64,000 bases of DNA from contig JAJGRE010000002.1 of assembly GCA_021083345.1 (NCBI GenBank), positions 1 to 64,000 of the forward strand, read 5' to 3'. Source of the stretch: Calditrichales bacterium MX18-03 (GTDB lineage Bacteria; Bacillota; Clostridia; Lutisporales; Lutisporaceae). Under the pieces are notes generated by a model that saw only the letters and a program-made list of their open reading frames with translations, was not told the DNA's origin and made no database searches. A program made the position numbers and the translations under genes. How positions within the stretch are numbered: position 1 is the stretch's first letter; every line of letters begins with the position of its first letter. Shown piece by piece: positions 1-64,000 of this stretch.

Positions 1-64
1 TTCCGGAGGTGTATAGGACTCGTTAAGGGTATCTTTGTATGGGCTGGATAAAGGCTTTAAGAGC

Positions 65-105
65 TGTCAGTGGCGGTGTTAAAATGAATAAAAATGGCGG
101 TTAAA
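65..105 (+). repeat. Left terminal inverted repeat of the IS21 element
   Basis: It matches the reverse complement of 2231-2271 over most of its length. Each repeat carries two internal GGCGGT motifs about 25 bp apart, which fits the multiple transposase-binding sites typical of IS21 ends. Confidence 0.85.
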
Positions 106-117
106 TAATGTCGGTTT

Positions 118-1413
118 GTGGCGATAAAGCAAATAAATATGCTACACTCTCTGAAGAATACTTCGAAGGGTGGGCCGCAAATGGAAGGAGCAAAATGGAT
201 GGAAATCAGAAACGACCGCCAGAAAGGTCTCAGCTTTACCGAAATTGGTAAGAAGCATAACCTCGATTGGAGAACAGCGAAAAAATATGCTCATTCGGAC
301 ACAAAACCGGCATACATTTTGTCTGGAGCTAAACCATCAAAGCTGGATCCCTACAAATCTCAGATCGTAATCTGGCTTGATGAGGCACCCTACAGCGCCC
401 AGAGAATTTTTGAAAAGCTTCAGGAGCAAGGCTTCAGCGGTAAATATACCATTGTGAAGGAATATGTCAGAACCATTAAAGCGGATCTTAATGAAAAGGC
501 AACTGTCAGGTTTGAGACTATGCCAGGACTACAAGGGCAGGTCGACTGGGCATTCTTCGAGGATCACCGGATCCTGGTTGACGGAGAGATAAAAAAACTG
601 TACTGCTTCTTGATGGTATTGGGCTATTCAAGAGCAAGATATATTGAATTTGTTACGGATATGAGCACCAACACATTGATACGCTGCCATATCAATGCCT
701 TCCGGTATTTTGGCGGCTACCCCGAAGAACTGCTTTACGATAATATGAAACAAGTCGTCATCAAACGGCTTATCAAACAGTCTGATAGCGAGATGAACAA
801 GCAGTTTGAGGACTTCGCAGGTTTTTACGGCTTTAAGCCCGTGCTTTGTCGTCCATACAGAGGACAGACAAAAGGAAAGGTTGAGAGAACTGTGGCATTT
901 GTTCGCGACAATTTCATGGTGGGGATCAAGTATGACTCCTTGGAAGGCCTGAATGGACAAGCCCTAAAGTGGTGCAACAAGGTCAATGGGAATGTTCACG
1001 CAACCACCGGCGAAAAGCCGTTTGACTGGCTTCACAAGGAACGGCTCTCACCCCTTAAGCGCGAATACATCATAGACAAGATCAATTTGAGAAGAGTAGA
1101 AAAAGACTGCCTCATCTCATATGCCCAAAACAAATACTCCGTACCATCAGAATATGTTGGACGCGACGTGGCAGTCATTGTCCTCGACAATATGTTGGCC
1201 GCATATTACGAGGGCAAGCAAATTGCTCTGCACCGTTTATCGTACAACAAAAAAGACATGGTCGTCAACAAGGAACATTACAAGCGGATGCTCATCAAAC
1301 AGAGCTTCGACACAGAAAATACCCTGCTGAGAAATCCTGAGATTGTAGACTACGCTGTACAACAAGCAGATCTCGGTATCTATGATGCAGTCATAGGGGG
1401 TATTCTTCAGTGA
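118..1413 (+). CDS. istA: IS21-family transposase IstA
   Basis: DDE-type transposase that cuts and joins the IS ends and works with the ATPase IstB. The N-terminal part (about residues 25-60 from the GTG at 118) looks like a helix-turn-helix region. The integrase core follows, with likely catalytic acids D143 (in GQVDW), D208 (in YDNMK) and E256 (in KGKVERT). The open frame begins at GTG 118, but in-frame ATGs at 139 and 181 are also possible; the one at 181 has a GAAGGG about 11 bases upstream and gives an N-terminus more like other IstA proteins. The stop codon overlaps the GTG start of istB (GTGA), suggesting translational coupling. The frame is intact, so the element may still be active. 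Confidence 0.93.
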   Translation: MAIKQINMLHSLKNTSKGGPQMEGAKWMEIRNDRQKGLSFTEIGKKHNLDWRTAKKYAHSDTKPAYILSGAKPSKLDPYKSQIVIWLDEAPYSAQRIFEKLQEQGFSGKYTIVKEYVRTIKADLNEKATVRFETMPGLQGQVDWAFFEDHRILVDGEIKKLYCFLMVLGYSRARYIEFVTDMSTNTLIRCHINAFRYFGGYPEELLYDNMKQVVIKRLIKQSDSEMNKQFEDFAGFYGFKPVLCRPYRGQTKGKVERTVAFVRDNFMVGIKYDSLEGLNGQALKWCNKVNGNVHATTGEKPFDWLHKERLSPLKREYIIDKINLRRVEKDCLISYAQNKYSVPSEYVGRDVAVIVLDNMLAAYYEGKQIALHRLSYNKKDMVVNKEHYKRMLIKQSFDTENTLLRNPEIVDYAVQQADLGIYDAVIGGILQ

Positions 1414-2204
1414 ATGAAATTCTTTATGAGCGCGTTAAGGAAAGCCTTGCCGCTCTTAATATGAAAAACACCTTGACTATCATCGATAACTACTTGGAGA
1501 CGGCCATTCGGGAGAAACACAATATTGTGGAAGTCCTTGACCATATTCTGGCTGAGGAAGCAAAGTTTAAGAAGGGTCGGGCCGTAGAAAGCCAGATTCA
1601 AATGTCGGGCTTTCCCTTCAAGAAAACCCTGGACGTATTTGACTTCAGCTTCCAACCCAGCATTGACAGGGAGCAGATCATGGAGCTTTCCACAATGCGG
1701 TTTGTGGAGAACAAGGAGAACCTTGTATTCCTGGGACCGCCGGGAGTGGGCAAGACGCATCTTGCCGTTGCACTGGGTATGATAGCCGCCCAGAACAGGT
1801 ACTCGACATATTACATCAGCTGTCATAACCTCATTACGCAACTGAACAAAGCCCATTATGAAAACCGTCTGCCAGAAAGGCTTAAAACCTTTGGCAAGTA
1901 CAAAGTGCTGATTATTGATGAGATCGGATATTTGCCTATGGATATCCAGGGTGCCAACCTATTTTTCCAACTCATCACAAAACGCTATGAAAAGAACTCA
2001 ACGATACTGACGTCAAACAAGGCTTTCTCAGCCTGGAATGATGTGTTCTCTGATATCACAATAGCCTCGGCTATCCTAGACCGAGTACTTCATCACTGCA
2101 CTGTCGTCAATATAAAGGGTGACAGTTACCGGCTCAAAGAACGTAAGGAATTCATGAAGCAGAAGCAACATGCCGTAAATACCTTATTTGAAAAACAGAA
2201 CTGA
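1410..2204 (+). CDS. istB: IS21-family transposition helper ATPase IstB
   Basis: AAA+ ATPase related to DnaC that assists IstA in target selection. The 264-residue protein shows a Walker A motif GPPGVGKTHLA near residue 110 and a Walker B motif VLIIDEIGYLP near residue 168, both typical of IstB. It starts at a GTG that overlaps the istA stop by four bases, with an AGGGGG ribosome binding site about ten bases upstream inside istA. It is full length and ends 27 bp before the right inverted repeat. Confidence 0.95.
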   Translation: MNEILYERVKESLAALNMKNTLTIIDNYLETAIREKHNIVEVLDHILAEEAKFKKGRAVESQIQMSGFPFKKTLDVFDFSFQPSIDREQIMELSTMRFVENKENLVFLGPPGVGKTHLAVALGMIAAQNRYSTYYISCHNLITQLNKAHYENRLPERLKTFGKYKVLIIDEIGYLPMDIQGANLFFQLITKRYEKNSTILTSNKAFSAWNDVFSDITIASAILDRVLHHCTVVNIKGDSYRLKERKEFMKQKQHAVNTLFEKQN

Positions 2205-2230
2205 TTTTTTATCGCCAGAAACCTGCATAT

Positions 2231-2271
2231 TTTAACCGCCGCTTTTATACAAAATCAAACCGCCGTTGACA
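2231..2271 (-). repeat. Right terminal inverted repeat of the IS21 element
   Basis: Read on the minus strand it begins TGTCAACGGCGG and ends GGCGGTTAAA, pairing with the left repeat at 65-105. It lies 27 bp after the istB stop codon. Confidence 0.85.
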
Positions 2272-2397
2272 CCCAGATTTGATTATAGATATTGCATTAT
2301 TAATATTGGTGTAATGGTGATAATTTCTATGAGTTAATCCCTTTTCTAATAGATAATCAACTAACATTCTGCTCGTACTTATTTCTTTAAACTCCAT
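2272..2397 (-). pseudogene. 5' stub of an unidentified gene cut by the IS21 element
   Basis: Reading leftward from an ATG at 2397, with a GGAGGAAG ribosome binding site just upstream, there are exactly 42 sense codons up to the IS boundary at 2272. The frame then runs eight codons into the IS right end and stops. The peptide contains NYHHYTNINNAISIIKSG, a pattern like the start of DUF2971 or DarT-like proteins (His-Tyr-Thr followed by a helix and Lys-Ser-Gly). The family assignment is a guess from this short motif. The remainder is missing or lies left of the window: bases 1-63 keep one minus frame open to the edge, but without a target duplication continuity cannot be shown. Confidence 0.6.
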
Positions 2398-2518
2398 ACC
2401 CTTCTTCCTCCAATACTGCAATATTACAAAAAGTATTGTGTCCTCTCAACTTCCCATTATAGACATTAGCTACTGACCTTATTCTAAATATTGCAAAACA
2501 GGTTCCAGTATATTTCAT
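2387..2518 (-). CDS. Possible small ORF just upstream of the truncated gene
   Basis: A 43-codon minus-strand frame starts at ATG 2518 and stops at 2387, overlapping the start of the truncated gene by eleven bases; its last codons form that gene's ribosome binding site. The frame stays open for 12-13 codons upstream of the ATG, so it may be the tail of a longer degraded gene. The peptide has no family I recognise. Coding status is uncertain because no clear ribosome binding site precedes the ATG. The overlap resembles a two-gene operon, which is the main reason to list it. Confidence 0.25.
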   Translation of the reverse strand: MKYTGTCFAIFRIRSVANVYNGKLRGHNTFCNIAVLEEEGYGV

Positions 2519-2645
2519 TTCTACTAGCTCAATAATGAGGCAATTACAGCTTGATCAACCTATTAATTCTGATTATATCACTTACAATTCCAGAAGTAAC
2601 CAGTTTTATCTGTTAAAAATTCTGGTATAAGTAATAAAACAAATC

Positions 2646-2690
2646 ATACCCACGCCAGCAGCGAATTCAACGCTAGCGTGGGTATTTTCA
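2646..2690 (+). terminator. Hairpin before the serine recombinase gene
   Basis: A 14-bp stem (2646-2659 with 2672-2685, one mismatch) has GAATTC in its loop and is followed by TTTTCATTTT. It sits just upstream of the AAGGAGGT ribosome binding site of the recombinase. It could be a terminator or attenuator, or part of a recombination site. Confidence 0.5.
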
Positions 2691-2711
2691 TTTTCAAGGA
2701 GGTAATCAACA

Positions 2712-4322
2712 ATGACAAAAGAAATCAGAGCAGTAGCCTATGTCCGTGTCAGCTCTAAAGAGCAAGCCGAAAAAGAGCTCTCCATACCGGCACAGCTTGA
2801 AGCCATACGCAATTACTGCAAACAAAAAGGCTGGAAGCTGATCCACGAATACATTGATGCCGGTAAATCTGCCAAAACAGATGAACGGCCGGAGTTTCAG
2901 AAGATGATCACTATGGCAAAGCGGCAGAACAGGAACTTCGATGCTATCATCGTCCATAAGTTTGATCGATTTAGCCGCAACCGTGATGACCATGTAATAT
3001 ACAAATCCTTGCTCAAGAAACTAGGGGTTTCAGTGTACTCTGTCTCCGAGCAGACAGATCCTGAAACCCCTCATGGTTTTTTGTTAGAGGGAATCATGGA
3101 AGTAATATCAGAGTTCTATAATATGAACCTGAAGACAGAGACAATGAAGGGTATGAGAGAAAATGCTAAGAGGGGTTTCCATAATGGTGGTCTTGCTCCT
3201 TATGGTTATAGGACTGATGTGTTCAAGGATGCCAATGGTGCTACAAAATCAATTTGGATACTCGGTCCTGATGAAGAAGTAAGAACTATCAAACGAATCT
3301 ATAATATGTATATAACTGAGAACAAAGGATATAAAGCAATCACAAATGTACTTAATAGCGAAGATGTTCCAAGCCCTCAAGGCAAAAAATGGAGTTGGAC
3401 CACAGTATGGCATATACTCCACAATGAAGCTTATATAGGGCAAAAGATTTGGAACAAGCATGATTATAGCACCGGAAAAAAATTAAAAGACAAAAGCGAA
3501 TGGATCATTTCCGCAGGTTCTCATCCACCTATTATTGACAGGGATGCCTTTAATGCAGTAAGAATGAAAAGTGAACAAAGAAGTTCTAATGGCGCTGCAT
3601 TCCGAAGTACTGGTCCATCTCCTTTTATTCTCCGAGGCATACTAAAGTGTCCTATGTGTGGAGCAAATATGGTTACAGGTGCTAACAGTGTAAATTCTAG
3701 AGGAAAAAATAAGTATTATCACTGTGGAACATATCATCAGAAAGGAAAAACGGCTTGTAAAAGAAATCAGGTATTTAAAGATCCAATTGAAAGAGCCGTA
3801 ATCAATACACTAATTAGGGAATTTTCAATACTTAGTTTCCCTGGAGGTTTAGAGGATGAGATAAGAAGATACTGGGAATATAAAAATAGGGAATTTACTT
3901 TTAACATATCACGCATGGATGATGATATTAAACATTTAACCAAGAGAATTGAACTAGCAAAGCAAGAAATTAAATTAAAACCCGAAAGCTCCTATCTGGA
4001 AACATACATCTTTGAGCTTGAGCAAGAGTTAAAACAATATAAAGAAAATAGAGATAAAGCTGAAGCGAGCATTTCAAACTCAAATATACCGCCTGATATG
4101 CTATCATTAATAAGAGGTGAACTAAAAGAATTCATAAGTGGCATATGGACCCATACTCCCGATGTCCAGCATAATATACTTAAAAAGTATGTCATATCAG
4201 TTTCAAAAGAGCTTTCGGGTAATAGCTATCGTTTAACCTATAATATCCAGACTCCTGATTCTAATAGTGAAAAATCAGTTTCTTCAGTTCTAGAAAAACA
4301 ACTTTATTGCAATCTGGAATAA
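2712..4322 (+). CDS. Large serine recombinase / site-specific integrase
   Basis: Serine recombinase of 536 residues that likely integrates or excises a mobile element. Residues 5-150 form the resolvase catalytic domain, with the nucleophile probably S14 in YVRVSSKEQ. A recombinase domain follows (about 165-290), then a zinc-ribbon region with cysteines C313, C316, C338 and C349, and a Lys/Glu-rich coiled coil from about 390 to 460. This is the usual order for TndX/TnpX-like proteins. It starts at ATG 2712 behind AAGGAGGT. No cargo or excision partner is seen beside it. It ends about 165 bp from the 3' end of ssrA, a common landing place for genomic islands, so it may be the remnant of one. 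Confidence 0.93.
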   Translation: MTKEIRAVAYVRVSSKEQAEKELSIPAQLEAIRNYCKQKGWKLIHEYIDAGKSAKTDERPEFQKMITMAKRQNRNFDAIIVHKFDRFSRNRDDHVIYKSLLKKLGVSVYSVSEQTDPETPHGFLLEGIMEVISEFYNMNLKTETMKGMRENAKRGFHNGGLAPYGYRTDVFKDANGATKSIWILGPDEEVRTIKRIYNMYITENKGYKAITNVLNSEDVPSPQGKKWSWTTVWHILHNEAYIGQKIWNKHDYSTGKKLKDKSEWIISAGSHPPIIDRDAFNAVRMKSEQRSSNGAAFRSTGPSPFILRGILKCPMCGANMVTGANSVNSRGKNKYYHCGTYHQKGKTACKRNQVFKDPIERAVINTLIREFSILSFPGGLEDEIRRYWEYKNREFTFNISRMDDDIKHLTKRIELAKQEIKLKPESSYLETYIFELEQELKQYKENRDKAEASISNSNIPPDMLSLIRGELKEFISGIWTHTPDVQHNILKKYVISVSKELSGNSYRLTYNIQTPDSNSEKSVSSVLEKQLYCNLE

Positions 4323-4439
4323 AGGTATCAATGCGATAGCCGAGTATGTCCTTTTACGTATTCTCAGGTATTCGTTGGGCGCTATGCGCTCAACTCTTGC
4401 TCTGCCTATGTTGACAATTCATCGAACACTTAAATAAAA

Positions 4440-4474
4440 CAAAAACAGACTAGGAATCGTAATTCCTAGTCTGT
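4440..4474 (-). terminator. Intrinsic terminator of ssrA
   Basis: A perfect 13-bp stem (4445-4457 with 4462-4474) with a four-base loop is followed on the minus strand by a run of T residues. It lies 14 bp beyond the tmRNA 3' end. Confidence 0.9.
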
Positions 4475-4487
4475 TGATTTACAATTT

Positions 4488-4834
4488 TGGTGGAGGCGAG
4501 GGGAATCGAACCCCTGTCCGAAAGCATCTTGGTCAGAACCTCTCCGAGCGCAGCTTTTGTTTTAACATTCCCTCTACCGCACGCCCAAAAGCAGGCTTAC
4601 GGCTTCAGTAGCTTCATTTGTCATCCTTATCGCAAAGCTTAGATAAGTGACGTGCCCCGCTAAATGACGCCCAATCCCAAGGTGCGGGAACCCCGGGTTG
4701 AACGAGCAGCCTTAGGCTGCTAACGCGTAATTTTCGTTAGCGTTTAAATTAATTTTCCAGCTTTTTATGGTGCCTCTGGGACCACCGCTCGCTATTCCGG
4801 CCTCAACTACCCCCGTCGAAACCTTTACGCCCCC
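4488..4834 (-). ncRNA. ssrA: Transfer-messenger RNA (tmRNA)
   Basis: The RNA tags and releases proteins from stalled ribosomes together with SmpB. The 5' end GGGGGCG (from 4834) pairs with CGCCTCC near the 3' end to form the tRNA-like acceptor stem. The T-arm is GGGGTTCGATTCCCC, and CCA is encoded at 4490-4488. The 5' region carries the family motif around GGTTTCGACGGGGG. The tag reading frame starts at GCT 4741 and ends at TAA 4712, giving ANENYALAA, a normal tag ending in ALAA. Length is 347 nt. It follows smpB directly and ends in a strong terminator. Confidence 0.96.
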
Positions 4835-4859
4835 AATATGATTAAAAAGCTTATGCTTC

Positions 4860-5324
4860 TTAATACTCCTTGGATCTGAACTGCCTCTCGATTTCGCGTT
4901 TCGCATCGCGTTCTGCAATGTCGTGGCGCTTGTCGTGGAGCAGCTTGCCTTTGGCTACGGCCAGTTCGACCTTAACCAGGCTGCCTTTCAGATACACCGA
5001 AAGCGGTATTAAGGTGTAACCTTTCTGCTGTACATATCCGATCAGCTTGTTGATCTCATACTTGTGCAGCAAAAGCTTCCTGTTCCGCATCGGGTCCTTG
5101 TTGAAAATATTGCCCTTCTCGTAAGGGCTGATATGCATGTTGTGAACCAAAACCTCACCCTTGCTGACTTCTGCATAACTGTCTTTCAGGTTGACGCTGC
5201 CCAGCCGGATGGATTTGACCTCGGTGCCTGAAAGGGCAATGCCGGCCTCAAAAGCTGTCTCGATAAAATAGTCATGCCTGGCTTTTTTATTTTGTGCAAT
5301 TGTCTTGATCGTGTCCTTGCCCAT
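4860..5324 (-). CDS. smpB: SsrA-binding protein SmpB
   Basis: Binds the tRNA-like part of tmRNA and delivers it to stalled ribosomes. The protein has the family hallmarks: [10 protein letters not shown] near the N-terminus, [14 protein letters not shown], and a basic C-terminal tail with [11 protein letters not shown]. The start is placed at ATG 5324 with GGGTGAGA upstream, giving 154 residues; a TTG at 5342 would add six residues and is less likely. ssrA starts 26 bp after the stop codon. A consensus-like promoter lies at 5397-5424, so smpB and ssrA can be transcribed apart from rnr. Confidence 0.96.
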
Positions 5325-5396
5325 CGTTCTCACCCGGTCCAAAACCTGTCATCAATCTATGCTTTTCTGGATGTCTCATCCAAAGCACGTATCTAT

Positions 5397-5424
5397 ATTA
5401 TATCATCTGGCGAAACGGTGTCAA
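5397..5424 (-). promoter_or_regulatory. SigA-type promoter of smpB
   Basis: The -35 TTGACA (5424-5419) and -10 TATAAT (5402-5397) are both perfect consensus with a 16-bp spacer. They sit about 70 bp before the smpB start. Confidence 0.85.
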
Positions 5425-5436
5425 CTTACATTGATC

Positions 5437-5496
5437 AAAAAGGGACATACCTTATCGTAATAGGAATACTTCCCGCTCGAGCAAGGTGTGTCTCTT
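5437..5496 (+). repeat. Copy 1 of a structured repeat of about 60 bp
   Basis: The outer arms GGGACATACCTT (5442-5453) and AAGGTGTGTCTC (5483-5494) form a 12-bp stem with wobble pairs, and the loop region contains GCTCGAGC. A second copy with the same layout lies at 32270-32331 in the opposite orientation. On the minus strand the stem is followed by TTTTT, so this copy could stop rnr transcription before the smpB promoter. The rest of the 5343-5661 intergenic stretch holds the smpB promoter and a possible rnr terminator, nothing else recognised. Confidence 0.75.
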
Positions 5497-5595
5497 AACA
5501 TTATATCTTGAAACCATTTGTCATCACAATGTCAATAAAGCGTAATACAAATGAGAAATGCATCTGCTTGAAATGCTTTCCAATTCAGCCACACG

Positions 5596-5636
5596 AAAAA
5601 CCAGCAACGGCAAGCCAAAGTTGTTCAGCCTGCCGT
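5596..5636 (-). terminator. Possible terminator of rnr
   Basis: A nine-bp stem (5607-5615 with 5628-5636, one wobble) is followed, after a few bases, by a run of five T on the minus strand. It lies about 26 bp after the rnr stop codon. Confidence 0.5.
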
Positions 5637-5661
5637 CATGTTGCAAAACCACAAATGTGCT

Positions 5662-7803
5662 TCAGACCAATATAAAATCGATAGTTTTGCTGCTAATGTC
5701 CACTGCTGCCACTTTGATCCTGACCGTATCGCCGATCCGGAAGGTCCTCCGTGTCCGCTCCCCGATCAGAATATGATGCGCTTCATCATACATATAGTAG
5801 TCATCCTCCAGGTTGCTGATATGAACGAGCCCTTCAATGGTGTTCTCCAATTCGATAAACATACCGAAGGAGGTCACGTTGGAAATGATTCCGTCGTATT
5901 CTTCGCCTACCCGCTCCTTCATGTATTCTGCCTTCTTCAGATCCTCCACCGAGCGCTCCGCTTCATCTGCAGCCCGCTCCCGAAGTGAGGACTGCTCAGC
6001 AATTCCCTCAATCCTGGCTGCCAGCAGGCTGAGCCTTTTTTCATTCAGCTTGCCGTGGATATCTTCCTTGATGATCCGGTGAATCATCAGGTCCGGATAC
6101 CGGCGTATAGGAGAAGTAAAATGACAATAGTATTTTGCTGCCAGTCCGAAATGTCCGAGACTGTTGCTTGTATACCGGGCTTTTTTGAGAGAGCGCAGCA
6201 TCAGTGTGTTGATAATGCGTTCCTCGCGGGTGCCTTTGACTTGGTCGGTCAGTTGCTGTAGCGCTTTCGGATGGATTTCCGCTATTCCTTTCAGGTGATA
6301 GCCAAAGTTATGAATGAACTCGTTGAATGCCTCAAGCTTCTCGGGGTTCGGGTCTTCGTGGACACGGTATACAAAAGGAATGTCCTTCCAGTACATATGC
6401 TCTGCGATCGTTTCATTGCAGACCAGCATGAATTCCTCTATTATCTGCTCGGATATGCCTCGTTCATAGGGTCGGATGTCGATAGGCTTTCCCTTTTCAT
6501 CCAGATAAATTTTAGTCTCATCAAATTCAAACTCAATGCTTCCTCTTGCACGCCGCCTGTTGTTCAGGATCTGCATCAGCTTATGCATGGCCTCGAAGGT
6601 CGGTATCAGGTCCGCATACCGCTCCATGGTCTCCGGCTCCCTGTCCGTCAGTATCTTGTTGACGTTCTTATAGGTCATCCTTTCCTGGGTCTTGATGACG
6701 CTTTCATAGATTTCATAACGGGTAACCTTGCCCTTCTTATCGATCTCCATGTCGCAGCTCAATGTAAGCCTCTCGATCTGAGGATTCAAGCTGCAGATAC
6801 CGTTTGAAAGCCGTCTGGGCAGCATCGGTATGACCCGGTCCACCAGGTAGACGCTGGTTCCCCGCTTTAAGGCTTCCTTGTCCAAGGGGCTGTTCTCATT
6901 GACATAATGGCTGACATCGGCAATATGTACACCCAGCAGATAATTGCCGTTAGGCAGCTGCTCCAGAGAAACCGCGTCATCCAGATCCTTTGCATCATCC
7001 CCGTCAATGGTTACAATGATTTTCCCACGAAGATCCCTGCGTCTGGGAATTTCCTCTTCCCTGACTGTCTCCGGGATTTTCTCGGCCTGCTCTTCCACCT
7101 CCTCGGGGAATTCCTCCGGCAGATTGTGTCCTCTGATAATGGAGATAATGTCCGTCCCCACATCATCTTTATGCCCCAGGATCTCCGTTATGACACCTTC
7201 GGGATTCCTTCTGCCTTCCGGCCATTTGGTGATTTCCACAACCACCTTTTGTCCTGTCCTGGCGCTGTTGGCTTCGGATTTCGAGATGAAAATATCCTGA
7301 TAGATCCTGGGATCGTCCGGCACCACAAAGCCAAAGCTTTTGTTGCTTTCATAGGTTCCCACGATCTTCTCATTAGCTCGCTTCAATATGCGGATGACTT
7401 CTCCTTCGCACTTCTTGCTGCCCAATTCCCCTGCAGTAACTCTGGCAATGACCCGGTCGTTGTTCATGGCGCCGTTTAAGGCCTCTGCGGGAATAAACAG
7501 GTCCTTGATGGAAGAATTGTCCGGTATAAGAAAACCAAAGCCTTTTTTGTTGCCTTGTATCCTTCCGGGCACCAGGTTCATCTTTTCGGTTAGTCCGTAT
7601 TTGTTCTTCTTGGTCAGCAGGATGCTGCCCTCGTTTTCCAGGTGAACCAGGACGCTGTTGAAGGCTTCCCGCCGATCTTCCGTAATATCCATGGCTTCCA
7701 TTAATTCCACATAAAGCAGAGGTTTGTACGCGTCAGTCTGCATAAACGCCAGTACTTTGTTCTTCAGCTCGATATCCAAACCAATTTCCAGAATATCATC
7801 CAT
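5662..7803 (-). CDS. rnr: Ribonuclease R
   Basis: 3'-5' exoribonuclease of the RNB family that degrades structured RNA and assists trans-translation. The order is an N-terminal helical region, cold-shock-like OB folds, and the RNB catalytic domain with GDDAKDLDDAV near residues 265-280 supplying the metal-binding aspartates. A C-terminal S1 domain follows (about 632-713), with the motif VTSFGMFIELENTIEGLVH. The start is set at ATG 7803 with GAGGTGT upstream, giving 713 residues; the open frame continues farther upstream but overlaps the hydrolase gene. The basic tail present in some RNase R proteins is short or absent. The upstream hydrolase gene ends one base before this start, so the two are probably co-translated. 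Confidence 0.96.
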   Translation of the reverse strand: MDDILEIGLDIELKNKVLAFMQTDAYKPLLYVELMEAMDITEDRREAFNSVLVHLENEGSILLTKKNKYGLTEKMNLVPGRIQGNKKGFGFLIPDNSSIKDLFIPAEALNGAMNNDRVIARVTAGELGSKKCEGEVIRILKRANEKIVGTYESNKSFGFVVPDDPRIYQDIFISKSEANSARTGQKVVVEITKWPEGRRNPEGVITEILGHKDDVGTDIISIIRGHNLPEEFPEEVEEQAEKIPETVREEEIPRRRDLRGKIIVTIDGDDAKDLDDAVSLEQLPNGNYLLGVHIADVSHYVNENSPLDKEALKRGTSVYLVDRVIPMLPRRLSNGICSLNPQIERLTLSCDMEIDKKGKVTRYEIYESVIKTQERMTYKNVNKILTDREPETMERYADLIPTFEAMHKLMQILNNRRRARGSIEFEFDETKIYLDEKGKPIDIRPYERGISEQIIEEFMLVCNETIAEHMYWKDIPFVYRVHEDPNPEKLEAFNEFIHNFGYHLKGIAEIHPKALQQLTDQVKGTREERIINTLMLRSLKKARYTSNSLGHFGLAAKYYCHFTSPIRRYPDLMIHRIIKEDIHGKLNEKRLSLLAARIEGIAEQSSLRERAADEAERSVEDLKKAEYMKERVGEEYDGIISNVTSFGMFIELENTIEGLVHISNLEDDYYMYDEAHHILIGERTRRTFRIGDTVRIKVAAVDISSKTIDFILV

Positions 7804-7804
7804 T

Positions 7805-8632
7805 TTATACACACCTCGTTTCCATCGCATTAAGTCCTTCATTCCTGAACCGGGATTTGCTGCGGATAAATCCGTATATTTCCTCAAAAACCTGTTCTTT
7901 CTCGCAATCACAGGTGATAATATGTCCGCTGTTATGTAAATGAATGATGCTTTTATCCTTGGAGCCGATCCTATTGTATATGATGTTGCCGCTCACGGGA
8001 TTGACGGTACCGTCTCCATAAGACTGTATGATGAGGATGGGCTTCTCTATTTTACCCAAATGGTACTTCACGTAACGGATCAGCTTGAAAAGGCAGTGAA
8101 TGCATCTGACAGGGGTCCTGTCATAGCCTATAATAAAGGGGTCCTTATGCTTTCGGGGGTTTTTCTCTATGTAATCCTTGAAGAATTTCAGGACAAAGGC
8201 ATAATAGGCCTGCTTGTTCAGGATCCTAATTGGTGTGGAGAGGCAGACAATGCCCCTGACATCATAGCTGCGAGCCAGATATAAGGATAACAGGCCGCCC
8301 ATTGACAAGCCAACTGAAAAAACCTCATCGCATTCCCGCTTCAGTTCCTTGTAGCCCTCTACGGCAGAAGCAATCCAATCCCTTTGGGTTGTTCTTCTCA
8401 TATCCTCCGGACTGGTCCCGTGCCCCTTCAGCAGCACGGCCTTAACGGTAAAACCCTTATCTCTCAAATAATCGCCCAAGTATCTCATTTCAGCCGGAGT
8501 ACCTGTGAAGCCGTGTACCAGCAGGATGCCCGTCTTGCTGCCCTTATAATAAAAGGGCTGCGTCAGACCTTCGTCTATCTGCTCCTGGCACATTGCCGCC
8601 ATTTCATTCGCAGCTGTGTTTCTGTCAAGCAA
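7805..8632 (-). CDS. Alpha/beta hydrolase, carboxylesterase/monoacylglycerol lipase-like (YvaK type)
   Basis: Serine hydrolase likely acting on short-chain or monoacyl esters in the cytoplasm. LLVHGFTGTPAEMRYLG is the oxyanion-hole region, GLSMGG holds the nucleophile serine, DGTVNP a likely acid, and the SGHI segment the histidine. Its place directly before rnr matches yvaK in the secG-yvaK-rnr-smpB cluster of Bacillus. The start is uncertain: TTG 8632 lies only three bases after AAGGAGG, while the next in-frame ATG is at 8602. It ends one base before rnr. Between 8633 and 8875 there is no gene; that stretch holds the DUF1294 terminator and probably a promoter for this operon. Confidence 0.88.
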   Translation of the reverse strand: MLDRNTAANEMAAMCQEQIDEGLTQPFYYKGSKTGILLVHGFTGTPAEMRYLGDYLRDKGFTVKAVLLKGHGTSPEDMRRTTQRDWIASAVEGYKELKRECDEVFSVGLSMGGLLSLYLARSYDVRGIVCLSTPIRILNKQAYYAFVLKFFKDYIEKNPRKHKDPFIIGYDRTPVRCIHCLFKLIRYVKYHLGKIEKPILIIQSYGDGTVNPVSGNIIYNRIGSKDKSIIHLHNSGHIITCDCEKEQVFEEIYGFIRSKSRFRNEGLNAMETRCV

Positions 8633-8814
8633 GCAACCACCTCCTTCAATGTCTTATTATATACATTCCCTGCCGTTTTCATACGGTTCTGTCAATGGCT
8701 TCATCTGCATCTCTGCGTGTATTTCCTCGGAAATGATCCTTTCCATCTTTTACTACCTTCTATGAAAAAACAAAAACTCCTGCAAAATAATTGCCCCCTA
8801 TCCGCCCAATAGAT

Positions 8815-8850
8815 AAAAAACCTCATAAAGCACAGCTTTACGAGGTTTTT
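8815..8850 (-). terminator. Intrinsic terminator of the DUF1294 gene
   Basis: A 15-bp stem (8816-8830 with 8836-8850, one mismatch) has A-run and T-run flanks, so it could work in both directions. Confidence 0.85.
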
Positions 8851-8875
8851 CGCAAACCACTGAGGTTCAATGGCT

Positions 8876-9136
8876 TTACAAAAGCAGTGCACGAAGCACC
8901 CATAAATTTGCAAGCACCAGCACAGGAACGCCCAATACAAACCTCATGTGTTTTGTCTTATGCCGGAAAACAAACATGCCGCAAGCGATACCTATTGCAC
9001 TGCCCAGCAGCGCCATCAGAAAGATATCCCTTTCCCTGATCCGCCACTGCCCTTTCCTGGATCTACTTTTATCGACGCCCATTATAACAAAACCCACCAG
9101 ATTCATCATAACAAAGCAAACAAATAGAATTTTCAC
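8876..9136 (-). CDS. DUF1294 small membrane protein
   Basis: An 86-residue protein with an N-terminal membrane segment, a basic cytoplasmic stretch (MGVDKSRSRKGQWRIRE) and two more hydrophobic segments. MGVDKxxA/S followed by RIxE is the recognised pattern of DUF1294. The function is unknown. The start is GTG 9136 behind AGGAGGTAAGC; the longer open frame has no ribosome binding site. It lies between the chemoreceptor and the hydrolase operon and has its own terminator. Confidence 0.85.
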   Translation of the reverse strand: MKILFVCFVMMNLVGFVIMGVDKSRSRKGQWRIRERDIFLMALLGSAIGIACGMFVFRHKTKHMRFVLGVPVLVLANLWVLRALLL

Positions 9137-9188
9137 AACGCTTACCTCCTGTCTTGCAGCCTGTCTGCAAAGCTGTTGCTTTCTTCCA

Positions 9189-10691
9189 TCATATTCGAAG
9201 CTTGACGATGTCTTCAACATCCAGACCGGCTTGCACGATTCCTGCCCTGCCTTTAGCAGAAATGGCTACAAACTTATAATATTTCTGGTCCATATCCCGA
9301 ATCATAAACTTCTGAGCCACCACCTTGCTGCTATCCTTCAAAATTGTACGGAATTCGCCGGCCTGCGTGTTCATACCCTCAGGAAACCTGAATCCGATTC
9401 CCATTGGATTGTTTGAGAGCACGGTAACACCGTCGTCATCCGTTATATAGAATTCCGATACACCAGTCTTTCTTGAATAATCAGCTAACTTCTCGTTATT
9501 GAAGTCGCCTTTAGCGACCATATCCCTTACCGCTTCACAATACCGGACCAGCCTTTCCGAGAGGATCCGGTCGAACTGTCCAGTAAAATCCACCAGCTTC
9601 CCGGATGCTAGATTAAGCTTGACACACATGGCGGTGTTCTTCTCTTCCAGTTGCTCCTGCCGGCTTATTTCCTCCACAATATTGTCTGCTGCCGCAATAA
9701 ACCCACCAAAGAATTCCGACAGGTTCTCATTGACCAAGGCTATCTCCTTTGTGGACTTCGCCTGGCTTTCCATCTGTCCGGAAAAGCTGTGCATGACCGC
9801 TACGATTTCTTTGACATAACTATTGATCCTGTCAAAGTGTTCCTTTATCGAGGATGCTGAGGACTTTCCCTGGCGGCTCAAATCCGACAGACTGCCTACC
9901 GAGACCATTGTCCTGCTGGTCTGCTGCTTCAATTCCTCCATTTGCTGCTTGATGCTCTTGGCATGAGCAGCACTCTCCTCAGCAAGCTTGCCAACCTCTC
10001 TGGCAACCACGGCAAAGCCTCTGCCGTTCTCCCCGGCACGTGCTGCTTCAATAGATGCATTCAGCGATAACAAATTGATGCCGCTGGCCAGATCATCCAC
10101 CGCCTGCGCCATATCCTGTGCTTTCTCACTGAACTGTGCCAGGCAGGTTATATCTCCCGTCAATTTTTCCATTGACGCGCTCATACTTTCCAGTATGCTA
10201 ACGGCCTGCTCTACCGTCGACTTCCCTTGATCAATGGTTTCTTCCGTGCTCTTGACAGCACTGACTGTCTTTCCTGTTGCTTGCACGACTTCCTTACTTC
10301 TTTCGGAGATCTCTCTCGATATGTCGGCCGCTTTGATCAGCTTGGCATAATCCTGATGGGCTTTATCGTTGAATGCCCGGATCTCTTTTCCGATGTTTTC
10401 GATCTTGAGCCTCGCTTCTTTGGACGTAGCGGATATGACATGGACGGCGTCATTAATCAGCAACGAGGATTTCAAAGTCTGATATACCCAATTCAACAGC
10501 ATGACCGTCAGTTTTGAATACAGGTCTGCCAGACCACTTTCTGCCTTGATCCGATATGTCAGATTCCCATCGGCGATTTCCTTGAGCCCTTTCCCATATT
10601 CTTGCAGGCGCTTCTTTCTGTCCGATGTAATGAAAAACAGTGCTGCACATGCCGAAATCAACAAACCTAATACAAACCACAGCGTTTCCAT
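9189..10691 (-). CDS. Methyl-accepting chemotaxis protein with C-terminal sensor-like region
   Basis: Chemoreceptor of 500 residues that would signal to CheA and CheW. A single N-terminal membrane segment ([20 protein letters not shown]) is followed by a short HAMP-like stretch ([14 protein letters not shown]). The signalling coiled coil has the hairpin tip with [20 protein letters not shown] near residue 215. No periplasmic sensor exists. Instead about 135 residues after the signalling domain resemble a PAS/Cache-like sensor ([17 protein letters not shown]). This topology implies an intracellular or membrane-proximal signal. The start is ATG 10691 behind AAGGGG rather than GTG 10700. Assignment is sure for the MCP domain; the sensor reading is inference. 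Confidence 0.9.
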
Positions 10692-10780
10692 ACCATGCAC
10701 CCCTTCAAATTGATACCTTTATAGTTCTCCACATTTCGACATATCCCTGTAAACATTATTGGAATATTTAAAAACAGTAC

Positions 10781-10817
10781 AAAAAAGGCCTTGACTGTGT
10801 TGCGTGCAGTCAAGGCC
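10781..10817 (-). terminator. Intrinsic terminator of hppA
   Basis: An 11-bp GC-rich stem (10787-10797 with 10807-10817) is followed on the minus strand by six T. It lies 12 bp after the hppA stop codon. Confidence 0.9.
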
Positions 10818-10828
10818 TGGCTATACGA

Positions 10829-12793
10829 TTATAGAAACAGTGGTGCAAAAACCAACGCCACAATGGTCATCAGCTTGATCAGTATGTTCATTGAAGGTCC
10901 GGCAGTATCCTTAAAGGGATCCCCTACCGTATCGCCGACCACGGCTGCCTTATGGGGGTCGCCGCCTTTTCCGCCGTGCTCACCGGATTCAATGTACTTT
11001 TTGGCATTATCCCACGCGCCGCCGGAGTTTGCCATCATGATGGCAAGCAATACACCTGTTACAACAGCACCTGCAATCAATCCGCCCAAAGCGCCCTTAC
11101 CCAGCAGTAGCCCTGTTGCGATAGGCGCTGCTACAGCCAGCAGGCCCGGTATGATCATTTCCTTTAAGGCTGCCGCGGTTGAGATATCGACGCACCTTGC
11201 ATAATCAGGTTTTCCGGTTCCTTCCATGATGCCCGGTATCGTCTTAAACTGCCGTCTGACCTCTTCAATCATCTGATAGGCAGCCTTGCCTACCGCTTCC
11301 ATCGTTAATGCGGCAAAAAGGAAGGGCAGCATACCGCCGACAAACAATCCGATCATAACATTGACATCCAGAATATCGATCTTATCCAGCTGGACTGCCT
11401 GTGAGTAGGAGGCAAACAGTGCCAGGGCGGTCAATGCAGCCGAACCGATTGCAAAGCCTTTTCCGATAGCAGCTGTCGTATTTCCTACCGAGTCCAGTTT
11501 ATCTGTAATCGCTCTGACAGATTTGGGCAGGCCAGCCATTTCAGCTATACCCCCCGCATTGTCTGCAATAGGTCCGTAAGCGTCAACAGCAACCGTCATA
11601 CCAGTAGTTGCAAGCATTCCCACTGCTGCCAGCGCAATGCCGTAGAGGCCTGCAAACTTATAAGCAACGAGAATCGCAACAGCGATGCAGAGGACCGGTG
11701 CCACAGTTGAAAGCATACCGACCCCAAGTCCGCTGATGATTGTGGTTGCCGGACCGGTTCCGGACTGTTGAGCGATCTTTTTTACATATTTATAATCACC
11801 GGAAGTATAGATTTCCGTCAGCAGCCCGATGATGACACCGACAACAACGCCGGCAGATACGGCCCATGCCGTGTTCATACTGCCGAACATATATTGGCTC
11901 AGTGCAAAAGAGGCAAGCAATACGACCAGTGAGCTTGCATACGTACCATTCTTCAGGGCATTCTGAGGGTTGGCGTTCTCACCGGTTCTTACAAAAAGGC
12001 TGCCGATGATGGATGCTACGATCCCCACTGCTGAAAGCACCAGAGGATACACGACTCCTTCAGCTTTGCCGGCGAAAAATACCGCACCAAGCGTTATTGC
12101 GGAAATAATGGAGCCCACATAGGATTCAAACAGGTCAGCGCCCATCCCGGCTACGTCTCCGACGTTGTCCCCTACGTTATCTGCTATAACGGCGGGGTTT
12201 CTCGGATCATCCTCCGGAATGCCGGCTTCCACTTTGCCCACAAGGTCTGCTCCTACGTCGGCTGCCTTGGTGTAGATACCGCCACCGACACGGGCAAACA
12301 ACGCGATGGAGCTTGCGCCAAGACCAAAGCCTGTCACTATACTGGCATCCCTTATCAGCATATAAAGAACTCCAACACCCAAAAGCCCCAAGCCTACCAC
12401 ACACATCCCCATAACGGCACCGCCTCTAAATGCGATACCCAAGGCTTCATTCTGTCCCTTCTGTGCAGCATTCGCCGTCCTTGCATTGGCTTTCGTTGCA
12501 ACTTGCATACCGCAGTAGCCTGCCAATATGGAGCATACTGCTCCAGCAACGAAACAAAAGGCTGTGAGCCAATTCTTTAAGAAAAATCCGATAATAACAG
12601 CAAGACATAAGATAAAGACTGCAAGAACCCTGTACTCTCTAAACAGGAATGCCATCGCGCCTTCATGGATGTAACCCATGATTTCCCGCATTTTCTCATT
12701 GCCGGGATCCTTCTTCAGAATACTGCCGGCAAGGAACCAGGCAAACACAAGGGCAAGCACGCCTGCCAAGGGAGCTAACAAAATCAAATCCAT
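10829..12793 (-). CDS. hppA: Membrane-bound ion-translocating pyrophosphatase
   Basis: Hydrolyses pyrophosphate and pumps H+ or Na+ across the membrane. The 654-residue protein has about 16 membrane segments. The substrate motif [16 protein letters not shown] and the following [20 protein letters not shown] match the family, as does the C-terminal [13 protein letters not shown]. The motif [18 protein letters not shown] has Ala where K+-independent enzymes have Lys, so it is likely the K+-dependent type. Whether it pumps H+ or Na+ cannot be settled by eye. The start is ATG 12793 behind GAAGGAGG. It follows secG by 90 bp and ends in a strong terminator. Confidence 0.96.
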
Positions 12794-12883
12794 CCCTAAA
12801 CCTCCTTCTAATGTTTGTGTATACAGTATACAAGATTTATTCATAATTTAGCCCAACATGAAAGTCAGGCTAATTATAAATCG

Positions 12884-13114
12884 CTATTTTACTACGACCA
12901 ACACAACACACAGAATCATGAACAGGATAGCTACCACTGTTGTAAGCTTTGCAAACATTGCTTCATAACCCTTGCTTGCTTTCTTACCGAACAATTGCTC
13001 AGCACCACCTGCTATAGACCCTGATAATCCGGCGCTTTTCCCTGGCTGCAGCAGTACGCTTACGATCAAAGTGATGCATACGAAATACTGCAGTATGATT
13101 AATGCCATTCTCAT
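12884..13114 (-). CDS. secG: Preprotein translocase subunit SecG
   Basis: Small integral membrane subunit of the SecYEG channel, 76 residues with two membrane segments. The segment LIVSVLLQPGKSAGLSG and the following AEQLFGKK are typical of SecG. The start is ATG 13114 behind GGAGGTG; a second ATG two codons later is also possible. In Bacillus secG is next to yvaK-rnr-smpB; here DUF1294, the chemoreceptor and hppA lie between. A promoter is visible at 13181-13209. Confidence 0.93.
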   Translation of the reverse strand: MRMALIILQYFVCITLIVSVLLQPGKSAGLSGSIAGGAEQLFGKKASKGYEAMFAKLTTVVAILFMILCVVLVVVK

Positions 13115-13180
13115 CTTGTGCACCTCCAATCTCTATGTTGAATAGCTTAGGCAATGGATTTGGATTTACTCCCTTTTACA

Positions 13181-13209
13181 ATGATAAATCCATATGCTCA
13201 AGCCGTCAA
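13181..13209 (-). promoter_or_regulatory. SigA-type promoter of secG
   Basis: The -35 TTGACG (13209-13204) and -10 TATCAT (13186-13181) are separated by 17 bp, about 65 bp before the secG start. Confidence 0.7.
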
Positions 13210-13354
13210 TATGAATTTTCAAAAAAAACCTGAGGCATCGTTGTTTTATAAATATATTATATGCCACATTCCTTCTATTAGAATATCACATTAGCCCTCT
13301 TGCCTATTCATGGCGCTTTCTATAAAAAATATTTTAACATAAAGACTAGAAAAA

Positions 13355-13390
13355 CACAATAATGGGATATAAAAATACCCCATTATTGTA
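13355..13390 (-). terminator. Terminator of the glycolytic operon after eno
   Basis: A 13-bp stem (13358-13370 with 13375-13387, one mismatch) is followed on the minus strand by GTGTTTTT. It sits about 28 bp beyond the eno stop codon. Confidence 0.75.
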
Positions 13391-13415
13391 TCATATTTTT
13401 TATATTGTATATCAC

Positions 13416-15507
<2,092 letters not shown>

Positions 15508-15629
15508 TGTAAACACCTCGCTTTTATAACGAATAGGGAAGTATAAATTTCCTTAGTGTACCACTTTCCGTAAATGAGTTTCATCAAAGGCTATATTGAC
15601 CGTTAAAATGTTTCAATAAAAAGCCTTTT

Positions 15630-16817
15630 TTACTTTTCGTCAATGACATCAATCCCCGGGAGCACCTTGCCTTCCAGGAACTCCAACGAAGCACCGCCGC
15701 CCGTGGAAATATGAGTCATCTTATCGGCATATCCCAGCTGTTCAACTGCTGCAGCTGAATCACCGCCGCCGATGATGGTGGTTCCGTCGCACTCAGCCAT
15801 CGCCTGTGCCAGAGCCAGGGTTCCTTTTGCAAAGTTAGGCATTTCAAAAACACCCATGGGTCCGTTCCATACGATGGTCTTTGCATTCTTTATGATCTCA
15901 GAGTATATGGCCTGTGTCTTCTCGCCAACGTCCAGCCCCATCTGATCCCCATGTATGCCCTGTACGTCAACCGTGCTGAATGACGTATCATTCTTGAACT
16001 CTGAAGCCGCAACAATGTCTACAGGCAGCAGCAGCTTGACGCCTTTGGCTTCAGCTTTTTTGAGGATTTCGCCGGCCAGCTCTACCTTATCGGCCTCCAA
16101 TATGGATTTGCCGATCTCATAGCCCATAGCCTTATAGAAGGTGAAAGCCATACCACCGCCAACCAGCAACGTATCCACCTTATCCAGCAGATTCTCTATA
16201 ACACCGATCTTGTCCGATACCTTCGCACCACCCAATATGGCCACAAAGGGCTTCTCCGGCGCTGTCAGCGCCTTGCCCATGATGTCCAGTTCCTTTTTGA
16301 TCAGGAATCCGATGGCTGAAGGCAGATAGTCTGCTACACCGGCTGTCGTGGCGTGTGCCCTGTGCGCCGTTCCGAAAGCATCATTGACATAAAGGTCGCC
16401 CAATTCAGCGATTTTCTTTGCGAAGGTCGCGTCATTCTTTTCCTCTTCCTCGTAGAACCGGACATTTTCAAGGAGCATGACTTCGCCGTCCTGCAATCCA
16501 TTTGCCATAGCAAGGACTTCCTCACCTATGACATCCTTTGCAAGCTTCACAGCCGCATCGAGCTTCTCGGACAATTTATCCGCTACAGGCTTCAATGAGT
16601 ACTTGGCATTGAATTTTCCCTTTGGCCTGCCCAGGTGAGACATCAATATGACCTTTGCCTGGTGTTCGCGCAGGTAGTTGATTGTTGGCAAGGCTTCCCG
16701 TATCCTTCTGTCATCTGTGATCACACCGGCTTCATCGATAGGCACGTTGAAATCCACTCTGACCAGAACCTTTTTTCCCATTACCTCAATATCCTGAATC
16801 GACTTTTTGTTCAGCAC
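15630..16817 (-). CDS. pgk: Phosphoglycerate kinase
   Basis: Transfers phosphate from 1,3-bisphosphoglycerate to ADP. The 395-residue protein has [12 protein letters not shown] near residue 20, SHLGRPKG, the hinge region and the C-terminal nucleotide motif [15 protein letters not shown] with [13 protein letters not shown]. It starts at GTG 16817 with AGGAGGG upstream. The spacer to gap holds a perfect 13-bp hairpin, and the 112-bp spacer to tpiA has no recognisable signal. Confidence 0.98.
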
Positions 16818-16845
16818 CGAAATCCCTCCTATTCAATATAGTAGC

Positions 16846-16874
16846 CCGGTTTTGCTCCACAGGAGCAAAACCGG
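16846..16874 (-). other. Perfect hairpin between gap and pgk
   Basis: A 13-bp perfect stem (16846-16858 with 16862-16874) with a three-base loop and no T-run. It lies 13 bp after the gap stop codon and could mark mRNA processing or protect the gap transcript end, giving different levels of gap and pgk. This role is inference. Confidence 0.7.
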
Positions 16875-16887
16875 ACCTTGATTTACT

Positions 16888-18929
<2,042 letters not shown>

Positions 18930-18945
18930 TCTTTCTACCCCTATG

Positions 18946-18981
18946 GATATTTTTTATCCCACATATATATTTATTGTCCCG
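18946..18981 (-). promoter_or_regulatory. Candidate CggR operator
   Basis: On the minus strand two direct repeats CGGGACAATAAATAT and TGGGATAAAAAATAT start exactly 20 bp apart (18981 and 18961). Bacillus CggR binds two CGGGAC-containing repeats with the same 20-bp period. The repeats lie just downstream of the cggR promoter, where repressor binding would block transcription. Confidence 0.65.
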
Positions 18982-18989
18982 ATGGATTT

Positions 18990-19018
18990 ATTATATTACA
19001 TTTGTTTTCCAAATGCAA
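18990..19018 (-). promoter_or_regulatory. SigA-type promoter of the cggR-gap-pgk-tpiA-eno operon
   Basis: The -35 TTGCAT (19018-19013) and -10 TATAAT (18995-18990) have a 17-bp spacer. The candidate CggR operator begins nine bp downstream of the -10. Confidence 0.75.
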
Positions 19019-19060
19019 TATGTTTATGATACTGTTCCTTAGTGTTAGCTATTTTTTTGA

Positions 19061-19096
19061 AAAAAAAACATACCCATTACGGATATGTCGGGTATG
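19061..19096 (-). terminator. Intrinsic terminator of rpoN
   Basis: The stem CATACCC/GGGTATG (19069-19075 with 19090-19096) is followed by at least eight T on the minus strand. It starts directly after the rpoN stop codon. Confidence 0.8.
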
Positions 19097-20509
19097 TCAG
19101 TATCTTTTTCTCTTGGACGATGCCGGAATGCCCAATTCGTCGCGATATTTCGCAACGGTTCTGCGGGAAATCATGAAACCACTTTTCACCAGCAGATCGG
19201 CAATATGCTGGTCGCTGATGGGCTTGCTTGCATCTTCACCTGTAATATGGGCCTTGATCATTTTTTTGATGCTTTCCGAGGAAATGGCATCGCCATCTTG
19301 ACTGTCCACGCCGCTTTTGAAGAAATACTTGATTTCGAAAACCCCGCGCGGTGTCTGGACATACTTGCCATTAATAGCTCGGCTTACAGTAGATTCATGC
19401 ACTTCGACGGCATCTGCCACTTTTTTCAGCGTCAATGTTTTGAGATGCATGGGACCCTTTTCAAAAAAGTCCATCTGGAATTCCAAAATCGCCTTCATGA
19501 CGTTATACAGCGTGTTTCTCCTGTGTTCCAAGCTTCGGATCAGCCACATGGCTGAGGAAAGCTTGTTGTTGATGAAAATGGAAGCCTGTGAGGATTTCTC
19601 CTCTGACTTGAGAATATTGCGGTAGTACTGGTTGATGATCAGCCGCGAGCTGTAGTTGTCATTCACGGAGATCACATATTCCAAACCGACTTTTTCTATA
19701 TAAACATCCGGAACCACATATTTCGTCGAAGCACTACTTTCAAAGGCCCGCCCCGGCTTGGGCTCCAGATTCTTTATGGCATCGCTGTATTTCTGCACCT
19801 CTTCAATACCGATGGACAATTTCTTGGATATTGCCTGCAGTCTGTTTCCGGCAATGTCATCCAGGTATTCGCTTACCAGCTTCTCAAAGATATCGTTCAG
19901 AATGCTTCTATTCCGCAACTGGATCAGAAGGCATTCCTGCAGGTTTCTCGCACCCACACCGACAGGATCGAAGGTCTGAATGACGCCGAGGATGGCTTCC
20001 ACCTCTTCGGGTTTTACGGACATGAGCTTGGCTATCTCATCGGTGGTTATGGTCAAATATCCATTCTCGTCCAAGCTCTCAATAATAAACTCGCCGACTT
20101 CCCGATTCAACCCTCTGATCTGAGATAAGTGAAGCTGAAAGAAAAGGTGATCCTTAAGCGTATAGGAGTAGCTGATCAAATTGTCATAAGATAATTCCGC
20201 ATTTTCGTCCGTTTCATAGCTTTCCTGGGTATAACTCTTTCCCTGGTACTGGAGGTATTCTTTCCATTCGATATCTTTGTCGGTATCCTGCTTTTTCACT
20301 TCGACGACAGTATCACTGGCAGCGCCCTCGCTCTTGTCGTCTTTGCTTTCATCCAGCATTTCAAGAACGGGATTCGCTTCAAGCTCGTATTGTATCATCT
20401 CTTCCAACTCGATGGCAGGGAGCTGTAATATCTTCAAGGCCAATTTCAATTCCGGCGTCATAATCAGCTTCTGCTGCTGCTCTATTATCAAATCATATCC
20501 CATTCTCAT
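19097..20509 (-). CDS. rpoN: RNA polymerase sigma-54 factor
   Basis: Alternative sigma factor for -24/-12 promoters that need enhancer-binding activators. The order is a Gln-rich activator-interaction region (EQQQKLIMTPELKLALKIL), an acidic linker, the core-binding domain, a helix-turn-helix (VADAVEVHESTVSRAINGKY) and the RpoN box SRRTVAKYRDELGIP near the end. Length is 470 residues, and the start is ATG 20509 behind GGGGAGGTG. The neighbour downstream is cggR with its own promoter. No -24/-12 promoter was noticed in the window, so its targets lie elsewhere. Confidence 0.96.
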   Translation of the reverse strand: MRMGYDLIIEQQQKLIMTPELKLALKILQLPAIELEEMIQYELEANPVLEMLDESKDDKSEGAASDTVVEVKKQDTDKDIEWKEYLQYQGKSYTQESYETDENAELSYDNLISYSYTLKDHLFFQLHLSQIRGLNREVGEFIIESLDENGYLTITTDEIAKLMSVKPEEVEAILGVIQTFDPVGVGARNLQECLLIQLRNRSILNDIFEKLVSEYLDDIAGNRLQAISKKLSIGIEEVQKYSDAIKNLEPKPGRAFESSASTKYVVPDVYIEKVGLEYVISVNDNYSSRLIINQYYRNILKSEEKSSQASIFINNKLSSAMWLIRSLEHRRNTLYNVMKAILEFQMDFFEKGPMHLKTLTLKKVADAVEVHESTVSRAINGKYVQTPRGVFEIKYFFKSGVDSQDGDAISSESIKKMIKAHITGEDASKPISDQHIADLLVKSGFMISRRTVAKYRDELGIPASSKRKRY

Positions 20510-20616
20510 TCAATCACCTCCCCGCAGTTATAAAAATCAAAAACCTATTACAAAGAACAAAGGCGGCCTTGTGCCTCATATGAAGCAAATGCGCCATTTC
20601 CGACATGTCCATAATC

Positions 20617-20625
20617 ATTATAGCA
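20617..20625 (-). promoter_or_regulatory. Extended -10 promoter of rpoN
   Basis: TGCTATAAT on the minus strand, about 110 bp before rpoN, combines a consensus -10 (20622-20617) with a TG extension. No good -35 is seen. Confidence 0.5.
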
Positions 20626-20700
20626 CATTTATATTACACCACCTAATGTTTTATACCGGTAGGAATAATCTGTCACAGCTTTATGCGCAGATGCAGAATG

Positions 20701-20731
20701 TCAAAAAGCCTGACGAACCATCAAGCTTTTT
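20701..20731 (-). terminator. Terminator of the nucleoside ABC transporter operon
   Basis: AAAAAGC/GCTTTTT arms (20703-20709 with 20725-20731) extended by TGA/TCA after one mismatch, ending in a T-run on the minus strand, 35 bp after the last permease gene. Confidence 0.7.
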
Positions 20732-20765
20732 AAAACACCATAATTTTTTAATTCAAGGAAGAAAT

Positions 20766-21656
20766 CTATCTCTCGCCCTTTTCATAAGGAATACCGCTGG
20801 CTGAAGGACCCACGGACTTGCCGATGAACCCTGAAACTGCCAGCATCGTCAGGATATAGGGCAATGCAAAGAGGAATTCCTTGGGCACAGGCAGGTCTGC
20901 TGCCACTGTCTGCAAGGCATCTGCAAAACCGAAAAAGAGACAAGCCAGAGCGGCGCCTACTGGATTCCATTTTCCAAAAATCAAGGCTGCCAATGCAATA
21001 AAGCCTTTTCCGGCGACCATGCCTTCCTTGAACAAGCTGAGGGATCCGATGGACAACGATGCACCGCCGATGCCGGCAAGTATGCCGCTTATGGTAACGC
21101 AAACGTACCTGATCCAGTATACGTTGACCCCCAGTGTATCAGCTGCTCTTGGATGCTCTCCTACCGCTCTGATCCGCAACCCGAAGGGTGTCTTATAAAT
21201 GATGTAATAGGAGACGGCCACCATGACAAAGGCCAGATAGGTAAACAGATTGAACGGACCCCATGCCTGGAAGTAATTGACGTTGTCCGTCTGACCCGGT
21301 CTTCCCCATATCTCTACCAGCAGGAAGGTGGTCAGGCTGGCAGCCAGGATGTTGATTGCCACACCGACAACCACTTGGTTGGCTTTGAAATTGATGCTAA
21401 GGAAGGCCAGCAATAGACCAAACAGTGCGCCGACGACGATAGCACCCAGCAACCCGGCCCATGGTGATCCGGTCTTGTAAGAAAAGAATACGGCACTAAA
21501 AGCACCTACCGTCATGATCCCTTCCAGTCCGATATTGACTACCCCTGATTTTTCAGAGAAATTTCCACCAAGTGATGCAAAGATCAAAGGTGTAGCAGAC
21601 CGGATGGTGGCTGTAAAAACAATCGTAATAATCGTCATTATGCCTACATTTTCCAT
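20766..21656 (-). CDS. Nucleoside-type ABC transporter permease (second subunit, NupQ-like)
   Basis: Integral membrane subunit of 296 residues with eight or more hydrophobic segments, of the BPD_transp_2 family. The motif SGVVNIGLEGIMTVGAF is the conserved loop thought to contact the ATPase. It begins at ATG 21656, one base after the stop of the first permease, with GGAG upstream. Together with the neighbouring permease, double ATPase and BMP-family lipoprotein it matches the guanosine/nucleoside importer NupNOPQ of Bacillus; substrate is inferred from that layout. Confidence 0.9.
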   Translation of the reverse strand: MENVGIMTIITIVFTATIRSATPLIFASLGGNFSEKSGVVNIGLEGIMTVGAFSAVFFSYKTGSPWAGLLGAIVVGALFGLLLAFLSINFKANQVVVGVAINILAASLTTFLLVEIWGRPGQTDNVNYFQAWGPFNLFTYLAFVMVAVSYYIIYKTPFGLRIRAVGEHPRAADTLGVNVYWIRYVCVTISGILAGIGGASLSIGSLSLFKEGMVAGKGFIALAALIFGKWNPVGAALACLFFGFADALQTVAADLPVPKEFLFALPYILTMLAVSGFIGKSVGPSASGIPYEKGER

Positions 21657-21657
21657 C

Positions 21658-22770
21658 TTATTCCACTCCTCCCTTGACTGCGCTTCTTCGTAAGTCCCGC
21701 TTCACCTTGAAGCTTTCAAAAGTAACCTTCACAAAATTGGCTGCCACAAACAGAATGATGATTCCCTGGATAATCCCTACAACCTCTTTAGGAATTCCCT
21801 GTATCTGCATGAGGGGACCGCCCTTCTGAAGGATCCCGAAAAGCAACGCAGACAGGATCACGCCCAAAGGATGATTACCTCCTACCAGTGACACAGCTAT
21901 TCCATCCAACCCATAACCTGTAAATCCGAACAGGTTGTTGACGCGATACTGGATCCCCAATGCCATAATAGAACCTGCCAGACCGGCGAAAAGCCCCGAA
22001 TAGATCATTGCAAGGACGACATTCTTTTTGACATTGATTCCACCGTATTCTGCGGCATGGGGATTAAAACCCACGGCTCTGATTTCATAACCTTGAACCG
22101 TTTTATTCAGCAGGTAATAGGCTGCGATTGCAACCGCCAATGCAATAATAATTCCAACGCTAAGCCTTGAATGTTTGAACTGACTGAAAGCCTCGGCAAA
22201 CCGCCACAGCTTGGCCGTATCGGCAATGCCTACGGAATATGCCTTTTCCGGCTCGTTCATCATATTCATTACAATATAGTTGCTGAGATACATGGCAACA
22301 TAATTCATCATAATGCCATTGATCACCTCATGGGAGCCCACCTTGGCTTTCAGCCAGCCCACAAATCCGCCCCAGAGCCCTCCTGCGAAAGCCCCAATCA
22401 GCAAGGCCAACGTTACATGCAATATGGCCGGTAGACCCGCTAAGGCCCATCCTGCCCAAACAGCTGTAATAGATCCAATGATAAACTGTCCTTCCGCACC
22501 AATGTTAAATAGTCCGCAGCGAAAGCCGAAAGCGATGGACAGACCGGTCAGGATCAACGGTGTCACAGTAACCAGTGTTTCACCGAATTTATTGAAATCA
22601 CCCATGCTTCCTTTAATGAGGGCTTTATAGGCAACCAAGGGGTCTTTCCCGAAGGAAGCCACCAGTATGCCGCCTACCACAAAGGAAATGATAATCGCAA
22701 TAAGAGGATATGCAATTTCTTTCAGTGCCTTTACGACGTCTTCCTTAAACTCGCTCATTCTGGTTTCCAT
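21658..22770 (-). CDS. Nucleoside-type ABC transporter permease (first subunit, NupP-like)
   Basis: BPD_transp_2 permease of 370 residues with multiple membrane segments and the coupling-loop motif FGFRCGLFNIGAEGQFIIG. The start is ATG 22770 behind GGGGGGTG, one base after the ATPase stop; the upstream extension of the open frame overlaps the ATPase gene and is not needed. It ends one base before the second permease, so the genes are tightly coupled. Confidence 0.9.
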   Translation of the reverse strand: METRMSEFKEDVVKALKEIAYPLIAIIISFVVGGILVASFGKDPLVAYKALIKGSMGDFNKFGETLVTVTPLILTGLSIAFGFRCGLFNIGAEGQFIIGSITAVWAGWALAGLPAILHVTLALLIGAFAGGLWGGFVGWLKAKVGSHEVINGIMMNYVAMYLSNYIVMNMMNEPEKAYSVGIADTAKLWRFAEAFSQFKHSRLSVGIIIALAVAIAAYYLLNKTVQGYEIRAVGFNPHAAEYGGINVKKNVVLAMIYSGLFAGLAGSIMALGIQYRVNNLFGFTGYGLDGIAVSLVGGNHPLGVILSALLFGILQKGGPLMQIQGIPKEVVGIIQGIIILFVAANFVKVTFESFKVKRDLRRSAVKGGVE

Positions 22771-22771
22771 T

Positions 22772-24316
22772 TTACACACCCCCCATTTCTGCACTTGCCA
22801 CATCTCCGCCCGCCATCATGATGCCAAGCTTCTTCTCGGTAGCATCCTTGGCATCCAGTACGCCGACAATCTTTCCATCATACATGACGGCAATACGATC
22901 GGACAGAGCCATGATCTCATCCAACTCCAAAGAGGCAAGCAGTACGGCTTTACCGCTGTCCCTCAGCTCGATCAGTTTCTTATGCACGAATTCGATGGCA
23001 CCGACGTCCAGCCCTCTGGTGGGCTGTGCTGCAATACAAAGGCTGGGATCTCTGTCGATTTCTCTGGCAACAATCAGCTTCTGCTGGTTCCCGCCTGAGA
23101 GGGACTTGGCATACACCCGTTCACTTGGTGTCCTGACGTCATATTCCTTTATCAATCTTCTGCAGTATTCCCTGATCTTGCTATAGTTCAGCCCCAATCT
23201 GGAGCGGAATTGCTTTGCGTGGTGGCTGCCGAGAATAGCATTTTCAGCCAAGGTATACTTCAGTACCAAGCCTCTCTTGTGGCGGTCCTCCGGTATATGT
23301 CCAACACCATTTGCTATGACATCCTTCGGCACAAAGCCGGTGATCTCCTTGCCATTCAGAAGCACCTCCCCGGCTTTCAGCTTTCTTAGCCCGGTAATGG
23401 CTTCAACCAGCTCATGCTGTCCATTTCCGTCTACACCCGCCAGCCCCAGGATTTCTCCCCCTTTAACCTCCAGATCCACGCCCTTGACTGCTTCCAGACC
23501 TCTGGAATCCATGACCCTTAACCCTTTTATCTCCAACACGGGCGCAGCAAGCTTCGCCTCATCCTTATCAACAAACAGATTGACCTTCCTACCAACCATC
23601 TTTTCCGCCAGCTCGTCGATATTGGTATCCGCTGTATTCAGGGTGTCGATGACCTTTCCCCGGCGGATAATGGTGACACGGTCACTCATGGCCATAACTT
23701 CCTTGAGCTTATGGGTGATCAGAATGATGGATTTTCCCTGGCTGACCAGGCTTTTCAGGATCACGCCCAGTTCTTCGATTTCCTGCGGTGTCAGAACGGC
23801 CGTAGGTTCGTCGAGGATCAGTATTTCAGCCCCTCTGTACAGCGTTTTCAATATTTCGACACGTTGCTGCATGCCGACGGATATATCCTGGACAATAGAA
23901 GCCGCATCCACTTTTAATTCGTACTTCTGAGATATGGCTTCAACGTCCTTGATGGCCTTATTGAGGTCTAGCGTCACTCCGTTTTTGGGCTCCGAGCCTA
24001 AAATGATATTTTCAGCAACGGTAAAAGTCGGAACAAGCATAAAATGCTGATGGACCATCCCGATTCCCAGCGATATGGCAATATTGGGATTGTTAATCTT
24101 GACCGGCTTGCCTTTTACCAGGATCTGCCCTTCATCTGGCTGATAAAGTCCATAAAGTATATTCATCAACGTGGATTTTCCCGCACCGTTTTCACCCAAA
24201 AGAACATGGATCTCACCCTGTTCCACCGCCAGGTTGATATTGTCATTAGCTCTTATACCGGGAAACGATTTTCCGATACCCTTCATTTCAATTACTGCCG
24301 GCAATTGAAATCCCAC
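22772..24316 (-). CDS. Nucleoside-type ABC transporter ATPase, two nucleotide-binding domains (NupO-like)
   Basis: ATPase of about 514 residues with two ABC domains, as in sugar and nucleoside importers. The first has Walker A GENGAGKSTLMN and signature SVGMQQRVEIL with LILDEPTAVLTP; the second lacks a full Walker A lysine region but keeps LSGGNQQKLIVAREI, a usual asymmetry in this family. The start is uncertain: GTG 24316 overlaps the likely ribosome binding site, TTG 24304 has AGGTGG at good distance, and ATG 24286 is also possible. The 195-bp gap to the lipoprotein gene contains a hairpin that may reduce read-through. Confidence 0.92.
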   Translation of the reverse strand: MGFQLPAVIEMKGIGKSFPGIRANDNINLAVEQGEIHVLLGENGAGKSTLMNILYGLYQPDEGQILVKGKPVKINNPNIAISLGIGMVHQHFMLVPTFTVAENIILGSEPKNGVTLDLNKAIKDVEAISQKYELKVDAASIVQDISVGMQQRVEILKTLYRGAEILILDEPTAVLTPQEIEELGVILKSLVSQGKSIILITHKLKEVMAMSDRVTIIRRGKVIDTLNTADTNIDELAEKMVGRKVNLFVDKDEAKLAAPVLEIKGLRVMDSRGLEAVKGVDLEVKGGEILGLAGVDGNGQHELVEAITGLRKLKAGEVLLNGKEITGFVPKDVIANGVGHIPEDRHKRGLVLKYTLAENAILGSHHAKQFRSRLGLNYSKIREYCRRLIKEYDVRTPSERVYAKSLSGGNQQKLIVAREIDRDPSLCIAAQPTRGLDVGAIEFVHKKLIELRDSGKAVLLASLELDEIMALSDRIAVMYDGKIVGVLDAKDATEKKLGIMMAGGDVASAEMGGV

Positions 24317-24451
24317 CTCTCATCATTATAAAATATAAACAATCTAAAAAAGAGCATCTTAATTATACACGGATTTCCATACTGCATCAATTATAAAAAG
24401 TCTACAAATTTGATAGCCATAACATATTGATTTTGCTGAGGAACAACTAAA

Positions 24452-24488
24452 GTAAAAGCTAGAAGCAACTACTGCGTCTAGCTTTTAC
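24452..24488 (-). terminator. Hairpin after the BMP lipoprotein gene
   Basis: A perfect 12-bp stem (24452-24463 with 24477-24488) lies 23 bp after the lipoprotein stop. It lacks a long T-run, so partial termination or mRNA-end protection, leaving the lipoprotein more abundant than the membrane subunits, is plausible. Confidence 0.6.
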
Positions 24489-24511
24489 ATGGTCACATTT
24501 TGATTTTTTGA

Positions 24512-25585
24512 TTACTTTATTTCGACAGGTTTGAACGCCTTCAACTCATCTTCATTTGTTGGAACGACGATTGTACCATCTACGATAGCAGCCTTATACT
24601 TATCAGCTACGGCCTTCACTTCTGCCGGTATGTTATTGCCGCCGTCGCTGTAGCCTACGCCCTCTTCCTTAACACCAAGGTCAAGGATCTGCCCGCCGCC
24701 GAAATTGTTGTCAGCATAGGATTTTGCTATTGTGTATGTTCCAACGTCAACCCGCTTGATCATGCTGGCAAGAACCTTGTTGTTCTTGGACTCTGAGGAC
24801 TGATCCTTGTCAACACCGATTGCCCAGAAGCCCTGCTCGTCGGCCGCCTGAATAACACCGATTCCGCAAGCACCGGAAGCATGGTATATGACGTCAGCCT
24901 TTTTCTTGAACTGCGCCAGAGCAACTTCCTTACCCTTGTCCGGGTTGTCGAAAACGCCGGTGTAGTTTACAAGTACTTTTGCTTTCGGATTGACAGATGC
25001 AACGCCTGCTCTGAAACCTGCTTCAAACTTTTTGATGAGCGGAAGTTCCATACCGCCTACAAAGCCAATCACATCTGATTTTGTCGTTAAGCCGGCTATA
25101 ACACCAACAAGGAAGGAACCTTCATGCTCCTTGAAAACAACCGACATAACATTCGGCTTTGCAACGACCATGTCTATTATTCCGAACTTCTTGTCCGGGT
25201 ACTGGTCTGCGCCAGTGATCATAGCTTGTTCCATCAAGAATCCGACTGCAATTGTCAAGTCAACAGACTGAGCCATGTTGCCGATGTTGGCTTCATAGTC
25301 TTCCTGTTTTGTCGACTGCAGGATTACCGGTTCTACGCCCAGCTCCTTACCTGCTTTTTGCATTCCGTCCCAAGCGGAGTCATTAAATGACTTATCGCCA
25401 AGTCCGCCGACGTCAGTGATCATACCGAATGATACTGCCGGCTTGGCCGGTTCTGTCGGAGCCTGAGTCGCTTCAGGTGTCGGAGCGGCTTCAGGTGCCG
25501 GTGCCGGTGCCGGTTTGGCACAACCTGTAAGCATCGTGAATACCAGAGTGAGCGCCAATAAGAGAACGAGTCCTTTCTTAAACAT
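24512..25585 (-). CDS. BMP-family substrate-binding lipoprotein (nucleoside type)
   Basis: Extracellular substrate-binding lipoprotein of 357 residues. The signal peptide ends in the lipobox LTGC near residue 21, followed by an Ala/Pro-rich linker. The mature part matches the BMP (PnrA-like) family with SFGMITDVGGLGDKSFNDSA and GFVGGMELPLIKKFEAGFRAG. PnrA and NupN bind purine nucleosides, which suggests the same here. The start is ATG 25585 behind AAGGGGG. A promoter lies at 25647-25675. Confidence 0.92.
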   Translation of the reverse strand: MFKKGLVLLLALTLVFTMLTGCAKPAPAPAPEAAPTPEATQAPTEPAKPAVSFGMITDVGGLGDKSFNDSAWDGMQKAGKELGVEPVILQSTKQEDYEANIGNMAQSVDLTIAVGFLMEQAMITGADQYPDKKFGIIDMVVAKPNVMSVVFKEHEGSFLVGVIAGLTTKSDVIGFVGGMELPLIKKFEAGFRAGVASVNPKAKVLVNYTGVFDNPDKGKEVALAQFKKKADVIYHASGACGIGVIQAADEQGFWAIGVDKDQSSESKNNKVLASMIKRVDVGTYTIAKSYADNNFGGGQILDLGVKEEGVGYSDGGNNIPAEVKAVADKYKAAIVDGTIVVPTNEDELKAFKPVEIK

Positions 25586-25646
25586 CAATTTTCCCCCTTA
25601 ATTTTTTTTTGCATTCTTTAAAACAAATAGTATGCAACAATTAATA

Positions 25647-25675
25647 ATTCTACATAATTTTGAGAATTCCTGCAA
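25647..25675 (-). promoter_or_regulatory. SigA-type promoter of the nucleoside ABC operon
   Basis: The -35 TTGCAG (25675-25670) and -10 TAGAAT (25652-25647) have a 17-bp spacer, about 60 bp before the lipoprotein gene. No purine riboswitch pattern was noticed between them. Confidence 0.65.
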
Positions 25676-25769
25676 CACTTCCATCAAATATTATTATGGA
25701 GAGTTCATAAAAAACCTTACCCAATAGCGGCAGATTATGTAAAATTACCACAATGCCAAGCCCAAAAGC

Positions 25770-25811
25770 AAGCAAAAGCCCCGGCGCACCAAATCGCATG
25801 CCGGAGCTTTT
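25770..25811 (-). terminator. Intrinsic terminator of the glycine reductase operon
   Basis: On the minus strand AAAAGCTCCGGC pairs with GCCGGGGCTTTT (one mismatch) around a 13-base loop, starting nine bp after the grdD stop codon. Confidence 0.8.
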
Positions 25812-25819
25812 AAGCTGCA

Positions 25820-27010
25820 TTAGCAGCGATTGCAATCCAATGGCTTCTCTGCAATATATTTATTGTTGAAAAGCACATCAACTGCTGCCAGGTAATCTTC
25901 ATCAGCCACCAGGACAATCGGACCGGTGCAGCCCATACCGCTTTCCGAGTAGATTTCGGCTTCTCCCAATGCCGCAACGGCATTCTCCAACTCAAGGATA
26001 TCGATACCCGCAACGGATTTGGTCACCGGTTTCTTTTCTAACTTTTTTGCCTCTGCCCTTACTGCAGGCTTCTTGCTTTCCGCGTTCAAAGCCTTCAGGA
26101 TATCATCAAGACCGGCCTTTCTCGCCTTTGCGAACTCTTCCGCAGCAATCTGCTTCAGGTTCCCTTTGGCACAGCTGGCTGCATACCGCAGCGCTTCACA
26201 CACCACCGGAGCCCCAGATGCTCTGGAAAGGATGCAGATGATTTTGTCGTAGCCGTCACCAACGCCGGGACCGTAACCGTATCCCAGGGACTCATAGCTG
26301 CCTCCCGTTGTAAAGGCAGAAAAGACCTTCATCAGCAGATTTCCTGTCAGCGTATCCATGACCATGACATCAGATGCAGCAGCAAGCAGGTCATTGCCTC
26401 TCATGATGCAGCCGCCGTCCGATCTGACGGATTCTGAGAAGTTTACCTCATATCCGTTTTGCTTAAGCTCCTTCAGCGCCCGCTCCACTTGTCTCGCCCC
26501 ATCCAGGTTGAGGATTCCTACCGTAGGGTTCTTGATGCCCAGAGCTTTGGCAGTAATAATGCCGTATAGCGCATTTTTTACCATGCCTTCCGCCCTGTGT
26601 GTGGAAGAAGTCCCGGTGGTGGTTGCCAGTACAAGCTCCTTGCCGAAGCCTGGTGTGATCACCCTTCCTACCGTAGACACGCCGATGGGAAAATTGTAAT
26701 GCATGGTAACGGCTGCATCCAACTCACCGTTCTCCAGCAGTTCATCCATTTTCTGGTGCATTTCGGCTTCACTGCCGACTTCAACCATTCTGAGCCCTGT
26801 TTCCACCTTCGGGCCGATCAGTACGATTTTAAAATCACCGTATTTCTTAGCTGCCAGCTCAGCACCCTTTACCAGTTCATCCGTTCCATGCTCGCTGCCC
26901 AATATTGTCAGGCCGACTCTGACCTTCTTTCCGAAATCACCGGTCAGAATGGCATCGGCGATTTCGTTGAATACATCACCTATCATTGCCTTGATTTGAT
27001 TTTCCGCCAC
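25820..27010 (-). CDS. grdD: Glycine reductase complex component C, alpha subunit
   Basis: With GrdC it releases acetyl phosphate from the carboxymethyl group carried by selenoprotein A. The 396-residue protein belongs to the PlsX-like/GrdD family; the C-terminal ESGMGCTGPIVLV has the conserved cysteine thought to act in thioester transfer. The start is taken as GTG 27010 with AGGGGGTGG upstream; GTG 27019 lies inside that site. It is the last gene of the grd operon, 12 bp after grdC, with a terminator right after it. Confidence 0.95.
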   Translation of the reverse strand: MAENQIKAMIGDVFNEIADAILTGDFGKKVRVGLTILGSEHGTDELVKGAELAAKKYGDFKIVLIGPKVETGLRMVEVGSEAEMHQKMDELLENGELDAAVTMHYNFPIGVSTVGRVITPGFGKELVLATTTGTSSTHRAEGMVKNALYGIITAKALGIKNPTVGILNLDGARQVERALKELKQNGYEVNFSESVRSDGGCIMRGNDLLAAASDVMVMDTLTGNLLMKVFSAFTTGGSYESLGYGYGPGVGDGYDKIICILSRASGAPVVCEALRYAASCAKGNLKQIAAEEFAKARKAGLDDILKALNAESKKPAVRAEAKKLEKKPVTKSVAGIDILELENAVAALGEAEIYSESGMGCTGPIVLVADEDYLAAVDVLFNNKYIAEKPLDCNRC

Positions 27011-27022
27011 TATATCCACCCC

Positions 27023-28564
27023 CTACTTTCTTTCAAGTAAGAAGGATGCAAAGTCTTTCATTGCTTCTGCGACCATTCCTTTGATTTCTTCCTTAGAAAC
27101 CGTTGCAGCTGCTTCAGTCTTTCCATGATTCTTTTCCATGACGATGGATACACCGTCGAACTGGTTGGTCATTCTGCCCAGGAACAGGCTGCCTTTGCCC
27201 ACAATCATAGCTCTTTCGATCTGTCCTGCCATGATCATTTCCCTTGCAGAACCGACAAAGGGTACACCTGACGGAATATGACCCTGTGTGGGCGCAAAAC
27301 CTGGCATGCCATGCTCTTTGATGAAGGACGGCATTGCAGTCTTATCGATGTCGCCTCTCTTTGCACCCAGAGCAGCAATCATCTTGAAGTTGGCCAGCGG
27401 CACGTCTCCGGCACCGGCAGGCTCCGTAATTTCAGGGTTCTGCATTTCAACGGAGTATTTATCGACATCGGTGATCTTTAGTCCCACCTTATCCAACGGC
27501 TTGGTGATCAAGGATTCCATAACAGCCTGCGGTGAGGAACCGGTTCCGACCGTATGCCTGCCTACCACATCCGTTCTGAGAACCGGGCTGACGCCGTCAT
27601 CCTCTGTGACTAGCACAGCGAATCCGCCCAAGCAGTCCTCCAGTACCGGAAGTCCCTTATTGACATGATCCCTGGCGTTCATGCCCAGTTTTGCGGTAGC
27701 GCCTCCTGCCACGATGGCAACACTCTTGTACACGCCTGACTTTACCAAGGCTGCAGCCTGAATCAGTGCATGTGTCGGTGCTGCGCAGAAACCTCTTGTA
27801 TCTGAGCCTGTGGCACCGGTCGCTCCGGCGATTTCGCATATTGCTTTGGCAAAGTTGCCGCCGCCTCGCTGGTTCATATCGCCGCATGCCTCTTCCGAGC
27901 ATTCGATGACATATTCGATGGAATCAGCAGGTATGTTGTTCCGGTAGATCAGATTCTTTAATGCGATGATGCCTGAAGCTTTTACGACCAGGTTCTCTAC
28001 CATGATGTGGGCTGTCAGGTTCTTGTCCTTCTCATGAGCCGCTTTTACGCAGCCAACCAGTTTGCCTCCCGAAAAAAGCGGTTCGGCGCCTTCCTGGACC
28101 TTCTTTTCTATTTCTTCTGCTTCATAGCCTTCCTTCAGCTTGGCCAGCTCTGCCTCGGTATAGAACGGCCTTGTCGCAGCCGCCTTTGCTTTTTCAGCTG
28201 CCAGGAATCCTTTTTCCAGCATGACCAGGTCAAAAGCATCGCTTTGCTTCATAACCAGGTAGAATTCTTCCTGGGTCACCAATTCGCCCATTTTGCCTTC
28301 GGCTTTGGCATTCTCAATGGGATTCTTGTACCAGGGCTTGGGAATATTACTCAGCTCATCAGGCAAAATGCTGCCGATATAAGCCTGGTTAGGCGCATAC
28401 TTAACAACTTCCTCAAAGCTTCTTACAAACTCCGGCACCTTTTTCAGGAACTCGGAGTTGGGGTTTGTCTCATGCTCCAATGTGCATGTGGTACCATAAT
28501 GGGTGATCATATCGGGCGTATGCACCAATATATATGCAGCACCCTTTACTACTGGCATCGTCAT
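27023..28564 (-). CDS. grdC: Glycine reductase complex component C, beta subunit
   Basis: FabH/thiolase-like subunit that with GrdD forms acetyl phosphate in glycine reduction. The 513-residue protein begins MTMPVVKGAAYILVHTPDM, as other GrdC proteins do. Conserved cysteine regions include ECSEEACGDMNQRGGGNFAK. The start is ATG 28564 behind GGAGG; an upstream in-frame TTG overlaps the ribosome binding site. It follows grdB by 70 bp. Confidence 0.95.
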   Translation of the reverse strand: MTMPVVKGAAYILVHTPDMITHYGTTCTLEHETNPNSEFLKKVPEFVRSFEEVVKYAPNQAYIGSILPDELSNIPKPWYKNPIENAKAEGKMGELVTQEEFYLVMKQSDAFDLVMLEKGFLAAEKAKAAATRPFYTEAELAKLKEGYEAEEIEKKVQEGAEPLFSGGKLVGCVKAAHEKDKNLTAHIMVENLVVKASGIIALKNLIYRNNIPADSIEYVIECSEEACGDMNQRGGGNFAKAICEIAGATGATGSDTRGFCAAPTHALIQAAALVKSGVYKSVAIVAGGATAKLGMNARDHVNKGLPVLEDCLGGFAVLVTEDDGVSPVLRTDVVGRHTVGTGSSPQAVMESLITKPLDKVGLKITDVDKYSVEMQNPEITEPAGAGDVPLANFKMIAALGAKRGDIDKTAMPSFIKEHGMPGFAPTQGHIPSGVPFVGSAREMIMAGQIERAMIVGKGSLFLGRMTNQFDGVSIVMEKNHGKTEAAATVSKEEIKGMVAEAMKDFASFLLERK

Positions 28565-28634
28565 TGCTTTTTCTACCTCCAAATTGGCAAGGGTGCCTAA
28601 ATCACAAGATGTGATTCAACCACCCTTACTTTAG

Positions 28635-29939
28635 CTATTTATCAAATACAGTCTGTCCGTGTACTTCTGTCTGTAGGGCTTTCAGTGCCTTGAGAACGAT
28701 ATTCCTTCTGATGACCTTTTCTTCCGCAGGTGATTTTGAAGGGTTTCCAAGCGGATACGGAATCGCTATTGCCGGAACGATCCTGTTGGCGCCTACCGTC
28801 AATGAAATCGGAACGACTGTACAAATATGCACAACAGGAATGCCGACTCTCTCAATCTCTTTTACCATCGTTGCACCGCAACGCGTACAAGTACCTCAGG
28901 TCGAGGTAAGTATAACCGCCTGCACGCCATCGGCAAGCAGCTCCTGTGCGAAGGTTGCAGCAAACTTCTTGGAGTTTGCGACGGAGGTTCCGTTACCGGT
29001 GGTGGTATAGAAATAGCGGTGAAGCTTTCCGATAACGCCTTCCTTTTCCAGGTCTCTCAATACATCTACAGGCAGTACTCTGTCGGAATCCTGGTTGGCA
29101 TAGACCGGGTCATAGCCGCCGTGAGCGGTCTCATAGGTCTCTGCTGTCAGGTCCATAATGCCTTCGATGTCATATTTCCCGTATTTGGATGCACTGGAGG
29201 ATTCGATCCTGTCCGGGTTGCCTTTCGGTACGATACCACCTGAGGTAACCAGCGCGATCTTGGCTTTAGTCAGGTCCAGGACCGGGGGATTTGGTGCCAC
29301 TCTATCAAAGTCCGGCATCGGATATTCCGTTTCGAAGGCCTCTCCCTTGAGCTTGGCTAAAAGCATGTTGACAGCTCTCTTAGAGCCTCTCTCTGCTCTG
29401 AAAATATTCTTTCTTACACCTCTTGCAATGTAACCCTCTTCCGCAGGTGCTCCCAGGGTTTCATTGGCAGCCAGCTTCAGGGCCAGCTTTGCCATTGCAG
29501 GGACTGCAGTTCTCATGCCTGTCGCAGCATTGGCTGTCTCAACAATGTACAGCTCTTTTTTGAACATATCTGCCCCAGGATTTTCAATATACATGCCTGT
29601 CAGTACAGGGATATTGAGCTTATCCTTAACCGCTTTGCATATGCTTCCGCAAGCAACGCCATATCGGCCTGCATTAAAAGCCGGTCCGGCTATGAATAGA
29701 TCCGGATTGTGCTTTTCGATCATACCGATGATTTCAGCTGTGGCTGCATCAATATTCTCGTTGAAATAGGAGTCCCCGCAAATTACGGTAGCTACTATTT
29801 CCGCATTGGCACCCAAGGCTGCTTTCAACGCCATACCGGGTCCGACAACGCCTTCCTTCAGCTCCGGTTTGATATCGGCTTTTTCTTCACCGCCTATACC
29901 GCCGTAAAACTGATTTATATAATGTACAACTCTTATCAT
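28635..29939 (-). CDS. grdB: Glycine reductase complex selenoprotein B, gamma subunit (UGA read as selenocysteine)
   Basis: Substrate-specific selenoprotein that binds glycine through a Schiff base with the GrdE pyruvoyl group and transfers the carboxymethyl group to GrdA. The frame contains an in-frame TGA at 28898-28896, codon 348, in the context STUGTCTRCG, which is the Sec-x-x-Cys motif of GrdB. Beyond it the frame continues with MVKEIERVGIPVVHICTV to the TAA at 28635. With selenocysteine the protein has 434 residues, the family length. Automatic calling would split it in two. The start is ATG 29939, with GGAGGG about 12 bases upstream. Selenocysteine machinery must be encoded elsewhere. 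Confidence 0.96.
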
Positions 29940-30037
29940 TGTTAAGGGTTTCCCTCCTCTCTAGTCTAACTCTTTATGAGTGTTGAAGCTGCTTCAGCGG
30001 AGTTTGCCAAGCAAACCCCGAATAATCGTATAAACGA
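29940..30037 (-). other. Structured spacer between grdA and grdB
   Basis: Just after the grdA stop the minus strand has AATAATCGTTTATACGATTATT (9-bp stem), then GGGGTTTG paired with CAAACTCC, and then a short GCTGAA/TTCAAC arm. No T-run follows, so these hairpins probably stabilise or process the transcript rather than end it. Confidence 0.5.
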
Positions 30038-30499
30038 TTATTTAAACTGGCAGTACTGGTCTCTGATTGCCTTAACCTCGTGATTGATCGCATCAACATC
30101 AAGTACCATTTCCATCATGCCGCACTGTTCATCATAAACAGCTGCGTCAACCTGATCTTTAAGTTCGAATACATGGTATACCCTGAGTCCCAACGAGACT
30201 CCTGCCAAAGGACCTGCGAAAGTGGGGTCTCCTGCTGTTACTGTTTCAGCAGTAAGCCCTGCAGATTCAGCTTCGGATGTTCCGATAACCACAACAACAT
30301 TCTCTTTGCCGTATTTTTCGGACAAATCCAAAACTCTCTTCTGGTTTTCCAGATCCATTGCTCCTGCGGCCGTTCAGACGAAGCATTCGGTGGATGCAAA
30401 GACAACTTCAGCGCCCGTTGTCTTGATGCACTCTTCGATTGCAGGAGCCGGAATACCATCTCTGTCGCCGATGATGATAACCTTTTTATCCTGTAGCAT
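30038..30499 (-). CDS. grdA: Glycine reductase complex selenoprotein A (UGA read as selenocysteine)
   Basis: Small carrier selenoprotein that accepts the carboxymethyl group from GrdB and is re-reduced by thioredoxin. From ATG 30499 the frame reads [19 protein letters not shown] and reaches an in-frame TGA at 30376-30374, codon 42, in the context [16 protein letters not shown], the signature of GrdA. It continues to the stop at 30038, giving 153 residues. An ATG at 30508 is in frame but too close to the AAAGGA ribosome binding site. Spacers on both sides carry strong hairpins, fitting a highly expressed, separately processed message. A selenocysteine insertion hairpin should follow the UGA; I did not model it. 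Confidence 0.97.
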
Positions 30500-30545
30500 C
30501 GTATTCATTCCTTTCATTTTCAATTATTCCCGATAATATTTACTT

Positions 30546-30606
30546 AGAGTTCGTTTGCGAACTCTGGTACTAAGAGGATCAGGAGAATCCTGTATACTCT
30601 TAGTAC
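30546..30606 (-). other. Two strong hairpins between grdE and grdA
   Basis: GTACTAAGAG/CTCTTAGTAC (30567-30576 with 30597-30606) is a perfect 10-bp stem that includes the grdE stop codon, and AGAGTTCG/CGAACTCT (30546-30553 with 30558-30565) is a perfect 8-bp stem. Neither has a T-run. They likely govern stability or processing between grdE and grdA. Confidence 0.6.
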
Positions 30607-31886
30607 TGGGTCGCACTTAATTTGTTCATACCGATTTCGCTTGTAGCACCTGTGATAACCTGCAGCTCGGCCATGATGCTGCCATCCGGCCTAAGGCTGC
30701 CGTCAAAACCTCCGGCAATTGTGTCAGCCGGCTCAGTGTAACCGATTATTTTTTTCATAGGCGGGAGCAGGATGACTTCATTGGCATTGCCGCCTGTGAT
30801 GACAGCATCAGCTGCCTTATCCGCATCCGCAAGGGACTGGGATGCACCGTCTCTGCCTGCATATTCATCTGTTACCAGAACTGTTTTGATACCCTTTGCA
30901 GTCAACTTTTTGCAGTTCATCATCAGATCGGTATCCGGATTGCCGAAGCCTTCTTCAGATACGATAACCGCATCAAGGTTCAGGTATTCAGCCAATTTGG
31001 CAGTCCAGTTGGAGGACCTCTCCTTGTCGGCCAGCGTTACGTTTTCATTGGTGATAATAACGCCTACAAAGTTGTAATCCTTGCCATGCCTTTCATATAG
31101 GTCTTCAATAATCGGATTGTTCAAGTGGTTGTAAGTAGGGTTCTTGTCGCAAGCCGACACGCAGTTTCCGCTGAGTATTGCGCCGTCCATTACCTCTGTC
31201 GGATAAATGAGGGTTGGAACGATCCGCTTTGCATCAACGCCGTATACATAAGTGTCATGCATCAAACCCTGTGTCTGCAGCATATAAACATATCCCACTC
31301 TCGGAAGCCCCGGATACTGCTTTGCTCCTTCAAGCAAAGGCAAAGTCTCATAGACTTTCACTTCATCCGGCGTTACATTTCTGCCTGCTTCTCCGATAAA
31401 AGTTGCTGCCTTCAGGCCGACCATTCTGACTGCCTGCTCATGCTCATGCTGCTGCAGATTGTCAACTGGCGTACATAAGATAACAACGTTAAGCGTCTTG
31501 GAGAAGGGTGTGTAATCCGCTCCTGGACCGCTCATATCAATGATGCCTTCCTGGAAGCCTACGATCTTGCCAGCCGTCACAACAGCTGCGCCCTTCAGTA
31601 CATGGGTTCTGCCTGAGCCGACCACATCCACCTTGCTGATGACGCCGGGGAATATGCCTCCAGGACCTTCAACCTTCACCCTGGGCTCTATGACATCCTT
31701 TACAGGCATGATTCTGGTTTCTTCACCGGGTTTTGCGATATCGATCTCGATGCTTTTAAGTCTTGTGTCGCCGCCTACTGCATCCAGCAGCGCCTGCTTA
31801 TTGATGTACAGAACGCCCTGTTCCACCTTTGTTTCGGAACCGAACTGCACATCCTTGATAAAAATCTTTCCTAATTCGAGACGCAA
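30600..31886 (-). CDS. grdE: Glycine reductase complex component B, subunits alpha and beta (pyruvoyl proprotein)
   Basis: Proprotein cleaved at a cysteine that becomes the pyruvoyl group binding glycine. The cleavage motif is SGNCVSACDKNPTYN. With TTG 31886 as start, behind GGGAGG, the cysteine is residue 242, the position known for GrdE of Eubacterium acidaminophilum, which supports this start over the GTG at 31895 that lies in the ribosome binding site. The protein has 428 residues and begins MRLELGKIFIKDVQFG. It follows trxA by 41 bp and precedes grdA. Confidence 0.96.
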   Translation of the reverse strand: MRLELGKIFIKDVQFGSETKVEQGVLYINKQALLDAVGGDTRLKSIEIDIAKPGEETRIMPVKDVIEPRVKVEGPGGIFPGVISKVDVVGSGRTHVLKGAAVVTAGKIVGFQEGIIDMSGPGADYTPFSKTLNVVILCTPVDNLQQHEHEQAVRMVGLKAATFIGEAGRNVTPDEVKVYETLPLLEGAKQYPGLPRVGYVYMLQTQGLMHDTYVYGVDAKRIVPTLIYPTEVMDGAILSGNCVSACDKNPTYNHLNNPIIEDLYERHGKDYNFVGVIITNENVTLADKERSSNWTAKLAEYLNLDAVIVSEEGFGNPDTDLMMNCKKLTAKGIKTVLVTDEYAGRDGASQSLADADKAADAVITGGNANEVILLPPMKKIIGYTEPADTIAGGFDGSLRPDGSIMAELQVITGATSEIGMNKLSATQY

Positions 31887-31927
31887 AACATTCACCTCCC
31901 TTTATTGTTCATGAAACTAATTTGCCC

Positions 31928-32248
31928 TTATATGTTTTCTTTTATCAGGTTCTCAATGGTTTCCGGCGTGCAATTCTCAGCGCCGCTGATTTCCTTGACC
32001 TTTTCGCCATTTTTATAAACGATGAAGGTAGGCAGGCCCAAAACCTTCTGACCAATTGCCAGCCTTCTGTTTTCTGTCGTATTCAGTTTGCAGAACTTCA
32101 TCTGCCCATCATACTTTTCAGCCAACTTGTGTACATCCGGCATCAGGGCCTTGCAGGGCTCACATTTGTCACCCCAGAAGTCAACCATAACTGCACCCTC
32201 AGCCTGAAGCACTTCAGCTTCGAAATTGTCCTTGTTCAGTTCTATCAT
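31928..32248 (-). CDS. trxA: Thioredoxin of the glycine reductase system
   Basis: Delivers electrons to selenoprotein A. The 106-residue thioredoxin fold has active-site cysteines C29 and C32 in WGDKCEPCKALMPDV. This replaces the usual WCGPC and matches thioredoxins encoded with glycine reductases, where Lys-Cys-Glu-Pro-Cys types are known. The start is ATG 32248 behind AAGGAGGTG. The 162-bp spacer to trxB contains copy 2 of a structured repeat. Confidence 0.96.
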   Translation of the reverse strand: MIELNKDNFEAEVLQAEGAVMVDFWGDKCEPCKALMPDVHKLAEKYDGQMKFCKLNTTENRRLAIGQKVLGLPTFIVYKNGEKVKEISGAENCTPETIENLIKENI

Positions 32249-32269
32249 TGTTTCACCTCCTTACAATGT

Positions 32270-32331
32270 AAAAGGACACACCTTGCTCGAGTAATGGGTA
32301 TTCCTTCTATGATAAGGAATGTCCCTTTTTG
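32270..32331 (-). repeat. Copy 2 of a structured repeat of about 60 bp
   Basis: Read on the minus strand it matches 5437-5496 closely: AAAAAGGGACAT at the start, CCTTATC and AGGAATAC in the middle, and CTCGAGCAAGGTGTGTC at the end. The outer arms form a stem, and ATTCCTT/AAGGAAT forms an inner hairpin. It sits between trxB and trxA inside the grd operon, just before the trxA ribosome binding site. Confidence 0.75.
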
Positions 32332-32410
32332 ATTTATGAGTTACGGGGCACAGGTTACAAGTACTTAGCTGCGCTCCGGAGTCTTTTTTAACTTCACGAA
32401 ACACCGGTAG

Positions 32411-33337
32411 TTAGTGGAAATTCTTCTCGATGTATTTTTCTGCATTGACGGCTGCAATGGCACCATCAGCTGCAGCAGTAATAACTTGTCTCAGAGACTT
32501 TACCCTGACATCCCCGGCCGCGAAAACGCCCTCGATGGAAGTCCGCATCTCTTCATCGGCTATGATATAGCCCTTTTCGTCCATATTGACGATTCCTTTA
32601 AACAAGTCGGAGATCGGTTTGGTTCCGACGAATACAAACACCCCATCCGTCCTGAAGTCAGAGGCTTCACCGGTCTTTACGTTTTTGAGCTTGACGCCTT
32701 CAACAATACCGTCGCCATATATTTCTTCAACCACTGTATCCCAGATCACTGTGATCTTATCGTTGGACAAAGCCTTTTCAACAATAGATTTTGCGGCTCT
32801 GAACTCATTTCTTCTGTGCACCACGGTAACCTTGTCCGCAAATTTAGTCAGATAAATTGCTTCTTCAACAGCTGCATCCCCGCCGCCAACAACCACTACT
32901 TCCAGCTCTGTAAAGAAATCCGCATCGCAGGTTGCGCAGTAGGAAACCCCTTTACCTCTCAGCTCCAGCTCTCCGGGTGCTCCCAGAAGTGTGGGCTGTG
33001 CGCCGGTTGCAATGATGATCGTCCTGGCCTGAATCTCGCTCTTGCCAAGCTTCAGTACCTTTATCTCCCCCGATACATCCAGTCCGATGATCTCATCCTT
33101 GAGAAACTCCGTTCCGAAGGCTTCTGCCTGGTTCTTCATCCGCTCCATGAGCTTGGGTCCTGTCGGATGCTCGATGGCTCCGGGATAGTTTTCCAGTTCC
33201 TCAGTTGTGGTAGCTTGACCACCCCATTTACCTCTTTCAATAATGATCGCACTCATCTTTGCTCTGGATGCATAGAGCCCTGCAGCCAATCCCGCAGGTC
33301 CGCCTCCAATGATCGCCACATCATAAAGCTTGCTCAT
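32411..33337 (-). CDS. trxB: Thioredoxin reductase of the glycine reductase system
   Basis: FAD-dependent NADPH-thioredoxin reductase of 308 residues that feeds electrons to TrxA. GGGPAGLAAGLYASRA is the N-terminal FAD-binding motif, the redox-active pair is CATC near residue 134, and GGGDAAVEEAIYL is the NADPH-binding glycine motif. AAGDVRVKSLRQV near the C-terminus is the second FAD contact. The start is ATG 33337 behind AAGGAGG. It follows grdX by 27 bp. Confidence 0.96.
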   Translation of the reverse strand: MSKLYDVAIIGGGPAGLAAGLYASRAKMSAIIIERGKWGGQATTTEELENYPGAIEHPTGPKLMERMKNQAEAFGTEFLKDEIIGLDVSGEIKVLKLGKSEIQARTIIIATGAQPTLLGAPGELELRGKGVSYCATCDADFFTELEVVVVGGGDAAVEEAIYLTKFADKVTVVHRRNEFRAAKSIVEKALSNDKITVIWDTVVEEIYGDGIVEGVKLKNVKTGEASDFRTDGVFVFVGTKPISDLFKGIVNMDEKGYIIADEEMRTSIEGVFAAGDVRVKSLRQVITAAADGAIAAVNAEKYIEKNFH

Positions 33338-33364
33338 TGTATTTCCTCCTTTTCTCTAATCCGC

Positions 33365-33793
33365 CTATAGATAAAACGCGCCGCTGGTCGTCATACTCTC
33401 TACTGCACTGTCTATCAAATGGTAATCAATGACCTGAAAATCCGATAGAATACTGCCGCTCCATCGTGGCATCTGCTTACCTGAAGAAAATTTCTCATGG
33501 GCGAGTATGCTGTCTTCAATGATCATCAAGGATTCATGGTCCAAACTGCTGCCGCTCATGACAATGACGCTCCGGTAAGGCGTTTCATTGGGCTTGATGC
33601 TTCCGGCCAAAGGATGAGACATCACTCTAAAGCCTTGATGCACCTTATCTCTGGTCAGCTTCAGCACATCAATATATTTCCCATCTATAAAGCTTATATC
33701 CAACTTGCCTTCATATTTGTCCCGGACCATCGGATTGTTCGTTATGATCTGTGCCGCTCCTCGCAGAAAAACCCCTCCTCTCGCGGATGCCAT
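33365..33793 (-). CDS. grdX: GrdX protein, first gene of the glycine reductase operon
   Basis: Small protein of unknown function found at the head of many glycine reductase operons. The conserved start is AQIITNNPMVRDKYEGK and the end holds DFQVIDYHLIDSAVESM. The start codon is unclear. The only ATG (33793) lies in a short perfect hairpin (GATGCC/GGCATC), while the good ribosome binding site AGAGGAGGGG comes after it, and no ATG, GTG or TTG is in frame before the conserved region. A CTG at 33766 is five bases after that site. Coordinates use the ATG; the true product may be nine codons shorter. Confidence 0.88.
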   Translation of the reverse strand: MASARGGVFLRGAAQIITNNPMVRDKYEGKLDISFIDGKYIDVLKLTRDKVHQGFRVMSHPLAGSIKPNETPYRSVIVMSGSSLDHESLMIIEDSILAHEKFSSGKQMPRWSGSILSDFQVIDYHLIDSAVESMTTSGAFYL

Positions 33794-33821
33794 CCGGCAT
33801 CTTTATGTAATTTTCAGAAAA

Positions 33822-33859
33822 CAAAAAAACAGAAGTAGAGACAACGCCTCTACCTCTGT
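33822..33859 (-). terminator. Riboswitch-controlled terminator before grdX
   Basis: An 11-bp stem (33830-33840 with 33848-33858, one mismatch) is followed by seven T on the minus strand. It comes right after the second glycine aptamer, so glycine binding would be expected to prevent its formation and switch the operon on. Confidence 0.85.
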
Positions 33860-34062
33860 CTTCAACCTGAGATATTCTTCATCCGACAGGAATGAACTCA
33901 CTGCTCATCCTATTGGAGACTTGATCCTTCGGTGCTTACGCTTTCCAGAGGTTTGTCCGGTTAACGGTCCTTCTGCCTGAGAGCTTCGCTATATAGCTAT
34001 TCATAAAGCTTACTCCTTCGGCGCCCTTTACGCAATGTAAAGAATCTCTCCCGATTACCATC
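33860..34062 (-). ncRNA. Tandem glycine riboswitch (two aptamers)
   Basis: Leader RNA that binds glycine. On the minus strand the first aptamer (about 34060-33965) has GGGAGAG, GCGCCGAAGGAGTAA and CTCTCAGGCA, and the second (about 33955-33860) has AGTCTCC, CACCGAAGGATCAAG and ATCTCAGG. GAAGGAGNAA and CTCTCAGG are hallmark glycine-aptamer sequences. The two aptamers are joined by a short linker with GGACAAAC. A terminator follows at once. The control of the grd operon by its own substrate is consistent with published glycine riboswitches. Confidence 0.94.
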
Positions 34063-34093
34063 ATCCAACACCATATATAATTTCTATACTTTT

Positions 34094-34122
34094 AATATAC
34101 ACTATTCATAAAATCTATTCAA
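34094..34122 (-). promoter_or_regulatory. SigA-type promoter of the glycine reductase operon
   Basis: The -35 TTGAAT (34122-34117) and -10 TATATT (34099-34094) have a 17-bp spacer. Transcription would start near 34087, about 25 bp before the first aptamer. Confidence 0.8.
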
Positions 34123-34131
34123 GTAGGGTTA

Positions 34132-35241
34132 TTAAATTTTTAACAATTCATAGTTTCTGTTTCCCAATCCGATTTCCTCACCGTAGGACAGCTGTTTGGC
34201 AGCGTCAACATGCTTGTAGAGCCCTTTGAATTTGTCCTGTCCCTTCTCATGATTGCATTTCAGGCTGCTGTGATGGTGGCCTGACTGAGCATTCACCAAG
34301 TCGAAAGAAGCTGCGTCTATAGCTACCGGGTCGTTGGACGCCAGTATGCCGATATCCGGTACGATATAGGCGCCGCTGAAGCCGTAGCAGTCGCACAAGG
34401 GGGTGATGTTCATCAGGAAATTGATGTAACCCACATTCCCAATTTTATTCTTTACCGCCCCGTAGGCATACTCTGTCATTTTCTCGGCAAATACCGGTAT
34501 CTCGGTATCCCACTGGGGGCTGATAGCCCGAATGGGACAGATGGAAATGCATTCACCGCAGCCTATACAGCCTTCACCAATCACGGCTTTTCCTTCATGG
34601 AGCTCTATGGCACTTGCCGGACAGTAGCTGATACAGTTTTCGCAGCCGACACATTTGCCGGATACCTTCGGATTGACGGCGGAATGCTGATGCTGTTTGC
34701 CTGCCGCAGGCGCGCAGCCCATGGCCAGATTCTTGATGGCACCGCCGAAGCCGGCCATTTCATGACCCTTGAAATGGGACATGACGATCATCTTGGGCGC
34801 ATTTTCGATTTCCTGGGCAATTTTGACCTTGCTGAAATGCTTCTTGCCGATTTCCACTTCGACTGAATTCTTGCTGAAAATACCGTCGGCAATAATCACC
34901 GGCGCATTGACACAGGCATAGGAAAAACCGTTGTAAATTGCCGTTTCCAAATGGTCTACCGCATTGGCCCTGGCACCGTTGTAGAGGGTATTGGTGTCCG
35001 TCAGGAAGGGCTTCCCGCCCCGCTCCCGCACCTTATCGACAATCTGCCTGGCATAGGTGGGGCTGATATAAGCCGTGTTGCCTTTTTCCCCAAAGTGTAT
35101 TTTTATGGCAACAATGTCGTCCTCTGATATAAGCTCTCCAAAACCGGCGGCATCAAACAGCTGCTTGAGCCTGACCTGCAAACTAACCTGCTTTGACTGG
35201 GATTGCACCGATGCAAAATAAACCTTTGACTTCACTTGCAT
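34132..35241 (-). CDS. DUF362 protein with two 4Fe-4S ferredoxin motifs
   Basis: Iron-sulfur protein of 369 residues and unknown substrate. The DUF362 domain spans residues 1-180 and continues after the cysteine insert; VAIKIHFGEKGN and MSHFKGHEMAGFGGAIKNL are its typical motifs. Two ferredoxin clusters, CVGCENCISYCP and CIGCGECISICP, lie near residues 190-230. The start is ATG 35241 behind AAAGGTGG; the longer open frame overlaps degV antisense to nothing useful and lacks a ribosome binding site. It overlaps the degV stop region slightly and likely shares its operon. The grd promoter starts immediately after its stop codon. Confidence 0.9.
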   Translation of the reverse strand: MQVKSKVYFASVQSQSKQVSLQVRLKQLFDAAGFGELISEDDIVAIKIHFGEKGNTAYISPTYARQIVDKVRERGGKPFLTDTNTLYNGARANAVDHLETAIYNGFSYACVNAPVIIADGIFSKNSVEVEIGKKHFSKVKIAQEIENAPKMIVMSHFKGHEMAGFGGAIKNLAMGCAPAAGKQHQHSAVNPKVSGKCVGCENCISYCPASAIELHEGKAVIGEGCIGCGECISICPIRAISPQWDTEIPVFAEKMTEYAYGAVKNKIGNVGYINFLMNITPLCDCYGFSGAYIVPDIGILASNDPVAIDAASFDLVNAQSGHHHSSLKCNHEKGQDKFKGLYKHVDAAKQLSYGEEIGLGNRNYELLKI

Positions 35242-35257
35242 TACCACCTTTAATTCT

Positions 35258-36100
35258 TCATTCTGCTTCAAAACAAAACGCGACTGCGCCCGGACCGGCG
35301 TGGGTCGCCACCACCGAGCCCACTGCGCCCCTGATGACTTCGCTGACGTTGTACCGTTTCTTGATTTCTTCCTCCAATAGGTTCCGATGTTCAAAATCGG
35401 CTATGTGGTTCACTCCGATTATCTTGCCATTCAAAGACCATCCTTTCTCCTCAACCGTTTCAAGGATGGAGGTAATGGCTTTGCTGATCCCCCTGGCTTT
35501 GCCCAGAAGCTCCAGCTTTCCTTCCGATACCGTGAGGATAGGCTTGATGTTCAGTATGGAGCCTACGACGGCCGCGGAAAAGGATAGGCGTCCGCCTTTA
35601 TGCAGGTACTTTAATGTATCCAGGACAAAATAATACCGCACCCGGGCTCTGCTTGCCTCTATTTCTCTGATGATGGCTTCAGCTTCCAACTTCTCTTCGG
35701 CCAGCCTCGCCGCTTTGATAACCAGAATGCCTGCTCCCAGGCTGATCTCCTCGGAATCGATGACATGGATCTTTTCACTGCCCAATTGTTCTTTTGCCAT
35801 CATGGCCGAGTTGAAGGTTCCGCTTAGCTTGGACGAACCGTGAATGGATATGACCTCGTTCCCCTTCGCCAGCTCTTCCTTGTATGCGCTGAGGAATTCC
35901 ATGGGCGGCACTTGGGAAGTCGTGGGCATGATCTGCGACTGCTCCAGCTTCTCAAGAAACTGTTCGATGGTCAGGTCAACGCCGTCCTTGTATGACGCTT
36001 CGCCAAAGTGCACGGTTAAAGGCAAAACCCTGATGCCGTACCTGCTGACAAATTCCTCCGGCACATCGCAAATGGAGTCGGTAATGATACGGATAGCCAT
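35258..36100 (-). CDS. DegV family fatty-acid-binding protein
   Basis: DegV/FakB-like protein of 280 residues that in Firmicutes presents fatty acids to the fatty acid kinase FakA. MAIRIITDSICDVPEEFV at the N-terminus and TTSQVPPMEF with HGSSKLSGTFNSA are the expected lipid-site motifs. The start is ATG 36100 behind CAGGAGGTG. fakA is not in the window. The downstream DUF362 gene begins within 17 bp. Confidence 0.93.
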   Translation of the reverse strand: MAIRIITDSICDVPEEFVSRYGIRVLPLTVHFGEASYKDGVDLTIEQFLEKLEQSQIMPTTSQVPPMEFLSAYKEELAKGNEVISIHGSSKLSGTFNSAMMAKEQLGSEKIHVIDSEEISLGAGILVIKAARLAEEKLEAEAIIREIEASRARVRYYFVLDTLKYLHKGGRLSFSAAVVGSILNIKPILTVSEGKLELLGKARGISKAITSILETVEEKGWSLNGKIIGVNHIADFEHRNLLEEEIKKRYNVSEVIRGAVGSVVATHAGPGAVAFCFEAE

Positions 36101-36120
36101 TCTACACCTCCTGAAAAAAT

Positions 36121-36585
36121 CTATATCATATTAGGAAAGCCTATTTGCCTTAAGGCTTCATATGCAACAATGGCAACTGAATTGCCCAGATTCAGGGACC
36201 GGGCATCCCGGATCATGGGTACCCTTATGCAATATTCTTGGTTCTCTTCCAGTAGGGGCTTTGGCAGGCCTGCCGTCTCTTTTCCGAAAACAATAAAACA
36301 ATCCGGCCGGTATTGTACCTCGGCATAATGCTTATGCCCCTTTGTGGTAGAGAAATAGAAAAGCCCTCCGGCATATTTTTCTTTAAGCTGGCTGAAGCTA
36401 TCATAATACTGGATGTCCACCAGGCTCCAATAATCAAGACCTGCCCTTTTCAAATGCTTATCATCAACTGAAAACCCCAGGGGTCTCACCAGATGAAGCC
36501 TGCAGCCCGTTGCCGCACATGTCCTGGCAATGTTCCCCGTATTCTGGGGTATTTCCGGTTCTACCAAAACAATATTGATACTCAA
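36121..36585 (-). CDS. trmL: tRNA (cytidine/uridine-34 2'-O)-methyltransferase TrmL
   Basis: SPOUT-class methyltransferase that methylates the wobble base of some tRNA-Leu species using S-adenosylmethionine. INIVLVEPEIPQNTGNIART is the family start, and FGKETAGLP and RIPMIRDARSLNLGNS-like segments form the trefoil knot (here RVPMIRDARSLNLGNSVA). With TTG 36585 as start, behind CAGGAGATG, it has 154 residues, the usual length. It precedes degV by 20 bp. Confidence 0.93.
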   Translation of the reverse strand: MSINIVLVEPEIPQNTGNIARTCAATGCRLHLVRPLGFSVDDKHLKRAGLDYWSLVDIQYYDSFSQLKEKYAGGLFYFSTTKGHKHYAEVQYRPDCFIVFGKETAGLPKPLLEENQEYCIRVPMIRDARSLNLGNSVAIVAYEALRQIGFPNMI

Positions 36586-36650
36586 TGTAACATCTCCTGT
36601 ATCATTATTAGCAAAAAAACAAAGCAAACAGCCATAACATATTTAATCCT

Positions 36651-36659
36651 ATTATAGCA
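36651..36659 (-). promoter_or_regulatory. Extended -10 promoter of trmL
   Basis: TGCTATAAT on the minus strand (-10 at 36656-36651), about 65 bp before the trmL start. The -35 region is weak. Confidence 0.5.
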
Positions 36660-36708
36660 AATTTGCCTGCTTTTTAATACCTTGATAAAATTTCCCTTAT
36701 CTTGCCTG

Positions 36709-37173
36709 CTAGCTGGTTATGGAAATATCTATTTCCACTCTTCCTCCATTATCCAGAACCAAAGGCACGCATACCGTCTTTATACCTTTAGTGGATATGG
36801 CCATGTCGGTGCCCACCAATACGGTAGGCGGTGTAATATCGATCTTTACACCCTGATTGTAAAACTCTGTGGAGACATTTCCCAGAATCATATTGCCCAA
36901 TTCCGCAATAGCGCTCTTGGACATCTCATCCAGCGCAGGGACTTCCATGCCGAACATCATGGCAGATGCTATCTTGCATGCTGTCTCTTCGTCCATGCTG
37001 AAAAACACCTGGCCTTTGAATTCCCCTGCAATACCGATAATTATAACCACGTGATCCGCCATAAAAGGGGAATCCTTCACGAATATCTGCCCCCTGTTGG
37101 CCCCAACGTTGCATACCATCTGAATCAGATTCATAGACACATTAATAAATGGATTGATGTATTCCACATTCAC
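36709..37173 (-). CDS. cheX: Chemotaxis protein CheX
   Basis: CheC/CheX-type phosphatase that removes phosphate from CheY. The 154-residue protein has the MSKSAIAELGNMILGNVST helix, whose E and N residues match the ExxN catalytic motif. PFINVSMNLIQMV is near the N-terminus. The start is GTG 37173 behind GAGGAGGTGG. It stands apart from any other che genes in the window except the chemoreceptor at 9189. A 17-codon ORF just upstream overlaps its start and may be chance. Confidence 0.88.
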   Translation of the reverse strand: MNVEYINPFINVSMNLIQMVCNVGANRGQIFVKDSPFMADHVVIIIGIAGEFKGQVFFSMDEETACKIASAMMFGMEVPALDEMSKSAIAELGNMILGNVSTEFYNQGVKIDITPPTVLVGTDMAISTKGIKTVCVPLVLDNGGRVEIDISITS

Positions 37174-37316
37174 TGCCGCCACCTCCTCAACCATAGGTCT
37201 GTATTATATTCTATGTCAATCTTCATAATTCCTTCTATTTCTACAGACAAAATATTCACGATTTGTACAAAATTTTCTGATTTTCGTTGAGCTGTGGTCC
37301 AGTATTCTGATAATAC

Positions 37317-37341
37317 AGGGGAAGGTTTTATACCTTCCCCT
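37317..37341 (-). terminator. Hairpin terminator of the 5'-nucleotidase gene
   Basis: A perfect 10-bp stem (37317-37326 with 37332-37341) rich in G-C lies 45 bp after the gene. The T-run is weak on both strands. Confidence 0.6.
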
Positions 37342-37385
37342 ATATTTTCTAGTATTCTCGTCGTTTTATGCAACATTCCTTCCGT

Positions 37386-40300
37386 TTAGGCAGCGAGATC
37401 GTAGTACAGCATGCTGGTCTTGTTGACGTCCATACATCTGTTGTCTTCAACCGGTGTGATGACGCCTTTGGACTTGATCTCATTGACATAGACGTCTCTG
37501 ATCGTCATGCCGGTGTTGATGCCATTCTTGGCATCCTTAAAGAACTGGCCGTACTTATCGCCATTTTCAAGGGCCAGAAAATCCATTGAAGCTACTTTAT
37601 ACAGTTTATTATCATCAACAGGTGTCCCATCCAGTAAAGTAATGCTTACGATTCTTTGACCATATGGCTTATTGGAATCATACTGCACATTAATGCCTGA
37701 GAACTGGCCGGATCCGAAGCCTTCCACCGTTGTACCGTCTTCCTTGAAAGTCAGCAGGCCGTGCTCTATTGCCGCTTTTACCTGCTTACCTGTCAACTCA
37801 GCCGTATACAATGTGTTATCAAAGGGCATGAAAGTGTACATTGACCGCATCGTGATGTCGCCTGCTGCAATGTCTGACCGAATACCGCCGCCATTCAATA
37901 TGGCAATTTCTGCGTTGCCTGCTTTTCTGACTGCGTCAGCCGCCCATTTGCCGAGAGGAGATACCTGTGCATCTTTGCTGGTGGCACGGCTTAAATCTGC
38001 TGCCGCATTGCCTACCTTAACGTTCAGAATCGGATTGTTGAGGCTCTGGATGTAGGAGAACCAGTTCTTGAACCTTGCATCCTCCGTCAGGTCCTTGATC
38101 ATGCCCTGAAGGTTATCCACATAATAATCCATCCGGGTTATGGCTTTTGTCTTTGCGTCCACATAGAAGTCTATATGTCCTACAGCCCTTCCGTTATACC
38201 ACCCCTGAATAATCGGGATGTTGTTGACCTTCCCTGACACAGTCTGATGGGAATGTCCTGCTATAATGGCATCAACACCTGTCACAAGCTTTGCCAATTC
38301 AGCAGCCTCTCCACTAATTTCCTGTGTCTTGGGATCCTGGTTAGCTCCTATATGTCCCAGAACTACTACAATATCTGCACCGGCCTTTTTCACTTCCGGC
38401 ACCAGCGCATTGACAACTTCGGCAGGATTCTTGAACTCAAAACCGCCTACCACGGAGGCTTTGGTTTTGTACTCTGTCTCCGGTGTGGTTACACCGATGA
38501 CACCCACCTTAACACCATTCTTTTCAATGATTACATACGGCTTCGCTAATTCTGTTGTCTTTCCTGTGGCTTTGTCGACGATATTGGCCGCCAGGAACGG
38601 GAATTTGGCCTGCTTTTCCATGGTCTCAAGCTTATCGAGGCCCCAATCGAATTCATGGTTTCCAATAGCCATGGCCTCAAAACCCAGTTCGTTCATTGCT
38701 GTTATGATCGGCTTTCCATAAAGCAGATTGGAGTCTGCACTGCCCTGAGACATATCCCCTGCACTCAACAAGATAGTCCCTGCTTTATTTTTTGCCTTTT
38801 CATAGTTCACATAGCTTGCCAATTTTGCCAGTCCGGGATTTTTCGCATCGCCGACAGCGGTTGCATGGAAGTCGTTCATGGCCATCAAGCTCACGACCTT
38901 CGTATCCGCCGCCTCGTTCAGCTTCATGTAATCATAGACGTTAAGCGCTTTAACGTTAAGCGTCCTGCCGTCAAAGGATTTTGGAACTGTTATTTTCCCT
39001 TCCTTTACCTTTGTGATGATCTCACTCTTCAGTGGGTGTTCATAATTGGCACCGATTATCTTCCAATTGTTGTCAACCTTGGGAGCAAGCTTGCCATTCA
39101 ATTTCTCTTTCACATACTTACCGATCAGTGCCCGCATGCCGCTCATATCGCTGCCGAAAGCCTGCTCGGAATCAAAGAACTTATCTGCCGGCGTTACAAG
39201 CTTCATGCTGAGAAGCTGCGATCCATACCGGTAGCTGTTTACAGCCAGCTTGTATATTTTACTGTCGTCCACCGGCTGCCCTTTATAGGTAAGGTTGACG
39301 ATCCTGCTGCTTTCCGGCTTTGAAATATCGATATCATACTGGATGCCATCGAAAATATCATAGTTATAACCTCTAACTGCCGGGTTAAAACCAGGAGCAA
39401 TATCGCCTGCCTTGTATGTATTGTAGTAATTGGCGGACCATTCCATGTATTTCTTCAGGTTGGCACCCGTGATATTAACGCCTACCAGGGTGTTATCATA
39501 CATGTAGATGGTGGCCATATCCTTATTTTTTAGCGCACCCTTGTTCAGGTTGGCATCTGCTTTAAAGAATGCGGCAGACGAAATATCAGTGCCTGCATAG
39601 TACATCTGCACTTCGTTGATCAGATCGATTATTGCGTTGTCCTGAACTTGTGCAGTGGGCATCGTCGTGATCTTATCCGCACCGGTGAGATAATCCGGTT
39701 TGTCGATGAACCGTGCAGTCACTTCACCTATAACGATATCTGCCTCTTTGCGGAGGGCATTATGCGTGCCGGAAAATTTATCCTTCAGCTCCTGGTCAGG
39801 CGAGATTTTGTCGGTATTGACATTGGCAGTCTTGACTTCCTTGACTGTCCATATACCGTTCACTTTTTCCAATGCCACATCAATCTTTGCCAGCAAGGTG
39901 CCATTGTTGCCAGGCTCTATGATTTTTACCCCGGAGGCCGATGTCTTGTTGTCAAACTTTGAGTGTGCATGGGCAGCCAGAATCGCGTTGAACTGCGGAC
40001 ATGCATCTGCTACAGCTGAAGCACCGTCCGTCTTTGTATACTCGGTTGTCTCACCCAAGTGGAAGGTACCAATCAATACATCATATTTGCCTTCCAGTTC
40101 CTTTACCACCTTCTTGGCTTCATCAACAGGGTCGGTAAATTTCAGGCCTTTTGTGTTAGCAGGGTTCGCTGCCTCCCATAGTGTTGGAACATTGGGATTG
40201 GTCAATCCGACAACAGCCACTCTGACACCCGATTTTTCTATGATGGCATAGGGGTTGACTTTTCTCGTTCCGTCGTCGTTGTAAAGGTTTGCTGCCAATA

Positions 40301-40730
40301 CCTTCCCCTTGAAGCCGGCTATGTTCCTGTTCAGGAAGTCCAAGCCATAGTTGAACTCATGGTTTCCCAGTGTCCATGTGTCATAGCCCATGAGGTTCAT
40401 CGCTTCTACCACCGGATGTACCGGATTGGCATTGTACACGCTCATCATATTGCCTTGTACCGTGTCGCCTGCATCAACCAGAATAACATTGTTGTTCCGG
40501 GCTTTCTCCTCCTTGATTAAGGTCTGAAGCTTAACCATACCCGCCGCTGCCTGTTCCGTATCGGATGAGTACTCCCAGTTGTAAATCATGCCATGAATGT
40601 CAGCAGTCCCCAAAACCGTGATCGTTACTGCGCTGCTGTCTTCCGCCCATACACTGCCCATAGGCAGGAGCATGGATAGGATCATAATGAGTGTAAGCAA
40701 CCAGCTCAGCCTTTTTTGAACCTTTTTCAT
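37386..40730 (-). CDS. Secreted 5'-nucleotidase with two tandem metallophosphatase units
   Basis: Extracellular enzyme of 1114 residues that likely removes phosphate from nucleotides (5'-nucleotidase or 2',3'-cyclic phosphodiesterase class). A signal peptide (MKKVQKRLSWLLTLIMIL, ending near VWA) is followed by two full units. Unit 1 (about 35-540) has TADIHGMIYN, DAGDTVQGN and GNHEFNYG; unit 2 (about 590-1090) has MAMNDFHATAVG, SAGDMSQGS, GNHEFDWG and GHSHQT, all metal-binding motifs of the calcineurin-like fold. Each unit has its own C-terminal substrate domain. No anchor or S-layer motif is seen. The start is ATG 40730 behind GGGGGT. PhoP-like boxes upstream suggest phosphate control. Confidence 0.93.
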   Translation of the reverse strand: MKKVQKRLSWLLTLIMILSMLLPMGSVWAEDSSAVTITVLGTADIHGMIYNWEYSSDTEQAAAGMVKLQTLIKEEKARNNNVILVDAGDTVQGNMMSVYNANPVHPVVEAMNLMGYDTWTLGNHEFNYGLDFLNRNIAGFKGKVLAANLYNDDGTRKVNPYAIIEKSGVRVAVVGLTNPNVPTLWEAANPANTKGLKFTDPVDEAKKVVKELEGKYDVLIGTFHLGETTEYTKTDGASAVADACPQFNAILAAHAHSKFDNKTSASGVKIIEPGNNGTLLAKIDVALEKVNGIWTVKEVKTANVNTDKISPDQELKDKFSGTHNALRKEADIVIGEVTARFIDKPDYLTGADKITTMPTAQVQDNAIIDLINEVQMYYAGTDISSAAFFKADANLNKGALKNKDMATIYMYDNTLVGVNITGANLKKYMEWSANYYNTYKAGDIAPGFNPAVRGYNYDIFDGIQYDIDISKPESSRIVNLTYKGQPVDDSKIYKLAVNSYRYGSQLLSMKLVTPADKFFDSEQAFGSDMSGMRALIGKYVKEKLNGKLAPKVDNNWKIIGANYEHPLKSEIITKVKEGKITVPKSFDGRTLNVKALNVYDYMKLNEAADTKVVSLMAMNDFHATAVGDAKNPGLAKLASYVNYEKAKNKAGTILLSAGDMSQGSADSNLLYGKPIITAMNELGFEAMAIGNHEFDWGLDKLETMEKQAKFPFLAANIVDKATGKTTELAKPYVIIEKNGVKVGVIGVTTPETEYKTKASVVGGFEFKNPAEVVNALVPEVKKAGADIVVVLGHIGANQDPKTQEISGEAAELAKLVTGVDAIIAGHSHQTVSGKVNNIPIIQGWYNGRAVGHIDFYVDAKTKAITRMDYYVDNLQGMIKDLTEDARFKNWFSYIQSLNNPILNVKVGNAAADLSRATSKDAQVSPLGKWAADAVRKAGNAEIAILNGGGIRSDIAAGDITMRSMYTFMPFDNTLYTAELTGKQVKAAIEHGLLTFKEDGTTVEGFGSGQFSGINVQYDSNKPYGQRIVSITLLDGTPVDDNKLYKVASMDFLALENGDKYGQFFKDAKNGINTGMTIRDVYVNEIKSKGVITPVEDNRCMDVNKTSMLYYDLAA

Positions 40731-40790
40731 CTTTTTACCCCCACAACTGTTATTTGCGCACAAATGCTTGTTTTATACGCATACAATTAG

Positions 40791-40819
40791 ATTATAGCAT
40801 AACTGGCAATGCTTAACAA
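40791..40819 (-). promoter_or_regulatory. SigA-type promoter of the 5'-nucleotidase gene
   Basis: The -35 TTGTTA (40819-40814) and -10 TATAAT (40796-40791) have a 17-bp spacer, with TGC before the -10 as an extension. It lies about 60 bp before the start codon. Confidence 0.75.
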
Positions 40820-40820
40820 T

Positions 40821-40859
40821 TTATAAAATTTATTAAAATACTGTTAAATCCTCGTTAAA
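40821..40859 (-). promoter_or_regulatory. Candidate PhoP-binding repeats
   Basis: Four hexamers spaced exactly 11 bp apart on the minus strand: TTTAAC (40859-40854), TTTAAC (40848-40843), TTTAAT (40837-40832) and TTATAA (40826-40821). Bacillus PhoP binds TT(A/T/C)ACA-like repeats with about 5-bp spacers, giving the same period. They lie directly upstream of the -35. Confidence 0.6.
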
Positions 40860-40948
40860 CAGCCGGCTCTAATTATGTATACTATACAAAGCATATAATT
40901 CACACCTTAGGTTTTGAATCGATAATCATTATTCATATTCAATGATTA

Positions 40949-41971
40949 TCAAATGATATAATCTATTTCACCGTTGGGGAAAATTTCTGCCAGCTTCTCT
41001 CTGAAAAACGCCTCCATCTCCTTAAGCTGCCCACTGTCATAAACATATTTGCCATAACCGAACTGGCCGTATTTGAACTTCCTTTCCGCTTCCTCCATGG
41101 GCAGATCATTGGACGGAAAGATCTCATTGATGTTCTGCTTTGCCCGGGCTGTAAAGCGATGGGATATGATCTCAAATACCAACCGTGCCCCTTTGAACGC
41201 GCTCAGCTCCGAACGGAGCTTTTCCAACATCTCCTCGTAACCCTTCCGCCAGCCCTCATGAATAAAGACCGGCGCTATAATGAAGCCCAATGGATAGCCT
41301 TTTTCTGCGACACGCCTTGCTGCAGCGATGCGTTCCTCCATGGAAGGCGTTTTGTGCTCATACTTCCTGATGATGCCGGCCGCATTGATGCTGAATCGAA
41401 CCATGGTGTGGCCGTTATGGTCGGCATCCAAAATCCTGTCAACATCGGTGAATTTCGTTACAAACCGGAACCGGCCATGTGGCTGTTTACCGAAAAAGGT
41501 GATGGCCTCTGCCAGCAACCCTGTGTACGGCTCCACCGGTATGGGGTCCGAGGTGGCAGCCCCTTCAAAATAGGTTATTTCCGGCTCCCGCTCTTTGATA
41601 TAGGCCTCCGCCTTTTTCAGTACCTCGTCGTAATTGACGTATACACGCATGTAAGGCTTCTTGCCCAGCTGCGTGTTCAGATAGCAATAGGTGCACATGC
41701 CTGAGCACCCCGTCGCCAAAGGCAGCTGATAATGAGCCGAGGGTTTGCAGCTTTCAAACTTCAATGTCCGGCGGACTCCCACCACCAAAGTGCTTTTCCC
41801 TTCATAGTAAGCCTGCTGTGGTGTTTTTCCCGGAATTTCCGTTACCCGGTTATGGGATTTCAGTATGCCAATTTCCGCATCGGTGTTCTTAAATCGGTCC
41901 AGCAGCTCCCTTCCCAGGGGATACTGCAGGGCATCCTGCTCAAACAAAACTCTTTTCGGTAAAAAAGGCAT
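40949..41971 (-). CDS. splB: Spore photoproduct lyase (radical SAM)
   Basis: Repairs UV-induced thymine dimers in spore DNA by a radical mechanism. The 340-residue protein has the CxxxCxxC cluster motif in ATGCSGMCTYCYLNTQLG, with surrounding family motifs KPSAHYQLPLATGC and TVVVGVR-like (STLVVGVRRTLKFESC). The start is ATG 41971 with AAGGAGC upstream. It is evidence that the organism forms spores. A terminator of the upstream gene lies just before it; the promoter was not identified and may be recognised by SigG. Confidence 0.93.
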   Translation of the reverse strand: MPFLPKRVLFEQDALQYPLGRELLDRFKNTDAEIGILKSHNRVTEIPGKTPQQAYYEGKSTLVVGVRRTLKFESCKPSAHYQLPLATGCSGMCTYCYLNTQLGKKPYMRVYVNYDEVLKKAEAYIKEREPEITYFEGAATSDPIPVEPYTGLLAEAITFFGKQPHGRFRFVTKFTDVDRILDADHNGHTMVRFSINAAGIIRKYEHKTPSMEERIAAARRVAEKGYPLGFIIAPVFIHEGWRKGYEEMLEKLRSELSAFKGARLVFEIISHRFTARAKQNINEIFPSNDLPMEEAERKFKYGQFGYGKYVYDSGQLKEMEAFFREKLAEIFPNGEIDYII

Positions 41972-42023
41972 GTGTTCTGGCTCCTTCCTTGCTTTGATGC
42001 ATGATCCTATACCATATTGTGTC

Positions 42024-42062
42024 CAAAAAAACAATCGCCTTGCGTATACCACGCAAGACGAT
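42024..42062 (-). terminator. Intrinsic terminator of the endonuclease/phosphatase-fold gene
   Basis: A 12-bp stem (42034-42045 with 42051-42062, one wobble) is followed on the minus strand by seven T. Confidence 0.85.
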
Positions 42063-42067
42063 CCTGT

Positions 42068-42892
42068 TTACTTCATTTTAATTGTGCTGATAATCGGAAA
42101 ATGGTCGGATGCGTCGCTTTTCACCACTTCGTAGTGGATCGGCACCAGCCCGCCGGACAACAAAAGGTAATCGATCCTGCTGCCGCCCGTACCATACTCA
42201 AATGTGATCTCTTTTTCCGCGCCATATTGCACTGCGCTGTCAAGGTATTGGCTGCACAGAACCGACAGTTCCTCCCCGCCTGCATTAAAATCCCCTGCCA
42301 ATACATGCGGACCATCACAGTCCTGCAGCAACCCGGCAATACTTGCCAGCTGTGCCGACCTTTCTAGTCTGTCCAAGCCCAGATGTGTGGAATGAACGCC
42401 CAAGCTTTTACCGTTGATGCTCAAGTCTGCGGATAGCAGGATCCTGTTTTCTCCCTTTGAAGGGAGCTGAGAAACCTTGCTGCTTTTTATGGGATAACGG
42501 CTTAGGACGGCATTGCCATACTGTCCGTTCAGAATGTTCATGCTTTTGCCGTACACATAATTCATTGACAGCTTGTCCGCCAAATAAGCGATCTGGTCCT
42601 GAAAGCCCGTTCTGACAGAATACCGCTCCACTTCTTGAAGTGCGACGATATCAACCTTCGAATCGGATATGGTGCTGAAAATCCTGTCCATATTCAATTT
42701 CCCGTCTTTACCGATACCGCGGTGAATATTGTAAGACATCACCCTGATTGCCGCTTTTGATCCGCTTGCTGATACGGCATCGGCTTCAACCGGCACTGCA
42801 ACCGCCTGCAATGACGCCGGTTTCCCCTGCATGCAAGTCACCAACAGCAACATGAACATAAACAATAAAGGCGTTCTTTTTTTACTTCTCAC
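42068..42892 (-). CDS. Secreted endonuclease/exonuclease/phosphatase-family protein
   Basis: A 274-residue protein of the Mg-dependent endonuclease/exonuclease/phosphatase fold. A basic N-terminus with a hydrophobic stretch (LLFMFMLLLVTC) is a signal peptide; the cysteine after VT could be a lipobox but is atypical. RVMSYNIHRG, DIVALQEVE, GVHSTHLGL, VLAGDFNAGGEE and SDHFPIISTI are the active-site motifs in order. Substrate is unknown; related proteins cut nucleic acids or phosphoesters. The start is GTG 42892 behind GAGGGTGG. Confidence 0.9.
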   Translation of the reverse strand: MRSKKRTPLLFMFMLLLVTCMQGKPASLQAVAVPVEADAVSASGSKAAIRVMSYNIHRGIGKDGKLNMDRIFSTISDSKVDIVALQEVERYSVRTGFQDQIAYLADKLSMNYVYGKSMNILNGQYGNAVLSRYPIKSSKVSQLPSKGENRILLSADLSINGKSLGVHSTHLGLDRLERSAQLASIAGLLQDCDGPHVLAGDFNAGGEELSVLCSQYLDSAVQYGAEKEITFEYGTGGSRIDYLLLSGGLVPIHYEVVKSDASDHFPIISTIKMK

Positions 42893-42984
42893 AGCAATCC
42901 ACCCTCACCCAAACAAATATGCCATGAGTTTATGTTAACATAATCTTGAAATTAAGTAAACTGAACTTTTGGAAAAAACGAAAT

Positions 42985-43845
42985 TTACAGAATAAACCGT
43001 TCGATGGCATCAGCAACGCCATCCCTTTCATAATGGCCGGTGACGAAGTCCGCTGCCTTCAGGAGGGTTTCATCTGCATTTTCCATTGCGATGCCCAGCC
43101 CGGCATACTCAATCATGCTGACATCGTTCTCATTGTCACCGATGGCAATCACTTCTTCCCTGCGTATCCCGTACATATCCACAAGGAATTTTACGGCATT
43201 GCCCTTTGAAACATCCTTGTTCATGACCTCCACATTGTCTCTTAATGACTGGCTTGCACTGACCAATCCCGTTTTCAGGATATCATTCCGTATGCCCGAT
43301 ATTTTTTCACTATCCTCGTCCACCACAACCGCTTTGACAAATCCGCCGGCTTCAGCAGTGACCGCTTCCGCCAGATCCTCTACAATCCGGATCTTGACCC
43401 GGTCAGCCTCATTCAGGAACTGATTCCATTCGGTATACCGTTTGGATATGTTGGCAAGTTTTTCTGCAAAAATGGTGTCCTCGCTGAACAGGTGGCAGAA
43501 TAAGTCATATCGATGGGACAAGCGGATCATTTCCAGTATGGCTTCGGTTTTCAGGTTGTTCCTGTAAATCGTCTTGTCAAAGTGCACCGGATCGTTGAAG
43601 GATGCAATCCGGATAATGGCACCATTGCTGGCGATGATGGGCGTGTTCACGCCAAGCAGCTTTCCGTATACCCGGGCAGACGTATAGATTCTTCCGGTTG
43701 CAACGACAACATGAACACCTTTTTCAATGGCACGCTGCACCGCCAGCTTGTTTCTTTCCGATACTTCCTTCTGTTTGTTCAGCAAGGTATAATCCATATC
43801 CATGACCAGCATTTTATATTTCATTTCTGTAGTTCTCAAAACCAT
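42985..43845 (-). CDS. HAD-family Cof-type phosphatase
   Basis: Cytoplasmic sugar-phosphate or similar phosphatase of about 280 residues. Motif I is DMDYTLLNK, with TGRIYTSA, and motifs III/IV are KGNAVKFLVD and GDNENDVSMIEYAGLGIAM. This is the Cof subfamily with a C2 cap. The start is uncertain: ATG 43845 is only two bases from AAGGAG, TTG 43839 has better spacing and ATG 43824 is closest to the family start. No clear operon partner. Confidence 0.88.
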   Translation of the reverse strand: MVLRTTEMKYKMLVMDMDYTLLNKQKEVSERNKLAVQRAIEKGVHVVVATGRIYTSARVYGKLLGVNTPIIASNGAIIRIASFNDPVHFDKTIYRNNLKTEAILEMIRLSHRYDLFCHLFSEDTIFAEKLANISKRYTEWNQFLNEADRVKIRIVEDLAEAVTAEAGGFVKAVVVDEDSEKISGIRNDILKTGLVSASQSLRDNVEVMNKDVSKGNAVKFLVDMYGIRREEVIAIGDNENDVSMIEYAGLGIAMENADETLLKAADFVTGHYERDGVADAIERFIL

Positions 43846-43935
43846 CGCTCCTTTATTGCTTCTGTAAGCCTGATATCGTCATAAAAACACACAATTCTAT
43901 TTTATACCAACTCAGCTTAAACGAAAACAAAAAAG

Positions 43936-43964
43936 AAAAAAATCGGGTCTATTCGACCCGATTT
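43936..43964 (-). terminator. Intrinsic terminator of the tRNA-Leu gene
   Basis: A perfect 9-bp stem (43941-43949 with 43955-43963) is followed on the minus strand by seven T, 12 bp after the tRNA end. Confidence 0.88.
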
Positions 43965-43975
43965 ACTTTAGTAAT

Positions 43976-44062
43976 TGGTGCGGATGAAGGGACTTGAACC
44001 CCCACGGTATTACTACCACTAGAACCTGAATCTAGCGCGTCTGCCAGTTCCACCACATCCGC
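43976..44062 (-). tRNA. tRNA-Leu (anticodon CAG)
   Basis: An 87-nt tRNA with a long variable arm and encoded CCA. The acceptor stem is GCGGATG/CATCCGC; the anticodon arm CTAGA-TTCAGGT-TCTAG gives CAG. The variable arm GGTAGTAATACC and the T-arm GGGGGTTCAAGTCCCTT fit class II leucine tRNA. It has its own promoter and terminator. Confidence 0.97.
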
Positions 44063-44073
44063 GAACATTTATT

Positions 44074-44102
44074 ATTATAGCACGGCTTATTTTATATTTC
44101 AA
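44074..44102 (-). promoter_or_regulatory. SigA-type promoter of tRNA-Leu
   Basis: The -35 TTGAAA (44102-44097) and -10 TATAAT (44079-44074) have a 17-bp spacer; the tRNA begins 11 bp after the -10. Confidence 0.85.
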
Positions 44103-44119
44103 CTGTTTTTTTAAAAGAA

Positions 44120-46357
44120 TTATTTACCAATCAGATAGACTGACAGTGTATGGCGGATCAAACCTTGCCGCGCCCGAGCCAAAGCCTTCATCTTTTTTCT
44201 GAAGACTTCCATCAAATTCCGTTCCTGCTGCTTCAGCTCCACACCGCCGTATCTTGCTTTTTCTATCAGTTCCAATACCATTTGAGCCTCAGCAAGCTTT
44301 TCCTGGTAATTATGCCTTACTCTGGCAAAAAAAACTCTAAGTGTCTCATCTGCCTCTATTGCAAAGCCCGCTCTGTGAAAGCTGTTCAGAAGATCTTCCA
44401 GATACAGGGCTGCATGACGGGTTCCCTGGGCTTTTCTGATACGCAGCTCTTTGATCAGCCTGAGCATCATCATTTGCAGGATTCGCAGCAAAACTAGCAA
44501 ACCGGCAATCTGTATCAACATTTTTCCATAATCGGTCGTTTTATCCGTTTGCAGCTTTCCCACATCGGTTTGGTCTTCATTATCCACTGCCAGCGACCCG
44601 TTCCTGCTTAGCTGCTGTACAGCTTTCAGCGCAGCTTCCGCCTGTAACGGCTCTCCTGCCCCTTCCTCTTCTTCCTTGCTTCTATTCGGCTTCCGATAGG
44701 AAACAGCAGGATACTGCGGTGTGGCTTCAAAAACAAGCCACCCTGTTCCTTTAAAATATGCTTCAACCCAGGCATGTGCATCCATTCCCCTTATGCTTCT
44801 GACCGTCTCACCCTCATAACGGGAAAGAAAACCCTCAACATAACGGCAGGGGATCCCAGAAGCGCGCAGCATCACTGCCATGGCTGTAGCAAAGTAGGTG
44901 CAATAGCCTTCTTTGCCTTCAAAGAGAAAATAATCGACAAATTCTCGGCCTTGGGGTACACTGCCGGGCTTCAGCGTATACCTGTACCGGCTTCGCAGAT
45001 ACTGCTCTATGGCTTTTGCCTTGTCATAATCATTTCCAAAGCCTGCAGTCAGCTCACTAGCAAGTGCCAGCACCCTTTCCGGCATATTGCCGGGAAGCCT
45101 GGTATAAATCGGCGGCAAAGCTTTGCCGCCTTCTTCGCCGTGCCTCACAGCCGCCTCATCCAAATACGGCATCATGCTCCGCACCGTATAGCGTTGATCC
45201 GGCATGACCATCCGGGAAAAATATGCCTCGGTGTCTTCGTCAACAAAGATTTTTCCGGACTTGCTCGCCACTTCATATACGGCATATGGCGCAAATATGG
45301 TGGATGTCAATAACTTTTCAGGCTTGATGATAAAGGTCTCCAGATAAGACTGGGTAGCATCCAACGCATCCGGCAAGGGCAAAACCGTTCCCGGACGGTA
45401 TTCCTGATATCCTTTTGCGGACTTGCTCCAAAACAAGCCATCATAAACATCCTTTACGGTTCCTCTCAAGTACAGGTTATCCGTGCTGCCCGTCTCCACA
45501 GTCATCATAACCGCCTTATCCGGCTGCACAGGTCCTCCCTGGCTTTTACCCCTGTAACCGGCAGCACTGAGGCTGTACCGTGAATTAAAACCAAAACCGT
45601 AGGATTCCATGGTATCATTCCGCCACTCCGTCATGAAGGGGAACAAGCGCACCATCCTGTTATTCAGCCAATCCCAGCGGACCGGACTGATATTGAGCGG
45701 TACAAGCAGCACAGATGAAATCGTCAGTATAATCATGACGGTAGCAGAAAACATCCAATTGGACAGCACCTTGGCCTCTACAGGACTATTGCTTATGTCC
45801 CATTCCCGCTTTTTTCGCTTATAGGTATGAAAGGTATACAGGATCAGTGCTGCAAACAGGTACAGCATCAGGTACAGCCTGGCTTTTTCCACGTAAATGA
45901 ACCAAAAGAAAGAAAAGGCGGCGATTCCCGATAATATGAGAAATAAAGCGCCTCTTTTTGAAAATGCTGCCGCAGAGGCAATTGCCACTACAAGCAGAAT
46001 ATAGGTGCAAGCAAAAAAACGGGCGTATTCCGGTTCAAAATGCCGATATCCTACCACATACCCGTACAACCAGACAGCAAGTCGGACGCCTGAGTGCCAC
46101 ATGCTTTCTAGTACGGCAGGATGTTTTACATAGAGATAACCTACCCATCCCGATGCGACCGCAGCTGCAGCAAGCAAAAGCAAGGGCTGCAAGGCGGCAG
46201 CGAACACACCCAATACTGCCAGCAGCGTATACAAGGCCATGTTAAGCAGGGGCATACTCATGCCGGTGGAATCCTTAACAGCAAGGTTCAGGCTCATCAC
46301 CATCAAATAAATGACAGCAGCATAAAGCATCCATTCTTTGTTACTTCGACCTTTCAT
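44120..46357 (-). CDS. Transglutaminase-like membrane protein (TgpA/DUF3488-DUF4129 type)
   Basis: Membrane protein of 745 residues with five to six N-terminal membrane segments, an external domain, a transglutaminase core and a C-terminal membrane segment followed by a DUF4129-like tail. The catalytic cysteine is in GYCTYFATAMAVMLR and the histidine in DAHAWVEAYF, near residues 465-520. The start is ATG 46357 behind GGAGGTC. It overlaps the DUF58 gene by 17 bp. The MoxR-DUF58-transglutaminase set is widespread; its job, perhaps protein maturation at the cell surface, is not settled. Confidence 0.9.
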   Translation of the reverse strand: MKGRSNKEWMLYAAVIYLMVMSLNLAVKDSTGMSMPLLNMALYTLLAVLGVFAAALQPLLLLAAAAVASGWVGYLYVKHPAVLESMWHSGVRLAVWLYGYVVGYRHFEPEYARFFACTYILLVVAIASAAAFSKRGALFLILSGIAAFSFFWFIYVEKARLYLMLYLFAALILYTFHTYKRKKREWDISNSPVEAKVLSNWMFSATVMIILTISSVLLVPLNISPVRWDWLNNRMVRLFPFMTEWRNDTMESYGFGFNSRYSLSAAGYRGKSQGGPVQPDKAVMMTVETGSTDNLYLRGTVKDVYDGLFWSKSAKGYQEYRPGTVLPLPDALDATQSYLETFIIKPEKLLTSTIFAPYAVYEVASKSGKIFVDEDTEAYFSRMVMPDQRYTVRSMMPYLDEAAVRHGEEGGKALPPIYTRLPGNMPERVLALASELTAGFGNDYDKAKAIEQYLRSRYRYTLKPGSVPQGREFVDYFLFEGKEGYCTYFATAMAVMLRASGIPCRYVEGFLSRYEGETVRSIRGMDAHAWVEAYFKGTGWLVFEATPQYPAVSYRKPNRSKEEEEGAGEPLQAEAALKAVQQLSRNGSLAVDNEDQTDVGKLQTDKTTDYGKMLIQIAGLLVLLRILQMMMLRLIKELRIRKAQGTRHAALYLEDLLNSFHRAGFAIEADETLRVFFARVRHNYQEKLAEAQMVLELIEKARYGGVELKQQERNLMEVFRKKMKALARARQGLIRHTLSVYLIGK

Positions 46358-47540
46358 ACTGACCTCCAAAAACCTGCCGGATATCTTGGTTTACACCGGT
46401 GGTGTAAACCTTTAAGCCGTTTGCTTGTAAAAGCTGTACGCTTTCATTCTCTTCTTCGCCGTCTTTCCGGATATAAACAACAAAAAGCTCGATCCCGGCA
46501 CTTCTCAATTGCATGTAGGTATCTGCAGATGCTTTGTCAAGCCGGGGCGTGATGATGACAACGGTAGCATCCCAGTCCAGCTTGCGGACCTCCCTCTTGA
46601 CCAGCTCCGCCACCGGTACATCACCGTTGGCAGAAGTCTTGCTGACGATATCCATGAATTCATGGAACCGGTTGATGCCTTTTGCCGCCATGGAGACAGG
46701 ATGCTGGTCCTTGGCGATGAAGCTGACGGACATATCCGAGGATAAAGCATACCGGATGATGGATACTGCACATTCCGCCGCCTTTTCCTCCAGGTCGAAG
46801 GCCTGATCCCCGCTGTAGTTTTCCTTGTAAAGATCCATGAATATATTAAAATCTGCTGTAGCATTCAGCTCTACATTCCGGACATAGAAATCACCCCTGT
46901 GTGCCGTCACCTTCCAATGCATTTTCTTAAAGCTGTCGCCCAGCTGGTATTTCCGTATGTCCTTCAAACTGGCATAATCCTCATAAGCGTTATGCTTGAC
47001 GGCAATGGTTCCGAACTGCTGCCTGGCAGGCACATCCAGGCTCTTGAGCAGGAAAACCCTTGGGTAGACATGGAGGAAAATATCTTCTTCAAAAACACGT
47101 TTCCATGTAAAAAAGCCAAAAATATCACCGAATTCCGCTTCGATCCGACCAAGCTTGTAGATTCCCTTGTGCCTGCACTTAAAAGTCTTGTTTACCGTCG
47201 TCTTGATGCCGGGCATAATGGTATAAATCCCTGCTTGTTCTTCTCCGCCGGTCAACCGTCCTGAAAGATTGGTCAGGACCTTGAAATAGGGAATTGGCAG
47301 CCACCCCGCATTATAAAAATCCACCGTCAGACTGAAGGTCTCTCCAGTTTCCACGCGGTCACTGCTTTTCCAGATGATGCTGACAAGGTTCCGGTATGCG
47401 CTTCGGCCTGTCAGATAAAGCATCGAAACCAATAAAAACGCTGTAAAGAATAACCCGTAAGCAAACACACCGCCGACAAACAGCGCGTACAGAAAAAGGA
47501 GCGCAACAAACCCCAGTGCCTTGTAGTTTATGCTAGTCAT
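46341..47540 (-). CDS. DUF58 domain protein
   Basis: A 399-residue protein with two N-terminal membrane segments, a beta-rich region and a DUF58/von Willebrand A-like domain. GDFYVRNVELNATADFNIF and DWDATVVIITPRLD mark the domain. It begins at ATG 47540, overlapping the moxR stop by eight bases, with AAGG upstream. Together with MoxR it likely forms a chaperone-like pair; the membrane segments would hold it near the transglutaminase. Confidence 0.9.
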   Translation of the reverse strand: MTSINYKALGFVALLFLYALFVGGVFAYGLFFTAFLLVSMLYLTGRSAYRNLVSIIWKSSDRVETGETFSLTVDFYNAGWLPIPYFKVLTNLSGRLTGGEEQAGIYTIMPGIKTTVNKTFKCRHKGIYKLGRIEAEFGDIFGFFTWKRVFEEDIFLHVYPRVFLLKSLDVPARQQFGTIAVKHNAYEDYASLKDIRKYQLGDSFKKMHWKVTAHRGDFYVRNVELNATADFNIFMDLYKENYSGDQAFDLEEKAAECAVSIIRYALSSDMSVSFIAKDQHPVSMAAKGINRFHEFMDIVSKTSANGDVPVAELVKREVRKLDWDATVVIITPRLDKASADTYMQLRSAGIELFVVYIRKDGEEENESVQLLQANGLKVYTTGVNQDIRQVFGGQYERSK

Positions 47541-48492
47541 TGCCTTTTACCTTTGCCAGCACCGGAACCCGAATACTTTTCAGCACCTCAGCAATGACGG
47601 TATCAGGCATTTTCCCCTGTATTCTGGCTTCTGACTTCAGAATGAGCCGGTGGGTCAATGTACAATGCGCCAATTCCTTGACATCATCCGGAATGACATA
47701 TTCCCTCCCTCTGATCAAGGCCAGCGCACGGCAGTTGTTGAACAGCGCAAGAGTCCCTCTGGGGCTGCAGCCAAGATAAATATCCTTATGGCTTCTTGTG
47801 GCCTGAATGATCTGCACGATATAGTCGTAAAGCGTATCATCCACATGGATTTGCGCCGCTGCCTGCTGCATTTCCAATATGTCCTGCTCACCCATAACCG
47901 CCTCGATGCGTCTCAATGGATCTTCGCTTCTATGAGACCTCAGGATATTCTTTTCCTCGGTAAAAGTGGGATAACCCATGGTAAGCCTGACGGCAAACCT
48001 ATCAATTTGAGCTTCCGGCAGTGGGAAGGTGCCTTCATATTCAATGGGATTCTGTGTAGCCAATACAATAAAAGGCCTTGGGAGCTTATAGGTATTGCCG
48101 TCCACCGTCACCTGGCCCTCCTGCATGGCCTCCAACAGACTGGACTGCGTCTTGGGGGAGCTCCGGTTGATTTCGTCGGCCAAAATGACATTGGCTGAAA
48201 CAGGCCCCTGCTTGTATTCGAATTCTCCCTTTTTCATGTTGTAAACGGTAACGCCGGTGATGTCGGAAGGCAGCAGGTCGGGTGTGAACTGAATCCGCTT
48301 GAAGCTGCAGCCAATGGTTTTTGCCACAGCGTGAACCAAGGTGGTTTTCCCTACGCCCGGCACATCTTCCACCAGGACATGCCCGCCTGCCAGCAGGGCC
48401 ACCAGGATTTTTTCAATCACCTCATGCTTGCCCACCACGGCCTGTGCTGCATGATCCATTACCTGCCGGAGCTTCTCTGTATATGTATGCAT
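47533..48492 (-). CDS. MoxR-family AAA+ ATPase
   Basis: AAA+ ATPase of 319 residues with Walker A EDVPGVGKTTL and Walker B VILADEINRSSPKTQ, sensor ATQNPIEYEGTFPLPEAQ and arginine-finger region RFAVRLTMGYP, all typical of MoxR. Such ATPases act as chaperones that fit cofactors or assemble complexes, usually beside DUF58 genes as here. The start is ATG 48492 behind GAGGAGGGG. Confidence 0.95.
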   Translation of the reverse strand: MHTYTEKLRQVMDHAAQAVVGKHEVIEKILVALLAGGHVLVEDVPGVGKTTLVHAVAKTIGCSFKRIQFTPDLLPSDITGVTVYNMKKGEFEYKQGPVSANVILADEINRSSPKTQSSLLEAMQEGQVTVDGNTYKLPRPFIVLATQNPIEYEGTFPLPEAQIDRFAVRLTMGYPTFTEEKNILRSHRSEDPLRRIEAVMGEQDILEMQQAAAQIHVDDTLYDYIVQIIQATRSHKDIYLGCSPRGTLALFNNCRALALIRGREYVIPDDVKELAHCTLTHRLILKSEARIQGKMPDTVIAEVLKSIRVPVLAKVKGND

Positions 48493-48518
48493 CTTACCCC
48501 TCCTCAATTTGTGCCATG

Positions 48519-48548
48519 GTATAATTGTATTGAAAAGAATCTGACAAT
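48519..48548 (-). promoter_or_regulatory. Possible promoter of the moxR operon
   Basis: TTGTCA (48548-48543) with TTATAC (48524-48519) at 18 bp, about 28 bp before the moxR start. The -10 is a weak match, so this is tentative. Confidence 0.35.
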
Positions 48549-48666
48549 TCAATTAATTAACCGTGAAAAAAATGCAAATAATTCTTCACAATTAAGAAAT
48601 CATCTCACGCTGATTTCTTTCGCTATGGGACCCTATGTGCAGATAAACGAATTACCTGCACAATTG

Positions 48667-48706
48667 AAAACCGGAAGCAAGTATAAAATACCTGCTTCCG
48701 GTTTTA
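48667..48706 (-). terminator. Intrinsic terminator of the DUF2225 gene
   Basis: A 16-bp stem with one mismatch joins 48667-48682 to 48690-48705. It ends with TTTT on either strand, directly next to the stop codon of the DUF2225 gene. Confidence 0.8.
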
Positions 48707-48708
48707 AT

Positions 48709-49398
48709 TTATGATGTACCGGCTTTACTTCTACTGTGGACTTCCCTTACCAATCCCCACTGTTCCCTGGTAAGCCGTTCTATTCTGGGGTTGTCCCGCT
48801 TCTGCGGGCTGGCCACCGCCTTGCTGAACCAAACGATGGACTCGTCAAGCATTCCGGCTCTCCGAGACAATTCACCCAGCAGATAAAGCATGGTGATCTC
48901 ATCCATGTTTCCAATAGGAAGACTCTCTTTATTGAATGCCTCCTTGTAATTATCCAGGGCATGCTTCAAAAAGGCAGCTTCTTTCTCATTCCCGCCGAAA
49001 CGGTATAACCAAGCCAGACGAAGGCATAATCCCGCTATAACGCTGTTTTTCGCTTTCTTGATGTTGGCTGTAAACAGCGCCAGTTTAAAACTGTCAATCG
49101 CATCGATCAGGCTTCTTTCGCTGCAGAAGGTTCTTTCGACCAGCTTTCCGGAAAAGGCGCCCTTCAGGGTGATGATATCTTCCTGCGTCAGTTCCTCCCA
49201 TGCGTTCTCAGAAGCCGAGTAAGCACAGCAGGGGCATACGATGATTTCGTAAAAAAGCGGGTTGATGCCCTTGTAATGGGTACAGAAATCTTCATCTTTT
49301 TTTTCTACCCGGCAAGCCTTGGATCTGACTCTTAGTGTAAAAAAAGAATTATTGCAAAGGGGACATTTGATTTTCTTCTCGTAGAACTCCGGATTCAT
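48709..49398 (-). CDS. DUF2225 protein
   Basis: A 229-residue protein of unknown function found in Firmicutes. The N-terminal zinc-ribbon-like pair CPLCNN and a second pair CPCCAYS are the clearest features, followed by TPR-like helices (MLYLLGELSRRAGMLDESIVWF). The start is ATG 49398. The neighbour upstream is the VanW-like gene, 47 bp away. No function is implied. Confidence 0.88.
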   Translation of the reverse strand: MNPEFYEKKIKCPLCNNSFFTLRVRSKACRVEKKDEDFCTHYKGINPLFYEIIVCPCCAYSASENAWEELTQEDIITLKGAFSGKLVERTFCSERSLIDAIDSFKLALFTANIKKAKNSVIAGLCLRLAWLYRFGGNEKEAAFLKHALDNYKEAFNKESLPIGNMDEITMLYLLGELSRRAGMLDESIVWFSKAVASPQKRDNPRIERLTREQWGLVREVHSRSKAGTS

Positions 49399-49445
49399 CT
49401 ATGAATCACCAAACCTATCCCATTATATTTGTGTTTTCTCGGTTG

Positions 49446-50885
49446 TTACCTGTTTTCACCCGTTGATTCCTCTGGGGCGGATTCCAACGGCAGCTCTACC
49501 GGCGTCTCCGGCAAAACCGGCTGCGGCTCCGTTAACTGCGGATAGGGAGCGGGAGGTGCTTTCTTCGTCCCAACCCGCTTGACGCCATGGGCCACACGGT
49601 ATACACTTAATGGAAGCTCTTCCTTGGAAATCTGCTGTCCGTTTTCGGTTACAATCCGGTAGCTCTTAACCACATAGCCTGTGTAAGCCTTTTTTTCCTC
49701 AACCTCCGTACCGGCCGGCAAGGTGGGATCTTCTATGACCTGAATCTGTGGATCTGTTTTTTTGATTATTTCAGTACTGATCCTGACAGATCTTCCGGGA
49801 TGGTCATTCCTTCCGTATATGCTGAAGGTCACCCAGCTGCCCTTTACCTCTCCATAGATATAGATAGGGTAGGTCGTGGTATTTTCAAACTTGAAATCAA
49901 TATAGTCTTCAGAAATGGTAGCATCCCGTCCCAAGGGCACATAGGTGGAGGGAAGGGAGTGGCTCCTTCTTTCGATAATTTTCAAATTGGATAAAAGTGC
50001 GGCATTGTACAAAGTAGAGGATACCTGGCATACACCGCCGCCAATGCCGGGCACCAACTCATTATTGATGATGACCTTCGCTTCCTTGAACCCGTACTTT
50101 GCCAGCCGCGGTCCGACGATCTTGTTGAGGGAGTATATCTCGCCCGGCTTCAGCAGAACATTGTTGGCACTGTTTGTGGCAAGCTTGACATTATGAGTCC
50201 GGTCAATATCAGCCGCATTGAACTTGGTGGAGTATTGTCCCAGGTTATCCTTGATATTCTCCAGATCGGTCCGCTTGACCTGCGGCTCCGACACTTCAAC
50301 CGGCAATTGGATTTCAGCGTCAGCCAGCTTTTCCACTGCCTCTTTGATCATGTCGTTGGCACGGCCCTGTTGCAGCTTTCTTCCGATTTTTTCATCGGTT
50401 ATGACAAAACTTCCCTTTTCCATGCGGATGGTCGCATCCACTGACTCCTGGTCGATCTCCCCGGCAATCAGCTCCAGTTTTCTGGAAATATGCATGGCGT
50501 TGTAGTCATATTTTAAAGGAATATCGCTGCGGCTCAACTGCATCCGGATGCTGTCGGCAACCTCTTGGAAGAAGTTCCCCTCATGCCCGATGCTGTATGC
50601 CTTCTGCGCAGCTTCTTCATACTTGAAGATCAGATCCAGGTCCTTATAGGTCAGAGGCCAGTTTCTCTCTTCATATCTCAAGGCCAATGTCTTGCCGAGT
50701 ATCGGCTCCATCACGCTTCGGACCTTGGCCTCCGCTTCATAAGCCGTCATTCCGCCTACATCGATTCCGTTGATGGTAATATTGGCATGGATCCTGTCGC
50801 CGCTCACCAGAAATAAGCTTAATATCAGTACAATAACAACCAATATGCCAATAATAGCCGCTCCTGCTTTCATCATCCTGCCCAT
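49446..50885 (-). CDS. VanW / YoaR-like peptidoglycan-associated protein
   Basis: Membrane-anchored cell-wall-linked protein of 479 residues. One N-terminal membrane segment (AGAAIIGILVVIVLILSLFL) is followed by two peptidoglycan-binding-4-like regions (about 45-230), then the VanW domain (about 240-370) with GEIYSLNKIVGPR and GGVCQVSSTLYNAALLSN, and a G5-like stretch and Pro-rich tail. VanW proteins are found with glycopeptide-resistance genes, but this type is common and no van genes are here. The start is ATG 50885 behind GGGAGGG. Confidence 0.9.
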   Translation of the reverse strand: MGRMMKAGAAIIGILVVIVLILSLFLVSGDRIHANITINGIDVGGMTAYEAEAKVRSVMEPILGKTLALRYEERNWPLTYKDLDLIFKYEEAAQKAYSIGHEGNFFQEVADSIRMQLSRSDIPLKYDYNAMHISRKLELIAGEIDQESVDATIRMEKGSFVITDEKIGRKLQQGRANDMIKEAVEKLADAEIQLPVEVSEPQVKRTDLENIKDNLGQYSTKFNAADIDRTHNVKLATNSANNVLLKPGEIYSLNKIVGPRLAKYGFKEAKVIINNELVPGIGGGVCQVSSTLYNAALLSNLKIIERRSHSLPSTYVPLGRDATISEDYIDFKFENTTTYPIYIYGEVKGSWVTFSIYGRNDHPGRSVRISTEIIKKTDPQIQVIEDPTLPAGTEVEEKKAYTGYVVKSYRIVTENGQQISKEELPLSVYRVAHGVKRVGTKKAPPAPYPQLTEPQPVLPETPVELPLESAPEESTGENR

Positions 50886-50981
50886 GGCTTTCCCTCCCAT
50901 CGTCAAATGTAGCTCCCCTAAATCAATTTATATTCATCCGGAACCTACTCCATGAATAAACTTGTACAATTCTTTAGATTG

Positions 50982-52949
50982 TCACCAGCTGATCTCGATC
51001 CGGTCGCCCTCGCTTATGACGTCGGTATAGCCGGCTTTGTTCCCGTTCAGCAGCATCTTGATGTTCCCTTTGGTGATGCTGGGATTGATATCGATATAGT
51101 TGAAAACATCAACAAAAATAAGCTGCTTTTTTTCTGAACGCATCCGCAGCGGCTTTCCGTTGAGGAAGATGCCGACTTCATTCTGCGCACTGCTGCCGGT
51201 ACCGGTATTGCCGGTTTTCACTTCATAGGCGATGATTGCACCGTTCTGCACCGGTGTGTCCGGGCTTGCTTTTTTCCCATTGACAAATAGCTCGATACGT
51301 TCTGGATCCAAATCAAAGATGCCGGCAAAATCTCCAGCCCGTTCAAGGCTTCGGATAACGACTTCATCCCCATCCGATATTCTGGTGTCCGGTCCGGCAG
51401 ATGCGCCGTTCACAGTGACGACCGGCTCTACTGTCTTCTGCTTCCCATCGATGAAAATGGTTTTGCCGGCTCCTGCCAGATAGTCCCGGATGTAGACTTC
51501 GGCCGGCTTGCCATCCACTGCCGGCTCAACCTGAATCCTGTCACCCGCAAATACCGCTTTATCCAGTCCTGCCTTTGCACCGTTCAGCAAGATTTGCGCC
51601 GGCTCTCCGGTATCGCCCTTGACCGTCTCGGTTCTTCCGTTCAGTGTAAAGGTCACGCTGTTTCCCCTACGCCCGATCAAACGCCTTGGGTTGAAGCCCA
51701 CAAGGATCAATCCGTCCGCTACAGTCAGGCTCTTGGAATTGAAAAGCTTGACATTGATATCGTTGACAGTGATGTGCAGAAAATCCTTTTGTCTGTTCAA
51801 GTATGCCGTAACTGCAATGCCAATGGGTGTAATGAATTCCGGTCCCGACAGCTTCTTGTTCTTGATCTCCACATCCCTTATGATGTCGGCCTTTCTCACC
51901 CCAACCCGCTCTATGGGCAGCTGCAGCTCCTGAGCCAGCAGCTCCGGCAGCATGGGAATCTGGCTACCGCCTCCGATCAGGAAAACAGCGCTAGGCGCTT
52001 TCCCGTTATATTCAATGATACGTCTGCCGATTTCCTCTGCCAGCATTTTGACGGCAGGCTCCACAGACTTCAGTATTTCCTCCGTGGGCCTTTCGTAAGT
52101 GATGCCCATGATATCCTTATATTTGACGCTTTGCTTCCTGCAAAGGCTGATCTTTACTTTTTCCGCCTGGTCGAAATCCAGCAGATAGCTTTCTGCAAGC
52201 TTCTCGGTAATTTCGTCTCCGGCAACCGGTGCCATGGCAAAAGCAAATACCGTCCCGTTTTTTGTCAGGGCAATATCCGATGTACCTGCTCCGATGTCCA
52301 CCAAAGCGATATTCAAGAGCCTCAGGTTGTTGTGAATGGATACGTTCATGGCAGCAATGGGCTCCAGCGTCAGGCTTGCGACCTCAAGCTCAGCACGGCT
52401 GACTACCGCATAAAGGCTGTCTACCACCACTCTGGGCAAAAAGGTTGACAGGACTTCCATTCCCAGCTTTTTCCCCTTGTGTCCCTCCGGGTTCCCGATG
52501 ACACTGCCGTTCAGAAAATAATTGACCACAGCATACCCGACACAATAATACGAAAGATCCTCTTCATGCCGCATGCTTTCAATTTCCTTCTGCGCCAACT
52601 GGATGCCTTCGATCTCCAGACTGCCAATAAGCTCTTTGTCGATTTCGGCAGTCGGATCGATATCCCGCTCAACAATAACCTTGCAGGTTTTCAGGGAACG
52701 TCCTGCCGCAGCGATTGCTACCCGCTTCAGCTCCAAGCCCAGCTTGCTTTCAAGCCTTTCCTTCACTTTTTTCACCGCGCCGGCTACCCGTTCAATGTCA
52801 TGAACCTGTCCATCATACATGGCCCTTTCCTTGTGTTCCTCCACCTCAAAGCCGTGAATGATGAATTTTTCGCCGTCGTGGCAGCCGACAATGCCAACTA
52901 CCGTTCTGGTGCCTATGTCCAGTGAAAATAACAGATCTTGTTCCGTCAT
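50982..52949 (-). CDS. FtsA/actin-like ATPase with C-terminal repeat region
   Basis: Actin-fold protein of 655 residues, longer than FtsA (about 420). Residues 1-375 show the FtsA pattern: LDIGTRTVVGIVG (phosphate 1), VDIGAGTSDIALTKNG (phosphate 2) and FLIGGGSQIPMLPELLA (adenosine). Instead of the amphipathic tail there are about 230 residues with at least four copies of a motif like hhNGxxAGxDxxhxxGDxh, e.g. LLNGAKAGLDKAVFAGDRI, VNGASAGPDTRISDGDEV and LLNGNKAGYTDVISEGDRI. No FtsZ partner lies nearby. A role in division, pilus or spore assembly cannot be chosen from sequence. It starts at ATG 52949. Confidence 0.85.
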   Translation of the reverse strand: MTEQDLLFSLDIGTRTVVGIVGCHDGEKFIIHGFEVEEHKERAMYDGQVHDIERVAGAVKKVKERLESKLGLELKRVAIAAAGRSLKTCKVIVERDIDPTAEIDKELIGSLEIEGIQLAQKEIESMRHEEDLSYYCVGYAVVNYFLNGSVIGNPEGHKGKKLGMEVLSTFLPRVVVDSLYAVVSRAELEVASLTLEPIAAMNVSIHNNLRLLNIALVDIGAGTSDIALTKNGTVFAFAMAPVAGDEITEKLAESYLLDFDQAEKVKISLCRKQSVKYKDIMGITYERPTEEILKSVEPAVKMLAEEIGRRIIEYNGKAPSAVFLIGGGSQIPMLPELLAQELQLPIERVGVRKADIIRDVEIKNKKLSGPEFITPIGIAVTAYLNRQKDFLHITVNDINVKLFNSKSLTVADGLILVGFNPRRLIGRRGNSVTFTLNGRTETVKGDTGEPAQILLNGAKAGLDKAVFAGDRIQVEPAVDGKPAEVYIRDYLAGAGKTIFIDGKQKTVEPVVTVNGASAGPDTRISDGDEVVIRSLERAGDFAGIFDLDPERIELFVNGKKASPDTPVQNGAIIAYEVKTGNTGTGSSAQNEVGIFLNGKPLRMRSEKKQLIFVDVFNYIDINPSITKGNIKMLLNGNKAGYTDVISEGDRIEISW

Positions 52950-53114
52950 TTATTATTCACCCTTAAATCAAAAATTAGAAGCCTCGACAATTTTCTTGCA
53001 TTTTCCCGTGCTTTTTAATATTCTATAAGCAATCCGTAAATCCTTCCTAAAGCCCTGAAACCTGCTTCAATAATTATAATAACATTAACGCAGCCTAGAA
53101 AGGAATCACTTTTT

Positions 53115-54011
53115 ATGCATAATCTGCTAAAAGCCTGTCAAATGTGCCCGAAAAAATGCGGCATCAACCGGCTTGAACACACCGGCAGTTGTGGTGCGGG
53201 CAGCAGGATCAAAGCCGCCAAAGCATTTCTTCATCTATGGGAAGAGCCTTTCATATCCGGTGAAAAAGGTTCCGGTACTGTTTTTTTCAGCGGGTGCAAT
53301 CTGAATTGCCTGTTTTGCCAGAACTATCGGATCAGTCAGGAACACTTCGGCAAGGATATCGATATCGGACGACTGTCAGAAATCATGCTGGACTTGCAGG
53401 CGCAGGGCGCTGCAAATATCAACTTTGTCACCCCCACGCCTTATGCTGCGCAAATCGTCGAAGCCGTTGCCGCTGCTAAGCAGGCTGGTTTGGCTCTTCC
53501 CATCATCTATAATACAAATAGCTACGAGACGGTGGAAACGATCCGGATGCTGGAGGGCACAGTGGATATCTATTTGCCCGATATAAAATATTATTCAGAT
53601 CACTATGCCATAAAATACTCCAACGCCAAAAACTATTTCCTGCATGCTTCGCAGGCCGTATCAGCCATGCTGGAACAGGCGGGCCATCCTGTTTTTGACG
53701 GCAGCGGTTTGATGACAAGCGGCGTGCTGATCCGGCATCTTGTTTTGCCGGAGCTGTTGGAGGATTCGAAAAAAATACTGAAATGGATCAGGGAGAATCT
53801 GGGTGCCGAGACTTATGTCAGCCTGATGTGCCAGTATACGCCGCTGTATCAAGCCGTTTCCCACGAAGAAATCAATAGGACTCTGGAGGATTGGGAATAT
53901 GATCTGATCACCGACTATTTTTTCAAAATCGGCCTGGAAAACGGTTTCGTACAAGAACACAGCGCTGCTGCCGGCGATTATGTGCCGGATTTTGATTTGC
54001 TTGGAATATGA
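53115..54011 (+). CDS. Radical SAM protein, PflA-like (COG1313)
   Basis: Iron-sulfur radical enzyme of 298 residues. The cluster motif is SGCNLNCLFCQN near residue 60 (CxxxCxxC); the N-terminal cysteines (MCPKKCGIN) and CGAGS add a possible further metal site. The family resembles activating enzymes of glycyl-radical proteins, but the substrate is not known and no glycyl-radical enzyme is adjacent. The start is ATG 53115 behind AGAAAGGAATC. It is one of the few plus-strand genes, facing away from the FtsA-like gene, and its stop codon lies within a 22-bp perfect palindrome. Confidence 0.88.
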   Translation: MHNLLKACQMCPKKCGINRLEHTGSCGAGSRIKAAKAFLHLWEEPFISGEKGSGTVFFSGCNLNCLFCQNYRISQEHFGKDIDIGRLSEIMLDLQAQGAANINFVTPTPYAAQIVEAVAAAKQAGLALPIIYNTNSYETVETIRMLEGTVDIYLPDIKYYSDHYAIKYSNAKNYFLHASQAVSAMLEQAGHPVFDGSGLMTSGVLIRHLVLPELLEDSKKILKWIRENLGAETYVSLMCQYTPLYQAVSHEEINRTLEDWEYDLITDYFFKIGLENGFVQEHSAAAGDYVPDFDLLGI

Positions 54012-54065
54012 GTGATAAATCGAAGGCATGAATGCCTTCGATTTATCACTCATATTTTGCTACTT
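54008..54065 (+). terminator. Terminator with a 22-bp perfect stem after the radical SAM gene
   Basis: 54008-54029 pairs perfectly with 54032-54053 around a two-base loop, then ATTTTGCTACTTTTTT follows. It starts at the last codon and includes the TGA stop of the radical SAM gene. Confidence 0.85.
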
Positions 54066-54154
54066 TTTTCTTGGTTTAAATCGCGCTAAAAAACACAATC
54101 TATATCATGAGAATACTACAGAAAAATTACAAAACCTGAAAGGAAGTGTCTGTC

Positions 54155-54337
54155 ATGATGCATAGAGGCTCAAGGAACATGCTGACTTGGGGCGCCCTGG
54201 GAGCACTGGCCGGCGTTGCACTGATCCCGGCTTTCAATTCCAAAACCAGAAAGAGGGTTGGGAGAACAGCACGGAATACCTACTTCAGAATGTCTGATTT
54301 CATGCAGGATATCAAGGATATGGGCAATAATAAATAA
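54155..54337 (+). CDS. Small membrane-associated protein of unknown function
   Basis: A 60-residue protein with a glycine-rich hydrophobic segment (LGALAGVALIPAFN) followed by a basic stretch (SKTRKRVGRTARNTYFR), like small YtxH-type or spore-associated proteins. The start is ATG 54155 with AGGAAG nine bases upstream; a GTG at 54146 is in frame but overlaps that site. It is followed at once by a hairpin terminator, which together with the good ribosome binding site supports it as real. Function is not recognised. Confidence 0.7.
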   Translation: MMHRGSRNMLTWGALGALAGVALIPAFNSKTRKRVGRTARNTYFRMSDFMQDIKDMGNNK

Positions 54338-54370
54338 GAGGCAACAGGTTGTTCCTGTTGTCTCTCTCTT
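54338..54370 (+). terminator. Terminator of the small membrane-associated gene
   Basis: An 11-bp stem (54338-54348 with 54354-54364, one mismatch) lies just after the stop codon, followed by TCTCTTTC. Confidence 0.6.
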
Positions 54371-55285
54371 TCAGATGATCTCTTTTTTTATATACTCACT
54401 CTTTAAAATGCCCATGACCAGCTCATCATAGAATTTACCATCGATATAGGCCGACTGCCGCGTTCTTCCCTCCAGCTGAAAACCGCATTTGATATAGCAA
54501 CGGGCAGCTCTCTCGTTATATTCATATACTTTGAGAGTAACCCGGTAAAGATCCAGCTGCATGAAGGCATATTCAATAAGTGTCCTGACCGCATCCTCGC
54601 CATAGCCCTTCCCCCAGTAATTTCTGTCCCCGATACGGATCCCCAGCTTGCAGCATTTATCCTGATCATTGAAGTCATACAGCTGGATGGTGCCAATAGG
54701 CCGTCCATCGTCATCGTCAATCATCAGGTTCATGGGGTCGCTGCCGAAGCTTCTGTACAGATTGTACCGGAGTTTGTCGGCGGTGACTTTGCTGTCGCTC
54801 CAGCCTGCCAGGCGGTTGAGCTCCACATCGTTATACCATTTGAAAAGATATTGCAGGTCACTATCCTCGCCCGGTCTCAGTACCGTCTTCTCTCCTATCA
54901 GGTAATAATCGGTCTGCCGCCTGTCTTTAATCGATTGCGCCTTCAGGAAAAGCGGAATATATCTGACCAGCAGGTAAGGCCTTTTGCAGTACTCCTGCTT
55001 TCGCTGCATCAGGTCATCAACATGCTTCTTTTTAACCGTAAAGCGTAAACTGATATCTTTTTCTATATCTTTTTTTACGATATTACCCTCTGTGCTGTGA
55101 AATATGGTAAACTTGCCCAGTGAACGGCCGTTTTCCCGGATAACCAAACCATAATTACCGGAGCTGTACAGGTAAACATTGTACAGGATCGGCTTCAAGA
55201 AGGGATATTTCCTGAAAAAAACCGCACTGGTCTCGGCAACGGCATCCGCGAAGGCCTTGACATCCGCTAATGTAAGCTGGCTCAT
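54371..55285 (-). CDS. GNAT-family acetyltransferase with extra N-terminal domain
   Basis: A 304-residue protein. The C-terminal half (about 135-300) is a RimJ/RimL-type GNAT domain: YLIGEKTVLRPGEDSDLQYL, LGIRIGDRNYWGKGYGEDA (acetyl-CoA loop) and CYIKCGFQLEGRTRQSAYI. The first 130 residues have no clear relative that I recognise; they contain RKQEYCKRPYLLVRYIP and may be a separate small domain. Likely acetyl acceptor is unknown. The start is ATG 55285 behind CAGGAG. It is convergent with the small membrane gene. Confidence 0.85.
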   Translation of the reverse strand: MSQLTLADVKAFADAVAETSAVFFRKYPFLKPILYNVYLYSSGNYGLVIRENGRSLGKFTIFHSTEGNIVKKDIEKDISLRFTVKKKHVDDLMQRKQEYCKRPYLLVRYIPLFLKAQSIKDRRQTDYYLIGEKTVLRPGEDSDLQYLFKWYNDVELNRLAGWSDSKVTADKLRYNLYRSFGSDPMNLMIDDDDGRPIGTIQLYDFNDQDKCCKLGIRIGDRNYWGKGYGEDAVRTLIEYAFMQLDLYRVTLKVYEYNERAARCYIKCGFQLEGRTRQSAYIDGKFYDELVMGILKSEYIKKEII

Positions 55286-55339
55286 TTCATTACTCCTGAT
55301 CCATTATAAAATATGACTTCAAGATACTTTTATATTATA

Positions 55340-57718
55340 TCATACTTTCCCTGCTAATCCATACCGCGTCCAAAAACATGCTATCTGGTCCCTCAGTGCT
55401 TTCAGATTGTCCACGGTCCTGTAATGCCGCCATTCCTCGGGAAAAAGCTCCAGATAACTCTTTGAGGTGAAGCGGTCATCTATCAGCAGGACGATTCCTT
55501 TGTCTTCTTCTGAACGGATAACTCTGCCTGCTGCTTGAAGTACTTTGTTCATACCCGGATACCGGTAGGCGTATTCGAAGCCCCTGCCGCATTTTTCCCT
55601 GAAATAGGCCATGATGATGTCCCTCTCATAGCAGACCTGAGGCAGTCCCACCCCAACGATAACCGCCCCCGACAGCCTTTCTCCCACCAGATCGATGCCT
55701 TCGGAGAAGACGCCGCCCATAACGGCAAAGCCCAATAAACCACCCGCATGATCCGCTTCAAAGCTCTCCATGAACAACTCCCTTTCCGGCTCCGACATGG
55801 CAGGCGTTTGCCGCAGGACTTGATGTGCCGGATAATCGGCTGTAAAGATTCCCGCGACTTCCTCCATATACCGGTAAGAAGGGAAGAACACAAGATAATT
55901 CCCTTTCTTCCCTTCTGCCACAGCATTGATGTAAGCTGCCACATCCGTCAGGCTTTCATCCCTGTTCCTGAATTTGACTGACAGCGTATCGGATATCAGA
56001 AGGCATAGGTGCTGCTGCGCAAAGGGGGACAAGAGCCTCATGGTGTAGTCCTCTGAGGCACCACCCAGAATCTCTTTGAAGTAATGCAGCGGTGTCAGGG
56101 TTGCTGAAAAGAATATTGCCGCCTTTCCTCTCCGGGATGCTTCCGAAAGCAGAAAGGAGGGGTCCAGACAGAAAAGTTTCAGTCGTACCTCATTCCGTAT
56201 TATTTCAACATATGCCCTATACCGGCTGTCGAAGAGCTCATGAATCCGCAAGAATGCAGATACTTCAAAGAATTGCTCCAGTATCCCATGATATAATCCT
56301 GATTGTAGGTTTTGACCGAGCCAAATTTCAGACAGCTGCACGAATTCCTCCAGCACGTGGCACAGCGCCTTCAGCTCCTCCTCATCCAAAAAGCTGTTTT
56401 TTTCATGATATTTCTTCCGCAGCATCACCATGAAGGTGTTTATCCTACTTGCCGCTTTCGATAATCCGGAATCAACACTTTTCATCTGTCTTTTCAGTTC
56501 CAGAAAAGGTTTTTTCATGAGCTGGGCCGAAAACATTTCCCTGGACCGGTCCACCAGGTTGTGTGCCTCGTCAATCAAAAAGACGTAATCGCTTCCCGGC
56601 TCGTTGAAAAAGCGTTTCAGATAGACTTTAGGGTCGAATACGTAGTTATAGTCGCAAATGATGCAGTCAATCCATTCAGCCAGGTCAAGCGAAAACTCAA
56701 AAGGACACAAACCGAATTCCCGTGCATAATGGATCACCGTATCCCTGGTAAAAAGCATGCTGCTGTCCAGTGCATTCCAAACAGCAGGACCCGCCTTATC
56801 AAAATAACCCCTGGCAAATTCGCAATACTCCGGATTGCAATTGACCTCCTCTTTAAAGCACAGCTTTTCTTTTGCTGTCAGGACCAGTGTCCTGAGCTTC
56901 AGACCTTTCTCAGTCATACGCTGTACCGCCTCCACGGCGATGAGCCTTGTTGCTGTTTTAGCCGTCAGGTAAAATATTTTTGATGTATCGCCTTCTCCCA
57001 TGGCCATTACGGCCGGAAACAGAGCAGAGATGGTCTTGCCGGTTCCTGTGGGCGCCTGCACAAACAGCTTTCTGCCTTCCGTAATCGTCTTGTATACGCC
57101 TACAGCCAGTTTGCGCTGTCCCTGACGGTATGTCTCGAAGGGAAAACGCAGCTGTTTGATGCTTTCATTTCTGGTTTGCTCCCAAGCACTTTGCATACCA
57201 GCCCACTGTATGTACCTGTCGGTTATTCGCTTATAGCACGCTTCAAGGGCTTCAAATGGATAGGCACTCTCAAAGTACTTGCTGTCGTCGCCGCCCACCT
57301 GGCAGTAAGTCAGACGAATCGTGATCCTATCTAACCGGTTTTCCAGGGCATAAAGATACCCATAGCATTCTGCTTGCGCCCAATGCAGCCCATGCCCCTC
57401 CGACAGAAGCTCCATGGACTTTTCGGTGGATTTGATTTCCTCGATGATCGTATCACCGTTGCACCTGATGACACCGTCTATCCGTCCACCTACTGTCAGC
57501 CTGAAGCTGCCGCAATCCATGCTATGGGAGACTGCCACTTCCTTCGCGTAGTCCCAGCCTTCCGTTTCCGCATCCGCCCGCCTTTGCCGCTGCAGCTTCT
57601 GGTGCAGCCTGGTGCCCTCCAGCACCCTGCTGCTTCCTGCAAAGCGCGCATCCAGGTCGCCGGATCGGAGCACGAACTCTACCAACCTCCTGACAGAAAG
57701 CCTGATTTCCTTCCCTGC
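55340..57718 (-). CDS. XPD/DinG-like helicase with N-terminal PD-(D/E)XK nuclease-like domain
   Basis: DNA helicase of 792 residues. Residues 1-190 resemble a Cas4/PD-(D/E)XK nuclease: GGRIDGVIRCNGDTIIEEIKS has the D...ExK core. Then superfamily-2 helicase motifs: Walker A QAPTGTGKTISALFP, four cysteines around KLCFKEEVNCNPEYCEFA for an Fe-S cluster, DEAH box FLIDEAHNLVDR, and motif VI-like QAAGRVIRSEEDKGIVLL. Such fusions occur in Clostridia and would act on DNA repair intermediates. The start is set at ATG 57718 (MAGKEIRLSVRRLVEFVLRS), which lies past the end of the GH18 gene; ATGs at 57778 and 57763 overlap that gene. Confidence 0.9.
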   Translation of the reverse strand, partial: AGKEIRLSVRRLVEFVLRSGDLDARFAGSSRVLEGTRLHQKLQRQRRADAETEGWDYAKEVAVSHSMDCGSFRLTVGGRIDGVIRCNGDTIIEEIKSTEKSMELLSEGHGLHWAQAECYGYLYALENRLDRITIRLTYCQVGGDDSKYFESAYPFEALEACYKRITDRYIQWAGMQSAWEQTRNESIKQLRFPFETYRQGQRKLAVGVYKTITEGRKLFVQAPTGTGKTISALFPAVMAMGEGDTSKIFYLTAKTATRLIAVEAVQRMTEKGLKLRTLVLTAKEKLCFKEEVNCNPEYCEFARGYFDKAGPAVWNALDSSMLFTRDTVIHYAREFGLCPFEFSLDLAEWIDCIICDYNYVFDPKVYLKRFFNEPGSDYVFLIDEAHNLVDRSREMFSAQLMKKPFLELKRQMKSVDSGLSKAASRINTFMVMLRKKYHEKNSFLDEEELKALCHVLEEFVQLSEIWLGQNLQSGLYHGILEQFFEVSAFLRIHELFDSRYRAYVEIIRNEVRLKLFCLDPSFLLSEASRRGKAAIFFSATLTPLHYFKEILGGASEDYTMRLLSPFAQQHLCLLISDTLSVKFRNRDESLTDVAAYINAVAEGKKGNYLVFFPSYRYMEEVAGIFTADYPAHQVLRQTPAMSEPERELFMESFEADHAGGLLGFAVMGGVFSEGIDLVGERLSGAVIVGVGLPQVCYERDIIMAYFREKCGRGFEYAYRYPGMNKVLQAAGRVIRSEEDKGIVLLIDDRFTSKSYLELFPEEWRHYRTVDNLKALRDQIACFWTRYGLAGKV

Positions 57719-57743
57719 CATCCTATCTACCAGCCTTTGCTCT

Positions 57744-59462
57744 TTAGTCAAACACCATTTCATTGTATTGATTCGCATTTGCCCACTGCGTATAGTTCTC
57801 TTTTTCCTTCAGATTGTCCTTCAGCACCAGCCACACTTTATCACTCTCAAAGCCTCTTCTCCATGCGGCCGCACCTGCCAGGTCATACTTATGCACCAGC
57901 GAGGTCTTCAGGTTGATGGACGCATCGTTTTCCAGCCATATACGATATCTGGCACTGCCCTCGGAATATTCCGTATAGTATTGCCCGCTTTCCTCATCCC
58001 ATACCGGCTTGAGCTTTTTCTCCGCTATTAGCTTGCCCGCACTTGTCATGGATAGTGTCTTTGAAGACACCTTTAATTCATTTCCGATGCGTTCTTCCTT
58101 CCACGCCCTCATGTAGAATGGGATCCCCAGCAGCAGCTTTTCTGCCGGTACTTCCTCCAGCACCCTTTTCAGCCCCTGTTCTACCCAGCTCAACTGCGCG
58201 ACGGAGCCTGCCTCAGGGCTGCTTGCCCAATACTGATCGTAGGTCATCAAGGCAATGTAGTCCGCCGCCTCTGCCAAGGCTTTGCGGTCATAGCACCTGG
58301 ACCAGGTCTCACTGGTGGAGCGTATCGTGACATCTACCGATACCACTAGTCCCTGTTCCCGCATCAGCGGCGCAATTTCCCGCACCAGCTGCGTCAGGTG
58401 ATCCCGGTCCTTGAGGTATACATTCTCAAAATCGATATTGATACCGTCAAGCTTGTATAATTCTGCATAGATCAAAAGCTGCTGGATCATCTTTTCCCTT
58501 AGCTCCGCACTGCTTATAACCGAATGGGTCAAATCCTTATCGAAGCTGTTGCTGAAAAGTGCCCATACCTTATAGCCGTTCTGATGCGCCCATTCTACGT
58601 ATTTCATGTCAGCCATGTTTGATATCGTTCCCTGCTTGTCCTTTAAATGGAACCAGGTCGGCGATACAACATCCAGACCTTCAACCGGCTTGATGCCCGC
58701 TGTATCGGGATTCTTTTGCCCAACATATTCCCACACCAGGCTGATCTTTCCTTTTTCCGGCTTCCATGTTTCGTTGGCGGGCACATTCGGCTCATCAGCC
58801 GAGACCTGCTCCATTCTAGTCTTCACGGCCTTTTTTTCAATATAGCCGATGACGCCTTCCTCTGTCCTGACCTTATGCCAGTTGTCATATTCCTCAAAAA
58901 CCCGCACGGTCGTGCCGGCTTTCAAACCTCTTTCAACAATAGGCGCCTTTCTAGAGGGCTCTATCCGGAGATGTGCCTTTTCAGCAATGACTTCTGCCGT
59001 CTGTATCAGGCTTTTTTTATAGTCCAATATGACGACATTATGCTTCTCTGCCCACCGGAGTTCAACCCCAAAAAGCTCGCCCAGAAACTGAACGGGAATG
59101 TAAGGCACCTTGTCCACCACTTTAACCGGCATGTTGATTTCAACCGGGCGCGCGTTAACCATGGCTGTCAGCTTGTCGGACTTCATGGTCACAACCTTTT
59201 CCCGTGTGGTAAAAATGACTTTTTCCGATTGTTCGTCCCAATACACTTTGGGATCTACATATTTTTTGATTATTTCCAGTGAAAGCAGTATTTCACCTTT
59301 TTCAACCATGGCTGTACCCTGCCGGCTTATGATCTCATCTTCTATCACCAGATGAGTCAACCCCGGATCAAAGAGAGAGGTTGTCCTGAAATTGGGCAAA
59401 AAATAACCGGCCAACAAAGCAAAAGCAATGAGAGTAATAATCGCTGTGATCCTGGTTTTCAT
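57744..59462 (-). CDS. GH18 family glycosidase with SH3 and copper amine oxidase-like domains
   Basis: Cell-wall or spore-coat hydrolase of 572 residues. An N-terminal hydrophobic signal or anchor (TAIITLIAFALLAGYFL) is followed by a copper amine oxidase-like N-terminal domain (about 40-150, VNARPVEINMPVKVVDKVPY), an SH3b domain (about 165-225) and the GH18 barrel. The active-site motif is KLDGINIDFEN, fitting DxxDxDxE. SleL/YaaH spore hydrolases have related domain sets. The start is ATG 59462 behind GGAGGTG. The helicase gene begins 26 bp after the stop. Confidence 0.9.
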   Translation of the reverse strand: MKTRITAIITLIAFALLAGYFLPNFRTTSLFDPGLTHLVIEDEIISRQGTAMVEKGEILLSLEIIKKYVDPKVYWDEQSEKVIFTTREKVVTMKSDKLTAMVNARPVEINMPVKVVDKVPYIPVQFLGELFGVELRWAEKHNVVILDYKKSLIQTAEVIAEKAHLRIEPSRKAPIVERGLKAGTTVRVFEEYDNWHKVRTEEGVIGYIEKKAVKTRMEQVSADEPNVPANETWKPEKGKISLVWEYVGQKNPDTAGIKPVEGLDVVSPTWFHLKDKQGTISNMADMKYVEWAHQNGYKVWALFSNSFDKDLTHSVISSAELREKMIQQLLIYAELYKLDGINIDFENVYLKDRDHLTQLVREIAPLMREQGLVVSVDVTIRSTSETWSRCYDRKALAEAADYIALMTYDQYWASSPEAGSVAQLSWVEQGLKRVLEEVPAEKLLLGIPFYMRAWKEERIGNELKVSSKTLSMTSAGKLIAEKKLKPVWDEESGQYYTEYSEGSARYRIWLENDASINLKTSLVHKYDLAGAAAWRRGFESDKVWLVLKDNLKEKENYTQWANANQYNEMVFD

Positions 59463-59502
59463 TAAAAACACCTCCGTTGGCAGCAATGACTTTGTTTGAA
59501 CC

Positions 59503-59531
59503 ATTATACCATACCGTCATACCTGTTTCAT
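59503..59531 (-). promoter_or_regulatory. Extended -10 promoter of the GH18 gene
   Basis: TGGTATAAT on the minus strand (-10 at 59508-59503), about 40 bp before the start; ATGAAA at 59531-59526 is a weak -35. Confidence 0.5.
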
Positions 59532-59562
59532 CGGTAATTAAAGCCACCCTTTGGTGCATTGA

Positions 59563-59602
59563 GAAAAAAAATACCTGCGGCCCAATTGGCGAGCCGCAAG
59601 TA
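59563..59602 (-). terminator. Intrinsic terminator of kbl
   Basis: A 10-bp stem (59572-59581 with 59593-59602, one wobble) is followed on the minus strand by eight T. It begins four bp after the kbl stop codon. Confidence 0.88.
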
Positions 59603-59606
59603 CTTT

Positions 59607-60794
59607 TTATTTTATTAATTCCAGTTCCTTGCCTATTTTTTGGAAAGCAGCAAGCGCTTCATCCAAATCTTCCCTTGTATGCGCTGCCGTAACAATGGTT
59701 CTGACCCTTGCCGCACCTTTGGCTACCGTTGGAAAAACGATGCTCTGGGCAAATACGCCTTCCTCAAAGAGCCGTTTGCTTAAGAGCACTGCCTTCCTGT
59801 CATCCCCTGCGATGACGGGCGTTATCGGCGTCTCACTCTTTCCTGTGTTAAAGCCCATTTTGATTAAACCGTCTTTAAAATACCGGGCGTTTTCCCACAT
59901 CCGATCCGTAAGCTCGGTGCTTTCCGACAAGATGTTGATTGCTTCTATGCATGCCGCAGCTACTGCCGGTGGTGCCGCTGTGCTGAAAAGGAAGGGTCTG
60001 CCCCTGTGGTTCAGCCAGTCGATCAAATTCCTTCTGCCGGCTACATAACCGCCCGCGACGCCGATGGCCTTCGATAGCGTACCAATCTGAACATCTACAC
60101 GGTCACTCAAGCCGAAATGGTGGGCCGAGCCCTGGCCGTTGCTGCCCAGCACACCGCTGGAATGGGCATCGTCCACATAGGTCAGGCAGCCGTACTTCTC
60201 TGCCAGTTCAACAATTTCAGGCAGTTTGGCAATGTCTCCGTCCATGCTGAAAACGCCGTCGGTGATAATCAGCTTGATATTGTATTGATCCTTTACATCA
60301 AGAATGACCCTCTCCAAGTCCTCCATATCGCTGTGTTTGTATCTCACCACATCCGCCTTGCTAAGCCTGCAGCCGTCTATAATCGAAGCATGATTCAGCT
60401 CATCGCTGATGATGACATCGCCTTTATCTACGATTCCGGGAATCGCGCCGGCATTTGCCGTAAAACCCGATTGGAAAACCAGTACCGCTTCCACATGCTT
60501 GAACTTTGCAAGTCTTTCCTCCAGCTCCTCATGTATGGACATAGTGCCGATGATGGTACGGACGGCACCTGCACCCATTCCCCACTTGTCAATGGCTTTC
60601 TTGCCGGCTTCCCGCAGCCTGGGATGATTGGCGAGGCCCAGGTAATTGTTGGAAGATAGGTTGATGACGTTCTTTCCATTGATAATGCACCTAGGTCCTG
60701 ATGCGCTTTCCAGAACCGGCAGTCTGCGATAAGTGCCCTGCTCTTTCAGTTCATCCAGCCGCGCGGTTATAAAATCCAGATCATGAAGTCCCAT
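59607..60794 (-). CDS. kbl: Glycine C-acetyltransferase (2-amino-3-ketobutyrate CoA ligase)
   Basis: PLP enzyme of 395 residues that splits 2-amino-3-oxobutyrate with CoA into glycine and acetyl-CoA, the second step of threonine breakdown. [44 protein letters not shown] and [15 protein letters not shown] (PLP-lysine) are typical of the alpha-oxoamine synthase family. KBL and BioF are close relatives; the N-terminus [21 protein letters not shown] and the absence of biotin genes favour KBL. The start is ATG 60794 behind GGGAGG. It could supply glycine to the glycine reductase system. Confidence 0.88.
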
Positions 60795-60869
60795 GCATTT
60801 ACCTCCCTATATATTATTACGCTTTGAATATTTTGCAGCTTTAGCATCGCTTTATACATCGAAGCGTTT

Positions 60870-61622
60870 CTAATCTACCTTATTCCTCAGGACACCAATG
60901 CCCCCGATCCGAACTTCCACCACATCCCCCTTTTCCATAGGTCCGACTCCAGAAGGCGTTCCTGTGGCAATGACGTCTCCCGGATAAAGCGTCATGACTT
61001 TGGAAATGTAGCTGATCAGCTGGTCCGCCCTATTTATCAAATAGGCGGTATTGGACTTCTGCTTGGTTTCTTCGTTCAACACCAGCTCAATATCCAAGTT
61101 GTTGTAGTCGAGCCCGGTCACGATATAAGGTCCCATAGGTGCAAAGGTATCAAAGGACTTGGCTCGGGTCCACTGTCCGTCCTTTTTCTGGAGGTCCCTG
61201 GCGGTAACATCGTTGAAGCAGGTTGCGCCCAGCACATGGTCAAAGGCATTCTCCGGCTCAACATTCCGGGTCAGCTTGCCTATAACCAGCCCCATTTCCG
61301 CTTCAAAATCCACCTGGGCCGACATTTCAGGTCGGATAACGGTATCCTCCGGGCCGATGACTGCTGTGGACGGCTTCAGAAACAGGATGGGGTCAACAGG
61401 CAGGTCATGGTTCATCTCACTGGCATGATCCCTGTAGTTGATGCCGACTGCTACTATCTTCGAAGGCTTGCACGGTGCCAGAAGTCTGACATCCTCAAGC
61501 CTTACCCGGTCCTCCGTCACATTCCAGTCTCCAAAAATATCGCCTTCAATCCTGCAGACTATCTCTCCCTCAAGTACGCCATAGCTTTCCTGCCCATCTG
61601 TTATATACCTGACGTATTTCAT
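60870..61622 (-). CDS. Fumarylacetoacetate hydrolase-family protein
   Basis: Enzyme of 250 residues related to 2-hydroxyhepta-2,4-diene-1,7-dioate isomerase and fumarylpyruvate/acylpyruvate hydrolases. VGINYRDHASEMN, DFEAEMGLVIGK (metal-binding glutamates) and PGDVIATGTPSGVGPM are the family motifs. The substrate is unknown. The start is ATG 61622 behind GGAGGTG. It precedes kbl by 75 bp and follows the phosphorylase gene by 28 bp, so the three may share an operon. Confidence 0.9.
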   Translation of the reverse strand: MKYVRYITDGQESYGVLEGEIVCRIEGDIFGDWNVTEDRVRLEDVRLLAPCKPSKIVAVGINYRDHASEMNHDLPVDPILFLKPSTAVIGPEDTVIRPEMSAQVDFEAEMGLVIGKLTRNVEPENAFDHVLGATCFNDVTARDLQKKDGQWTRAKSFDTFAPMGPYIVTGLDYNNLDIELVLNEETKQKSNTAYLINRADQLISYISKVMTLYPGDVIATGTPSGVGPMEKGDVVEVRIGGIGVLRNKVD

Positions 61623-61650
61623 TGCTACACCTCCATCATCTTTTCAGTTC

Positions 61651-62421
61651 CTACGCTATTGCTGCCTCCAAAAGCATGAAAGGCAGCCTGGCTTTCACTG
61701 TGTTATAGCGCTGCTTTTCCTCTTCCATAATACCTTCATACAGATTTCTGTACCTTAACGGCAAATCACTGATCAGGATCAGAGCAGCCGCTTTTTTGCT
61801 TGCTTTCCTGCTGGCCGTCAACACTGCCGAAACCTCCATTTCGACGGCGTCACAGCCTTTTTCCTGCATAAAACCAAAGGTCTCCCGGCTTTCTCCCAGA
61901 ATGGAATCAATCGAGAAAATCCTTCCCTGGTACAACTGGAAATTCAGGCTCTCCTGATGCGCTCTGGCGGCCTTCATCAATTTGCTGACCGCTTCCGCAC
62001 TGCCTTCAACCACTTCACCGAAGCAATCCTGCCATGGCAAAGCCCGATGGTAACGGGAGAAACCTTCACCAATGACCGCCTCGCCTGCTACCATCACATC
62101 ACCGATATGATAGTGCGGATTGACGGCTCCCGCTGAGCCGGAAAAGAAAACATTCTCACATGCTGTATATTGAAGCGCCAGTGCGCAGTCTCCAGACAGC
62201 GGCGCACCGATTCCGCTGCTTATGACGGTCACCGGCTTGCCTTGGTATGTAAGGGTTGCACCTCTGTACCACCCTTCAAACTCGTTAATGACCTTGACGC
62301 CGGTCTGCTTGAAAGCCTCGATTCGCCATACCGGTGACAGGATCACACTGGGTGCCATATCCTCCGGCTTGCAGCCGAAATAATTGGCTGTCATTGTTTC
62401 TCTGGAAATCGAATCATACAT
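61651..62421 (-). CDS. Nucleoside phosphorylase-family protein
   Basis: PNP/UDP phosphorylase-family protein of 256 residues. VISSGIGAPLSGDCALAL is the phosphate-binding motif, FFSGSAGAVNPHYHIGDVMVA the central strand-loop, and DAVEMEVSAVLTASRK the conserved acidic motif near the C-terminus. Purine or pyrimidine preference is not clear. A role in nucleoside salvage would fit the nucleoside transporter upstream at 20766-25585, but that is inference. The start is ATG 62421 behind GGAGG. Confidence 0.88.
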   Translation of the reverse strand: MYDSISRETMTANYFGCKPEDMAPSVILSPVWRIEAFKQTGVKVINEFEGWYRGATLTYQGKPVTVISSGIGAPLSGDCALALQYTACENVFFSGSAGAVNPHYHIGDVMVAGEAVIGEGFSRYHRALPWQDCFGEVVEGSAEAVSKLMKAARAHQESLNFQLYQGRIFSIDSILGESRETFGFMQEKGCDAVEMEVSAVLTASRKASKKAAALILISDLPLRYRNLYEGIMEEEKQRYNTVKARLPFMLLEAAIA

Positions 62422-62464
62422 GACAATACCTCCAACCCAGTTTCACAGCATGCTGCCGTTAAAA

Positions 62465-63844
62465 CTATTTTCCAATATACCGGAGCACGCTTTGGTTTTC
62501 CAATGACTCAAACAGCACCATGGCCTTGCCGTCTTCCGAAAGATACATATCATCCAGGTCGGTTTTCGCTGTATATATCAATGTATCTTTCAGCCCGGTA
62601 TCAATCCGGACGATGCCGTTGCCTGCACTGAAATAGAGTGAATCGTATCTGTCGGTAATCACATAGCTCTCTCCCCTGATCCAATGGAGGTACTCCACGT
62701 CGGTAAAGGTTTTCTGCTCAAGGGAATCGGTTTTGCAGACATACAGGTCACTCTTCTCGAAATTGCCTACCGTATAGGCTAAAAGCTTTCCGGTTGCCGA
62801 AAATTTCAAATTAGCCAACTCCACAGGCTTCTCACCGCCGCCGTTCACATTGGTTTCCAGTCGGATCGCCTTGCGGCTGTCGATCTCCACCATGTATATG
62901 CAATTGTATGTCAACTGCATATACCAATCGGGCGACTTTTTATCCTTAACGCTGATTCCCGCGAAGGCAATCCTGTCTTCTGCATCATCCCAGACAATGT
63001 CACCGAATACGTACTCATCACCCGTTACCATGAAGACTTCCTGGTAATCGCCATCCTGGACATCATAGACACAGACCACTTTTCCGGGATATACGGCATC
63101 CTCTTCGCCGGACGCCAGCCACTTTTCCCTTCCGTCCTCCAGAATAAAGGCTATCCTGGAGCCGGAGGAGGACCATTTGGAATAGGCAGACTTCAACTCG
63201 CTTCTCAACTTTCCGGTCTCCGCATTGAAAACATACTTGTCATTTACAATGACGTGCTTGTCATTGGGAGCCCAGCTGATCATATACCCGAAGCCCTGGA
63301 TCAGATGCTTGTCGATCAGATCCAGCATAGTGCTCAGCTTCGCATTTCCAAGATCATAGACATAGAGGCCGTACGCATCCGAGCCTTCTTTTTTGGAAGT
63401 CAGCACAACATATTTGCCGTTGGGTGACACCGACACATTGGCACTGTCAGAATAACCTATATTGACAGCGATTTTTTTCGCCTCGCCATCCTTGGCCTTA
63501 AAGAAAAGTGTATTGTCCCCTTCACTTCCCTCAACATAAAGTTGTCCGGTATCGGCGATTCTTTCATAATGCAGGTATTGCTCATTGAAATCGCTTATTC
63601 CTGCTTGAGCAAACTGCCCTGTGCCGACGTTGAGATGGTAGTTTTCAAAAACATCACCGTTCTCCGCCGTCAGCATAACAACGTCGCCGGATCTGTTGAA
63701 AACATTGACGGTGCTGCTGAACTCCTTTACAATCTTTTCATTCTTGATGGTGAGATCCTCTGCTGTCTCAACAGCGGCGGCTTTATTCCCGCAGCCTGAA
63801 AGCAGTAACAAACTGCTGAGCAGCAGGATGACTATTTTTCTCAT
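62465..63844 (-). CDS. Lipoprotein with propeller-like repeats
   Basis: Exported lipoprotein of 459 residues. The signal ends in LLLSGC near residue 18. The rest has repeated beta-rich units such as VSPNGKYVVLTSKKEG and SWAPNDKHVIVND, which resemble TolB/WD40-type propeller blades. No enzyme motif is seen, so it is probably a binding or structural surface protein. The start is ATG 63844 behind GAGGAGG; the longer frame upstream covers that site. It is 43 bp before the phosphorylase gene. Confidence 0.82.
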   Translation of the reverse strand: MRKIVILLLSSLLLLSGCGNKAAAVETAEDLTIKNEKIVKEFSSTVNVFNRSGDVVMLTAENGDVFENYHLNVGTGQFAQAGISDFNEQYLHYERIADTGQLYVEGSEGDNTLFFKAKDGEAKKIAVNIGYSDSANVSVSPNGKYVVLTSKKEGSDAYGLYVYDLGNAKLSTMLDLIDKHLIQGFGYMISWAPNDKHVIVNDKYVFNAETGKLRSELKSAYSKWSSSGSRIAFILEDGREKWLASGEEDAVYPGKVVCVYDVQDGDYQEVFMVTGDEYVFGDIVWDDAEDRIAFAGISVKDKKSPDWYMQLTYNCIYMVEIDSRKAIRLETNVNGGGEKPVELANLKFSATGKLLAYTVGNFEKSDLYVCKTDSLEQKTFTDVEYLHWIRGESYVITDRYDSLYFSAGNGIVRIDTGLKDTLIYTAKTDLDDMYLSEDGKAMVLFESLENQSVLRYIGK

Positions 63845-63895
63845 TTTTTCCTCCTCATAACCTGACTTTCTTTGTTGCATCCGGATTATCTGAGA

Positions 63896-64000
63896 TTACC
63901 GGATTTTATTTTTTATAATCTTCAATACAGCTTCATATGCTATAGCGCTCACAGTAACCATTATAGCAGAAAAAACCAAAGCACCCAATACGGAATATAT
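63896..64000 (-). CDS. Tail of a membrane protein, cut by the window edge
   Basis: The minus strand reads 34 sense codons from the window edge to TAA at 63896. The peptide has a clear membrane segment (VLGALVFSAIMVTVSAIA) followed by a basic tail (VLKIIKNKIR), as expected for the C-terminus of an integral membrane protein. The start is outside the window and the family cannot be named. Confidence 0.5.
   Translation of the reverse strand: MYSVLGALVFSAIMVTVSAIAYEAVLKIIKNKIR

Follow-up and report, generated by a model that had tools for sequence, protein, structure and literature searches.

A dispersed palindromic element with RAYT-like ends that lies directly before Shine-Dalgarno sites in some Clostridia

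A palindromic element is dispersed through the genome of Calditrichales bacterium MX18-03 (hereafter the host), and 18 of its 24 near-full copies there end directly before a Shine-Dalgarno (SD) site. In the reading that we prefer, and to which we give about an even chance, the element is a non-autonomous RAYT-type palindrome, devoid of a transposase gene of its own, that was targeted to or kept at positions before SD sites in some lineages. Two copies lie in the window, which is the whole stretch of 64,000 nucleotides that was analysed (Table 1). They have opposite orientations, as the preliminary description had stated, match each other at 81% identity (E 2.3e-12 in BLAST within the host genome; subject 5434-5502, query 32265-32340, positions 1-69), and have the core CTCGAGCAAGGTGTGTC in common. 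The same description placed both copies directly ahead of genes. This applies to copy 2, whose right end is separated from the SD of trxA by 1 nt, with the SD at +10 and the start codon at +24, counted from GTGTCCC. It does not apply to copy 1, where SD tests on both ends revealed no SD at the right end and none near the left end. On the minus strand, copy 1 is situated between the ORF at 5662-7911, earlier read as rnr, and a promoter-like site (5424-5397), downstream of which follows the ORF at 4860-5342 that was earlier read as smpB. Rfam families scoring above the gathering score on the minus strand of the window were a tmRNA (4488-4834), a SECIS_4 element (28858-28895), and a glycine riboswitch (33955-34063). 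On the element itself Rfam gave no match, neither in the window and 20 loci at the gathering score nor in eight loci at E up to 1.

Table 1. Positions of the two element copies and of adjacent features in the window.
Feature	Position	Strand	Basis
Copy 1 of the element (locus L021)	5434..5503	+	BLAST to copy 2 and arm matches
Copy 1, left arm ATCAAAAAGGGACATA	5434..5449	+	1 mismatch to consensus arm
Copy 1, right arm GGTGTGTCTCTTAACATTA	5485..5503	+	2 mismatches to consensus arm
Copy 2 of the element (locus L001), sense toward trxA	32264..32333	-	BLAST, arm patterns
Copy 2, left arm ATCAAAAAGGGACATT	32318..32333	-	Exact match to consensus arm
Copy 2, right arm GGTGTGTCCTTTTACATTG	32264..32282	-	2 mismatches to consensus arm
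Shine-Dalgarno (SD) AAGGAGG, 1 nt past right end of copy 2	32256..32262	-	Read in sequence
TrxA (thioredoxin), 106 aa, gene downstream of copy 2	31928..32248	-	NCBIfam NF047697.1 above cut-off
Promoter-like site TTGACA-16-TATAAT with TG (perfect extended -10)	5397..5424	-	12/12 consensus positions; consensus match only

With copy 2 as query and E values of up to 10 allowed, BLAST found 32 matches in the host genome (G000; 4.69 Mb in 15 contigs). Of these, 24 are near-full copies, each with an E value of 1.7e-7 or lower. The right-arm pattern with up to three mismatches occurs 31 times in the host, compared to a single match for the reversed control pattern, and the left-arm pattern with up to two mismatches also occurs 31 times, compared to two for its reversed control. 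A reading of ten further arm matches added two more short forms and a 25th full copy (L340), which precedes a gene read as dapA-like and whose SD and start codon are, by reading, placed as in the 18 SD-adjacent copies; single arms exist in the genome as well. These numbers rule out chance or a local duplication, which the preliminary description would have accepted had there been only two copies. Its proposal of a dispersed palindromic element of the REP or MITE kind is supported by the genome-wide copies, by the RAYT-like ends, and by relatives that were found in other genomes, mainly in Clostridia.

The core of the element spans approximately 66 nt and has imperfect inverted ends, GGGACAttCCTT and AAGGtgTGTCCC, able to pair into a long outer stem. 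Written by hand from the alignment of the host copies, the consensus in sense direction reads ATCAAAAAGGGACATTCCTTAACGTAAAAGGAATACCTCTTACTCGAGCAAGGTGTGTCCCTTTACATTA and is usually followed by the SD. The short forms in the host (L027, L028, L341, and L345) consist of the left arm ATCAAAAAGGGACATT, exact or with one mismatch, closely joined to an SD; judged from their sequence, they look as if the interior had been deleted between ACATT repeats. The aldehyde dehydrogenase-like genes at L005 and L027 are 99% identical over 1408 bp from the SD onward, and their upstream sequences are otherwise unlike, one carrying the full element and the other a short form. Among the arm-pattern matches in the host, no solo left and right arms were found within 5 kb of each other in the order that an autonomous unit would have.

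In 18/24 host copies, read in sense direction, the SD begins 9-13 nt past GTGTCCC (0-4 nt past the right arm) and the start codon lies 22-27 nt past the same motif. A similar SD test applied to random positions in other loci was positive at 277 of 11,200 positions, or 2.5% per side. Six copies lack an SD to the right. In three of them (L017, L019, and L020) an SD-like site and an ORF are found up to 45 nt to the left; the others are L011, L022, and copy 1 (L021). The closeness to the SD is not due to a lack of room, because 80-398 nt of gap remain upstream of the element in 11 of the 18 SD-adjacent copies. If the copies were placed uniformly within the gap upstream of the SD, such closeness would have a probability of about 1e-20 (log10 P about -20); the calculation covers the 17 copies whose gap was usable (L004 was dropped) and relies on crude, ORF-based gap limits. 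The genes downstream of the host copies are unrelated and do not suggest an evident common pathway. Ten of their products were scanned against NCBIfam: TrxA, a DJ-1 family glyoxalase, SpoIIIAC, an ACT-domain protein, PanB, CysK, and MtnA scored above the cut-off, and TcdA-like, MinD-like, and acylating aldehyde dehydrogenase-like proteins below it. ClpC, ArgS, and others, named by reading, are also encoded downstream of host copies. At the clpC junction the host has, besides the element, a further partial left arm. Five of eight relatives (L262, L264, L265, L267, and L268) have a short gap with an SD at this junction, L261 and L266 have a different and longer upstream sequence, and for L263 the script found no such junction.

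The uniform orientation could also have arisen in another way. On the antisense strand a T run (four or more A before GGGA in sense direction) accompanies the hairpin in 19/24 host copies, and in the terminator scan copy 2 was listed antisense to trxA. If this structure acted as an asymmetric terminator that stops operon transcription, selection might remove copies inserted antisense into operons and leave the sense copies behind. However, such purging accounts for orientation and not for closeness to the SD. Moreover, the scan beside the ORF at 5662-7911 listed another hairpin (5638-5605) and not copy 1, for which the preliminary description had suggested a role as a mobile terminator after rnr, and the elements of gut Clostridia described below keep the same sense orientation although their antisense strand has no T run. 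We thus regard the terminator explanation as improbable.

Related elements occur in other genomes of the class. A covariance-model search, in which at most 13 candidates per genome were scored under strict filters, gave matches with an E value of 1e-4 or lower in 34 genomes out of 391 from the class, including the host and five members of its family. When the host consensus served as a BLAST query against 61 genomes, only the host matched, and in light of the covariance-model matches, five other members of the host's family among them, BLAST was judged too insensitive. The preference for SD sites is not shared by all relatives. When one SD test was applied to the host and to five other genomes with covariance-model matches (G314, G429, G193, G217, and G016), an SD was found within 20 nt of the right arm in 3 of the 46 copies from these genomes as opposed to 18/24 in the host (Fisher p 5e-9). 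Extending the distance on the right to 45 nt gave 5/46 versus 18/24, and the left side within 45 nt gave 4/46 versus 3/24; in a slightly different first test, the SD was to the right of four and to the left of three of the 46 copies. Several of these 46 copies form tandem arrays, and arrays of two or three copies of the same element family are also found at L311, L314, and L088 in other genomes. Thus, SD placement is a trait of some lineages and not of the whole family. Viral carriage was rejected on the basis of one pattern scan of viral contigs, which gave no matches.

A pattern scan of named genomes retrieved at least 112 stretches, which by title are mostly from Clostridia or other Bacillota; a few other taxa, for example Thermodesulfatator, are among the stretches listed, and L050, L073, and L082 probably are unrelated palindromes. 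Among the matches listed, 132 in at least 112 stretches with palindromes counted on both strands, an SD and an ORF lie to the right of 48 and to the left of 10. A group of gut Clostridia with small genomes carries a longer element, conserved from about GGTCA to ACATTAA, of which 93 copies were found in 43 fetched stretches of 12 genomes. Since these stretches were selected via BLAST hits of a consensus, the counts describe such hits and not whole genomes, and related genomes share sites. An SD and a start codon follow 79/93 copies, the SD being located -1 to +8 nt relative to the end of the profile. The 14 copies without an SD call comprise six that by reading open a tandem pair, and others that include copies with a weaker SD. 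According to a tally of N-termini, 68 of the 79 SD-adjacent copies precede ribosomal-protein genes of 17 kinds, 16 of which were named by NCBIfam and one (L36) by reading. In five ribosomal-protein clusters all 43 counted copies are oriented with the operon, after removal of the reverse-strand shadows of the palindromes.

Filled and empty sites coexist in five related gut genomes, which were taken as close because their ribosomal proteins are near-identical. The S17-L14 and L22-S3 junctions are each filled in three and empty in two of them, the L29-S17 junction is filled in four and empty in one, and the L24-L5 junction is empty in all five. Different genomes carry differing subfamilies of the element at one and the same junction, and this indicates replacement, conversion, or repeated insertion. 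By eye, no target-site duplication such as a MITE of a DDE transposon would leave was recognised at the filled and empty gut junctions, whose flanks have diverged. An insertion that duplicates the SD was considered and rejected, as by eye the SD-like stretch on the left is the same whatever the target; being alike at every target, it was taken as a part of the element. A small upstream ORF within the gut element was likewise discarded, because inspection by eye found it not to be conserved.

The recurrence of different subfamilies at the same ribosomal-protein junction is what repeated hits on one target would give. Together with the distance of 0-4 nt from the SD in a host genome that offers ample room upstream, it is compatible with a purely selfish RAYT-type repeat without any host function, whose transposase in some lineages would prefer sites beside an SD (AAGGAGG or its complement). 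Yet the distance to the SD is not fixed and varies by several nt. In addition, relatives of the family are mostly located away from SD sites, so that the site preference of the transposase would have had to change. On balance, this purely selfish explanation appears rather unlikely, even if it deserves serious consideration.

Compensatory changes lend some support to the outer stem. For 88 gut copies, taken from 105 candidates after omission of 17 rows (mostly truncated, tandem-first, or low-scoring, and one near-duplicate), 68 double-changed cells were counted, compared to 25.5+-3.6 in shuffled alignments and at most 16 with the stem slid; the stem was entered by hand, which favours it in this test. 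In a second alignment, with 40 hand-picked copies of the host and relatives, 96.9% of the stem cells pair and 16 cells are double-changed, versus 6.0+-1.7 shuffled and at most 5 slid. Stem cells are not independent events, however, and few events may underlie the covariation, because 12 of these 16 cells sit on one pair. Consistently, the number of pairs with double changes is near the shuffled level (7 versus 6.2 for the 88 gut copies, 3 versus 1.8 for the 40 copies), and the number of pair types is at or near it (24 versus 22.9 and 10 versus 10.9, respectively). RNAalifold recovered only 6 pairs from the gut alignment, in which MAFFT had split the right arm. The covariation does not discriminate against a selfish repeat, because a transposase substrate would need the stem too. 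The internal hairpin ATTCCTT/AAGGAAT of the preliminary description can be drawn, but the 40 aligned copies show no covariation that would mark it as a conserved fold. Long-range pairing of GGTCA with TGACC was rejected for the gut copies: 79.8% of its cells are paired and 11 are double-changed, but slid versions reach 13.

In predicted folds the SD tends to be more open next to the native element than next to shuffled elements. The mean unpaired probability of the SD in the host is 0.51 compared to 0.36 (n=18, Wilcoxon p 0.014), and in the gut genomes 0.69 compared to 0.60 (n=61, p 0.0009, with copies that are not independent). Three of the 18 host copies fall below the shuffled level, namely L008, L012, and copy 2 of the window (L001), where the value is 0.24 native versus 0.69 shuffled. 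The folding predictions thus modestly support a hairpin that would keep the SD open.

The ends of the element point to transposases of the Y1 type. The REP-associated transposase that the preliminary description suggested looking for did not turn up in the host, whose genome has no PF01797 match. Such a match is present in 39/43 element-bearing genomes taken from among the pattern-scan matches listed; this co-occurrence alone is weak, because 41/61 genomes of the set of relatives, in which the host is included, carry Y1 genes anyway. Inverted arms of at least 12 nt that start with GGG flank 14/20 Y1 loci of RAYT-like length (197-341 aa; ten shorter ones of the 30 loci, L158-L167, were left out), compared to 1/145 control ORFs, and in 12 of these 14 the arm starts with GGGGAC[AG] or GGGAC[AG]. 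At one such locus (L184 in genome G066), the left arm GGGACATACCTTAAA equals the left arm of an element in the same genome (L067) over 15 nt. The right arm GGTATGTCCC, which lies inside the 3' end of the Y1 ORF, is one base off the GGTGTGTCCC of the elements, and the HVH and Y---NP motifs are readable in the encoded protein. In genome G069, the ends GGGACATATCTT and AAGATGTGTCC of a Y1 gene resemble an element of the same genome (L057:5952-6036); GGGACATATCTTC and GAAGATGTGTCC lie near the gene, and that element has GGGGACATATCTT and AAAGATGTGTCC. Seven Y1 proteins searched against Pfam at E up to 0.01 all matched Y1_Tnp and no HTH domain; C-terminal HTH domains are mentioned for subclass 2.1 in excerpts from PMC6006769. 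Nine of the RAYT-length Y1 genes (L172, L173, L177, L178, L180, L181, L182, L184, and L186) are located just upstream of a radA-like gene, and the two radA-like genes scanned were both named DNA repair protein RadA. This neighbourhood, shared by nine loci, suggests vertical inheritance of the Y1 gene. As far as sequence comparison can tell, the element apparently is related to the inverted ends of RAYT/TIRYT transposase units.

Alternatively, the element might be a true cis-regulatory RNA, such as a ribosomal-protein-binding leader or a riboswitch, that never was mobile. The prevalence of ribosomal-protein genes after the SD-adjacent gut copies, the changes on both sides of the stem, and the position directly 5' of the SD would be in line with such a function. 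This origin is nevertheless very improbable in view of the 24-25 similar copies in one genome, the host genes downstream that lack an evident common pathway, the presence or absence at orthologous junctions, the tandem arrays and non-SD copies in other genomes, the near-matching ends around a transposase gene, and the absence of an Rfam match.

If the element is a RAYT-type palindrome, its ends GGGACAttCCTT and AAGGtgTGTCCC would be the counterparts of the inverted termini of IS200-like RAYT/TIRYT units, and it may have been spread in trans by a Y1 (HUH) transposase that the host has since lost. In the SD-placing lineages, it would have been targeted to, or selectively kept at, the gap before the SD. 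There, the hairpin in the transcript would tend to leave the SD free and might thereby insulate or stabilise the downstream cistron. A bolder and more tentative proposal, which we consider possible though somewhat doubtful, is that repeats of the RAYT group 1 type serve as a portable part of 5' leaders that was delivered or retained in sense direction before the SD in several clostridial lineages. In the gut genomes, they might then represent a changing set of structured leaders before at least 17 different ribosomal-protein genes and co-ordinate or insulate translation. If true, a mobile element that repeatedly, and in a single orientation, came to lie directly before ribosome-binding sites would be a case of transposon-derived rewiring of bacterial translation, and the filled and empty alleles in related genomes offer a ready comparison.

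Several known systems resemble the element in part. In GTAG/CGTC-tagged REP sequences, a palindrome of 20-40 bp carries the tag at one of its ends. Like REPs and REPINs, the element is short, palindromic, dispersed, intergenic, and tied to Y1 transposases in general; inspection of the 24 aligned copies by eye showed neither a GTAG nor a CGTC tag at their ends, and their core measures about 66 nt. In Firmicutes, ribosomal-protein genes can be preceded by structured leader RNAs. The element differs from them in being repeated at many genes, in its occurrence inside operons, and in having no Rfam counterpart. A shared pathway of the downstream genes, as is typical of riboswitches and leaders, is not apparent in the host, and the gut genes are mostly those of ribosomal proteins.

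Published REPs are, according to excerpts from PMC3733652, mostly located 3' of genes, and this ordinary placement is not supported for the element, as 18/24 host copies lie directly 5' of an SD. A close likeness is to the TIRs that flank RAYT genes with the motif GGGGWSAS and form TIRtrons (Di Nocera et al., 2013, PMC3733652, in part). As in TIRtrons, inverted ends flank an IS200-like Y1 gene in G066, where they nearly match those of an element, and in G069, where they are alike; none was found in the host. Like TIRs in the same excerpts, the element occurs as single, dimeric, and clustered copies. Compared to this motif, which PMC6006769 quotes as well, GGGGACAT of many relatives agrees at 7/8 and AGGGACAT of most host copies at 6/8 positions; the eighth position is a T in the element and lies outside the consensus as given there. 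The element further differs in its position 5' of the SD, in a single orientation, in the host and gut genomes, and in the lack of a PF01797 match in the host. Excerpts from PMC6006769 assign 20/26 TIRtron-type proteins to TnpA_REP subclass 2.1, which equals RAYT group 1, and describe this second largest subclass as one beside whose genes no REP-like sequences were found. If the palindromes are substrates of subclass 2.1, this lack of known REP-like neighbours becomes testable. With respect to position, a parallel is provided by the TAACTGA repeats of marine Beggiatoaceae, which excerpts from PMC4679880 place within several nt upstream of start codons, ribosomal-protein operons included, and for which a post-transcriptional role was proposed there. 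Those repeats are heptamer direct repeats, whereas the element is a palindrome with RAYT-like ends. Searches of the open-licence text of PubMed Central brought up no account of repeats of this type before SD sites in Clostridia. As a TIR/REP repeat of a Y1 transposase the element is of a known kind, and its placement before SD sites and in ribosomal-protein operons appears to be new.
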